45,275 nucleotides of DNA, from assembly GCA_018266475.1 (NCBI GenBank), contig JAFEAI010000274.1, positions 1-45,275 of the forward strand, written 5' to 3'. Source of the DNA: Bacteroidota bacterium (GTDB lineage Bacteria > Bacteroidota > Bacteroidia > Flavobacteriales_F > PHOS-HE28). Both the position numbers and the translations under genes were made by a program. Of the stretch, positions 1-45,275 are shown piece after piece (position 1 is the stretch's first letter; each line of letters starts with the position of its first letter). The notes under the pieces were generated by a model that saw only the letters and a program-made list of their open reading frames with translations, did no database searches and had not been told where the DNA came from.

Positions 1-406
1 CCTGGGTCATCCGCTGGCCGCCCACGTACACCTGGGGCACCTTGCCCCCGGCCACGGGCGCCTTCCAGATGCTGCCCTGGTACACCGTCCAGCCCGTTAC
101 CGCCTCGCTGCCCTTGATCACCGGCCTGGCGCCGCTGCCGTAGGCCCCCACGGTGATCGGCTGCGCGGCCGTGCCCGAGCTGCCCAGCACCACCTCCCCC
201 CGCCAGGTGCCGCCGCGCTCAAACAGGATGCGGTCCCCGGGCTGATAGGAGTACGTGGACTGGTTCACCCGCGCGATCGTCCGCCATGGGCTGCCTGCCG
301 AGGTCCCGCTGTTCTGGTCGTTGCCACCGGGGGAAACGTAGTAGTCCGTGGCACGGGCAGCGGGGCACAGGGAAAGAAACAGGGAAAACAGGAGCAGGGA
401 GCGCAT
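1..406 (-). CDS. Secreted beta-helix-like protein, partial (C-terminus outside window)
   Basis: The first 135 residues are present; the gene runs off the left edge. It starts with a signal peptide (MRSLLLFSLFLSLCPAARA) followed by a mature N-terminus reading TDYYVSPGGNDQNSGT and then SPWRTI. This arrangement, YYVSPxGND followed by W(R/K)TI, is typical at the start of secreted right-handed parallel beta-helix proteins (DUF1565 / pectate-lyase-like fold). Further on come PGDRILFERGGTWRGE and GAYGSGARPVIKG, which also fit that fold. Such proteins are exported and often act on or bind polysaccharides, but no catalytic region is in view, so substrate and activity cannot be stated. The ATG is the first one before the signal peptide. 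No clear promoter was found upstream. Confidence 0.75.
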   Translation of the reverse strand, partial: MRSLLLFSLFLSLCPAARATDYYVSPGGNDQNSGTSAGSPWRTIARVNQSTYSYQPGDRILFERGGTWRGEVVLGSSGTAAQPITVGAYGSGARPVIKGSEAVTGWTVYQGSIWKAPVAGGKVPQVYVGGQRMTQ

Positions 407-562
407 GATCGGGCGGGGAAAAAGTGACCGTGAAGGCGACGCGAAGTTGAGGACCAACAACGCCTGTCTTACGGCCCTGCACAGCCAAAGATCAACAATT
501 CGACGACCTGCGGAAAGTGCCCGACAAGCGCACAAAATGCCCGACCGGCATGGCCGCGGCCG

Positions 563-1942
563 CTAATCCCCCGCCCGGTTCCAGTCGATCTTCCGGCTTA
601 CGGCCATTACGATGGCCAGCACGATGAACAAGCCGATGCTTCCGATCAGCAACGCATAGTCCTGCTGGTTGATCAAGGTGAACATGAAGCCGAACACCAG
701 GAGCATCACCAAGCCCAGCAATTGGGTGGCCTTGGCCTGGCCGAACACGCTGCGTGCATAGAACACCACCAGGCCGATCACCGCCACGGCGGAGCTGATG
801 AAGGCCGCGCTGAACCCGATGTGCTCGCTGAGCGCAATGAGCAGCGTATAGAAGATGCACAGCGCAAAGCCCACGAGCAGGTATTGGATCGGGTGGATGT
901 GCAGCTTTTGCAGCACCTCCACGAAGAAGAACACCAGGAACACCAGCACGATCAGCATCAGCCCGTATTTGGTGGCCCGGGTGCTTTTCTGGTATTCATC
1001 CACGGGCAGCATAAGGTCGGTGCCGAATGTGCTCGCTTCCAATTCCGCGTTGCGGGTGCCCGTGAACTCCTGCGGATAGGGCCGATTGAGGTGCAACACG
1101 CTCCAGTGTGCCGTAAATCCCGCCTTGGAGACGCCCGAGCTGTCCGGCAGGAAGGCACCTTGAAAGCTGGGGTCCGGCCAGGTGGAGGCCATGGTGGCCG
1201 TGGTGTTCCGCCCGATGGGCACCACCCGGAAGCTGCCGCTGCCGTTCAGCTCCAGCATGATCTTCATGCTGAACGCGCCGCCCATGGCGGCACTGTCCAG
1301 GGGCAGGGCGGCGCTGAGGCCCGCTGCTGCAATGTCATCCGAGGGCAGGCCCGGCTCGAAGGCAATTGCCTTGCCCGCCATTTCGGCCTTCACCTGCTGC
1401 TTGATGCTGCGCAGGTCGCTGATACCAAGGCAAATGGAAGCTTCATCCCAGCGCAAGGCCGCAGCCATGGACGGCAACAGGCCCTTCATTGCCGGAAACC
1501 GCGCATCCAAGGTGATGTGGCCCTTGTAGACCACGACATCATAAATGCCGCGATGCCTCCGCTCGGGATCGAGCACGGTGTTCACGTCCAATGCTTCCGG
1601 CAGGAAATGGGCATACCGCGTAACCTCCTGCACCTCGGTGCGTCCGCTTTCAAGCTGCACCCGTTCATTGGTCCGGTAGGGCACACTGATCAACGGCCCG
1701 GTGACAGTTTGCGCCCCGCCCCAGGTGGCGCTCACTTCATTGATGGCCTCCTGCTTGGTGTATTCCCGTTCCCGGATCAGGTCCTGCACCATGTACAAGG
1801 GGATCAGCAACAGCAGCACCAGCACGGCCACCACAGCCGCACGGAAGGTCATGGAGCGGCGCAGCCAGCCCATGCGGCCCGGTTGCTGGCTTGGTGGCGC
1901 GGGGCTTGGGGAATCGTTCATGGCCATGGTAGGTTCGTTCAT
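563..1942 (-). CDS. creD: CreD-family inner membrane protein
   Basis: Encodes about 459 residues. A cytoplasmic N-terminus rich in P, S and Q leads into a transmembrane segment at about residues 28-46 (AAVVAVLVLLLLIPLYMV). A periplasmic domain of roughly 260 residues follows, starting with QTVTGPLISVPYR, a CreD hallmark. Five or so hydrophobic segments then fill the last 140 residues, including HPIQYLLVGFALCIFYTLLI. This matches the CreD (Cet) family of cell-envelope integrity proteins, linked in enterobacteria to the CreBC system and colicin tolerance; its biochemical role is not settled. The reading frame stays open upstream through tRNA-Pro, so the start must be one of three ATGs at 1942, 1927 or 1921; 1942 is given. 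No creBC genes are nearby. Confidence 0.88.
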   Translation of the reverse strand: MNEPTMAMNDSPSPAPPSQQPGRMGWLRRSMTFRAAVVAVLVLLLLIPLYMVQDLIREREYTKQEAINEVSATWGGAQTVTGPLISVPYRTNERVQLESGRTEVQEVTRYAHFLPEALDVNTVLDPERRHRGIYDVVVYKGHITLDARFPAMKGLLPSMAAALRWDEASICLGISDLRSIKQQVKAEMAGKAIAFEPGLPSDDIAAAGLSAALPLDSAAMGGAFSMKIMLELNGSGSFRVVPIGRNTTATMASTWPDPSFQGAFLPDSSGVSKAGFTAHWSVLHLNRPYPQEFTGTRNAELEASTFGTDLMLPVDEYQKSTRATKYGLMLIVLVFLVFFFVEVLQKLHIHPIQYLLVGFALCIFYTLLIALSEHIGFSAAFISSAVAVIGLVVFYARSVFGQAKATQLLGLVMLLVFGFMFTLINQQDYALLIGSIGLFIVLAIVMAVSRKIDWNRAGD

Positions 1943-2074
1943 CGTGGTGGTGACTGCCGGAAGCAAAGAAAACGGGAATTGCCGAACGTATGTATTCGCA
2001 CCGTTGATCGCGGCCATTTTACACCCTGATGGCCGGGGCAAGCGTAAAAACCCTTTCTTTGCAGCCCAATTTTT

Positions 2075-2148
2075 CGGGGCGTAGCGTAGCCCGGTATCGC
2101 GCCTGCTTTGGGAGCAGGAGGTCGTCAGTTCGAATCTGGCCGCCCCGA
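2075..2148 (+). tRNA. tRNA-Pro (TGG)
   Basis: Cloverleaf of 74 nt. The 7-bp acceptor stem pairs CGGGGCG with CGCCCCG. The anticodon stem CCTGC/GCAGG encloses the loop TTTGGGA (anticodon TGG), and the T arm is GTCAG-TTCGAAT-CTGGC. The discriminator base is A and CCA is not encoded. A strong hairpin follows. Confidence 0.95.
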
Positions 2149-2156
2149 CAAAAAGC

Positions 2157-2188
2157 AAAGGGGCCGTTCCGCAAGGGCGGCCCCTTTT
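2157..2188 (+). terminator. Rho-independent terminator after tRNA-Pro
   Basis: AAAGGGGCCG pairs with CGGCCCCTTTT around an 11-nt loop. The T-run starts inside the 3' arm. It lies 9 nt after the tRNA. Confidence 0.8.
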
Positions 2189-2239
2189 GCGTTGCGGCCA
2201 TCGGGTTGAGCACATGCAGGGGCCTACCTTCGCGGCCTA

Positions 2240-2258
2240 TTTCCCGTAGCTTAGCTGG
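2240..2258 (+). other. Possible tRNA 5'-half remnant
   Basis: The string TTCCCGTAGCTTAGCTGG repeats the acceptor and D-arm start of the tRNA-Arg 100 nt downstream (GTCCCGTAGCTCAGCTGG), but no anticodon or T arm follows. A TACCTTCG box lies just upstream at 2223-2230. It may be a decayed tRNA copy or a chance match. Confidence 0.3.
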
Positions 2259-2339
2259 CCTCTGTCCTGCGTGGAAAGGAGCACGTTGCACCATCCATCT
2301 GTGGCCCTGCGGTTCCGTGAATTTCAGTTCTTTGCACCT

Positions 2340-2413
<74 letters not shown>

Positions 2414-2454
2414 CGAAGTATGGGGCATACGGCTATATTTGCCGCCCGAAACAC

Positions 2455-2546
<92 letters not shown>

Positions 2547-2551
2547 CCATG

Positions 2552-2584
2552 CAAACCGTCCGCCGAAAGGCGGGCGGTTTGTTC
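2552..2584 (+). terminator. Hairpin after tRNA-Ser, likely terminator
   Basis: CAAACCGTCCGCC pairs with GGCGGGCGGTTTG around a GAAA tetraloop, a 13-bp stem with one G-T pair, starting 5 nt after the tRNA CCA. The T-run is short (TTTGTT). Its outer sequence reappears inverted in every unit of the array that follows. Confidence 0.65.
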
Positions 2585-2599
2585 GTTCCGGGGAATGCC

Positions 2600-3071
2600 A
2601 AGCGCAGCTTGAAGCATTCCCCGGAACGAACAAACCGGGAGCGAAGCGACCCCGGTTTGCATGGTGAAGCCTCCCCCTTCCGGGATAGCGCGTCTCGCGC
2701 AATCCCCAAGCGCAGCTTGAAGCATTCCCCGGAACGAACAAACCGGGAGCGAAGCGACACGGTTTGCATGGTGAAGCCTCCCCCCCCTCCGGGATAGCGC
2801 GCCTCGCGCAATCCTCCAAGCGCAGCTTGAAGCATTCCCCGGAACGAACAAACCGGGAGCGAAGCGACCCCGGTTTGCATGGTGAAGCCTCCCCCCTCCG
2901 GGATAGCGCGATGCTGAGCGATGCCGAAGCACGCGCAATCCCCCAAGCGCAGCTTGAAGCATTCCCCGGAACGAACAAACCGGGAGCGAAGCGACCCCGG
3001 TTTGCATGGTGAAGCCTCCCCCTTCCGGGATAGCGCGATGCTGAGCGATGCCGAAACACGCGCAATCCCCC
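2600..3071. repeat. Four-unit tandem array of 108-127 bp repeats
   Basis: Units begin with AAGCGCAGCTTGAAGCATTC at 2600, 2708, 2818 and 2945. They share a core running through CCGGAACGAACAAACCGGGA, the hairpin CAAACCGGG/CCCGGTTTG, GCATGGTGAAGCCTCCCCC and CGGGATAGCGCG. Units 3 and 4 carry an extra insert, ATGCTGAGCGATGCCGAA, with one mismatch between them. A perfect 23-bp inverted repeat joins 2576-2598 to 2614-2636 at the left edge. Open frames through the array have no codon logic and are not proposed as genes. Confidence 0.9.
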
Positions 3072-3100
3072 CACTGTTCTTGCCAGGTTCAATGGACACC

Positions 3101-3150
3101 AATGGACGGTGATGGACGCGGCCGTTCCGCCGCGTCCATCACCGTCCATT
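3101..3150. repeat. Perfect 21-bp inverted repeat
   Basis: Arms 3101-3121 and 3130-3150 are exact reverse complements around an 8-nt loop (CCGTTCCG). Each arm holds two near-copies of TGGACG. There is no T-run on either side, so it is not a classical terminator. It ends 31 nt before the thiolase -7 box. Confidence 0.85.
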
Positions 3151-3181
3151 GCCCCCAGCTTCCGCCCTCCTCCCCGCTCCG

Positions 3182-3189
3182 TACCTTTG
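3182..3189 (+). promoter_or_regulatory. Bacteroidota -7 box (TACCTTTG) for thiolase
   Basis: Exact TAnnTTTG match, 25 nt before the ATG. No convincing TTG element was found at the -33 distance. Confidence 0.6.
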
Positions 3190-3214
3190 CGGCCCAATTC
3201 AAAACCTTTTCTCC

Positions 3215-4393
3215 ATGGCCCGCGAAGTAGTTATCGTTTCCGCAGTACGTACCCCCATCGGCTCCTTCGGGGGCGCACTGTCCACCGTGCCAGCGCCGGA
3301 ACTGGGCGCCGCCGCCATTAAAGCAGCCGTGGAGAAAGCCGGTGTGAAGGGTGGGGAGATCAACGATGTGATCATGGGTTGCGTGCTGCAGGCCAACGTA
3401 GGCCAGGCCCCGGCTCGTCAGGCCTCAAAATTCGCCGGGCTGCCGGACGGCATCCCCGCCACCACGGTGAACAAAGTGTGCGCCAGCGGCATGAAGGCGA
3501 TGATCTACGCCACCCAGGAGATCATGCTCGGCGATGCGGATGTGGTGGTGGCCGGCGGCATGGAAAGCATGAGCGGCGCACCCTACTATGTGGAAAAGGG
3601 CCGCTACGGCTATCGCTTCGGCGATGGCAAACTGGTGGACGGCATCGGCAAGGACGGCCTTACCAACGTGTACGACCAGAAGGCCATGGGCGTGTGCGCC
3701 GACCTGTGCGCCACCGAGGAAAAGATCAGCCGCGAGGAGCAGGACGCCTTCGCCATCGAAAGCTACACCCGCAGCGCCAACGCATGGAAGGAAGGCCGCT
3801 TCAAGGAGGAGGTGGTGCCCGTAACCGTGAAAGGCCGCAAAGGCGACACGGTGGTGAGCGAGGACGAGGAATACAAGAACGTGGATTTCGGGAAGTTGAA
3901 GGCCCTCAAGCCCGTGTTCACCAAGGAAGGCAGCGTAACCGCAGGCAACGCCAGCACCATCAACGACGGTGCTGCGGCCCTGGTGCTGATGAGCGCGGAC
4001 AAGGCCAAGGCCCTTGGCCTGAAACCCCTCGCTAAAGTGCTGGCCTACGCCGATGCGGAGCAGGCGCCCGAGTGGTTCACCACCAGCCCGGCAAAGGCCA
4101 TCCCCATCGCCTTGAAGAAGGCCGGCCTGAAGATGGAAGACATGGACCTGGTGGAACTGAACGAGGCCTTCAGCGTGGTGGGCATTGCCAACACCAAGCT
4201 GCTCGGCCTGGACCCCGCCAAGGTGAACGTGAACGGCGGCGCCGTATCACTGGGGCATCCGCTGGGTTGCAGCGGTGCACGCATCATGGTCACGCTGATC
4301 CATGCCTTGAAGCAGCGCGGCAAGAAGTACGGCGCGGCGGGCATCTGCAACGGAGGGGGCGGCGCCAGCGCCATGGTGATCGAAGCGCTTTGA
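3215..4393 (+). CDS. Acetyl-CoA C-acetyltransferase (thiolase)
   Basis: Encodes 392 residues, the usual thiolase II length. It condenses two acetyl-CoA to acetoacetyl-CoA, or cleaves acetoacetyl-CoA in fatty acid and ketone breakdown, in the cytoplasm. All active-site elements are visible: the nucleophile Cys89 in [18 protein letters not shown], His348 in [11 protein letters not shown], and Cys378 in CNGGGGAS. The start [16 protein letters not shown] is the canonical thiolase N-terminus; the open frame continues upstream but without family similarity. It is monocistronic, with its own -7 box and a strong terminator. Whether it serves synthesis or degradation cannot be read from the neighbours. 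Confidence 0.95.
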
Positions 4394-4410
4394 TCTTTTT
4401 CGGACAGGAC

Positions 4411-4448
4411 AAAGGCCGGCCGGAGATTTTCCTCCACCGGCCTTTTTT
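4411..4448 (+). terminator. Terminator after thiolase
   Basis: AAAGGCCGG pairs with CCGGCCTTTTTT, 17 nt after the stop codon, with a run of six T. Confidence 0.88.
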
Positions 4449-4543
4449 CATTTCCGTGCCGCCGGGCGGCGATCAACGAGGCACCGCGCAAAACTTGCCG
4501 CAGCCGTGTGCCGGGGCTTGGCCACGAGGCCCAACTTCGCTGC

Positions 4544-5311
4544 ATGAGCCAGCCGGAAACCGCCATCTGCCCCTTGAGCATCGTGCCCGTGCGCCGCGAA
4601 GCCGATGACCGTGCGGAGCAAGTAACCCAGTGGTTGCTGGGCGAAACGGCCGACCTGCTGGAGCAGGGCCCCAAATGGGCCCGGCTGCGTTTTCACCACG
4701 ACGGCTATGAGGGATGGGTGGACAACAAACAGATGGCACTGACGCATGACCTGCCCGACCCGAAGCCGGTGCGCTCCATTGAGCAGTTCGTCCACATCGC
4801 CACTCCTTCCGGAACCATGATCGTGCCCTTCGGCGCGGTGCTCCCCTCCTACTCCGCAGGCCGCTTCCACATTGCGGGCGAACGGCTCAGTTTCCCCGGG
4901 CGCACCACCGCCCAGCCCAACGGCACCGCCGTGATGCGCCTATTGGCCCTGAAGGACCAATGGCTGAACACGCCCTACCTCTGGGGCGGCCGATCACCCT
5001 TTGGCGTGGATTGCTCGGGGCTTACCCAGATGCTGTACCTCGTGGGCGGCGTGCGGCTTCCCCGCGATGCGTGGCAACAGGCCGAAACAGGAAAAGCGGT
5101 GGAGGAACTGCGCCGTGCCGTAACCGGCGACCTGGCTTTCTTCAACAACGACGCGGGCCGCGTGGTCCATGTGGGCATCGTGCTTGAAAACCACGGCATC
5201 CTGCATGCCTCCGGCCGGGTACGCATCGACCGCCTGGATGAAGAAGGCATTTTCAACGAGGCTGAACAACGCCACACGCACAGGTTGTGCGGGATCCGGC
5301 GGGTGGTGTAG
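4544..5311 (+). CDS. C40-family (NlpC/P60) peptidase with N-terminal SH3-like domain
   Basis: Encodes 255 residues. An SH3-like part (about 1-75: CPLSIVPVRREADDRAEQV, WARLRFHHDGYEGWVD) is followed by a second SH3-like stretch and an NlpC/P60 catalytic domain (about 130-255). The predicted catalytic residues are Cys157 in FGVDCSGLTQ, His209 in VVHVGIV and His221 in ILHASG. The family cleaves gamma-D-glutamyl-diaminopimelate bonds in peptidoglycan peptides; close Bacteroidota homologues resemble dipeptidyl-peptidase VI / YkfC. No signal peptide is visible from this start, which fits a cytoplasmic enzyme for recycled muropeptides. An in-frame non-ATG start 36 nt upstream adds nothing recognisable. 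Confidence 0.9.
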   Translation: MSQPETAICPLSIVPVRREADDRAEQVTQWLLGETADLLEQGPKWARLRFHHDGYEGWVDNKQMALTHDLPDPKPVRSIEQFVHIATPSGTMIVPFGAVLPSYSAGRFHIAGERLSFPGRTTAQPNGTAVMRLLALKDQWLNTPYLWGGRSPFGVDCSGLTQMLYLVGGVRLPRDAWQQAETGKAVEELRRAVTGDLAFFNNDAGRVVHVGIVLENHGILHASGRVRIDRLDEEGIFNEAEQRHTHRLCGIRRVV

Positions 5312-5600
5312 CCCTTTGGTGTCAAGGTCCGCTGCGGGGCTTTTATGGAGCAGCTCCCTCAATGTTTACCGAACAGGACCATGGAGTAGTGAGGGAGGAA
5401 AAACCTTCTGCGTCAAGGTCCGCAGCGCGAAGCCTTGGTCGGACGCTTGGAGCGAGGAAGCTCCATTCATGGGCCTCCAAGCGGGAATCCCGGAGGTTCC
5501 GGGGCGGGAAAACTGGACAACGGCACCACAGTGCAAAGCCTGTTCAGGGAACCTCCCCGGGAAACCATCTGAACCCATGGATGGGAAGATCTTTACCGTT
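5312..5600. other. Gene-free stretch with dispersed repeat copies
   Basis: No supported gene. TCAAGGTCCGC occurs at 5322-5332 and 5413-5423. The second copy extends as GCGTCAAGGTCCGCAGCGCG and has a close match at 13735-13760. Short open frames here have unnatural composition. Confidence 0.5.
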
Positions 5601-5616
5601 GTTAGTATTCACTAAC
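5601..5616. promoter_or_regulatory. Predicted TetR operator upstream of tetR
   Basis: GTTAGTATTCACTAAC has perfect 6-bp arms around ATTC. It abuts the -7 box of the tetR promoter, so binding would block RNA polymerase. A 13-base match lies over the start of the first pump gene. Confidence 0.65.
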
Positions 5617-5624
5617 TATATTTG
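5617..5624 (+). promoter_or_regulatory. -7 box (TATATTTG) for tetR
   Basis: Exact TAnnTTTG, directly after the operator and 41 nt before the tetR ATG. A TTTA 21 nt upstream could serve as the -33 element. Confidence 0.65.
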
Positions 5625-5665
5625 TACCCGGATCCACAGTCCACCCCCTTGCCCGCAACTCCCGC

Positions 5666-6259
5666 ATGGAACCCTTCACCGAACGCCAGATCGAGATCAT
5701 GGAAGCCGCAACCGCGCGGATCGACGCGCACGGCATCCAGCACCTGACGATCAAGAACCTGGCAGGAGACCTCGATCTTTCGGAGCCTGCGCTGTACCGG
5801 CACTTCAAGGGGAAGAACGAAATCCTGCTGGGCTTGCTGGATTACTTCATGAGCGAGATGAGGACACGCTTGAATGATGTGCTTGCAAAGCCGTATGCGG
5901 ACCAAGGCGCCGAATTGCGCGCGATCTTCAATTCGCAGCTGAAGGCCTTTGCGGCGAAGCCCGCCGTGGTGAGCGTGATCTTCGCCGAGAGCATCTTCCA
6001 CTTCGACGAGGCCCTGAGCGCCAAGGTGGCCGAGATCATGGACCTGATGCAAGGCCACGTGAGGCGCAACGTGGAGGCGGGCCAGGCAGCAGGGCATTAC
6101 GGCAAGCTGGTGGGCGCTTCCACGCTCACCACGATCATCTTGGGCAGCATGCGGCTGGCCGTGATGAAATGGAAACTGGGCGGGCACAAGGCCAATTTGG
6201 CGAAGGACGGCAAGGCCGTGCTGGAGGGCATCCTGAAATTGGCGGAAACCGGCAAGTGA
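5666..6259 (+). CDS. TetR/AcrR-family repressor of the adjacent efflux operon
   Basis: Encodes 197 residues. The N-terminal helix-turn-helix spans about residues 26-48 (HLTIKNLAGDLDLSEPALYR followed by HF), the TetR signature. The C-terminal all-helical part (about 60-197) is the variable ligand-binding and dimerisation domain. It lies directly upstream of, and in line with, an outer-membrane channel, adaptor and RND permease, the usual place for a TetR regulator of efflux. A 16-bp palindrome overlaps its own promoter and a near-copy covers the start codon of the next gene, so it probably represses both itself and the pump. The inducing ligand cannot be inferred. Confidence 0.92.
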   Translation: MEPFTERQIEIMEAATARIDAHGIQHLTIKNLAGDLDLSEPALYRHFKGKNEILLGLLDYFMSEMRTRLNDVLAKPYADQGAELRAIFNSQLKAFAAKPAVVSVIFAESIFHFDEALSAKVAEIMDLMQGHVRRNVEAGQAAGHYGKLVGASTLTTIILGSMRLAVMKWKLGGHKANLAKDGKAVLEGILKLAETGK

Positions 6260-6360
6260 ACAAGGCAGCGGAACGATGGAATCGGAACGGTATGCGGGGG
6301 ATCAACGGGAACGAACGCTCGGAACCCTACGGCGATAGCTTCAAAAAAATTTGCCCAAAA

Positions 6361-7695
6361 ATGTTAGTGAATACTCGCAAACTTGGTTTGGCCCTCATCC
6401 TCCTCGCGGTTGGTGGCGCGGCTCTTGGCCAGGCCCCCTTCTCCCTGCAACAATGCGTGGACACCGCCTTGGCCCGCAACGCCGAACTGTTGATCGGCCG
6501 CAACCAGGTGGAGCTGGGCGAGGAACGCCTGAAGGAGGCCAAGGCCAACCGGCTTCCCAAGTTCACCGCCAACGGTGACTACCGCTGGTCCATTGACCTG
6601 CCCTACCAGTTCATGCCCCTGAGCACCTTCAATCCCATGGCGGGCGAAGGGCAGTTCAAGGAGGTGCAATTCGGCGTTCCGCACAACATCAACGCGAACG
6701 TGCAGCTGGCCTGGCCCCTGTACAACCCGCAGTTGTTCGGGGGCATCCGCACGGCCGGCGTGGCCGCCGAACTGCAAGCACTGCAACTGCGCAAAACCGG
6801 GGAGGAAGTGGTGCAAGAGGTGACCACGCTTTACTGCAACGCACAGGTCCTGCACCACCAAATAGCCTTTCTGGACAGCAATGCAGTGAACACCGGCAAG
6901 CTGTTGCGCAACGTTCGCTTGCTGCGTGAACAACTGCTGGCCACCGGCACCGATGTAGGCCGCGTGGAACTGCAAGTGGCGCAATTGGCCACCCAGCGCG
7001 GTCAAGTCGCGAGCCGGTACACACAAGTGCTTGATGCGCTGAAGCTGGCCATGGGCCTGCCCTTGGAACGCGACCTGCGGATCAACCCCGCCATAGCCAT
7101 GGGCCAGGATGCGGGCTACCTGCCCGCCACCACCGTGGAACACCGCCTGGCGCAAACACGGACGGAGCTGGTGCGCAGCGAACTTGGCACGCTGGGCCGG
7201 TCGCGCTACCTGCCCTCGGTGAACCTGATGGGCAGCTATGGCACCATGGGCTTCGGCTACGACAAGCCACCGAACGACTTCCTGAAGTTCCATCCGGTGA
7301 GCATGGCCGGCCTGCAAGCGTCCTGGCCTTTGTTCAGCGGTACGGTGATCAACCGGAAGATGGCCGGGAAGCGGCTGGAGCTGCGCAACAGCGAACTGCA
7401 GTTGAAGCTGCTGGATGACCGGCAGGCCCTGCGCACCGCCACCGCCCAACGGCAGCGGGAGCTGGCGCGCACCACCGTGGCCAACACCTTGGAACAGGTG
7501 GACCTGGCACAAAGGATCTACGAACAAACGCTTCTGCAGCAGGCCCAAGGCACCGCCTCGCTCACCGACGTGCTGCTGGCGGACAATGCCCTGCGCACCG
7601 CCCAGCAAGACCAGCTCGCCGCGTTGGTGGACTACCTGAAGGCGGACCTGGAACTGAAGGCGGCAACGGGCAACCTCATGCAAACGAACAACTGA
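6361..7695 (+). CDS. TolC-like outer membrane efflux channel
   Basis: Encodes 444 residues. A signal peptide (MLVNTRKLGLALILLAVGGA, then ALG) precedes QAPFSLQQCVDTALARNAEL, the typical TolC-family opening. Two repeats of long amphipathic helices follow (NQVELGEERLKEAKANRLPK; LDLRNSEL-like stretches near the end; SLTDVLLADNALRTAQQDQL). It forms the trimeric outer-membrane and periplasmic duct of a tripartite pump. The open frame extends to 6169, but that part overlaps the end of tetR and lacks a signal peptide. The stop is 6 nt before the adaptor gene. The first codons (ATG TTA GTG AAT ACT) form most of a second operator, so repressor could bind across the start codon. Confidence 0.9.
   Translation: MLVNTRKLGLALILLAVGGAALGQAPFSLQQCVDTALARNAELLIGRNQVELGEERLKEAKANRLPKFTANGDYRWSIDLPYQFMPLSTFNPMAGEGQFKEVQFGVPHNINANVQLAWPLYNPQLFGGIRTAGVAAELQALQLRKTGEEVVQEVTTLYCNAQVLHHQIAFLDSNAVNTGKLLRNVRLLREQLLATGTDVGRVELQVAQLATQRGQVASRYTQVLDALKLAMGLPLERDLRINPAIAMGQDAGYLPATTVEHRLAQTRTELVRSELGTLGRSRYLPSVNLMGSYGTMGFGYDKPPNDFLKFHPVSMAGLQASWPLFSGTVINRKMAGKRLELRNSELQLKLLDDRQALRTATAQRQRELARTTVANTLEQVDLAQRIYEQTLLQQAQGTASLTDVLLADNALRTAQQDQLAALVDYLKADLELKAATGNLMQTNN
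6363..6375. promoter_or_regulatory. Second predicted TetR site over the pump gene start
   Basis: GTTAGTGAATACT equals 13 of 16 bases of the reverse complement of the palindrome upstream of tetR; the last three differ (CGC for AAC). It starts 2 nt after the A of the ATG, so it lies inside the coding sequence. Confidence 0.5.
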
Positions 7696-7701
7696 CGGAC
7701 A

Positions 7702-8775
7702 ATGGACGCGGAACAGAAGAACAGCAAGCGCAGGTGGATCATCATCGGGTTCTCGGTAGCGCTGGTGGTATTGGTGTTCGTACGCTTAGCGCACAACAAG
7801 CGCACGGCGGAGGCGCTGGTCTACCGCTACGACAGTGCGAAGCCCGTATCGGTGGCCGTGGACACCTTGCGGCTGGAGCCCTTGGGCGAAGGGCGCTCGT
7901 ACGTGGGCCTCTTCGAGCCGGACCGCGAGAGCAAGGTGAGCGCCGAGGTGCAGGGCAAGATCGCGGAGGTGCTGGTGGATGTGGGCAGGCGTGTAAGCAG
8001 AGGCCAACCGCTGGTGCAACTGGACAACTCCTTGCTGCGCCTGCAATTACAAGGCGTGGAAGTACAGATCGGCGGCCTGCAAAGCGATGTGGACCGATAT
8101 ACCGTGCTGGCCAAGGCCGATGCCGTGCAAGGCGTGCAATTGGAAAAAGCCGAATTGGGCCTGCGGACGGCCCAGGTGCAGCGCGCCACCCTGCAGGAGC
8201 AGATCGCCAAGACCACCATCCGTGCGCCCTTCGCGGGCATCGTAACCGCCAAGTTAAATGAGGCGGGAGCCTTTGCAGCACCGGGCGTGCCCTTGGTGCA
8301 GCTCACCGACATCGCCACGCTGCGTTTCACCGTCAGCGTGCCCGAGGCGGACATCGCCGGCTTCAAGGAAGGCCGGAGCTGGCGTGTCACCGCGGATGCG
8401 CTGCCCGGCATTCCGCTGGATGGCACCGTGGTGCTCGTGGGCGCCAAGGCCGATCCCGCCAACAACTACCCGGTGCAGTTACGGGTGAAGAACACCGCCG
8501 ATGGCAACATCCGTGCGGGCATGTTCGGCCGCGTATTCCTGCATGAAGGCGAACGGCAACAAGGCGTGCTGCTGGCCACCAACGCGGTGATGATGGAGGA
8601 AGGCCGTGCCGAGGTGTACCTGGTGAAGGATGGCAAGGCCGCACGCCGCGCCGTCTCCACCGGAACGCACGTGGGCGACAGGCTGGAGATCACCCACGGC
8701 CTCGCCCCCGGCGACGTGGTGGTCACCGCAGGCTTCATCGACCTGCGCGACGGCGCAAACGTGGTAGTGCAGTAA
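7702..8775 (+). CDS. RND efflux periplasmic adaptor (HlyD/AcrA family)
   Basis: Encodes 357 residues. A membrane anchor at about 12-29 (WIIIGFSVALVVLVFVRL) follows a basic N-terminus. Then come the split lipoyl domain (ESKVSAEVQGKIAEVLVDVG, later TTIRAPFAGIVTAKLNEAGA), a short alpha-hairpin between them, a beta-barrel (about 210-280) and a membrane-proximal domain ending in TAGFIDLRDGANVVVQ. It bridges the inner-membrane permease and the outer-membrane channel. It starts 6 nt after the channel gene and ends 12 nt before the permease gene, so co-translation is likely. There is no lipobox cysteine; the anchor is a true transmembrane helix. Confidence 0.93.
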   Translation: MDAEQKNSKRRWIIIGFSVALVVLVFVRLAHNKRTAEALVYRYDSAKPVSVAVDTLRLEPLGEGRSYVGLFEPDRESKVSAEVQGKIAEVLVDVGRRVSRGQPLVQLDNSLLRLQLQGVEVQIGGLQSDVDRYTVLAKADAVQGVQLEKAELGLRTAQVQRATLQEQIAKTTIRAPFAGIVTAKLNEAGAFAAPGVPLVQLTDIATLRFTVSVPEADIAGFKEGRSWRVTADALPGIPLDGTVVLVGAKADPANNYPVQLRVKNTADGNIRAGMFGRVFLHEGERQQGVLLATNAVMMEEGRAEVYLVKDGKAARRAVSTGTHVGDRLEITHGLAPGDVVVTAGFIDLRDGANVVVQ

Positions 8776-8787
8776 CCCGATCCGGCC

Positions 8788-11700
8788 ATGAACATCACAG
8801 AGATCTCGATCCGGCGGCCTTCGCTGATCATCGTGCTCTTCAGCGTCTTCGCGCTCTTGGGCATCATCGGCTACATGAACCTCAGCTATGAGCTCATGCC
8901 CGACTTCAACCAGCCCGTGGTGGTGATCCGCACCGGCTACCCGGGCGCCGAGCCCAACGAGGTGGAGACCTCCGTGTCGGGCAAGATCGAGGACGCCCTC
9001 TCCAACCTCGAGGGTGTGGATTACTTGGTCACCAAATCACTGCCCGACGCCTCGGTGATCATCGCCAACCTGAAGTACGGCACCGACCTGGACCGTACCA
9101 TGCAGGATGCCCAGCGCTACATCGACAACATCCGCAAGGACCTGCCGGCGGACATCCTCAACCCCGTGATGAGCAAGGTATCCCCCAACGACCTGCCCAT
9201 CATGTCCGTCAGCGCCTTGAGCAAGCTTCCTCCCACGGTGTTCTTCCAGCGCATGAAGGACGACTTCCTGCCGCAAGTGCAGCAGATCAAAGGCGTGGCC
9301 GAGATCACCGTGCTGGGCGGCGAGCAGCGTGAAGTACAGGTGAAGGTGAACCGAGATAAACAACGCCTGTACCGCGTGCCGTTGCAGCAAGTGGTGGAGG
9401 CCATCAAGCGCGCCGGCATCGATCTGCCCGCAGGGCGCGTGGAGACCGACGAACAGAGCAGCACCGTGCGCGTGTTAGGCAAGTTCACCTCGCTGCAGTC
9501 CATCCGCAACGTGCAGGTTGCCATGCCCGTGCCGGGCAGTCCCGTGTACGTGAAGGACCTTGCCGAAGTGGTTGACGGCACCAAGGAAGCCAGCTCCGTG
9601 AGCTATTACAACGGCCAAAAAGGCATCGGGCTGCTGATCAAAAAGCAAGGCGATGCCAACGCGGTGGACGTGTCCAAGGCCGTGCGCGCCAAATTCCATG
9701 AGATGGAAACGGCCAACCGCGCGGACGGCGTGCAGTTCGTGGTGGCCGACGACAGCACCGACAACACCATCGCAGCGGTGAACTCCGTGGTCTTCGACCT
9801 CATCCTCGCCGTGATCCTCGTCTCCCTGGTGATGCTGCTCTTCCTGCGCAGCTTCCGCAACGCCCTCATCGTGGCCGTGGCCATCCCCACCTCGCTCATC
9901 ACCGCCTTCGCCATGATGTGGCTGCTCGGCTACACCCTCAACCTGATGACCCTGCTGGCCATGTCGCTCATCATCGGCATCCTGGTGGACGATGCCACCG
10001 TGGTGCTGGAGAACATCCAGCGCCACCTGGACATGGGCAAGCCCAAGCGCACCGCCGCCTTCGATGGCCGCATGGAGATCGGTTTCGCCGCGCTCTCCAT
10101 CACCTTGGTGGACGTGGTGGTCTTCCTGCCCATCCTCTTCCTGCAGGTCTTCGTCGCCGACATGCTCAAGCAATTCTCCGTGGTGGTGATCACCTCCACG
10201 CTCACCAGCCTGCTCGTGGGCTTCACCCTTACGCCCTGGTTAGCCTCGCGCATCGGCACCAAGGAAGACCTGCGCCCAACCAATGCCTTCAACCGCTTCC
10301 TGCAGTGGTTCGAAGGCGGGCTGGAAGCCTTCATCCAATGGTACGGGCGCGCCCTGCAATGGGTGCTGGGCCACAAGCTGCTGTTCACCGGCTTCGTACT
10401 GCTGCTTTTCGCAGGCACCGCCGCCATGATGAAGCAGCACATCATCGGCAAGGAACTGATCACCACCGGCGACCAGGGCAAGTTCCGCCTCGCGCTGGAA
10501 TTCGACAAGGCCACGGCCTTGCCCCGCAACGACTCGGTTTCCCGCGTGATCGGCACCTACATCCTCGCACAACCCGAGGTGGCCACGCTCTTCAGCAACG
10601 TGGGCGGGCCCAGCACCGGCATCGGCAGCTTGGGCGTGGGCGCGGCCAACAAGAGCGAGTTCACCGTACAGCTAAAGCCCAAGAAAGAGATCGGCAACGT
10701 GGCCACTGAAGCCTTCATGCGCAAGCTCCGCGAAGTGCTCACCAAGGAACACACCGGCATCAACTTCTCGATGATGGCCTTGGGACTGGTGCCGCGTACC
10801 GCACCGATCGAGATCACCCTCAGCGGCCGCAGCCGAGGGGAAGTGATGGCCACCGCGAACAGCCTCAAAGGCGTGGTGCAAGCCATCCCCGGCGCGGACA
10901 ACGTGCGGCTCTCCGTGGAGGAAGGAAGCCCCGAATGGAAAGTGGTGCCCGATGCGGACAAGATGCAGCGCCTCGGCCTCAACACCGCTTACACCGGCAT
11001 GGCCCTGCGCACCGCCTTCACCGGCAACGACGATGCCACCCTCACCGAGGCCGGCACCGAATACCCCGTGCGCATCCGCCTGGATCGCTTCGACCGCCGC
11101 AACTTCGCCGACGTGCAGCAGCTCACCGTGGTGAACCCCATGGGCATGCCCCTGCAAGTGGCCCAGTTCGCCCACATCCAACGCGGCAACGCGCCATCGC
11201 TGCTGGAACGCAAGGACCGCCAGCCCGCCGTAACCCTCACCGCCGATGCCCTGGGAAGGCCATCCGGCTCCGTGGCAGACGACGTGGTGGCCTACATCAA
11301 GGACCACCCGCTGCCCGAGGGCATGGGCATGGCCTGGGGCAGCGACATCAAGCGGCAGAACGAAAGCTTCGGCGCGCTCGGCTCGGTGCTGCTCATCTCC
11401 TTCATCCTCATCTACCTCATCCTCGTGGCCCTCTACGACAGCTACATCTACCCCTTCGTGGCGCTCTTCGCCATACCCGTGGCGGCCATCGGCGCCTTTC
11501 TCGCGCTCAACCTCTCCATGAGCCAGCTCAGCCTCTTCGCCCTGCTGGGCCTCATCATGCTCATGGGCTTGGTCACCAAGAACGCCATCCTCATCGTGGA
11601 TTTCACCAACCAGCTGAAGGCCGAAGGAAAGCCCTACGCCCAAGCGCTGGTCACGGCCGGCAAGGAACGCATGCGCCCCATCCTGATGACCACCCTCTCC

Positions 11701-11889
11701 ATGGCCATCGGCATGCTGCCCATCGCCTTGGCCACCGGCACCGCCGCCGAATGGAAGAACGGCCTGGCCTGGGTGATCATCGGAGGCCTGCTCTCCTCAT
11801 TGGCCCTTACCGTGTTCCTGGTGCCCATGGTGTACTATGTGGTGGACAGGCTAAAAGAGCGATTCACCAAACGGGCGCGCCCGGCGTGA
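8788..11889 (+). CDS. RND-family inner membrane efflux permease
   Basis: Encodes 1033 residues, the full size for AcrB/HAE1-type transporters. It begins MNITEISIRRPSLIIVLFSV, with TM1 at about 10-30, and has two large periplasmic loops (about 35-335 and 560-860). The TM4 proton-relay pair Asp401-Asp402 is present in GILVDDATVVLENI. The C-terminal half keeps the FALLGLIMLMGLVTKNAILI and RMRPILMTTLSMAIGMLPIA signatures. It is a proton-driven exporter of small molecules such as drugs, bile salts or lipids; the sequence does not reveal the substrate. It is the third structural gene of the TetR-controlled run. Confidence 0.95.
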   Translation: MNITEISIRRPSLIIVLFSVFALLGIIGYMNLSYELMPDFNQPVVVIRTGYPGAEPNEVETSVSGKIEDALSNLEGVDYLVTKSLPDASVIIANLKYGTDLDRTMQDAQRYIDNIRKDLPADILNPVMSKVSPNDLPIMSVSALSKLPPTVFFQRMKDDFLPQVQQIKGVAEITVLGGEQREVQVKVNRDKQRLYRVPLQQVVEAIKRAGIDLPAGRVETDEQSSTVRVLGKFTSLQSIRNVQVAMPVPGSPVYVKDLAEVVDGTKEASSVSYYNGQKGIGLLIKKQGDANAVDVSKAVRAKFHEMETANRADGVQFVVADDSTDNTIAAVNSVVFDLILAVILVSLVMLLFLRSFRNALIVAVAIPTSLITAFAMMWLLGYTLNLMTLLAMSLIIGILVDDATVVLENIQRHLDMGKPKRTAAFDGRMEIGFAALSITLVDVVVFLPILFLQVFVADMLKQFSVVVITSTLTSLLVGFTLTPWLASRIGTKEDLRPTNAFNRFLQWFEGGLEAFIQWYGRALQWVLGHKLLFTGFVLLLFAGTAAMMKQHIIGKELITTGDQGKFRLALEFDKATALPRNDSVSRVIGTYILAQPEVATLFSNVGGPSTGIGSLGVGAANKSEFTVQLKPKKEIGNVATEAFMRKLREVLTKEHTGINFSMMALGLVPRTAPIEITLSGRSRGEVMATANSLKGVVQAIPGADNVRLSVEEGSPEWKVVPDADKMQRLGLNTAYTGMALRTAFTGNDDATLTEAGTEYPVRIRLDRFDRRNFADVQQLTVVNPMGMPLQVAQFAHIQRGNAPSLLERKDRQPAVTLTADALGRPSGSVADDVVAYIKDHPLPEGMGMAWGSDIKRQNESFGALGSVLLISFILIYLILVALYDSYIYPFVALFAIPVAAIGAFLALNLSMSQLSLFALLGLIMLMGLVTKNAILIVDFTNQLKAEGKPYAQALVTAGKERMRPILMTTLSMAIGMLPIALATGTAAEWKNGLAWVIIGGLLSSLALTVFLVPMVYYVVDRLKERFTKRARPA

Positions 11890-11907
11890 ATACCGGTCAA
11901 GCAGGCC

Positions 11908-12876
11908 ATGAACGGGATCATCGCCACCGCATTGTTTGCAGCCCTGGTGCCATTGGCTGCAAGTGCCCAAACACAGACAAGCCCGTCGCTGCAGGTGGCG
12001 TGGGACAACGACTACCTTGTTTTCAAGGGCGACGGCACCGACCGCTACTACACCAACGGGGTGCGGGTGGAGTATTTCTTCCGCCGGGAGAAGCGCAACT
12101 TCCTGCAATGCGTGCTGCTGCAGGTGGCGGATGACGATAACCGCTACGGCTGGGGCCTCGCCCAGCACATGTTCACCCCCTCGCGGATCGACATTGCCGA
12201 GGTACAGCCCGATGACCGGCCTTACGCCGGTGCGCTATTCGCCATCCACTCGCTCCGCTCCTTGGACTGGGCGAAGCGGATGACCGTGAACACGGAGATG
12301 AACATCGGCGTGATGGGTCCGCTGAGCATGGCCGACCAGGCCCAGACCTGGGTGCATGGCGCCATCGGTTACACCATTCCCGAAGGCTGGGGCAACCAGG
12401 TGCCGAACGACATCATTCTCAACTACAACCTCGAGGTGGAGCGCGAAGTGGTGAACGTGCCGGGCAAGCTGATCGTGTCAGGCATCATGGATGCCTTCGT
12501 GGGCACGCTGTACGATGCCATGGGCGCAGGATTCAGCCTGCGGATGGGCCGCGTGCGCAGCGCGTATGATGCGCCTTCCGAAGCAAGCAACGGGGGAAGA
12601 AAGTACCAGCTCTACCTGTTGATGCAGCCCACCGCCCGGGTGATCTACTACAACGCCCTGCTGCAAGGCGGGATCATTCATCACATCACCGCCTCGGAGG
12701 AAGGCTACACCCTTGGCAAGGACCAGTTGGAGCGGATCAGTGCCTTCACCGAAGTTGGGGTGGTGTACGAACGGCCAAAGCTTTCCATCAAGCTCGCCCA
12801 AAAGATGCGCACCGCGCCTTTTCGGGGTGGCAACGCACTGGAATACGGCAGCGTGACCGTGGCATTCAACCTGTGA
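11908..12876 (+). CDS. LpxR-like lipid A deacylase (DUF2219 family)
   Basis: Encodes 322 residues with a signal peptide (MNGIIATALFAALVPLAASA). The mature part has the family blocks: Asn34-Asp35 in AWDNDYLVF, DRYYTNGVRVEY (45-56), GLAQHMFTP (83-91), DDRPYAGALF (102-111), MGPLSMADQAQTWVH ending at His150, and EGWGNQVPND. In characterised LpxR these regions form the active site of an outer-membrane beta-barrel that removes the 3'-acyloxyacyl chain from lipid A. It starts 18 nt after the RND permease, so it is probably in the same operon, which suggests coupled pumping and outer-membrane remodelling. Activity is inferred from motifs only. Confidence 0.82.
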   Translation: MNGIIATALFAALVPLAASAQTQTSPSLQVAWDNDYLVFKGDGTDRYYTNGVRVEYFFRREKRNFLQCVLLQVADDDNRYGWGLAQHMFTPSRIDIAEVQPDDRPYAGALFAIHSLRSLDWAKRMTVNTEMNIGVMGPLSMADQAQTWVHGAIGYTIPEGWGNQVPNDIILNYNLEVEREVVNVPGKLIVSGIMDAFVGTLYDAMGAGFSLRMGRVRSAYDAPSEASNGGRKYQLYLLMQPTARVIYYNALLQGGIIHHITASEEGYTLGKDQLERISAFTEVGVVYERPKLSIKLAQKMRTAPFRGGNALEYGSVTVAFNL

Positions 12877-12898
12877 ACCCCGAAACAACGGATCAACC

Positions 12899-13381
12899 AT
12901 GGACATGATCGCAACCACGGTGGCAGCCTTGGCCTTGTGCATGGCCGCCACGCAAACCAGCATTCATTTCCCTATTGCCCCAGCCTCCCCGGTGGGATGG
13001 GCGGAACGCACCGCAACGCTCACCGTGGAAGTGGAACACCTGCGCAACGCCATGGGCTGCGTGCAATTCGCCCTGTACGACCGCGACGGCACCATTCCCG
13101 ATGAACATTACGAGCACTGGTACAAGCTGGGCACTGCGCCGATAACCGATGGCAAGGCCACCTACACCTTCACCAACCTGCCACCGGGGCGCTATGCCGT
13201 ACACATCCTGCATGACGAGAACGCGAACGGCAAGATCGACAAGGGCCTCTTCCTGCCCAAGGAAGGCATCGGTTTCTCCAACTACACCTCGGTAGGGCCC
13301 ATGAACCGGCCCAACTTCAAGAAAGCCAGCTTTGTGGTGGAGGGGGAAATGCGGGTGCTAGTGAAGGTGGTGTACTTGTGA
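12899..13381 (+). CDS. DUF2141 family exported protein
   Basis: Encodes 160 residues. A short hydrophobic N-terminus (MDMIATTVAALALCMAATQT) suggests export. The mature part has the DUF2141 pattern: LTVEVEHLRNAMGCVQFALY, then YTFTNLPPGRYAVHILHDEN, then NGKIDKGLFLPKEGIGFSNY. The fold is probably an immunoglobulin-like beta sandwich; the function is unknown. It lies 22 nt after the LpxR-like gene and is the last gene of the pump run. A second in-frame ATG two codons downstream is an alternative start. The next 600 nt are gene-free. Confidence 0.85.
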   Translation: MDMIATTVAALALCMAATQTSIHFPIAPASPVGWAERTATLTVEVEHLRNAMGCVQFALYDRDGTIPDEHYEHWYKLGTAPITDGKATYTFTNLPPGRYAVHILHDENANGKIDKGLFLPKEGIGFSNYTSVGPMNRPNFKKASFVVEGEMRVLVKVVYL

Positions 13382-13990
13382 ACGCGGTTTCCCTTGCCGT
13401 GAGAACCAAGGGTCCGGGCTAAGAGATCCTGGCGTACGGTGGATCCATGTGCGCTGAGGCCTCCGCCAGGGATGACAGCGGCGGCCCGGTGAAGCAGCGT
13501 GCCAGCAGCGCACGGGGCGAGGAGGCTGCGAGGAACGAGCAGACCCCGCAGCCCGATGCGATGCGGCACGCGGCAAGACGGCCACAGCGGACAGCCCGAC
13601 GGGTGCCCAACCGGAACTATTGCCGAAGGCCGGGAAGGAAGGCACCCGGGGCGGCCAAAAGACCTCCGGACATCCAGGTACACTTCAATCCTTTGCATAA
13701 TGCTTCGGCCAATAGGGCGCAAGAACTACAACTGCGTCAAGGTCCGCTGCGCGAGGCCTTGATGGGACTCAAGGTCCGCCTCACCAGACCTAGATGGAAG
13801 GAAAACCCCGCCATTCCGTCCGCAACACCCCGCCCCTGCTGGACTTTTTGACATTGGCGAACCGCGCTGAACTGCCACTTGTTCCGCATTAGCTTCGCGG
13901 TGCGTGCCTTGATATGGCCGCACGGACCTGTACACAACAGCACTGTACCGTTGACCCACCGGATCAACATTCACCAGCGAAAGCATACCC
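13382..13990. other. 609-bp gene-free region with dispersed repeats
   Basis: No supported gene; the open frames are arginine- and proline-rich with no family features. TCAAGGTCCGC occurs at 13737-13747 and 13769-13779, the first inside a segment nearly identical to one at 5411-5435. The segment 13440-13690 looks like a dispersed repeat or relic, but this window holds only one copy. The last 130 nt should contain the clpB promoter; no clear TAnnTTTG was found. Confidence 0.45.
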
Positions 13991-16645
<2,655 letters not shown>

Positions 16646-16664
16646 GGGTGAGGGGGCAGGGGGT

Positions 16665-16722
16665 AGGGCATAGGGCGTGGTTCGTAGGGCGTGGCACCCC
16701 TACGAACCACGAACTATGCCCT
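16665..16722. terminator. Large two-part hairpin after clpB
   Basis: An inner stem of 13 bp (GTGGTTCGTAGGG with CCCTACGAACCAC, 8-nt loop) lies within outer arms AGGGCATAG and CTATGCCCT. There is no T-run, so it may be an extragenic palindrome that stabilises or ends the clpB message rather than a classical terminator. Confidence 0.55.
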
Positions 16723-16860
16723 CCTCCCTATTCAAAGGGCAAAGTGCTTGATGACTGGCTGTTGAGCAGGGCGTGCCCACTTACCATGCACCGGCCAGCA
16801 CACGGGCCAGGCATAGCACAAATTCTTCCTCCAATAGCGTAAGTTGCGCTGCATCCATTC

Positions 16861-19800
16861 ATGCCCCTCACACCCCTCATCCTCGACCTGGAGCTTACCA
16901 CCGACGGCCAGCGCCTGCGGGACGTGGGCGCGCTCTTCGGCCACGGTGAACTGCACGAGCGGAAATTGGACAAGCTGGAGCCCTGGCTGAAGGAAGCCGA
17001 AATACTGGCAGGGCACAACATCCTGCGGCACGATGCGCCTTTCCTACGGCAACGCTTGGGCGAGGAGGCCATGGCAGGAAAGAAGCTCTGCGATACGCTC
17101 TGCTGGTCCCCGTTGCTGTATGCGGACAAGCCGTACCACAAGCTGGTGAAGGGGTACAAGCTCCATGATGAGGAAGCCGAGAACAACCCGTTGAGCGATG
17201 CGAAGCTGTGCAGGCAATTGCTGAATGACCTGCTGGGCAAATGGCGCGCCCTGCCGGAACCTCTGCAACAGGTGTTCCGCTCCTTATTGCACGACCGGCC
17301 AGGCTATGATGGCTTCCTTGCGCTGATCGAAGAACCGGATGCTCCCGTCGGCGACGCGGCGGCACTGGCCCGCACCGCCCTCGGGCCAAGCTTCTGCCGC
17401 AGTGCCGACCTTGATCACATTGCCCTGCAATGGCCGGTTGAACTGGCCCATGCCCTGGCGCTGATCGCCACGGACCAGGAAGCATCGGTGCTGCCCCATT
17501 GGGTGGTACATGAGCTGCCGCAAAGCGCGGACATCCTGCATGCCCTGCGCTTCACCCCTTGTGCAGATGCGTCCTGCGCGTACTGCAAGCAGAAGCTGAA
17601 CCCGCAACAGGGCTTGGAACGGATCTACGGCTTCAGCCAATTCCGCCCTTTCGGCGATGAAGAAGGCATGGGCATCCAGGAACGATCCGTGCGGCTTGCA
17701 TTGAAAGGTGGGTCGCTGCTCACTGTGTTCCCCACGGGCGGCGGCAAGTCACTTGCTTTTCAGCTTCCGGCCTTGATGCAAGGCGAGCTCACCCGCGCGC
17801 TCACCGTGGTGGTTTCACCGCTGGTGTCGCTGATGAAAGACCAGGTGGAAGTGCTGGAGGACCGCTTCGGCAACGTGCAGGCCGTGCAGCTCAACAGCCT
17901 GCTCTCCCCCTTGGAACGCAAGGAAGTGCTGGAACGCATCGAACAAGGCGGAGCGCACCTGCTGTACGTGGCCCCGGAATCGCTACGCTCCCCCACCCTT
18001 TTCCGGCTGCTGGCCGGCAGGCACATCGCCCGTTTCGTGGTGGACGAAGCCCACTGCTTCAGCGCATGGGGGCACGATTTCCGCGTGGACTACCTCTACA
18101 TCGCAGGTTTCATCCGCGAGCTGATGGAGGCCAAGGGAACTACGGCGCCGATCCCGGTTTCCTGTTTCACCGCCACCGCCAAGCCGCAAGTGATCGCCGA
18201 CATCCGCAACTACTTCCGCAAGGAGCTCGGCCTGGAGCTCCAGCCTTTCATCAGCCATGCCCGGCGTGAAAACCTGGCCTACGAGGTGGTTCCGTTGATC
18301 GACACCGCCACTGAAACCCGGCAACGCAAGCTGCTGCAAACGCTGCAAGCCAGCGAAATGCCCGCCATCGTATACGTATCGCGCACCAAGCGGGTGGATG
18401 AACTGGCGAACCTGCTCACCGCCGCCGGCATGCCCGCGCTCGGCTACCACGGCAAAATGAAGCGGGAGGTGAAGCAACTGAACCAGGAAGCCTTCATGAA
18501 GGGCGAAGCGGATGTGATGGTGGCCACCAATGCGTTCGGCATGGGCGTGGACAAAGAGGATGTGCGCACGGTGGTCCACTACAACATTTCCGCATCACTG
18601 GAAAATTACGTGCAGGAGGCCGGCCGCGCGGGGCGGAAACAGGCGATCCAAGCGCGCTGCCTGGTGCTCTACCACCCGGACGACATGGACGGCCACTTCC
18701 AGTTGCTGCGCCAAAGCAAGCTCAACCAGCAAGAGATCGACCAGATCTGGCGCGCCCTGAAGCGCATGACCAAGTTCCGCGACCGCGTGAGCAAGTCCGC
18801 CATGGAACTGGCCGTGGCCGCCGGCTGGGACGTGGAAATGCGCGACCTTCAGAACAAGGTGACCGCATCGCTGGCCGCCTTGGAGGAAAGCGGCTATGTG
18901 AAGCGCACACTCAACAGCCCGCAAGTGTTCGCCACCAGCCTGCTCACCAAAGACCTCGACGGTGCCTTGCGGATCGTGCGTGCCAGCAACCTCACCGAAA
19001 AGCAACAGGAAGATTGCTCCCGTGTGTTGCAGCGCATAATCAAGCACGACGAGACCAAACTGGACGAAGTGGCCGAAATGCTTGGCATGCCTTTGCGCCA
19101 AGCGGTGCGTACCGTACAGCTCCTGCGCGAACTCAAGGTGCTCGATGACCAACAAGACCTCACCGCATTTCTTGACCTCAGGCCCCGCGCCGGCTCGGAG
19201 GCACGGCTCAAATTGATCCTCGCCATGGAACAGGCCCTGCTGCCGCAGATCGGCGCAGAGGGCACTACCACCAGCTTACGCGCGCTCAACCAAACCCTGC
19301 TCGACCAAGGCATCGCCAGCCAAACCGGCGACATCCACCTGCTGCTCAACTACTGGAAACGGCGCGGCTTCATGCGCATGCGCCGCATCGCCCGGTCGGA
19401 GCACGTCTACCGCATCACCCTGCGCACAGACCCGGACGAACTGAAGCGCGAATTGGAGCAACGCCACGCACTGGCCACGGCCTGTTGGCGATACTTGCTC
19501 GGCACCGCGCAGAACACGGACAAGGATGGCGCCAAGGAAGAAGTGCGTGCAGCTTTCTCCTTGATCGGTCTGCGCGACATACTGGCACAAGGGCTCTTCG
19601 GCGCTGTGCATGACGTTCGTCCCCTGGAAAAGACCCTTCTCTTCCTGCATGCAAGCAAGGTGATCAGTTTGGAGGACGGGTTCATGGTGATCTATCAACG
19701 CCTGAACGTGGACCGGTTGGAAATGAACCGGCGCAAACAATTCACCCGGGAAGACTATGCCCAGTTGGACCTCCACTACCGCAACCGCACCGAGCAGATC

Positions 19801-21672
19801 CACATGGTGGGCGAATATGCCCGCAAGCGCAGCGAAAGCCTGGAGGCTGCATTGGCTTATGTGGATGACTACTTCAAACTGGACCATGAGGTCTTCATCC
19901 GCAAGTACTTTCCCGAACGGCGCACGCAGATCACCCGCTCCATCAGCCCGGAACGCTTCGCGAAACTGGTGGGCGACTTGGACACCGCGCAGAAGGCCGT
20001 GGTGGATGACAGGACCCGGCACATCCTGGTGGCCGCAGGACCGGGCAGCGGCAAAACCCGTGTGCTGGTCCACAAGGCCGGCAACCTCTTGCTGCTGGAG
20101 GACGTGAAGCCGGAGCAGTTCCTGCTGCTCACCTATTCCCGATCTGCGGCGTTGGAACTGCGCGAGCGTATCCATGACCTGGTTCCTGAGCACCGGGGCT
20201 TGATCAAGGTGACCACTTTCCACAGCCTGTGCTTCGAACTGACCGGGCAGCTCGGCGACCTGGAAAAATCACAGACCGTGATCGGTCGCGCCATTGAGGC
20301 CATTGAAAAGGGAGAGACCGACCTGAGCATGATCGCCAACAAAAGCGTGATCCTGCTCGATGAGTTCCAGGACGTGGATGCCGATCAATGGCGCTTGATC
20401 CAAGCCATCAGCAACGTGGCGGAGTCACCGCGCATCATCGCCGTGGGCGACGATGACCAGAACATCTATGCCTGGCGCGGCGCATCACCGGAATTCATGG
20501 CCGCGTTCCGCAGCTTGTTCAATGCATCCACCCACAGCCTGCTCGCCAACTACCGCAGCAAGGCCTCACTGGTGGCGCTCACCAACCACCTTGCTGAAAG
20601 CACCCCGGGGCGGATCAAGACCGGCGAGCGGATGGTGGCCAAGGATAAAGGGACCGGTCTGCAATGCGTCACCCTGCACCAGGAAGGCTTCCATCTCCAA
20701 GCACTTGTGGAAGACCTGGCCACACATGGTTTTCCCGGCAGCACAGCAGTGCTTACCCGCACCAATTCCGAAGCATTGATGGCCGCATCACTACTTCTGC
20801 AACGAGGCGTAAAAGCCCGTTACGTGGGTGGGTCCGATGGATTCCAAACAGCAAAGCTCCGCGAGCTGCGCCGGTTCAATGCCATGCTCAACGCGCAATT
20901 CCCAAGTCCCGGCATCGTGCCCAAGGAGATCTGGGAATCCGTTCAACGCAACTTCCTCCAGGAAATCACAGGCAACCCATTGCGAGCTGACCTGCATGAC
21001 CTGTTCCACCTCTTCAGCGAGCGCTACCGGCAGCGGTATGACACCGGTGAATGGGCGGCTTTCCTTCGGGAGATACACATCAGCGATGTGGTGCAGGCGG
21101 AAGCACAGACCGTGCTGGTATGCACCATGCACAAAGCCAAGGGCCGCGAATTCGACAATGTGTTCGTGCTGCTCAATGAGCAACCCATGGTCAGCGCGGA
21201 TGACAAGCGCTTGCTGTACGTGGCCTGCACCCGCGCCAAGGAACGCCTGATCATCCACACCAAGCAACCGTTCCTTCCGCAATACACGGATGGATCACTG
21301 GAGCGCACATCTTCCTCCAGAGTCCATCCTTGGCCCCAGGAACTGGTGCATGTGGCGGGCATGAAAGAGGTGAACCTGGGTTCGTGCTGGTACAACCAAC
21401 AGCGCATCCAGCACTTGAAGACCGGGGATGAACTCACCCCGTGCACGTTCAAATTCAAGGAGGAAGAAGCGCCCGGGCTTGGTACAAGCGAAGGCCCCGT
21501 ACTTCTCTTTTCGCAGAGATTCAAGAAAGATGTGATAGGGCGCTTTGAAGAACAAGGTTACCAAGTTACAGGCGGATCAGTGGCCTATATCGTGGAATGG
21601 TTCGATAAGGAACGCGGAAGATCCTTGGAAGTGGTGCTGCCCGTGGTAAAGTTCAGCAAATCCCAAAAGTGA
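16861..21672 (+). CDS. DEDD exonuclease-like / RecQ helicase / UvrD helicase fusion
   Basis: Encodes 1603 residues in one uninterrupted frame. Residues 1-125 resemble DnaQ-type 3'-5' exonucleases: Asp9 and Glu11 (ILDLELT), GHNILRHD with Asp58, and Asp113 (NNPLSDAKLC). The histidine expected five residues before the last Asp is Asn108. Residues about 270-640 are a RecQ helicase: PTGGGKS 291-297, DEAH 395-398, ATNAFGMGVDKEDVR and YVQEAGRAGRKQ. A winged-helix and linker region follows. Residues about 1040-1520 form an SF1 UvrD/Rep helicase: GPGSGKT 1060-1066, DEFQD 1167-1171, VGDDDQNIYAWRG, TMHKAKGREFD and YVACTRAKERL. Both motors run 3'-5', suggesting processing of recombination or stalled-fork intermediates. 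A TAAGTTGC box lies just upstream (16839-16846). Confidence 0.93.
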   Translation: MPLTPLILDLELTTDGQRLRDVGALFGHGELHERKLDKLEPWLKEAEILAGHNILRHDAPFLRQRLGEEAMAGKKLCDTLCWSPLLYADKPYHKLVKGYKLHDEEAENNPLSDAKLCRQLLNDLLGKWRALPEPLQQVFRSLLHDRPGYDGFLALIEEPDAPVGDAAALARTALGPSFCRSADLDHIALQWPVELAHALALIATDQEASVLPHWVVHELPQSADILHALRFTPCADASCAYCKQKLNPQQGLERIYGFSQFRPFGDEEGMGIQERSVRLALKGGSLLTVFPTGGGKSLAFQLPALMQGELTRALTVVVSPLVSLMKDQVEVLEDRFGNVQAVQLNSLLSPLERKEVLERIEQGGAHLLYVAPESLRSPTLFRLLAGRHIARFVVDEAHCFSAWGHDFRVDYLYIAGFIRELMEAKGTTAPIPVSCFTATAKPQVIADIRNYFRKELGLELQPFISHARRENLAYEVVPLIDTATETRQRKLLQTLQASEMPAIVYVSRTKRVDELANLLTAAGMPALGYHGKMKREVKQLNQEAFMKGEADVMVATNAFGMGVDKEDVRTVVHYNISASLENYVQEAGRAGRKQAIQARCLVLYHPDDMDGHFQLLRQSKLNQQEIDQIWRALKRMTKFRDRVSKSAMELAVAAGWDVEMRDLQNKVTASLAALEESGYVKRTLNSPQVFATSLLTKDLDGALRIVRASNLTEKQQEDCSRVLQRIIKHDETKLDEVAEMLGMPLRQAVRTVQLLRELKVLDDQQDLTAFLDLRPRAGSEARLKLILAMEQALLPQIGAEGTTTSLRALNQTLLDQGIASQTGDIHLLLNYWKRRGFMRMRRIARSEHVYRITLRTDPDELKRELEQRHALATACWRYLLGTAQNTDKDGAKEEVRAAFSLIGLRDILAQGLFGAVHDVRPLEKTLLFLHASKVISLEDGFMVIYQRLNVDRLEMNRRKQFTREDYAQLDLHYRNRTEQIHMVGEYARKRSESLEAALAYVDDYFKLDHEVFIRKYFPERRTQITRSISPERFAKLVGDLDTAQKAVVDDRTRHILVAAGPGSGKTRVLVHKAGNLLLLEDVKPEQFLLLTYSRSAALELRERIHDLVPEHRGLIKVTTFHSLCFELTGQLGDLEKSQTVIGRAIEAIEKGETDLSMIANKSVILLDEFQDVDADQWRLIQAISNVAESPRIIAVGDDDQNIYAWRGASPEFMAAFRSLFNASTHSLLANYRSKASLVALTNHLAESTPGRIKTGERMVAKDKGTGLQCVTLHQEGFHLQALVEDLATHGFPGSTAVLTRTNSEALMAASLLLQRGVKARYVGGSDGFQTAKLRELRRFNAMLNAQFPSPGIVPKEIWESVQRNFLQEITGNPLRADLHDLFHLFSERYRQRYDTGEWAAFLREIHISDVVQAEAQTVLVCTMHKAKGREFDNVFVLLNEQPMVSADDKRLLYVACTRAKERLIIHTKQPFLPQYTDGSLERTSSSRVHPWPQELVHVAGMKEVNLGSCWYNQQRIQHLKTGDELTPCTFKFKEEEAPGLGTSEGPVLLFSQRFKKDVIGRFEEQGYQVTGGSVAYIVEWFDKERGRSLEVVLPVVKFSKSQK

Positions 21673-21723
21673 AACCGGGTACACCGGATCCAGTCCGGCA
21701 AGAGAAGCACTGCGCACCACCCG

Positions 21724-22509
21724 CTACCCTCCCACGCTAGCCACGCCACCATTCGCCGAAGACCACCGCCATTCCTCCGCCCTTTTCACCAGCCCCGCCT
21801 TCACCGGATTGTTGTGGATGTAGTTCACCACTGCGGCAAAATGACCGTTGTCGCGGATGTAGCGATCAAAGTAGCTGCGGTGCCAAACCCTGGGTCCGCC
21901 GGGCACCAGCCCGGCACTGCTGCAGCCGGGCTGGTGCCCGGCGGACCCAGGGTTGGATTGGTGTAGGAACGGACTGATCCTTCTGCCGGTGTATGATTTC
22001 CACGTGGCCACCACCTTGCTCATCGTCCACCCTTCCTTCGCTTGGAACAACACATGCACATGGTTCGGCATTACGCACCATGCGAATAGCCTGTAGCGTT
22101 CACCTTGGAAGTGAAGAAGCGTGTGCTCCACCAATTCCGCCAGTTCGGGGATCTGCAGCACGCAACTGCCCCTACCGGAATCGAGGTATGCGGCAACCCG
22201 CTTCTCCCTCTCCGTATCTCGCAGTGAAGGCGGCACGCTTTCCAGTTCAGTGGCCATCTTCTCCACCACCTGCCTCGGCAGGCTGTCGGCCAGGTGGAAC
22301 GTCACATGTTGGATCAGTCGAGGACTTTCCACATGCGGGTGGTGGCCCCGGTCCCACCATACCGGATCACCGGAGTTTCCGGCTGCTTTCAAGCCCTTTC
22401 CCAAGCGGCCATAGCCTGGTGCTTTCTTATCCTTCAGCCTTCGTGCTGCTGGACTGGCATCCCCACCAGTTCCCGGCATATCGGGATCATCGTCCATTTC
22501 CTTTGTCAT
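21724..22509 (-). CDS. REP-associated tyrosine transposase (RAYT, Y1_Tnp)
   Basis: Encodes 261 residues from the chosen ATG. The frame is open to 22686, but upstream codons cross an inverted repeat. The HUH motif is seen in CVMPNHVHVLF and the probable catalytic tyrosine in YFDRYIRDNGHF. RLIQHVTFHLADSLPRQ, SKVVATWKSYTGRRI and YIHNNPVKAGLVKRAEEWRW are typical of RAYTs, single-copy Y1 transposases that act on REP hairpins. Between SPFLHQSNPG and VWHRSYFDRY the frame contains a perfect palindrome of REP type, translated as about 23 residues. No IS ends flank the gene, as usual for RAYTs. Whether it is active is unknown. Confidence 0.88.
   Translation of the reverse strand: MTKEMDDDPDMPGTGGDASPAARRLKDKKAPGYGRLGKGLKAAGNSGDPVWWDRGHHPHVESPRLIQHVTFHLADSLPRQVVEKMATELESVPPSLRDTEREKRVAAYLDSGRGSCVLQIPELAELVEHTLLHFQGERYRLFAWCVMPNHVHVLFQAKEGWTMSKVVATWKSYTGRRISPFLHQSNPGSAGHQPGCSSAGLVPGGPRVWHRSYFDRYIRDNGHFAAVVNYIHNNPVKAGLVKRAEEWRWSSANGGVASVGG
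21886..21954. repeat. Perfect 29-bp inverted repeat (BIME-like) inside the RAYT gene
   Basis: Arms 21886-21914 and 21926-21954 are exact reverse complements around an 11-nt spacer. Each arm contains its own small hairpin: GCCGGGC-ACCA-GCCCGGC on one side, its complement on the other. This is the layout of paired REP elements. The length keeps the transposase reading frame open. Confidence 0.9.
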
Positions 22510-22538
22510 CACGCACCGGTCCCGGCAGTAGCCCAAAT

Positions 22539-22595
22539 TAGCACACAATGGGTTTTCTCGCCGGACTGGATCCCGGCAGCACCCAGTGTGTGCTA
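22539..22595. repeat. 15-bp inverted repeat between RAYT and DUF3307 genes
   Basis: TAGCACACAATGGGT faces ACCCAGTGTGTGCTA, 14 of 15 paired, with a 27-nt loop. It sits between the 3' end of the DUF3307 gene and the RAYT start, both on the minus strand. It could end the upstream transcript or fold the RAYT leader. Confidence 0.6.
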
Positions 22596-22639
22596 CTTTG
22601 AAAAGGGAACGGCTGCGATGAATTGAGTGCTCACCGGAC

Positions 22640-23368
22640 TTAGGCCCATGCATCCAGGCCATTCCGCCCCACCAGCCCAACAACAATGGCCACCCCGAAA
22701 CTCAGCAGCGTGCCGATCAGCACGTACTCGGTGCGCATGCGGTCGGGGCTGTTGCGCAAGTCGCCGAAGCGGAAGACGCTTTTGGCCGCAAGGAGAAAGC
22801 CAACGGCCTCCAAGTGCCCCACCAGGATGAACAGCACCACCAACACGCGTTCCAGGATGCCGATCCACAGGCCCGCGTTGGGCAGGTTGTCCGCTTGATC
22901 GCCCAAATGCGCGGTCCACCGCTTGGTGAAGACGGCAATGAAGAAGCCCGCCGGGCGGGTGACCAGCAGCACCGCCAGCAGCACCAGCAGGATGCGGGGA
23001 TCGGTGAAGAGTTCACCCGGTGCCGCCATTCCTTCCGGGGCCACCACCCACCACCATGCGGCCATCAGCACAGCGGCATGCAGGACCTGGTCCAGCACGA
23101 ACCACCTGGTGCTTGCACCGTCCTGGTACGATTTGAGCGTATCAATGGCCACGTGGGAAAAAGCCACCAACAACGCCAGGAGCCACCACTGCGGGTCGCC
23201 GATGGCCAGCAACGCCAACAGCCCATGTACAGCACCGTGGAGCCACAAACCCGGCGAGCGCAGATGCAGCGTCCTGCGCTCCTCCACCCAGCGGCGGGGC
23301 TGCAGCAGAAAATCTCCCAGCACATGGGCAATGAACAGGCGCAGCAGCACGTCCACGCCGGGGATCAT
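22640..23368 (-). CDS. DUF3307 family membrane protein
   Basis: Encodes 242 residues, mostly hydrophobic with about six predicted transmembrane segments. The N-terminus LLRLFIAHVLGDFLLQPRRW and the later HVAIDTLKSY are the DUF3307 hallmarks (His and Asp in membrane helices). LGDQADNLPNAGLWIGILER and GFLLAAKSVFRFGDLRN mark the C-terminal half. The function is unknown. Its start overlaps the stop of the SatD-like gene by 4 nt, so the two are co-translated; this pairing recurs in other bacteria. The last residues read VGLVGRNGLDAWA. Confidence 0.88.
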   Translation of the reverse strand: MIPGVDVLLRLFIAHVLGDFLLQPRRWVEERRTLHLRSPGLWLHGAVHGLLALLAIGDPQWWLLALLVAFSHVAIDTLKSYQDGASTRWFVLDQVLHAAVLMAAWWWVVAPEGMAAPGELFTDPRILLVLLAVLLVTRPAGFFIAVFTKRWTAHLGDQADNLPNAGLWIGILERVLVVLFILVGHLEAVGFLLAAKSVFRFGDLRNSPDRMRTEYVLIGTLLSFGVAIVVGLVGRNGLDAWA

Positions 23369-24075
23369 TGGGCAAGGTGTTGCGCAATGCGGTACGCATA
23401 GCGGTGCAGCGCGGCATTGACAGCATCCAGGCCGGCAGCGGCCATGCGTTTATGCACGGCGGGCTGCGAGATGCCAAGCTTCGCCGAGATCTCCACCTGG
23501 TTGAGGCCCTTGGTCAGATGGAGGAACATGGCCTGAGCCGTTGCTGCGGACCAAGAGCCCACCAACGCATCCAGCAGTTTCCCTGTGGCCGTAAACTCTT
23601 TGTCCACGTCCTCCCAGGGCGTGCTGATGGCCAGCCGCCCGCCGGAGCGTGCCAGGGCATCCAGCTCCCTACCCGATGTGCGGAACGCATCTCCGTCCGA
23701 CTCGATCACCTTCGCCGATCGGTATGAAACCGTGCCGATGCCGATGGAAATGCGCGCATCCGGCAGGCTTGCCAATGCGCTTGCCGCACGGGCAGGCCCT
23801 TTCGCCTTTCCCTTGGAAACCGATTTCCGCACGGGCAAAAAACCCTGGCGCAGCCGGGCACGGATCAATAGCGCCGCATGCAGGGCCTGCACCGGGTCCA
23901 TCACGCCTTGGAAGCTGTCGCCGCGGTACACCTCGAACGGCCGCACCAGCCCCCCGCCCTTCTTGGCCAGGGCCGAGAACGCTTCGAGCATCGCCTTGCG
24001 CAATTGCGCCCTGCTCCCCACGGATGTACTGCCCACAATATCCCCGGTGAGCACGGCTACCGATCGTTGAGCCAT
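23365..24075 (-). CDS. SatD-like protein with C-terminal helix-turn-helix
   Basis: Encodes 236 residues. The N-terminus VAVLTGDIVGSTSVGSRAQL is the SatD signature, and SYRSAKVIESDGDAFRTSGR marks the rest of the domain (about 1-160). Residues about 191-212 (LNQVEISAKLGISQPAVHKR) form a helix-turn-helix, so it may bind DNA. The promoter region carries four ATAACC motifs, two of them an 18-bp palindrome; autoregulation is likely but unproven. SatD was described in a streptococcal acid-tolerance locus; its biochemistry is unclear. It forms a two-gene operon with the DUF3307 gene. A TACATTCG box (24080-24087) lies only 4 nt before the ATG. Confidence 0.85.
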   Translation of the reverse strand: MAQRSVAVLTGDIVGSTSVGSRAQLRKAMLEAFSALAKKGGGLVRPFEVYRGDSFQGVMDPVQALHAALLIRARLRQGFLPVRKSVSKGKAKGPARAASALASLPDARISIGIGTVSYRSAKVIESDGDAFRTSGRELDALARSGGRLAISTPWEDVDKEFTATGKLLDALVGSWSAATAQAMFLHLTKGLNQVEISAKLGISQPAVHKRMAAAGLDAVNAALHRYAYRIAQHLAQ

Positions 24076-24093
24076 GGGCCGAATGTAGCTGAA

Positions 24094-24157
24094 ATAACCC
24101 CCATTCGTTATATGGACATCAAATAACCTTCTGAGGTTATATATGTTCCCTATAACC
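24094..24157. promoter_or_regulatory. Cluster of ATAACC operator-like sites before satD
   Basis: ATAACC occurs at 24094-24099, 24123-24128 and 24152-24157, and inverted at 24135-24140. The middle pair forms ATAACCTTCTGAGGTTAT, a perfect 7-bp inverted repeat with a 4-nt centre. The same-strand copies start exactly 29 nt apart, close to three helical turns. The region is AT-rich against its surroundings and lies in the divergent interval between satD and the HIRAN gene. Confidence 0.6.
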
Positions 24158-24194
24158 TTTCTTCCACCACGAATGCCGCTGCGTCATTCCCCTG

Positions 24195-24202
24195 TACCTT
24201 GC
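24195..24202 (+). promoter_or_regulatory. -7-like box (TACCTTGC) before HIRAN gene
   Basis: Resembles TAnnTTTG and ends 4 nt before the ATG, so a transcript from it would have almost no leader. Confidence 0.4.
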
Positions 24203-24206
24203 CCTC

Positions 24207-24722
24207 ATGAACCGCCTCACCTTCCTCCGCAACCTCATCGGCAGCGCGGCCCTGCTCACCCTGCCCCCGCGCGAGCTGCTCGCCGAGCACCAGCCCGGAC
24301 TGCTGGACTGGACCGAGGAATGCGAACTGCTGCACGCCTGGGACGGCTACGTGAAGGGCTTCCGCTTCCACGAGGGGCCGCAGGTGCTGGCGCAGATCAA
24401 GGACGAGGACGAGCTGGACCTGCTGCGCGAGTACGACAACGAACACGACCCCGATGCCGTGGCCGTTTATTGGCAGGGCCGCAAACTGGGCTACCTGCCC
24501 ATGAGCGAGAACCGCACCCTGGCCAACCTGATCGACCACGGCATGAAGCTCTCCGCCTATGTGATCTACACCCAGCCCGATGAGGACCCCTGGGTGCAAT
24601 GCTTCATCGGCGTGCAGCTCATCGTGCCCTCCAACCCTTCCTTCCAACGCTACATCGATGACTACTTCGAGCGGCCCGATGCGGGGTACAAGCGGCATAG
24701 GCATTATGGGGGGGAGGGATAG
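24207..24722 (+). CDS. HIRAN domain protein
   Basis: Encodes 171 residues. The HIRAN domain spans about 45-150, with the core motif EYDNEHDPDAVAVYWQGR followed by KLGYLP (75-98). In eukaryotic HLTF the domain binds 3' DNA ends; stand-alone bacterial versions are small, of unknown role, and proposed to recognise DNA features. The N-terminus (MNRLTFLRNLIGSAALLTLP) looks like a signal peptide or membrane anchor, odd for a DNA-binding domain. Transcribed divergently from satD. Confidence 0.85.
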   Translation: MNRLTFLRNLIGSAALLTLPPRELLAEHQPGLLDWTEECELLHAWDGYVKGFRFHEGPQVLAQIKDEDELDLLREYDNEHDPDAVAVYWQGRKLGYLPMSENRTLANLIDHGMKLSAYVIYTQPDEDPWVQCFIGVQLIVPSNPSFQRYIDDYFERPDAGYKRHRHYGGEG

Positions 24723-24820
24723 GTGTTGATTGTTGGTTGTTGGTTATCAGTTGTCAGTTGTCCGTGTCAGATGATCGAGCCACAGCCTGACAACTAATAA
24801 CTGACAACGGACAACTCCCT
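24723..24820. repeat. Imperfect inverted repeat left of the HepT/MntA pair
   Basis: GTTGTCAGTTGTCCG-type sequence faces GCCTGACAACTAATAACTGA and ACAACGGACAACT. The right half closely matches the repeat on the other side of the toxin-antitoxin pair. Confidence 0.7.
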
Positions 24821-24829
24821 GTCCAAGGC

Positions 24830-24837
24830 TACTTTCG
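24830..24837 (+). promoter_or_regulatory. -7-like box (TACTTTCG) before hepT
   Basis: Resembles TAnnTTTG and ends 7 nt before the hepT ATG, immediately after the repeat. Confidence 0.45.
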
Positions 24838-24844
24838 TCCTCGC

Positions 24845-25240
24845 ATGCCACCTGCTAAACTCGACCTTTCCCCTTTGCGCCGCTCCCTCACCGCCCTGCG
24901 GAAGGTGACGCGCATGGACCTTGAGGACGAGGTGGTGCGCGATGCCGCCATCAAGCGGTTCGAGTTCACTTACGAGATTGCGTGGAAGATGATGAAACGT
25001 CATTTGGAATGGGCCGGACAGAGCGGATTGTCGGCCTTGCCGAGGCGTGAATTGTTCCGATTGGCGGCACGATCTTCCCTGATCGAAGACCCCGCGCGCT
25101 GGTTCACTTACCACGATGGCAGGAACCTAACCAGCCACACCTACGATGAGGCCAACGCACGCCAAGTGGTGGCCTTGCTGAAGGACTTCGTCAAGGACAC
25201 CAACAAGCTGCTCAACGCGTTGAAAGAATACCATGCTTGA
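24845..25240 (+). CDS. hepT: HepT-like HEPN toxin (nucleotidyltransferase substrate-binding protein)
   Basis: Encodes 131 residues, all-helical, of the HI0074 type. Motifs: DAAIKRFEFTYEIAWKMMKR (34-52) and the RX4HXY toxin motif Arg93-Asn-Leu-Thr-Ser-His98-Thr-Tyr100. In characterised HepT the Arg and His form a ribonuclease site and the Tyr is modified with AMP by the partner MntA, which silences it. The antitoxin gene overlaps its 3' end by 8 nt. All key residues are intact, so the toxin may be functional. The pair lies between two related repeats, which suggests a cassette that arrived as a unit. Confidence 0.9.
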   Translation: MPPAKLDLSPLRRSLTALRKVTRMDLEDEVVRDAAIKRFEFTYEIAWKMMKRHLEWAGQSGLSALPRRELFRLAARSSLIEDPARWFTYHDGRNLTSHTYDEANARQVVALLKDFVKDTNKLLNALKEYHA

Positions 25241-25523
25241 CCTCCCTGCCGATCAACTGGCCATTGTACGTGCCATCCTTGCCGAGCATGTGCCGCATGC
25301 CAACGTGTGGGCCTTCGGCAGCCGCGTGCTGGGCACCGCCAAGCGGTTCAGCGACCTGGACCTGGCCGTGGAGGACAAGAAGGAACTCTCCATCAGTACG
25401 TGGGGAAACCTGCATCATGCGTTCCAGGAAAGTGACCTGCCCATTAGCGTGGACATCCTGGACATGCGCACGGTGAAGCAGCCTTTCAAACGCATTGTGG
25501 AGCAGCAGCGGGTGGCGTTGTGA
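25233..25523 (+). CDS. mntA: MntA-like minimal nucleotidyltransferase antitoxin
   Basis: Encodes 96 residues. The MNT motif GSX9DXD is present: Gly29-Ser30-Arg31 in WAFGSRVLGT and Asp41/Asp43 in FSDLDLAV; a third acidic residue is Asp74 in SVDILDM. In known HepT/MntA systems it transfers AMP to the toxin tyrosine. The start overlaps hepT by 8 nt, which implies translational coupling with the toxin made first, as in other systems of this class. It is of normal length and complete. Confidence 0.9.
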   Translation: MLDLPADQLAIVRAILAEHVPHANVWAFGSRVLGTAKRFSDLDLAVEDKKELSISTWGNLHHAFQESDLPISVDILDMRTVKQPFKRIVEQQRVAL

Positions 25524-25532
25524 TGGGGATCC

Positions 25533-25607
25533 GTTGTTAGTTGTTAGTTGTCGGTTGCCCGTTGCCCGTTGTTCGTGGCACCGCCTGACAACTAACAACG
25601 AACAACT
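25533..25607. repeat. Imperfect inverted repeat right of the HepT/MntA pair
   Basis: GTTGTTAGTTGTTAGTTGTC faces GCCTGACAACTAACAACGAA plus CAACT. The right half corresponds to the left-hand repeat (GCCTGACAACTAA shared exactly). Inside are three copies of the hexamer-like GTTGCCC/GTTGTTC. Confidence 0.7.
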
Positions 25608-25618
25608 GCACCCTTGCC

Positions 25619-25626
25619 TATCTTTC
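25619..25626 (+). promoter_or_regulatory. -7-like box (TATCTTTC)
   Basis: One base off TAnnTTTG, 16 nt before the ATG of the 39-residue protein. Confidence 0.45.
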
Positions 25627-25642
25627 ACCCACACTCCCAACC

Positions 25643-25762
25643 ATGAACAAATTCCTCCGCGCCCTCATCGCCGGCTACGGCGCCAAAAAGCTGGGCGGCG
25701 GCTGCGTGAGCACCGTAGTGATCTTCCTTATCCTGTATTGGCTGTTGGGGACGTGCAATTGA
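25643..25762 (+). CDS. Small single-pass membrane protein, 39 residues
   Basis: Starts MNKFLRALIAGYGAKKLGGG and continues with one hydrophobic helix (VSTVVIFLILYWLLG) before CN and the stop. The pattern of basic N-terminus, G-Y-G-A-K-K-L-G-G-G and a single C-terminal helix resembles small proteins seen in other Bacteroidota genomes, from memory; no function is known. A TATCTTTC box precedes it at normal distance. Codon choice matches neighbouring genes. The main doubt is its size. Confidence 0.7.
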   Translation: MNKFLRALIAGYGAKKLGGGCVSTVVIFLILYWLLGTCN

Positions 25763-25781
25763 GGGTTGGTGGGAATCTGTG

Positions 25782-25842
25782 GTCAGGTGGCAGGCGGCAG
25801 GTGGCAGGCGGCAGGTGGCAGGCGGCAGGTGGCAGGTGACAG
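25782..25842. repeat. Short tandem repeat (GGCAGGTGGCAGGC type)
   Basis: Alternating GGCAGGTGGCAGGC copies, period about 14, in roughly four units with the last degenerate (GGCAGGTGACAG). It lies between the small membrane protein and the next gene; no coding role is seen. Confidence 0.8.
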
Positions 25843-25958
25843 CGGTTCCGTGTACTACCCCACCGGATTGTTGGATCGATCGTGCATAACCCATTTTCAA
25901 ATGTGCGCCGCGCATGGAAGTGAGGAATAGTTTGCGATCGAACCCGAACGACACGACG

Positions 25959-26402
25959 ATGACCTTTACCGCCCAATTGGATGAGATGCTGGTGGCACTG
26001 CGCCAAGCACACGCGCGCCTGCTGGCCCCCATGGCACACCAGCAGCTGCTGCTGCCGGAGGATCCCGAGATCTTCCGCGAGGATGTGCTCGGCTACGTGA
26101 TGGACGAATGGGGCGCCGAGCTGCGCAAGGAGGGACACGTGCTGGAAGAGGTGACCTCATGGAAGGATCCCGCCAGCAGCTATCCGCGCTATGAATTGCG
26201 CCTGCAAGGCGGACAGGTGGTGGACCTGTTGTTCTCCGGCATCTATCCGGAGAGCCTGCACCTGCACATCAGCAAGGCCGCGCCCAACAAGAACCAGTTC
26301 AGCGACGCGCACACCGTGGCGGTGCCGCTGCTGGTGAGCAACGATCCCAACGCCCTGCTCTATTCCATCGTGGGCGGCCTCCAGGACTTCGGCAAAGCCT
26401 GA
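25959..26402 (+). CDS. Hypothetical protein, 147 residues
   Basis: No family was recognised. The start chosen is MTFTAQLDEMLVALRQAHAR; an in-frame ATG 45 nt upstream adds a stretch without protein character. The sequence is soluble and acidic, with a helical N-terminus, then EDVLGYVMDEWGAELRKEG, a probable beta region (YELRLQGGQVVDLLFSGIYP) and AHTVAVPLLVSNDPNALLYS near the end. There is no signal peptide or membrane segment. It ends 44 nt before the phosphatase open frame, so the two may be co-transcribed. Confidence 0.75.
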   Translation: MTFTAQLDEMLVALRQAHARLLAPMAHQQLLLPEDPEIFREDVLGYVMDEWGAELRKEGHVLEEVTSWKDPASSYPRYELRLQGGQVVDLLFSGIYPESLHLHISKAAPNKNQFSDAHTVAVPLLVSNDPNALLYSIVGGLQDFGKA

Positions 26403-26446
26403 ACCGGCTGCCGGCAGCCGACGCAGCGAACAACAGTCCGCCGTGT

Positions 26447-26986
26447 TTGTTGCTTTGGCAACTGCCGTTGGACCAAGCTGGCCAACCAACTGCCTCTACG
26501 ATCAAAACGATCTACATCACCCGCCATGCGCAAAGCGACCCGGCCTTGCCGGGCCAGCGCGATTTCGACCGCCCGCTTGGCCCACGCGGGCTGCACGACG
26601 CGCCCATGATGGCAAGGCGCTTTGCGGAACGCAATGTGCCTTTGGACGCCATGATCACCAGCCCAGCGAACCGCACGCGCACCACGGCGCACGCCTTTGC
26701 ACAAGTGATGGGCAATATCCCCGTTGAGCAGGTGCGCGACCTCTACGGCGCGGATGTAAATACGCTGATGAGCGTGCTGAATGCCTTGCCCGACAAGCTG
26801 GGGTCCGTGATGCTCGTGGGGCACAACCCCGGCGTGAGCGAACTGGCCGAACACCTTGCCGCCGGCGGGCCCGGGCACTTCCCGCCGTGCACCACCGCCT
26901 GCATCCTGCTGCATGTGGAGCATTGGGCGGATGTTCGCGCCGGCTCGGGCACGCTGGCCTGGTGGGATTCACCCAAGGGACATTAA
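26447..26986 (+). CDS. SixA-like histidine phosphatase
   Basis: Up to 179 residues of the histidine phosphatase superfamily. The catalytic RHG-type motif is YITRHAQSD and the second histidine lies in MLVGHNPGVSELAEHLA, the pattern of SixA-type phosphohistidine phosphatases. SPANRTRTTAHAFAQ holds a conserved arginine. SixA in E. coli removes phosphate from phosphohistidine in a phosphotransferase protein; here the substrate is unknown. No ATG precedes the RHA motif in frame. Possible starts are TTG at 26447, 26450 or 26468; about 20 residues before KTIYITRHA look non-conserved. The 3' end overlaps the convergent membrane-protein gene by 4 nt. Confidence 0.8.
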   Translation: MLLWQLPLDQAGQPTASTIKTIYITRHAQSDPALPGQRDFDRPLGPRGLHDAPMMARRFAERNVPLDAMITSPANRTRTTAHAFAQVMGNIPVEQVRDLYGADVNTLMSVLNALPDKLGSVMLVGHNPGVSELAEHLAAGGPGHFPPCTTACILLHVEHWADVRAGSGTLAWWDSPKGH

Positions 26987-27714
26987 CCGCCAAGCGCCTG
27001 CCTCTTCCTGCCGGTCCCGCGCGCGACCGCAAGCACGGTGCATCCGGCGGCAAGGCATGCGGCCAAGAACGGCAACCAAGCGAAATCACGGGGCACGTAC
27101 CCGCCCAGCGCATCCATCGCGGAGGTGCCTGCCGTCCGTGCCGGTGCCGTAGCCTCCAAATAGCGCACCGGGCCTACCATGAACGTAAAAAGGATCACCA
27201 TCCCCGATGCCGTGAGCACGGCCCATTGCCAGCGGGCAAGCCGGAACGCTGGATCCCGTTCACGACCGCGCAGAACCACCACCGCAAGCATCAACAACCC
27301 CAGCGACACCATGCATGGCGCCAGCACCGGGCCCACCCACACCGTAGGCAGCAGGAAGAGCACATCCCAAGTGAACAGGCTTTCCGGCCAGCCCAGCAGC
27401 ATTTTCAGAAAGACGTAATAGAACAGGTCCCACACCGCAAAGGACCAGCAGAACCACGCGAACCGCCCCATACGCTTGCGCGAAAGCAGGGCGCCCGGGG
27501 CCAGGAGCATCACCAGCGTGGCCGCCTCGCGCACCAGCTCAGTGCCCACCAGCCGTTCATCCAAGGGCTTCAGCGGAAATGCAAACCCATCCGGATAGGC
27601 CAGCGCGCGCAGATACACCACCACTGCGGATTCCAGGAACGCCATGGCCACGGCGAACAGCGTCACCCACGCAATTGATGAACGCCAGGAACGACCGCTT
27701 GCATCCATTTTCAC
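26983..27714 (-). CDS. Polytopic membrane protein of unknown function
   Basis: Encodes 243 residues with about six hydrophobic segments, including WVTLFAVAMAFLESAVVVYL, FAWFCWSFAVWDLFYYVFLK and WAVLTASGMVILFTFMV, and a basic C-terminus ending RGTGRKRQALGG. The glutamate in the first helix and the WDLFYYVFLK motif are striking, but no named family was recognised. It stands convergent to the SixA-like gene and 33 nt downstream of the aminotransferase stop codon... that is, the aminotransferase lies upstream in the opposite direction of reading only by position; both are on the minus strand, and this gene ends first. The start is the ATG of MKMDASGRS. Confidence 0.75.
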   Translation of the reverse strand: MKMDASGRSWRSSIAWVTLFAVAMAFLESAVVVYLRALAYPDGFAFPLKPLDERLVGTELVREAATLVMLLAPGALLSRKRMGRFAWFCWSFAVWDLFYYVFLKMLLGWPESLFTWDVLFLLPTVWVGPVLAPCMVSLGLLMLAVVVLRGRERDPAFRLARWQWAVLTASGMVILFTFMVGPVRYLEATAPARTAGTSAMDALGGYVPRDFAWLPFLAACLAAGCTVLAVARGTGRKRQALGG

Positions 27715-27747
27715 GAAGCTAACCGGCCATGCGGGCGATGCCGTTGT

Positions 27748-28818
27748 TCAATGCACCTTCACCACCCACCCGTGCATATCCGCCACCACGCCGCGGCGGA
27801 CCTCATCGAGCATCCTTCCCAAGTGGTGTACCTCGCTGTCCGCCTCCAATGCGGGCAGTTCCAGGTCCTCGCCATTGAAGCCGATCACCTTGATGGGCGC
27901 AATGGTGGCCGCAGTGCCCGCGCCGAACGCCGCAGTTACCCTGCCATTGCGGATACCGTGGACCACCTCTTCCACAGTCACCTTACGCTCCTCCGCCTTC
28001 AGGCCATGCTCACGTGCCAGTGTGAGTATGCTGTCACGCGTGATGCCCGCCAATATGGTGCCATCCAAGCTCGGCGTGGTGAGCACCCCGTCAATCATGA
28101 AGAAGACGTTCATCGTGCCGCTCTCCTCTATGTACTTGTGTTCCATCGCATCGGTCCACAAGTTCTGGTGGTAGCCGGCATCCTGCCCCACTTTCGAGGG
28201 GTACAGCCCGCCGGCATAGTTGCCGCCGCACTTCACTTCACCGGTGCCGCCGGGAAAGGCACGGCTGTACTTCATTTCAAGGCGCACCCGCAGCGGCTCC
28301 TGGTAGTAGCCGCGCACGGGGCTCATCAGGATGATGAAGCGGTAGCCCATGCTGGCCTTCACCCCGATGTATTCGTCGCTTGCATACATGAACGGGCGGA
28401 TGTAGAGCGCGCCGTCCTTCCCGTCGGGAAGCCACGCGGAATCCAGCGCAACCAGCGCCTTCAGGCCATCGAGAAAAAGGTCCTCGGGCACCGGCGGCAT
28501 GCACATGCGCTGCGCACTGCGCGTCATGCGGGCAATGTTCGCCTGCGGACGGAACAGCGCCACGCCATCCTTCCCGTTGCGGTAGGCCTTCATGCCCTCG
28601 AAGATCGTCTGTGCATAGTGCAAAACCAGCGTGGCCGGGCTCATCTCCAGATCGCCGTACGGCATGATCTGCGGCTGTTGCCATGCGCCGTCCGCGTAAT
28701 CCATCACGAACATGTGGTCGGTGAACACATGGCCGAACTTCAGGTTGTGCAGGTCCGTCGCCGCCAAGCGCGACTTCTGCACGCGCCGTACGTCAATAGC
28801 TGGGAGGGTGTTGATCAT
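27748..28818 (-). CDS. ilvE: Branched-chain amino acid aminotransferase
   Basis: Encodes 356 residues, class IV PLP fold, of the larger BCAT type found in Bacteroidota and eukaryotes. It begins MINTLPAIDVRRVQKSRLAA. Conserved blocks: LHYAQTIFEGMKAYRNGKDG (66-85), FRPQANIARM, ALYIRPFMYASDE, the PLP lysine Lys196 in EVKCGGNYAGGLYPS, and AAFGAGTAATIAPI. It carries out the last step of valine, leucine and isoleucine synthesis and the first step of their breakdown, with 2-oxoglutarate. The frame is open far upstream, but a TACCTTTG box 17 nt before this ATG and the family N-terminus fix the start. No other ilv genes are in the window. Confidence 0.95.
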   Translation of the reverse strand: MINTLPAIDVRRVQKSRLAATDLHNLKFGHVFTDHMFVMDYADGAWQQPQIMPYGDLEMSPATLVLHYAQTIFEGMKAYRNGKDGVALFRPQANIARMTRSAQRMCMPPVPEDLFLDGLKALVALDSAWLPDGKDGALYIRPFMYASDEYIGVKASMGYRFIILMSPVRGYYQEPLRVRLEMKYSRAFPGGTGEVKCGGNYAGGLYPSKVGQDAGYHQNLWTDAMEHKYIEESGTMNVFFMIDGVLTTPSLDGTILAGITRDSILTLAREHGLKAEERKVTVEEVVHGIRNGRVTAAFGAGTAATIAPIKVIGFNGEDLELPALEADSEVHHLGRMLDEVRRGVVADMHGWVVKVH

Positions 28819-28835
28819 GGCGATATGATTTGTGC

Positions 28836-28843
28836 CAAAGGTA
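28836..28843 (-). promoter_or_regulatory. -7 box (TACCTTTG) for ilvE
   Basis: Exact TAnnTTTG on the minus strand, 17 nt before the ATG. Confidence 0.6.
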
Positions 28844-28879
28844 ACCCCGTGCCGCGTAGCCATCACCGCCCGCAGCCCG

Positions 28880-28887
28880 TATCCTTG
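28880..28887 (+). promoter_or_regulatory. -7-like box (TATCCTTG) for the recQ operon
   Basis: One base off TAnnTTTG and 8 nt before the recQ ATG. It is divergent from the ilvE promoter only about 40 nt away. Confidence 0.4.
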
Positions 28888-28895
28888 CAGGGCAG

Positions 28896-30683
28896 ATGAT
28901 GCGCGACATCCACACCGTTCTCCGTGAGACCTGGGGGTATCCGGGCTTCCGGCCGATGCAGGAGCAGGTGGTGCGGTCCGCGCTGGGCGGAAACGACACC
29001 CTGGCGCTGCTGCCCACGGGCGGCGGAAAAAGCCTGTGCTTCCAAGTGCCCACGCTGGCCATGGGCAAGCTCTGCATCGTGGTGTCCCCGCTGATCGCAT
29101 TGATGAAGGACCAGGTGCAGCGCCTGAAGCAGCACGGCGTGCGCGCCGTGGCCGCCACCAGCGGCATGGCCCCGGTGGAGATCGACAATGCCCTGGAGAG
29201 CGCCGCCAACGGCAAGTTGGATTTCCTCTACGTAAGCCCCGAGCGTTTGGGCTCCGAGCTCTTCAAGGCACGCCTGCCCCGGATGCCACTTGGGCTGATC
29301 GCCGTGGACGAGGCCCACTGCATCAGCCAATGGGGCTACGATTTCCGGCCGGCCTACCTGCTGATCGGCGCCCTGCGCGAAACACATCCCGAAGTGCCCG
29401 TGCTGGCGCTCACCGCCTCGGCCACGCCGGAAGTGGCGAAGGACATCATGGAGCGCCTGGCCTTCCGCAAGCCAAATCTCATCCAGGGTTCCTTCAGCCG
29501 CCCGGAGCTTACCCTGTGGGCAAGCCATGCCGAGGACAAGCTGGGCCGCCTCCTGCGCATTGCGCACAAACTGCCGGGCAGCGGAATTGTATACCTGCGC
29601 AACCGGCGCGGCACCGTGCGCACCGCCCAATTCCTGCAGCAACACGGCATCCGCGCGGCGGCATACCATGCCGGCCTGGCCTTGGAAGAGCGCGACCGCG
29701 TGCAGCAGGAGTGGACCAGCGGGAACATCCGCTTTGTGGCCGCCACCAATGCCTTCGGCATGGGTATCGACAAGGCGGACGTGCGGTGCGTGGTACACCT
29801 GGAGCCCCCGCCCGACATCGAGAGCTACTACCAGGAGGCGGGACGGGCCGGGCGCGACGGCCAGCCCGCATTCGCCTTTCTGCTTGCCCATCCTTCCGAC
29901 GCCGCCAAGCTGCGCGAACGGTTTGAGGCATCCTTCCCGGCCCTCGCAGAGGTGCGCCGCGTGTACCAGGCCTTTGCCGACATGCACCGCATCGCGCTCG
30001 GCTCGGGTGAATTCGAGGCCTATGCGCTCGACCTTCCCCAGCTGGGCCAGCGCACCGCACTGCCCGTGGCCAAGGTGGCCAGTGCGCTCAAAGCCTTGGA
30101 ACTGGACGGCGCCCTCGCCCTGTCCGATGCCGCGCACAACCCCTCCCGCGTCATGATCCGCACCTCCGGGGAGGCCGTTCACCACTTGCGCGTTCACGAC
30201 CAGCGCAACGCCCCCTTAATGGAGCTCCTGCTCCGCTTGTACGGCGGCCTCTTCGAGGAACCGTCCATCATCGACGAGGAACGGATCTCCCAGCTCCTCG
30301 GAAAATCCGTTGCCCAGGTGCGTACACAGCTCAAGGAACTCCATCACAAAAGCGTGATCTTCTACCGCCAGCGGAACGACCTGCCCACCGCCACCCTGCT
30401 GACGCCCCGCCGCGATGCCGCGCAAATGACCCTGGACCCGCAAGCCTTGCACCTGCGCAAGGAGCGTGCCCGCATCCGCATGGAAGCCATGCTGAGGTTT
30501 GCCTTCAACCAACAGGAATGCCGTGAATCCGCCGTGCTGCGGTACTTCGGACAGCCGGCCCAGGGGCGCTGCGGGCGCTGTGACACCTGCCGCGCGCTTG
30601 AACGTTCTTCCCATGTTGCCGAACCTCCTGCACGCTGGATCGTTGATGAAGGTGGAGCTGCAGGACTGCAGCACCGCAGATGA
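28896..30683 (+). CDS. recQ: ATP-dependent DNA helicase RecQ
   Basis: Encodes 595 residues. The helicase core has LLPTGGGKS (Walker A 40-46), AVDEAHCISQWGYDFRPAYL (DEAH 138-141), LTASATPEV, VAATNAFGMGIDKADVRCVV and YYQEAGRAGRDGQ. The RQC zinc site is intact: Cys542, Cys559, Cys562 and Cys565 (CGRCDTC). No HRDC domain follows; the protein ends about 30 residues after the zinc cysteines. It unwinds DNA 3'-5' in recombination and fork repair. ATGATG offers two starts. Its last 4 nt overlap the glycosylase gene (ATGA). It is a separate protein from the long RecQ fusion upstream. Confidence 0.95.
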   Translation: MMRDIHTVLRETWGYPGFRPMQEQVVRSALGGNDTLALLPTGGGKSLCFQVPTLAMGKLCIVVSPLIALMKDQVQRLKQHGVRAVAATSGMAPVEIDNALESAANGKLDFLYVSPERLGSELFKARLPRMPLGLIAVDEAHCISQWGYDFRPAYLLIGALRETHPEVPVLALTASATPEVAKDIMERLAFRKPNLIQGSFSRPELTLWASHAEDKLGRLLRIAHKLPGSGIVYLRNRRGTVRTAQFLQQHGIRAAAYHAGLALEERDRVQQEWTSGNIRFVAATNAFGMGIDKADVRCVVHLEPPPDIESYYQEAGRAGRDGQPAFAFLLAHPSDAAKLRERFEASFPALAEVRRVYQAFADMHRIALGSGEFEAYALDLPQLGQRTALPVAKVASALKALELDGALALSDAAHNPSRVMIRTSGEAVHHLRVHDQRNAPLMELLLRLYGGLFEEPSIIDEERISQLLGKSVAQVRTQLKELHHKSVIFYRQRNDLPTATLLTPRRDAAQMTLDPQALHLRKERARIRMEAMLRFAFNQQECRESAVLRYFGQPAQGRCGRCDTCRALERSSHVAEPPARWIVDEGGAAGLQHRR

Positions 30684-31261
30684 GAAAGCTGCCCCGTTCC
30701 TTTTATGCCAGGCCAGGCACCGTGGCCATCGCCCGGCAGTTGATCGGCAAGGTGCTCGTAACCCGCTTCAACGGGGAAACCACCTCGGGCATCATCACCG
30801 AAACGGAAGCCTACACCGGGGCCGCGGACCGCGCCTCGCATGCCTACGGCGGCAAGGTGACCCCGCGCAACAGCGTGATGTACGGCGAGCCCGGCTTCGC
30901 CTACGTGTACCTCTGCTACGGCATCCACCACCTCTTCAACGTGGTGACCAACAAGCCGGGCGTGGCCCATGCCATCCTGGTGCGCGCCATCCATCCGCTC
31001 GAAGGTGCGGACATCATGCTCCGCCGCCGGGGCACCAAGCTGCTCACCACAGCAGGGCCCGGCACGCTCACGCAAGCCTTGGGCATCCGCACCGAGCATA
31101 CCGGCACAGACCTGCTGGGCGACCTGATCACCATTGAGGACCGCGGCATCGTTGCACCGCCGAAGGCCATCGTGGAAGGGCCCCGCATCGGCGTGGACTA
31201 TGCCGGCGAGGATGCACTCCTGCCCTATCGATTCCACATCAATCCCCGCTTGCTGAAATGA
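30680..31261 (+). CDS. 3-methyladenine DNA glycosylase (AAG/MPG family)
   Basis: Encodes 193 residues. Family blocks: LPRSFYARPGTVAIARQLIG, GIITETEAYTGAADRASHAY (Glu in the active-site TETEAY), NSVMYGEPGFAYVYLCYGIH and AGPGTLTQALGI. It removes 3-methyladenine and other alkylated or deaminated purines to begin base excision repair. It sits between recQ and fmt with 4-nt ATGA overlaps on both sides, so the three are a translationally coupled operon. The length is normal and no residues appear missing. Confidence 0.95.
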   Translation: MRKLPRSFYARPGTVAIARQLIGKVLVTRFNGETTSGIITETEAYTGAADRASHAYGGKVTPRNSVMYGEPGFAYVYLCYGIHHLFNVVTNKPGVAHAILVRAIHPLEGADIMLRRRGTKLLTTAGPGTLTQALGIRTEHTGTDLLGDLITIEDRGIVAPPKAIVEGPRIGVDYAGEDALLPYRFHINPRLLK

Positions 31262-32214
31262 ACAACCGCATCATCTTCATGGGCACGCCCGCCTTTGCCG
31301 CCGCCTCCCTGGACGCACTGCTCGCCGCCCGCATGGAGGTGGCCGCCGTGGTGACCGCCCCTGACCGCCCCGCAGGCCGGGGATTGAAGCTGCGCATGAG
31401 CGCCGTAAAGGAACGCGCCGTGCAGGCAGGCCTGCCCGTGTTGCAACCAACCAACCTCAAGGACCCTGCCTTCCTCGGCCAATTGGACGCCTTGGATGCT
31501 TCCTTATATATAGTGGTCGCCTTCCGCATGCTTCCCGAAGCCGTGTGGCGCAAGCCGCCGCTCGGCACGGTGAACCTGCATGCCTCCCTGCTGCCCAACT
31601 ATCGCGGCGCCGCCCCGATCAACTGGGCACTGATCAATGGTGAAGCCCGCACGGGCGTCACCACCTTCCTGATCAATGCGCAGATAGACACCGGCGACAT
31701 CCTCTTGCGCGAACCGGTACACATCTCTCCGGAAGACAATGCCGGCACATTGCACGACCGCCTCATGCACACCGGTGCCGATCTATTGGTCCGAACGGCA
31801 AAAGACATCATGGACGGCACCGCAACGCCGATCTCACAGGCAGATCATGTGGATGACCAACGCCGCGAAGCTCCCAAGCTCTCCTCAGGCAATTGCCGCA
31901 TCCAGTGGGCAGCCAGTGCGGACCATGTACACAACCACGTCCGAGGCCTCTCCCCCCACCCGGGTGCATGGACGCATTGGAAAACCGATGGCCAGCCGGA
32001 CCGCCTGGTCAAGATCCTTTCCGCAAAGCCCCTGCACGGCCACGGCAGGCATCAGCCTCCCGGCACCGTTGACATCGCGGGGGAACGCCTGCTGGTCCAT
32101 TGCGGAAACGGCGTCCTGGAGGTCCTTCAACTGCAGATGCAGGACAAGCGTCCCATGGATGCCGCATCCTTCATCCGCGGCATGCAACAACGCAGCGGCC
32201 TGCTGTTGGGCTGA
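31258..32214 (+). CDS. fmt: Methionyl-tRNA formyltransferase
   Basis: Encodes 318 residues. The N-terminal formyltransferase fold has [33 protein letters not shown], the catalytic Asn106 and His108 in [20 protein letters not shown], and Asp144 in IDTGDIL. The C-terminal tRNA-binding barrel spans about 205-318. It formylates initiator Met-tRNA with 10-formyl-tetrahydrofolate. It is the third gene of the recQ operon; def, its usual partner, is absent. Confidence 0.95.
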
Positions 32215-32274
32215 TCGGCAGGGCAAGCGGAGCCACCCTGCGGCAGCCCCGTTCCGCCCTTGGCGGCATTTCCT

Positions 32275-32374
32275 GAAACCCTTGGTATCAGGGCGAAAGC
32301 GGGCGACTTATGAACAAACCCCCATATTTTTCAACATTTTCCGGGCAGGCCGCCGGAAACCCTTGCCAGCAGGG
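32275..32374 (+). repeat. 21-bp imperfect direct repeat before HU
   Basis: GAAACCCTTGGTATCAGGGC (32275-32294) and GAAACCCTTGCCAGCAGGGC (32355-32374) match at 17 of 20 positions. The second copy supplies the TTG of the HU promoter. Confidence 0.55.
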
Positions 32375-32392
32375 CGTATGCGGATACATTTG
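32363..32392 (+). promoter_or_regulatory. HU promoter: TTG - 19 nt - TACATTTG
   Basis: Best match in the window to the Bacteroidota promoter: TTG at 32363-32365, a 19-nt spacer and exact TAnnTTTG at 32385-32392. The leader to the ATG is 39 nt and A/C-rich, without a clear Shine-Dalgarno sequence. Confidence 0.8.
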
Positions 32393-32431
32393 CGTGTGTT
32401 CCTCAAACAAACACCAAAAACAAAAACGAAC

Positions 32432-32710
32432 ATGGGACTGAACAAAGCAGAACTGATCGAGTCGATGGCCGCCGAGGCCAAGATCTCCAAGGCTGACGCC
32501 AAGCGCGCCCTGGACGCCTTCGTGAACAACACCACGAAGGCCCTGAAGAAGGGTGACCGCGTGGCCCTGGTGGGCTTCGGCACCTTCAGCATCTCCAAGC
32601 GCGCCGCCCGCAAAGGCCGCAACCCCCAAACCGGCAAGGAGATCAAGATCGCTGCCAAGAAGGTGGTGAAGTTCAAGGCCGGCGCCGACTTGGCCAAGAA
32701 GGTGAAGTAA
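32432..32710 (+). CDS. HU-family DNA-binding protein
   Basis: Encodes 92 residues, the standard length. It opens [20 protein letters not shown], then the dimer core [18 protein letters not shown] and the DNA-bending arm [12 protein letters not shown] with intercalating Pro65. It ends [11 protein letters not shown]. It coats and bends the nucleoid. A strong promoter and a strong terminator frame it as a highly expressed single gene. Confidence 0.97.
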
Positions 32711-32728
32711 TCACCTCCCGCAACAAGT

Positions 32729-32760
32729 GAAAGGGTCCCCCATTCTCGGGGGACCTTTTC
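32729..32760 (+). terminator. Terminator after HU
   Basis: GGTCCCCC pairs with GGGGGACC around ATTCT and is followed by TTTTCTTTT, 19 nt after the stop codon. Confidence 0.88.
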
Positions 32761-32783
32761 TTTTGCACCCCATTCCAGCACCC

Positions 32784-33476
32784 ATGGCCACCGACACCGA
32801 ACGCTACGAACTGCTCTGCCGGTTCATCACCAAAAACAAGCGGGACCTCTTCAACCGCATTGCGCCTGAGCGCACACGGCACGTCACCGTGGTGCTGGAG
32901 GACATCTACCAGCCCCACAATGCCAGTGCCGTGGTGCGCACCGCAGACCTCTGCGGCGTGCAGGACATCCACATCATAGAGAACCGCAACAAGTACACCG
33001 TGAACCCGGACGTCACCCTCGGCTCCTCCAAGTGGACCGACATGATCCGCTACCGCGATCGCAATGCGGACAACGCAATGGCCTGCATCACCGCGCTCAA
33101 GCAAAAAGGCTACCGCATCGTGGCCACATCGCCCCGCGCCGACAGCGCAACACCGGAGGACATCGACCTGGAAAGGCCCATGGCCTTCTGCTTCGGCACC
33201 GAGCTCACCGGATTGAGCAAGACCATGATGGACCATGCCGACACCTTTCTCCGCATCCCCATGTACGGATTCACCGAGAGCTTCAACATCTCCGTGTCCG
33301 CCGCCATCGTGCTCTATACCGTGATGCAGCGGCTGCGCAACAGCGGCGTGCAATGGCGCCTCACGCCCGGCGAGCTTGATGCGCTGAAGCTTTCATGGGC
33401 GCGAAAGACCGTGCATTCCGCGCAGCACCTGGAAGCCCGCTTCGATGCGGAGGCGGATGGCGGCGCGCATGGTTGA
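32784..33476 (+). CDS. TrmH/SpoU-family RNA 2'-O-methyltransferase
   Basis: Encodes 230 residues from MATDTERYELLCRFITKNKR; the open frame extends upstream through the HU terminator and is not used. SpoU motifs: HNASAVVRTADLCGVQDIHI (motif 1), CFGTELTGLS (motif 2) and MYGFTESFNISVSAAIVLYT (motif 3), which form the trefoil-knot SAM site. The order and spacing fit TrmH, which methylates G18 of tRNA, but other SpoU targets are possible. The TTTTGCACC after the HU terminator gives no clear -7 box. Confidence 0.9.
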   Translation: MATDTERYELLCRFITKNKRDLFNRIAPERTRHVTVVLEDIYQPHNASAVVRTADLCGVQDIHIIENRNKYTVNPDVTLGSSKWTDMIRYRDRNADNAMACITALKQKGYRIVATSPRADSATPEDIDLERPMAFCFGTELTGLSKTMMDHADTFLRIPMYGFTESFNISVSAAIVLYTVMQRLRNSGVQWRLTPGELDALKLSWARKTVHSAQHLEARFDAEADGGAHG

Positions 33477-33481
33477 CACCA

Positions 33482-33610
33482 TCACGCTTCGGCACCGGCC
33501 TCCCACCGCTCCTTGTACCGAACGGACAACCATGGCAATGGTGCCTTCGGCGGATGCAGGATATTGAAAACGCCATAGGACAGCTCCAGGTCCACCTCTT
33601 CACATCCGCT
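33482..33610 (-). pseudogene. Possible C-terminal gene remnant
   Basis: A 42-codon open stretch bounded by stops. It reads VDLELSYGVFNILHPPKAPL then PWLSVRYKERWEAGAEA and a stop. The residue choice looks like real protein, unlike the other frames here, but there is no start or ribosome site and no recognised family. It may be the tail of a lost gene. Confidence 0.3.
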
Positions 33611-34350
33611 TCACGCCCCGTGCTGAAGCATGCTTACCGGCATGTTCACCCCTTCCCGCAGGACCGGCATGCGCTGGGTCCTTTCCCTGTCCCCTTCCTT
33701 ATACCTTATATATATGCATGCGGCGCTGGTGCCGGCCATTGGACAATGAAGCGGACTGCAGCGGCACGGAATGAAGAGAAAGGAAGCAACCCGCACCATC
33801 GCGCAATGCGTGTGTGCCCGTACGCACCACGCAGGACAACGCATGCGGAAGCCGCGCATGTACGCACGCACGGCACACCATCCATGGCGCTTGCGCACTG
33901 CTGCACCGCATCCCCCAATTGCCATGCACACCATCGCAATGCCACCGGCGTGCAATTGGCACCCGCGCCATCTACCACGCCCGCTTGGCGCTGCAGCGAT
34001 CAAGCAGGACATACACACGCATCGCACACTTCATTGCAATGCGGGCACCCGCGGCCGGTGTTTGCGAACTGATGTTCACCTCCATCCGATCGATCATCAT
34101 TGCATGAACGAGCTGATGGCGCATCCGCATCCACCGCATGCAACATGCGCCATAAACACCTTGCACCCAAGCCGGCGCATTGTGCGCATACATTGAATTT
34201 CACCAGTGTTCATGCGGCTTTCAGCGCATCACAAGAAAAACGGAAACCTTGCTTGATGCTGCATTTGGGCATGTGCATGCACATGGTTCTCAACATGGCA
34301 TCGTGGAGAAATGAAACATGCAAACCGTTCTTCGCGTACCAGCACGCCGA
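33611..34350. other. 740-bp gene-free region of unusual composition
   Basis: No supported gene. The sequence is dense in GCAT, TGCA and GCGCA-type words and in short palindromes (ATGCATGC-like, GCATGTGCATGCACATG at 34268-34284). The frames are full of His, Cys, Ala and Arg and look like by-products of that composition. There is no tRNA-like fold and no clear tandem repeat. Confidence 0.5.
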
Positions 34351-34358
34351 TAGATTTG
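34351..34358 (+). promoter_or_regulatory. -7 box (TAGATTTG) for THX
   Basis: Exact TAnnTTTG, 25 nt before the ATG; TTC at 34328-34330 (20-nt spacer) could be a weak -33 element. Confidence 0.6.
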
Positions 34359-34383
34359 GCACAAATCCTAAACACTCCAGACA

Positions 34384-34602
34384 ATGGGTAAAGGTGATAT
34401 GAAGACGAAGAAGGGTAAGCGTACCGCCGGCAGCAAAGGCAAGGCCCGTCCTGCCAAGCGCACGGTAGCCACTGCCAAGAAGGCTGCTGCCAAGAAGGCT
34501 GCGCCGAAGAAGAAGGCCGCGCCGAAGAAGAAGGCCGCCGCCAAGAAGGCTGCGCCGAAGAAGAAGGCTGCCGCCAAGAAGGCTGCGCCGAAGAAGAAGT
34601 AA
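34384..34602 (+). CDS. Ribosomal protein THX with long Lys/Ala/Pro tail
   Basis: Encodes 72 residues. The start MGKGDMKTKKGKRTAGSKGK matches Bacteroidota THX (bTHX), a small 30S subunit protein of about 25-45 residues that begins MGKGDxKTxxGK. From about residue 27 it continues as repeats of AAKKAAPKKK, resembling histone H1 / AlgP-type tails. Two readings fit: a THX with an extra nucleic-acid-binding tail, or an H1-like protein that took over a THX start. It has its own promoter box and terminator. The tail codons are repetitive (GCCAAGAAGGCTGC) and prone to length change. Confidence 0.75.
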   Translation: MGKGDMKTKKGKRTAGSKGKARPAKRTVATAKKAAAKKAAPKKKAAPKKKAAAKKAAPKKKAAAKKAAPKKK

Positions 34603-34624
34603 GCGCTGCAACGCTACAGAAGCA

Positions 34625-34651
34625 AAGACCCCCGAGCAATCGGGGGTCTTC
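34625..34651 (+). terminator. Terminator after THX
   Basis: AAGACCCCCG pairs with CGGGGGTCTT around AGCAAT. It may also serve the convergent pdxH gene. Confidence 0.85.
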
Positions 34652-34675
34652 TGCATTTGTATGGTACCCGTGCAT

Positions 34676-35320
34676 TCACGGCTGCAGCCGGATGCGTTCC
34701 CAGGCGCCTCCGCTCAACCGCTCATAGACAAGCCTGTCGTGCAGGCGGCTGGCGCGGCCTTGCCAGAACTCGATCCGCACGGGGCGCACCACGATGCCGC
34801 CCCAATGGTCGGGACGCGGCACGGGCTTGCCTTCAAAGCGTTCGCTCCAGCGCTTGAAGCGGGCCTCCAGGAAGGCACGATCGCCGGTGACGCGGCTTTG
34901 GTCGCTGCTCCACGCCCCGATCTGGCTGGCGCGCGGGCGGTCGGCGAAGTAGGCATCGCTCTCCTCCCCGCTTATGCGCGATGCCTTCCCCTCCACGCGG
35001 ACCTGCCGCTGCAATGCGGGCCAGAAGAAGTTGAGCGATGCACGCGGATCGCGTTCCAGGTCCATGGCCTTGCGGCTGTTGTAGTTGGTATAGAAGATGA
35101 ACCCGCGGTCATCGATCTGCCGCAGCAATACCACACGGCTGCTGAGGCTGGCGGCGCCCACGGTGGAGAGCACCATCGCGCCATGATCCGGTTGGCCGCT
35201 CCGCTCGGCAGCGTCCAACCAGGCCGAGAACAGGTGCATCGGGTCCTGCCCCGCTTCCTCCTCGCTGAGCGATGACCGCTCATACTCGTTCCGTTCCGTG
35301 ATCGTTCGTTCACCTTCCAT
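34676..35320 (-). CDS. pdxH: Pyridoxamine 5'-phosphate oxidase
   Basis: Encodes 214 residues. The FMN-binding split barrel is clear: GAMVLSTVGAASLSSRVVLL, DDRGFIFYTNYNSRKAMDLE and ASLNFFWPALQRQVRVEGKA. The C-terminal dimerisation block holds ESDAYFADRPRASQIGAWSS, HWGGIVVRPVRIEFWQGR and the end RLHDRLVYER. It oxidises pyridoxine or pyridoxamine phosphate to PLP, which the two aminotransferases in this window need. TAACTTCG (35344-35351) 23 nt upstream is the likely -7 box. Confidence 0.95.
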   Translation of the reverse strand: MEGERTITERNEYERSSLSEEEAGQDPMHLFSAWLDAAERSGQPDHGAMVLSTVGAASLSSRVVLLRQIDDRGFIFYTNYNSRKAMDLERDPRASLNFFWPALQRQVRVEGKASRISGEESDAYFADRPRASQIGAWSSDQSRVTGDRAFLEARFKRWSERFEGKPVPRPDHWGGIVVRPVRIEFWQGRASRLHDRLVYERLSGGAWERIRLQP

Positions 35321-35343
35321 CTGCTTGCCTTTTTCGTTGGTGG

Positions 35344-35351
35344 CGAAGTTA
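35344..35351 (-). promoter_or_regulatory. -7-like box (TAACTTCG) for pdxH
   Basis: One base off TAnnTTTG on the minus strand, 23 nt before the ATG. Confidence 0.45.
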
Positions 35352-35403
35352 CCCGCTGTGGATCCACCCGCGCTGCTGACCTATTTGTGGAATGGTTAGG
35401 AGT

Positions 35404-35536
35404 GAGAGGAAGAGAGGAAGAGAGGAAGAGAGGAAGAGGGCCTTCGGCTACGCTCAGGCTGAGGGCCTTCGGCTACGCTCAGGCTGAGGGCCTTCGGCTA
35501 CGCTCAGGCTGAGGGCCTTCGGCTATGCTCAGGCTT
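35404..35536. repeat. Two adjoining tandem repeats (8-bp and 25-bp units)
   Basis: Four copies of GAGAGGAA (35404-35435) run directly into four copies of a 25-bp unit starting at 35437 whose core is CCTTCGGCTACGCTCAGGCT; the core starts at 35441, 35466, 35491 and 35516. The last copy has one change (TATG for TACG). No gene lies across it. Confidence 0.92.
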
Positions 35537-35631
35537 GGGATGAGAGGGTGAATACCTTGCGGATCCCGCTTCATCAGCGGCCATGCGGGTCGGTTCATGA
35601 TGCGAGGCTGGATTCATTTCCGCCTACTGAG

Positions 35632-35639
35632 TACCTTGG
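35632..35639 (+). promoter_or_regulatory. -7-like box (TACCTTGG) before yqgE
   Basis: Near match to TAnnTTTG, ending 6 nt before the ATG. Confidence 0.4.
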
Positions 35640-35645
35640 CCCAAC

Positions 35646-36230
35646 ATGTCCACCGACCCGCTGGAGCTCGATCCGCCCAACCCCATGCCGCCCGCGCCGG
35701 GCACGCTGCTCATCAGCGGGCCTTTTTTGGCGGATCCCTATTTCCACCGCACCGTGGTGCTGCTGTGCATGCACGATACCGAAGGCTCCTTCGGCCTGGT
35801 GCTGAACCGGCCGTTGGAGATGGGCGTGGCCGACCTGATGGACGACATGCCGGCGTTGCCTTCACCCGTGGGCATCGGGGGCCCTGTGCAAAGCAGCAAC
35901 CTGTTCTTCCTGCACACACTGGGCCCGCGCATTGAAGGAAGCCTGCCCGTGGTGGACGACCTGTACATGGGCGGCGACTACGCCCAATTGCGCGACATGC
36001 TGAAGGCGGCGCCGAAGCTCGCCAAGCACGTGCGCTTTTTCGTGGGCTACAGCGGATGGGGCGAAGGACAGCTCACCAACGAAGTGGAGCAACGGTCCTG
36101 GCTGGTGCATCCGGCCACCAAGCACATGGTGATGCGCAACGCCGCCGACCTGTGGGCCAGCACACTGCGCGCCATGGGGCCGGCCTACGCACCGCTGGCC
36201 AATTTCCCCGAGGACCCCTCGCTCAATTAG
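35646..36230 (+). CDS. YqgE/AlgH family protein (UPF0301)
   Basis: Encodes 194 residues. Family blocks: PAPGTLLISGPFLADPYFHR, HDTEGSFGLVLNRPLEMGVA, VGIGGPVQSSNLFFLHTLGP and VRFFVGYSGWGEGQLTNEVE. The function is unresolved; AlgH was linked to alginate regulation in Pseudomonas. Its end overlaps by 4 nt with the convergent class IV aminotransferase gene. Confidence 0.93.
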   Translation: MSTDPLELDPPNPMPPAPGTLLISGPFLADPYFHRTVVLLCMHDTEGSFGLVLNRPLEMGVADLMDDMPALPSPVGIGGPVQSSNLFFLHTLGPRIEGSLPVVDDLYMGGDYAQLRDMLKAAPKLAKHVRFFVGYSGWGEGQLTNEVEQRSWLVHPATKHMVMRNAADLWASTLRAMGPAYAPLANFPEDPSLN

Positions 36231-37069
36231 GAGAGCACCTTCTCCACCAGGAGGTCTTGCAGGCGCAGTGCCATGCGGTGCCCGTACCGCTTGGTGCGGT
36301 ATGCGGCCACCCATTGCACGCCGGTGGCCGCGTTGGTGAAGAACAGCTCATCGGCCACCAGCAGGTTCTGCGGGTTCAGCGAGCTTTCGTACACCTTGAT
36401 GCGGTTTTCCAGCGCGATGTTGATCACCTGCATGCGCATCACCCCGCCGATGCATCCATCACTTAGCGGCGGCGTGTACAGCACGCCATTGCTCACGATG
36501 AACATATTGCCCGTACCGCTCTCGATGATGTTGCCCTTGTCGTTCTGCACCAGGCAATCGTCCAAGTGGTGGTCGATGCACCACAGGCCGGCCATCACGA
36601 ACAGCTGGGCACCGAGCGTTTTGTGGACTGAAAGGAAGTTCACCGGCTTGCGCATTCCGGGATAGAGGTCCACGTTGTAGCCCCGTTCATTGAGGATGTA
36701 TGCCTCACGGTCAAGCGTGGTGAGCTCCAGGGTATAGGCACCGTCATTGCGCTGGGGCCGGTAGTATCCGGGGGAATCACGGAATACGGTAAGGCGGCAC
36801 CGTGCGTTGGGCGCATTGTTGCGCGCCGCCAGTTCCGCAATGGCTTGTTCCAGGCGCACGCGGTCCAGGCCCTGCGGAACGGTTATCCGCAGCACCTTCA
36901 ACCCTTCCGACAGCCGCGCCCAGTGCGCATCCAGGAAGCAGGGCTTCCCGCGCACGATGCGGATCGTCTCGAACAGGCCGTCGCCATAGTGGAAGGCCCG
37001 GTTGTCCAAGGTGATCACCGGCCCTTCGGCAGGGAGCAGCGTGCCATTGATGTTCACCCAGGCGCCCAT
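36227..37069 (-). CDS. Class IV PLP-dependent aminotransferase / aminodeoxychorismate lyase-like
   Basis: Encodes 280 residues. Blocks: NRAFHYGDGLFETIRIVRGK (23-42), LDAHWARLSEGLKVLRI, the PLP lysine Lys150 in FLSVHKTLGAQLFV, and NIIESGTGNMFIVSNGVLYT. Members include PabC (4-aminobenzoate synthesis), D-amino acid and branched-chain aminotransferases; a true BCAT lies elsewhere in the window and no pabAB is present, so the substrate stays open. It is the last gene of a minus-strand run; its ATG overlaps the stop of the HAD phosphatase by 1 nt. Confidence 0.9.
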   Translation of the reverse strand: MGAWVNINGTLLPAEGPVITLDNRAFHYGDGLFETIRIVRGKPCFLDAHWARLSEGLKVLRITVPQGLDRVRLEQAIAELAARNNAPNARCRLTVFRDSPGYYRPQRNDGAYTLELTTLDREAYILNERGYNVDLYPGMRKPVNFLSVHKTLGAQLFVMAGLWCIDHHLDDCLVQNDKGNIIESGTGNMFIVSNGVLYTPPLSDGCIGGVMRMQVINIALENRIKVYESSLNPQNLLVADELFFTNAATGVQWVAAYRTKRYGHRMALRLQDLLVEKVLS

Positions 37070-37560
37070 CAGACCACAGCTTGTTGCCGCAACGTTTGCA
37101 TCAGGTCCCCGTTGGCCTCCACCAGCACACCGTTCACACCTGCGGCGAGCGCTGCTTCCACATCACGCGGGCGGTCGCCGATCATCAATGACGACAGCGG
37201 GTCTGCGGCAAAACGGGACAAGGCCCTTTCCAGCAGCAGGCTGCCCGGCTTGCGGCACAGGCAACGCCCTTCCGAGGGATGGTGCGGGCAGTAGTACATG
37301 GCGTCCAAATATGCGCCATCCGCAGCCAACAACGTCCGTAAATGGTCATGCAGCCGCTCCACATCGCTTTTTGTGTAAAGCCCCAGGCCGATGCCGCTTT
37401 GGTTGGTGACCACCACCACCCGCAGCCCGGCGGCATGCGCGGCGTTCACCGCCAGCACCACACCGGGCAGTACTTCAAGGTCCTTCAAGAGCCAGGTATG
37501 CGCGCCCCGCTCGCGGTTCACCACGCCGTCACGATCAAGGAAGAGGATGCCCCGGCCCAT
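37069..37560 (-). CDS. HAD-IIIA phosphatase, GmhB-like
   Basis: Encodes 163 residues. The HAD nucleophile motif is FLDRDGVVN (Asp9, Asp11), motif II is VVVTNQSGIG, and a Cys/His zinc loop CPHHPSEGRCLCRKP precedes LMIGDRPRDVEAALAAG. This fits D-glycero-D-manno-heptose 1,7-bisphosphate 7-phosphatase (GmhB) of LPS core heptose synthesis; HisB-N-like phosphatases share the motifs. No other heptose genes are nearby, so the call is family-level. It lies 2 nt after the rhomboid gene. Confidence 0.88.
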   Translation of the reverse strand: MGRGILFLDRDGVVNRERGAHTWLLKDLEVLPGVVLAVNAAHAAGLRVVVVTNQSGIGLGLYTKSDVERLHDHLRTLLAADGAYLDAMYYCPHHPSEGRCLCRKPGSLLLERALSRFAADPLSSLMIGDRPRDVEAALAAGVNGVLVEANGDLMQTLRQQAVV

Positions 37561-37562
37561 GG

Positions 37563-38174
37563 CTAAAAGCCCACCGTGTTGAAGAAGTGCGGCACCGATG
37601 CGGGCTCCAGCATGGCCGTGAAGGCAATGCCGTACAATGCGCCGAAGTAGTGGGCATCATGGGCGATGCCGTCGCGCCCCCGTTTGCTCATGTACCATTC
37701 ATAGAAGAGGTACAGCCCGCCGAAGATCCAAGCCGCCAGCGGAATGGGCAGGAAGATCAGCATCAGCTTGGTATCGGGATGGAGCAGGATGAAGGAGAAC
37801 ACCACGGCGGAGGTGGCGCCCGAGGCGCCCACGGCACGGTAGGCCGGGTCGTGCCGGTGCTTGTAGTAGCCGGGCAAGGCGCTGAAAATGACGCCCCCGA
37901 TATAAAGGATGAGATAGGGCAGCCATGGATCGGCGCCGGTGATCTGCCCGTAGGCCTGCTCCACGGCCGAGCCGAACATCCACAGTACGTACATGTTCAC
38001 CAGCAAGTGCATGATGCTGCCATGGACGGCTGCATGCGTCAAGAAACGGTACCATTCCCTCCGTTCATGGATCGCAAAGGGCTGAAAAAGCAGCTGCTCG
38101 AACAGTGCGGCATTGTTCAGCGCGGCCAAGGACACCAGCACGGTGACCCCGATGATCGCCAGGGTGATCGACAT
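37563..38174 (-). CDS. Rhomboid-family intramembrane serine protease
   Basis: Encodes 203 residues with about six transmembrane helices. The catalytic dyad is present: Ser118 in AVGASGATSAV and His175 in AHDAHYFGALYG. The HAAVHGSIMHLLVNMYVLW stretch (47-65) holds the conserved His and Asn of TM2. It cleaves transmembrane helices in the inner membrane; substrates are unknown. A TAACTTGC box lies 4 nt before its ATG, and 22 nt separate it from the lipoprotein gene upstream. Confidence 0.93.
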   Translation of the reverse strand: MSITLAIIGVTVLVSLAALNNAALFEQLLFQPFAIHERREWYRFLTHAAVHGSIMHLLVNMYVLWMFGSAVEQAYGQITGADPWLPYLILYIGGVIFSALPGYYKHRHDPAYRAVGASGATSAVVFSFILLHPDTKLMLIFLPIPLAAWIFGGLYLFYEWYMSKRGRDGIAHDAHYFGALYGIAFTAMLEPASVPHFFNTVGF

Positions 38175-38178
38175 GGGC

Positions 38179-38186
38179 GCAAGTTA
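38179..38186 (-). promoter_or_regulatory. -7-like box (TAACTTGC) before the rhomboid gene
   Basis: Near match to TAnnTTTG on the minus strand, 4 nt before the ATG, inside the gap after the lipoprotein gene. Confidence 0.35.
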
Positions 38187-38196
38187 GCCGCAGTCC

Positions 38197-38646
38197 CTAG
38201 TAAGTATGGTCACGGAGGATCCGCCAGCCTTCCGGCATGCGCCGCCACAGCAGGCTGAAGCCGCCGGAGAGCGTATCGCCTTGGCGAACCAACCGCCAAC
38301 TGCCGGTACACCAAGCATTGCCGGCACCGGCCGGTACCACTTCGAGCCGGGTGAATTCCAGCCGCCCCATAGCGGCCCTGTCCGGGTATGCCTTTTCGTA
38401 GCGCGCGGTAACCAGCGCCTTGCCGCACGTGCGCTCCTTGGCGGTGATGAAGCAGGCACTATCCGCATACGCTTCCATGAACCCGCCGATGTCGCCGTTG
38501 TTCCAAGCACGCACCTGGGCATCCATCGCGGCAGCGATGCCGGCCCCCGCATCCGCGGTGCCTCCAGGTGCGCGGCACCCGGGCACCGCCCAAAGCCCGC
38601 ACACCACTGCGGCGGCCATGTACCAAGGCGGGCGGATGAGCGGCAT
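38197..38646 (-). CDS. NTF2-like lipoprotein (DUF4440/SnoaL type)
   Basis: Encodes 149 residues from MPLIRPPWYMAAAVVCGLWA; the frame is open further upstream but runs toward the tRNA terminator. The N-terminus is a lipoprotein signal with lipobox AVPGC, giving a lipid-anchored Cys at residue 25. The rest is NTF2-like: IAAAMDAQVRAWNNGDIGGF, YADSACFITAKERTCGKALV and FSLLWRRMPEGWRILRDHTY. The family holds small enzymes and binding proteins; the role here is unknown. It is probably first in the minus-strand run. Confidence 0.82.
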   Translation of the reverse strand: MPLIRPPWYMAAAVVCGLWAVPGCRAPGGTADAGAGIAAAMDAQVRAWNNGDIGGFMEAYADSACFITAKERTCGKALVTARYEKAYPDRAAMGRLEFTRLEVVPAGAGNAWCTGSWRLVRQGDTLSGGFSLLWRRMPEGWRILRDHTY

Positions 38647-38698
38647 TTGCGGCTGCCAAGCTATGCAGCGGCACGCCGCCTTGCACCACCCTGCGGTT

Positions 38699-38731
38699 GG
38701 AAAAGCAAGGCCCCCGGGACTTCCGGGGGCC
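38699..38731 (-). terminator. Terminator after tRNA-Met
   Basis: On the minus strand GGCCCCCGG pairs with CCGGGGGCC around a 5-nt loop and is followed by TTGCTTTTCC. Confidence 0.75.
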
Positions 38732-38745
38732 TGCAACACCTTGTG

Positions 38746-38819
38746 TAGCGCGGGAGAGACTTGAACTCTCGACCTCAGGATTATGAATCCTGCGCTCTAA
38801 CCAGCTGAGCTACCGCGCC
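38746..38819 (-). tRNA. tRNA-Met (CAT)
   Basis: Cloverleaf of 74 nt. The acceptor stem GGCGCGG pairs with CCGCGCT, with a terminal G-T pair. The anticodon stem CAGGA/TCCTG encloses TTCATAA (CAT), and the T arm is GAGAG-TTCAAGT-CTCTC. It looks like elongator Met; a lysidine-modified Ile tRNA with the same anticodon cannot be fully excluded. Confidence 0.9.
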
Positions 38820-38895
38820 AATTCGGGGCGCGAATATAGGGCCGTCGGCGTTCCCCGAAAATGGGAGGCCGATTTGCCGAAAAGGCCGCTATTGC

Positions 38896-38903
38896 TATCT
38901 TTC
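38896..38903 (+). promoter_or_regulatory. -7-like box (TATCTTTC)
   Basis: One base off TAnnTTTG, 28 nt before the ATG of the H1-like/START fusion, which supports the long start. Confidence 0.45.
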
Positions 38904-38931
38904 CCCGCCACCCCATACCACGGCCCCGATC

Positions 38932-39936
38932 ATGGCTACCAAGAAGAAGCCCTCCACGAAAAAGACCGCCGCAAAGGCAGCTACCGCATCCCGCGCAAAG
39001 GGCAAGCCCAAGGCTGCCGCGAAGAAGGCGGCAAGTACGCGTCCTGCGGCCCCGAAAAAGAAGGCGCCCGTGAAAAAGGCCGCCGCCAAGCCGGCAAAGC
39101 GCAAAGCCGCAACCGCCAAGAAGGCTGCGGTGCGCAAGCCCGTCGCCAAGAAAACAACGGCAAAGAAGGCGGCTCCGGCCAAGGGAAGGCCTTCCCCGGG
39201 GAGCAAGGCCGCCAGCGTGAAAGCCAAAGGCAGCGGTTCCGCCAAGAAGACTGCCGCCAAGCGCCCGGCGGTGAAGAAGGCAGCACCTGTCAAGGCGGGC
39301 CCCAAGCCACAGGCCAGGAAGGCCGCCCCCAAGCGACCGGCGGTGAAAAAGGCACCGGCCAAGAAATCCCCGGTGAAGAAGGCACCCGTGAAGAAGGCGG
39401 TTTCCAATGCGGTTGCGCAACCTCCCCGGGTGAAGAAGGCCCCAGCGCCCAAGCCCGCCGCGAAACCGGCCCCTCCTGCACCACAGGCGCGCCCGCCCAA
39501 GCCCACGGCGGCACCCCCTGCGCCAGTGGCCGCCGCTGCACCACGCATGGCGCTGAAGAAGCGCTACCGCATGGAATTCTACCTCAACGCCTCGCAGGCC
39601 TCGCTCTACGAATTGATCAGTACCCCAAGCGGCTTCAGCGAATGGTTCTGCGATGATGTGAACGTGGTGGATGACGTGTACACCTTCCGCTGGGGCACCG
39701 AAACCGAACAGGCCCAATGCATGGACCAGGTGTATGGCGAATTCATCCGGTTCCGCTGGGTGGACGACATCAAGGACGACCCCGGCGCCTACTTTGAGCT
39801 GCGCATCCGCATCGATCCCATGACCAATGAGACCTGCTTAGTGGTGACGGACCATGCCTGGCCCCAGGACGTGGAGGAGGAAAGCGCACTGTGGGAAGCG
39901 CAGGTGCAAACCCTTACCCGGGTGCTCGGCGCGTGA
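38932..39936 (+). CDS. Histone H1-like tail fused to START-like domain
   Basis: Encodes 334 residues. Residues 1-205 are almost only Lys, Ala, Pro, Arg, Thr and Val, in motifs such as KKAPVKKAAAKPAKR and PAVKKAPAKKSPVKKAP, like bacterial H1-type nucleoid proteins. Residues 206-334 form the START-like domain common as a stand-alone protein in Bacteroidota: YRMEFYLNASQASLYELIST, SGFSEWFCDDVNVVDDVYTF, FIRFRWVDDI and VVTDHAWPQDVEEESALWEA. The frame is continuous and a -7-like box precedes the first ATG. An internal ATG at 39547 (MALKKRYRMEF) matches the usual start of the domain, so a short form is possible. The joint role is unknown. Confidence 0.85.
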   Translation: MATKKKPSTKKTAAKAATASRAKGKPKAAAKKAASTRPAAPKKKAPVKKAAAKPAKRKAATAKKAAVRKPVAKKTTAKKAAPAKGRPSPGSKAASVKAKGSGSAKKTAAKRPAVKKAAPVKAGPKPQARKAAPKRPAVKKAPAKKSPVKKAPVKKAVSNAVAQPPRVKKAPAPKPAAKPAPPAPQARPPKPTAAPPAPVAAAAPRMALKKRYRMEFYLNASQASLYELISTPSGFSEWFCDDVNVVDDVYTFRWGTETEQAQCMDQVYGEFIRFRWVDDIKDDPGAYFELRIRIDPMTNETCLVVTDHAWPQDVEEESALWEAQVQTLTRVLGA

Positions 39937-39979
39937 ACGCAACTTCCCGGGCGGAATTCGCATTGCCGTGCGATCGGGC

Positions 39980-39987
39980 GATCTTTG
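39980..39987 (+). promoter_or_regulatory. -7-like box (GATCTTTG) before the permease
   Basis: One base off TAnnTTTG and 10 nt before the chosen ATG; it would make the upstream part of the open frame non-coding. Confidence 0.35.
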
Positions 39988-39997
39988 CGGACCGCAG

Positions 39998-41452
39998 ATG
40001 AAACGCCTACACCGCATGATCATCGGGGCCTATTGGGGCCCTCTCGCCGTCACGTTCCTCATCGTGCTCTTCCTCTTCAGCATGCAATGGCTGTGGAAAT
40101 GGGTGGATGACCTGATGGGCAAGGGGCTTCCATGGGATGTGCTGGCGCGCCTGATCGCCTACGCCACCTCCGCTTTCGTGCCCGCCGTGCTGCCGTTGGC
40201 CGTGCTGCTCAGCTCCATCATGACCATGGGCGGCCTGGGCGAACGATCGGAACTTACCCCCATGCGCTCCGCCGGGCTGGGCCTCTTCAGGATCCTGGCC
40301 CCGCTGGTGCTCTTCGTGGTCGGCCTCGCGGGCTTCTCCTTCTACTTCAGCAACAACATCCTGCCCGTGGCCAACCTGAAATTCCAGAGCCTGCTGTGGG
40401 ACGTTACCCGCGCCAAGCCCGCGCTCAACCTGCGGCCCGGCGTGTTCTTCGGCGGGCTGGAAGGATTCTCCATCCGCGTGGGCGACAAGGACGACCGCAC
40501 CGGCGAACTGAAGGACGTCCTGATCTACGACCACCGCAAACCCTTCCAGGCCAACCGCACCGTGCTGCGCGCCGAAAGGGGCACCATGGGGCGCAGTACC
40601 GACAACCGCTTCCTGGTGCTGGTGCTGGAGAACGGCAGGATGTACGACGAGCAAGGCGACAATCCCTCCCGCATGACCGGCAGCCTGCCCCTGCTGCGCG
40701 GCAGTTTCCAACGCGAGGAGATCCACATGGACCTCTCCGGCATGGGCATGAAGCGCACGGACGAGGAGCTCTTCAAGGACCACTACAACATGCTCACCCT
40801 GGGCCAGCTGGCCTATGCCGAAGACAGCCTGGCGCGCCGCCTGGGCCAACGGATCAGCGAGCAGGACCGGCACCTCGCCGACGGCCTTTTCCCGCTGCGC
40901 GAAAACCAGCCTTCCGGCAATGTGCCACCGCAGGCAGCGGTGCCCATGCCCCGCCCGCCCCTGCAAACAGGTGCGGTGCAGGCCAACTTGCATGCGGCCG
41001 CCATGGACCGCGCGCGCGCCGCCATCAATGAGCTGGAGCAAGCGGCCACCGAACGCCAGGACCGCCGCGCGCAGATCGCCAAGTTCCAGGTGGAATGGCA
41101 CCGCAAGCTGATGCTCGCCACCGCCTGCATCGTGTTCTTCTTCATCGGCGCTCCGCTGGGCGCCATCGTGCGCAAGGGAGGCATGGGCGCCCCGGCCGTC
41201 ATCGCCATCCTCTTCTTCCTGCTCTTCCACATCATCAGCTACTCCACCGAGCAGATGGTGAAGGCAGGCACCCTTGCCGCCTGGCCCGGCATGTGGACAA
41301 GCACCTTCGTCCTGCTCCCCATCGGTATTTTCATCACTTGGAAAGCCGCCACCGACAGCCCGTTGTTCGACCGTGATGCGTATGATCGCATCCTGTACAA
41401 GCTGCGCGCCCTCCGCACACCACGCCATGCGCATCCTCCAACTGTGCAATAA
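39998..41452 (+). CDS. LptF/LptG-family permease
   Basis: Encodes 484 residues from MKRLHRMIIGAYWGPLAVTF; the open frame upstream overlaps the START gene and is not used. Three N-terminal membrane helices (about 8-30, 55-80, 100-122), a large periplasmic beta-jellyroll region with an A/R/Q-rich helical insert (about 300-365), and three C-terminal helices (IGAPLGAIVRKGGMGAPAVI and following) match the LPS-export permeases LptF and LptG. SFYFSNNILPVANLKFQSLL and GFSIRVGDKD fit. It works with LptB and LptC to move LPS from the inner membrane. Bacteroidota often carry two such genes at different loci. It overlaps the next gene by 26 nt. Confidence 0.92.
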   Translation: MKRLHRMIIGAYWGPLAVTFLIVLFLFSMQWLWKWVDDLMGKGLPWDVLARLIAYATSAFVPAVLPLAVLLSSIMTMGGLGERSELTPMRSAGLGLFRILAPLVLFVVGLAGFSFYFSNNILPVANLKFQSLLWDVTRAKPALNLRPGVFFGGLEGFSIRVGDKDDRTGELKDVLIYDHRKPFQANRTVLRAERGTMGRSTDNRFLVLVLENGRMYDEQGDNPSRMTGSLPLLRGSFQREEIHMDLSGMGMKRTDEELFKDHYNMLTLGQLAYAEDSLARRLGQRISEQDRHLADGLFPLRENQPSGNVPPQAAVPMPRPPLQTGAVQANLHAAAMDRARAAINELEQAATERQDRRAQIAKFQVEWHRKLMLATACIVFFFIGAPLGAIVRKGGMGAPAVIAILFFLLFHIISYSTEQMVKAGTLAAWPGMWTSTFVLLPIGIFITWKAATDSPLFDRDAYDRILYKLRALRTPRHAHPPTVQ

Positions 41453-42626
41453 GCCCCCCTACCCGCCCATCGACGGCGGCGCCAAGGCCATGCACAACAT
41501 CACGCGGGGCCTGCTGGAGGCCGGCCACTCCGTGAAGGTGCTCTGCATCAGCACCGCAAAACACCCCCTGAAGGTGGCCGCCATACCGGAAAGCTTCCGC
41601 GAGGCCACCGGCATTGAAGGGGTCTTCGTGGACACCGGGCTGAACATCGTGGACGCCTTCACCGACCTGGTGACCGCCGACAACTACAACATCAGCCGCT
41701 TCTTTTCACCGGACATGGACATCCGGCTCATCCAGCTGCTCTCCCAGGAGCAGTTCGACATCATCCACCTGGAGAGCCTCTTCGTAACCCCCTACATCCC
41801 CACCCTGCGGCGCTATTCCAAGGCGCCCATCGTGCTGCGCTCGCACAACCTGGAACACGTGATCCAGGAACGCATTGCCCAGGGCGAGCGGAACTTCCTC
41901 AAGAAACCCTACCGCAAGTTCCTGGCCCGCCAGCTCAAGCGCTACGAACAGGACGTGCTCAAGCAGGTGAACGGCGTGGCCGCCATCACCGCCGCCGATG
42001 CCAGCCAGCTCGGCCAGCACGGCTGCACCACGCCCATCGCCGTGATCCCCTTCGGCGTGTGGCCTGAGGAATATGCCTCCACGCCCCCGGCGGGGCCGCC
42101 CATCTTCTTCCACCTCGGCAGCATGGACTGGCGGCCCAACGAGGAAGGCATCCGCTGGCTGCTGCGCAACGTGTGGCCCGCCGTGGTCCGCAAGCACCCC
42201 GGCACACAGCTGCACCTGGCCGGCAACCGCATGCCCAAGGACATGATCCGCGCCAAGCTGCCCGGCACCACCGTTACCGGCCGCGTGGCCGATGCCGACC
42301 GCTACATCGCCAAGCGCCACGTGATGCTCGTGCCCCTGTTCAGCGCCGGCGGCATGCGCGTGAAGATCATCGAGGGCATGGCCATGGGAAAGTGCATCAT
42401 CAGCACTTCCATCGGCGCCGAGGGCGTACACTTCAAAACGGGCCGCAACATCCTTATTGCCGACACCGCCGCGGAGTTCATCGCACAGATCGACCACGTG
42501 CTGGCCAACCCCCACCTTGCCGCGGAGATCGGCCAACGCTCCATGGAGCTGATCCGCACCGAGCACAACAACACAAACATCATCAAGGACCTGCTGGCAT
42601 TCTATGCCCGGCTGCTGGGCAAATGA
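41427..42626 (+). CDS. GT-B glycosyltransferase (GT4-like), first of pair
   Basis: Encodes 399 residues from MRILQLCNKPPYPPIDGGAK, with the glycine-rich GT-B opening. The C-terminal half holds FFHLGSMDWRPNEEGIRWLL and the sugar-nucleotide site SAGGMRVKIIEGMAMGKCII with the EX7E-like region, then STSIGAEGVHF. It is expected to transfer a sugar to a lipid or polysaccharide acceptor at the inner membrane. It overlaps the permease gene by 26 nt and the second glycosyltransferase by 4 nt, a coupled run. Substrates cannot be told. Confidence 0.88.
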   Translation: MRILQLCNKPPYPPIDGGAKAMHNITRGLLEAGHSVKVLCISTAKHPLKVAAIPESFREATGIEGVFVDTGLNIVDAFTDLVTADNYNISRFFSPDMDIRLIQLLSQEQFDIIHLESLFVTPYIPTLRRYSKAPIVLRSHNLEHVIQERIAQGERNFLKKPYRKFLARQLKRYEQDVLKQVNGVAAITAADASQLGQHGCTTPIAVIPFGVWPEEYASTPPAGPPIFFHLGSMDWRPNEEGIRWLLRNVWPAVVRKHPGTQLHLAGNRMPKDMIRAKLPGTTVTGRVADADRYIAKRHVMLVPLFSAGGMRVKIIEGMAMGKCIISTSIGAEGVHFKTGRNILIADTAAEFIAQIDHVLANPHLAAEIGQRSMELIRTEHNNTNIIKDLLAFYARLLGK

Positions 42627-43831
42627 AGCTGCTGGTGGTCCTTTCCCGCATGCCCTATCCCCTGGAAAAGGGCGACAAGCTCCGCGCCTACCACCTGGTG
42701 AAGCGGCTTTCCGAACGCCACGAGGTGTACCTCTTCTGCCTGAGCGACCAGCGCGTGAAGCCTGCCGACGAGGAACACCTGCGCAGCTTCTGCAAGCACC
42801 TGCAAGTGGTGGTGATCCCCTGGTGGCGCATCCTGCTGCGCATGGCCACCGCACCCTTCTCCCGCCTGCCCTTCCAGGTAAGCTACTTCCACCATCGCCA
42901 TGCCCAGCGCGCAATTGACGAAGTGATCGCCGCCTTCAAGCCCGACCATGTGCTCTGCCAGCTGGTGCGCACCACCGAGTACGTGAGGCACCGCTATGAG
43001 CTGCCCAAAACATTGGATTACATGGACACCCTCAGCAAGGGAATGGAACGCCGCGCACGCACCGGGCCTTCCCCGTTCCGCTTCCTGCTGAAGGCCGAAA
43101 CCCGCCGCCTGATCGCCTACGAGAACCTCATGTTCGACCTGTTCGACCACCGCGTGATCATCAGCGCGCAGGACCGCGACCTGCTGTACCACCCCGACCG
43201 CGACCAGGTGGTGGTGGTGCCCAACGGCGTGGACACCGAGTACTTCACCCCGGTGGAATCACCCGCCACGCACGACCTGCTCTTCACCGGCAACATGAAC
43301 TACCCGCCCAACATCGACAGCGTGCTCTTCCTGGTGCAGCGGGTACTGCCCCTGGTGCAGGCCAAGCGGCCGGGCACCACCCTGCTGATCGCCGGCGTGG
43401 ACCCCGACCAGCGGGTGAAAAGGCTTGCCGTGGACCATCCTGAAGTGACCGTAACAGGCTGGATGAAGGACATCCGGCACGCCTATTCCTCCGCCCGCGT
43501 CTTTGTGGCCCCCATGCAAATAGGCACCGGCCTGCAGAACAAGCTACTGGAGGCCATGGCCATGGCCATGCCCTGCGTAAGCTCCGACCTGGCCAACAAT
43601 GCGGTGCGCGCCAAACCGGGGGAGGCCATCCTGATCGGCCATGAGCCGCAGGAATATGCCGACCACATCCTGCACCTGCTGGAGCACCCCGCCGAACGCG
43701 GGCGCCTGGCACGCAACGGACAGGCCTTTGTGCGGGCCTCCTTCAACTGGGACCAGGCCGCCGAGCGCCTGCACCGCCTGATGTGCGCCGGCGCAGCACA
43801 CCCCCGGCCCGAGCGCACACCCTCCCGCTGA
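42623..43831 (+). CDS. GT-B glycosyltransferase (GT4-like), second of pair
   Basis: Encodes 402 residues from MKLLVVLSRMPYPLEKGDKL. Blocks: VVVVPNGVDTEYFTPVESPA, LLFTGNMNYPPNIDSVLFLV and IGTGLQNKLLEAMAMAMPCV (sugar-nucleotide loop with conserved Glu). The architecture resembles glycosyltransferases of the exosortase-linked or capsule type, but no exosortase genes are here. The ATGA overlap with the first glycosyltransferase shows coupled translation. The frame is open 450 nt upstream only as a shadow of the neighbour. Confidence 0.88.
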   Translation: MKLLVVLSRMPYPLEKGDKLRAYHLVKRLSERHEVYLFCLSDQRVKPADEEHLRSFCKHLQVVVIPWWRILLRMATAPFSRLPFQVSYFHHRHAQRAIDEVIAAFKPDHVLCQLVRTTEYVRHRYELPKTLDYMDTLSKGMERRARTGPSPFRFLLKAETRRLIAYENLMFDLFDHRVIISAQDRDLLYHPDRDQVVVVPNGVDTEYFTPVESPATHDLLFTGNMNYPPNIDSVLFLVQRVLPLVQAKRPGTTLLIAGVDPDQRVKRLAVDHPEVTVTGWMKDIRHAYSSARVFVAPMQIGTGLQNKLLEAMAMAMPCVSSDLANNAVRAKPGEAILIGHEPQEYADHILHLLEHPAERGRLARNGQAFVRASFNWDQAAERLHRLMCAGAAHPRPERTPSR

Positions 43832-43847
43832 GGCGCGCGCACCGGCG

Positions 43848-43855
43848 TAACTTTG
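43848..43855 (+). promoter_or_regulatory. -7 box (TAACTTTG) for ribBA
   Basis: Exact TAnnTTTG, 33 nt before the ATG. The leader contains a short GGCGCC-rich inverted repeat (43863-43877). No FMN riboswitch fold is seen in so short a leader. Confidence 0.6.
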
Positions 43856-43888
43856 CACCCGCCGGCGCCAGGCGCCGCAGCCCTACAG

Positions 43889-45109
43889 ATGGCGCAAGAA
43901 ACAGCGTTTGACAGCATTGAAAGTGCGATCGCCGACATCAAGGCCGGCAAGCTCGTGATCGTGGTGGATGATGAGGACCGCGAGAACGAGGGCGACTTCA
44001 TCACCGCCGCGCGCAACGCCACCCCGGAGGTGGTCAACTTCATGGCCACGCATGGCCGCGGCCTCATTTGCACACCCCTCACCGAGGACCGCTGCCAGCA
44101 GCTGGGGCTGGACCTGATGGTGCAGGACAACACCGCGCTGCACCAAACACCCTTCACCGTCAGCATCGACCTCCGCGGCCACGGCACCACCACCGGCATC
44201 AGCGCCAGCGACCGCAGCAAGACCATCCTGGCCCTGATCGACCCGGCCACCACCGCCGGGGACCTGGGGCGGCCCGGCCACATCTTCCCCCTGAAGGCCC
44301 GCAACGGCGGCGTGCTGCGGCGCACCGGCCACACCGAGGCCACCGTGGACCTGGCCCGCCTGGCCGGCATGGAGCCCGCGGGCGTACTGGTGGAGATCAT
44401 GAACGAGGACGGCACCATGGCCCGCCTGCCCGAACTGCGCGAGGTGGCCCGGAAGTTCAACCTCAAGCTCATTTCCATTGCCGACCTGGTGGCCTTCCGC
44501 ATGCGCACCGAGCGGTCCGTGGAGCGCGTCGTGGAGGTGAACATGCCCACCGACTACGGCGATTTCCACCTGATCGCATACCGCCAGAAGGACAGCGGCG
44601 AGGAGCACCTGGCCCTGGTGAAGGGCACTTGGAAAGCCGATGAGCCCGTGCTGGTGCGCATGCACAGCAGCTGCCTTACCGGCGACGTGTTCGGCAGCCG
44701 CCGGTGCGATTGCGGGCCGCAGCTGCACGCCGCCATGGCCATGATCCAGCGCGAGGGAAAGGGCGTGGTGGTGTACATGCAGCAGGAAGGCCGCGGCATC
44801 GGCCTGCTCAACAAGCTGAAGGCCTACAAGCTGCAGGAGCAGGGTGCCGACACTGTGGAGGCAAACCTGATGCTGGGCTTCCAAATGGATGCCCGCGACT
44901 ATGGCGTGGGCGCACAGATCCTGCACGACCTCGGGGTGCGCAAGATCCGCCTGATCACCAACAACCCCAAAAAGCGCAGCGGCCTGCTGGGCTACGGGCT
45001 GCAGATCACCGAGAACGTGCCTGTGCAGGTGCCGCCGAACGAGCACAACCGCAAGTACCTGCTCACCAAGAAGCTGAAGATGGGCCACGAACTGGACGTG
45101 GAGGAGTAG
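43889..45109 (+). CDS. ribBA: Bifunctional DHBP synthase / GTP cyclohydrolase II
   Basis: Encodes 406 residues from [20 protein letters not shown]. The N-terminal dihydroxybutanone-phosphate synthase domain (1-about 205) has [20 protein letters not shown] (metal and substrate site), [11 protein letters not shown] and [14 protein letters not shown]. The C-terminal GTP cyclohydrolase II domain has zinc ligands Cys262, Cys273 and Cys275 ([17 protein letters not shown]) and [32 protein letters not shown]. It makes both precursors of riboflavin. An in-frame TTG 36 nt upstream is inside the -7 box and is rejected as start. Confidence 0.96.
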
Positions 45110-45159
45110 CGCCCGCGATCCCTTGCTCCGGCCCTATTTCCTGCGTTTGGTGAAGAGGC

Positions 45160-45275
45160 CCTGTTGGCGCTCGGCCCCAGCCGAGCGCACTCTATTCGCA
45201 AGGCACCAGCCTTGCACCCTGTTGGCGCTCGGCCCCAGCCGAGCGCACTCTATTCGCAAGGCACCAGCCTTGCAC
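45160..45275. repeat. Two tandem 58-bp units of REP-like hairpins
   Basis: Units at 45160-45217 and 45218-45275 are identical. Each has two perfect hairpins: GCGCTCGGC-CCCA-GCCGAGCGC and GCAAGGC-ACCA-GCCTTGC, joined by ACTCTATTC. The array reaches the right edge and may continue. The loop and stem layout matches the palindrome inside the RAYT gene. Confidence 0.93.

Follow-up and report, generated by a model that had tools for sequence, protein, structure and literature searches.

In this work we have asked why the gene of a RAYT transposase should hold, inside its own reading frame, a palindrome of the kind that presumably serves such enzymes as substrate. The RAYTs, a large group of transposase relatives that occur in single copy, are of unclear use to the cell, and REP-type hairpins are the presumed DNA targets of these enzymes. 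The locus lies in a window of 45,275 nucleotides, by which we mean the whole stretch of DNA that was analysed (contig JAFEAI010000274.1 of the Bacteroidota assembly GCA_018266475.1), and the coordinates of its features are collected in Table 1.

Table 1. Features of the RAYT locus (window positions) and of related proteins in other loci
Feature	Position	Strand	Basis or detail
RAYT/TnpAREP gene, 262 aa from GTG 22512 (or 261 aa from ATG 22509)	21724..22512	-	Y1_Tnp, NF047646, fold
In-gene inverted hairpin doublet (REPIN-like) NPGSAGHQPGCSSAGLVPGGPRV	21886..21954	-	30-nt arms, 9-nt loop, codons 187-209
27-nt (9-codon) element, coding strand: hairpin GCCGGGC(TGGT)GCCCGGC plus tail GGACCCAGG	21889..21915	-	translated AGLVPGGPR
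Hairpin GCCGGGC(ACCA)GCCCGGC, coding strand	21925..21942	-	inverted copy, tail on 5' side
5' flanking long double-foot REP GTAGCACACACTGGGTGCT-GCCGGGATCCAGTCCGGC-GAGAAAACCCATTGTGTGCTAA	22534..22600	-	inverted repeat 22534-22553/22581-22600
Probable 3' flanking REP; inner hairpin GCCGGACTGGATCCGGT at 21683-21699	21676..21727	-	90% inverted match to 5' REP
HmaB-flanked Y1_Tnp proteins	L128 2221-5955; L146 1444-5139; L152 1570-5547; L174 971-4834

The RAYT gene and the palindrome in its frame

An earlier sequence-only reading of the window had taken the carrier gene for a RAYT, and we agree: the protein scores 94.1 bits against the NCBIfam model NF047646 (REP_Tyr_transpos), above the curated cut-off of 80, it is matched by Pfam Y1_Tnp (E 3e-10), and the closest solved structure by fold is 4ER8, the complex of TnpAREP with a REP hairpin (E 3e-7). 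The HuH motif NHVH (residues 150-153), W210 and YIHNNP with Y231 are all intact. Against the nearest orthologues tested, dN/dS is 0.11-0.13, an approximate ratio with dS near 1 or above; the gene is intact and, by these comparisons, under purifying selection. Its neighbours in the window are a DUF3307 gene and a gene for a RecQ-UvrD-like helicase.

The palindrome is real. It had been described as a perfect inverted repeat of 29 bp; the perfect pairing holds, with arms (21886-21915 and 21925-21954) that are 100% complementary, and the length has to be corrected to 30 nt. The two nested GCCGGGC/GCCCGGC hairpins named in that description were likewise found, each with four nucleotides between its stem halves, in opposite orientation at 21898-21915 and 21925-21942. 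Folded as RNA, the segment reaches -78.9 kcal/mol compared with -38.7 +/- 3.5 for shuffled sequences (z -11.6), a stability attained by none of 200 shuffles, and the hairpin core, allowing up to three mismatches, has five matches in the window where 0.48 are expected. As had also been stated, the palindrome lies within the coding sequence and keeps the frame open: it fills its 23 codons of the minus-strand reading frame exactly in phase, and its last base adjoins the codon of W210. In an AlphaFold2 model of the protein (mean pLDDT 78), a helix at 164-186 is followed by disorder at 190-204 and a strand at 210-218, so the palindrome would encode a predicted disordered loop between the helix after the HuH strand and the strand that opens with the conserved tryptophan. 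Alignment with related RAYTs, which the sequence-only reading had recommended, showed the 23-residue stretch to be an insert-like, variable segment, and this together with the predicted loop fits its suggestion of an insertion that the enzyme tolerates.

In architecture, and in architecture only, the doublet corresponds to a REPIN, that is, two inverted REPs that form one hairpin; the repeated genomic copies usual for REPINs were not found in a pattern search of the genome to which the window belongs. No GT[AG]G foot is present at the in-gene hairpin, whose flanks are CCAACCCTGGGTCC and GGACCCAGGGTTTGG, and by the published rule this copy may therefore be a poor substrate for cleavage. Is the gene itself flanked by two inverted REPs? 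The GTAG double-foot REP on the 5' side is clear (fold -21.3 kcal/mol with DNA parameters), and it is kept in three other genomes (G004, G020 and G032), where the GTAG and CTAC feet are both intact. The REP on the 3' side folds weakly (-5.9 kcal/mol); its GTAG shares bases with the stop codon TAG (21724-21726), and its inverted match to the 5' REP runs over 21686-21706/22553-22573. The flanking stems of the window, GCCGGAC and GCCGGG-A, differ from the in-gene stem GCCGGGC.

Distribution of the hairpins in the genome

Could the palindrome be one copy of a dispersed REP/BIME family? Pattern searches of its own genome, a fragmented assembly of 3.57 Mb in 283 contigs, rule this out: the exact 69-mer is single-copy, and the GCCGGGC hairpin occurs twice, both times inside the RAYT gene of the window. 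The label REP/BIME-like thus holds for a REP-type hairpin doublet in a RAYT frame and fails for a member of a dispersed family. A palindrome occurring nowhere else in the genome had been named beforehand as a result that would speak against the proposal, and a single copy is indeed what the count gave; the link to the RAYT stands despite this, because it is carried by the flanking and orthologous hairpins. The same searches yielded no second genomic copy that might have been the source of the doublet. Around the weaker matches in the genome (for example at 24281-24305 of the window and on contigs C19, C192 and C279) no doublet was evident in context. A hairpin of the GCCGGAC type was found elsewhere in this genome only at the end of an array on contig C61. 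In the closed genome G010, seven GCCACGC hairpins all lie at 1,968,431-1,975,080, around a RAYT at 1,968,874-1,969,539, and G029 has four GCCGGAC hairpins, spread over 14,962-15,866 of a contig with a RAYT at 15,043-15,723; in these two genomes, the ones checked, no cognate hairpin lies more than a few kb from the RAYT.

Several other repeats were seen in the course of these searches. The array on C61 (G000, positions 3190-3320, locus L008) is a 62-nt tandem repeat with the hairpin GCCGGAC(AGGA)GTCCGGC and the tail GGACCCTGTG; its element type is like that of the RAYT locus, it runs off the contig end, and no RAYT was seen there. Tandem 58-nt arrays at 45159-45275 of the window, where the contig ends inside the array, and at 11010-11640 of L081 (G000, contig C209), where no RAYT gene adjoins, alternate two hairpins, GCGCTCGGC(CCCA)GCCGAGCGC and GCAAGGC(ACCA)GCCTTGC, with NCCA loops that resemble those of the RAYT hairpins. 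Positions 2575-3058 of the window hold four copies of a 127-nt repeat, in which a 24-nt palindrome arm, CGGTTTGTTCGTTCCGGGGAATGC, pairs perfectly with its inverted counterpart, and histone-H1-like alanine-lysine codon repeats occupy 34450-34617 and 39013-39384.

Orthologues and the wider RAYT family

Genus RAYTs at 57-75% identity carry different in-frame hairpins in the same place, with the stems GCCAGAC, GCCGGAC, GCCACGC and GCCAAGC, and the in-gene peptide varies along with the stem. The sequence-only reading had allowed that close homologues encoding the same residues without palindromy would refute it; they encode other residues with other palindromes, so this objection fails. The RAYTs of G004 and G020 share their genomic position with the window gene, adjoining the same DUF3307 gene; both keep the 5' double-foot REP with its GTAG/CTAC ends, and both have a different in-gene segment. 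The element also forms tandem arrays of 36 and 48 nt, in G018 and G011; on contig C77 of G018, three 36-nt copies stand in tandem within the gene and another three follow it. Some genus RAYTs are possibly broken: in L042 (G043) the frame shifts at the hairpin site, and L031 (G032) and L032 (G020) have in-frame TAG codons within the matched stretch.

For a wider view we took the best 80 loci listed from a scan of named genomes which, with the window, make 81, of which 78 keep the HuH and the tyrosine in one frame; an in-gene hairpin was defined as a perfect 7-bp hairpin with a 4-nt loop between these two motifs. Among these matches, 27 of the 78 loci have in-gene hairpins, 32 in total, and all 32 begin on a codon boundary (phase 0), a rule that may partly reflect common descent, since the loci were picked by similarity to the window RAYT and are not independent. 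Past the stop codon the hairpins listed show no phase preference (8/12/6). Their density among the matches listed is 1.90 per kb in the gene, compared with 0.13 per kb in coding DNA just upstream and 0.16 per kb far away. The typical element, common to in-gene and flanking copies, is a hairpin with a GNNCCCRG tail behind it, which together span nine codons (27 nt); the tail is present on 24 of the 32 in-gene hairpins listed, and the matches that have tailed in-gene elements, at most two stem mismatches being allowed, come from nine named phyla. Hairpins in and around one gene usually share a stem, and stems vary between the loci listed: the in-gene stem equals a flanking stem in 19 of the 27 loci, compared with a mean of 5.4 and a maximum of 12 when these loci were shuffled (2000 shuffles). 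On a core tree built without the insert, a quick tree that is weak in places, the hairpin switches between present and absent about 14 times, and at least 8 of these switches fall on well-supported branches. The in-gene site may be shared by ancestry. That one ancestral insertion should have persisted with no turnover is difficult to reconcile with these changes of state and with the differences between syntenic orthologues.

What maintains the palindrome?

Is it the hairpin or the peptide that is conserved? We used a null anchored on the peptide rather than on the hairpin, in which the codons were redrawn synonymously. In one clade of 27 members, 148 of 189 stem positions are paired compared with 87.8 +/- 5.2 under the null (maximum 105), and 13 stems are perfect where 0.1 are expected; in eight genus members the figures are 51 of 56 compared with 26.3 +/- 3.0 (maximum 38). 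By these comparisons the DNA hairpin itself is conserved, and not the peptide alone, and the null rejects palindromy driven by the peptide. That the peptide is what counts and the palindrome is its by-product seems to us very improbable, although AELGLGVPG is widely conserved in one clade even where the stem is degenerate (L127, L136 and L156); stem pairing lies far above the synonymous expectation, the genus peptide changes along with the stem, and the loop is predicted to be disordered. A chance palindrome or an assembly artefact can be practically dismissed: the assembly is fragmented and short repeats can break assemblies, but all 30 of 30 arm positions pair, the fold is far outside that of shuffled sequence, and in-frame hairpins stand at the same site in independent genomes.

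The explanation that we consider probable, taken as a whole, is that the palindrome belongs to the RAYT locus itself: a REP-type hairpin, lodged in the gene as an inverted doublet, which is recognised and turned over together with its flanks and survives where the reading phase allows. On this view the RAYT would read the hairpins in the gene and those beside it alike, each in single-stranded form, and the in-gene copy would be replaced in step with the flanks, either because the enzyme cuts and rejoins the DNA or because the copies recombine with one another. A copy would survive if its length is divisible by three, its phase is correct and the loop tolerates its peptide; other copies would break the gene and be lost. 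Three observations weigh against this explanation: the in-gene copy has no GT[AG]G foot, the flanking stems of the window do not equal the in-gene stem, and the genome yielded no second copy of the doublet as a source.

Could the in-gene hairpin instead be a selected cis-acting site, by which the RAYT binds its own mRNA or single-stranded gene and limits its own expression or activity? The perfect stems across phyla and the strong synonymous constraint would suit such a site, as would L171, where the in-gene hairpin is perfect and each flanking copy has a mismatch, and the mRNA of the window gene, which holds a 30-bp stem of -79 kcal/mol. However, 51 of the 78 relatives among the matches listed lack a perfect in-gene hairpin, which with the turnover on the tree marks it as dispensable, the same constraint is explained by homogenisation with the flanks, and autoregulation by RAYTs is not described in the literature that we found; we regard a cis-acting site, the main rival, as possible but doubtful. 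The sequence-only reading had offered, as its second suggestion, a recognition site borne by the gene or its mRNA, and this may still hold. Homogenisation of the in-gene and flanking hairpins might also need no enzyme, if such short repeats recombine in the ordinary way or slip during replication. The tandem arrays in G018 and G011 and the spacing of the copies, about 1 kb or less, are in keeping with this, but the copies are short and in both orientations, the hairpins remain near RAYT genes, and the constancy of loop and tail, beside stems that vary from locus to locus, suggests matching to the enzyme, so that we think an enzyme-free process rather unlikely. To return to an enzyme that reads its own locus, we would propose, speculatively, that a widespread RAYT branch maintains the in-gene hairpin for self-recognition, the gene holding the substrate of its own enzyme at one protein loop and in one codon phase. 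The enzyme and its hairpins, those in the gene and those beside it, would then co-evolve together, and this unit would either curb expression of the enzyme or preserve the locus as a target, with no dispersal through the genome.

Comparison with known REP systems

In-frame REP insertions in genes of TnpAREP subclass 2.4 (Bertels group 4) have been reported by Quentin et al. (2018, PMC6006769). As far as that text shows, the window locus resembles this subclass in having Bacteroidota among the hosts, in the NHVH and YIxNNP motifs, in an in-frame REP between HuH and Y, in a variable peripheral loop, and in a double-foot GTAG REP adjoining the gene. By the same text it differs in having WH where the subclass has WQ (motifs NH[IFV]H, WQ, YIxNNP), in an in-gene copy that lacks the GT[AG]G foot and bears the GNNCCCRG tail, and in copies that, in the two genomes checked, stay within the locus. 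The variable insertion of subclass 2.4 is placed there between beta3 and alphaC; in our model the insert is bounded by helix 164-186 and strand 210-218, and the naming of elements may differ. YIH[QN]NP with an insert after a helix is, by the same description, also compatible with subclass 2.6. The class of in-gene hairpins is thus already known, and stem matching, the single phase, the synonymous constraint and locus confinement, which we did not find in the main text of PMC6006769 (the supplement aside), extend that report as far as its text shows.

The REP, BIME and REPIN elements of gammaproteobacterial RAYTs are numerous, dispersed and mostly extragenic (PMC2817692, PMC3116915). The window locus shares with them a RAYT accompanied by inverted palindromic REPs and doublets, and hairpins that vary by locus while palindromy is kept, but its doublet occurs once and lies inside a gene. 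Rickettsia palindromic elements and other intragenic REPs lie in many unrelated genes (PMC3733652); they too are in-frame palindromes in protein genes, with doublets coding for 20-30 residues, whereas here the gene that carries the hairpin is the RAYT of its own locus, and the doublet is single-copy in the genome. Co-evolution of REPs with RAYTs has been described (PMC2817692, PMC8266576). A hairpin within the gene of its own enzyme, whose stem agrees with those beside the gene and varies from one relative to the next, offers ready-made enzyme/substrate pairs, with which the reading of hairpins by RAYTs, the rewriting of their own gene and control by the hairpin become testable.

RAYT-like domains in HmaB-type proteins

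A RAYT-like Y1_Tnp domain was also met in the middle of proteins of 1232-1326 aa, with matches to the anti-phage methylase HmaB on both sides (Table 1). In these four embedded copies the gap between HuH and Y is short and no in-gene hairpin was found. The HmaB-type proteins score about 980-1500 bits against PADLOC HmaB and have an N-terminal DUF1156, and reading frames of 1263-1304 aa in G002, G013 and G041 (L043-L045) are probably of the same type.
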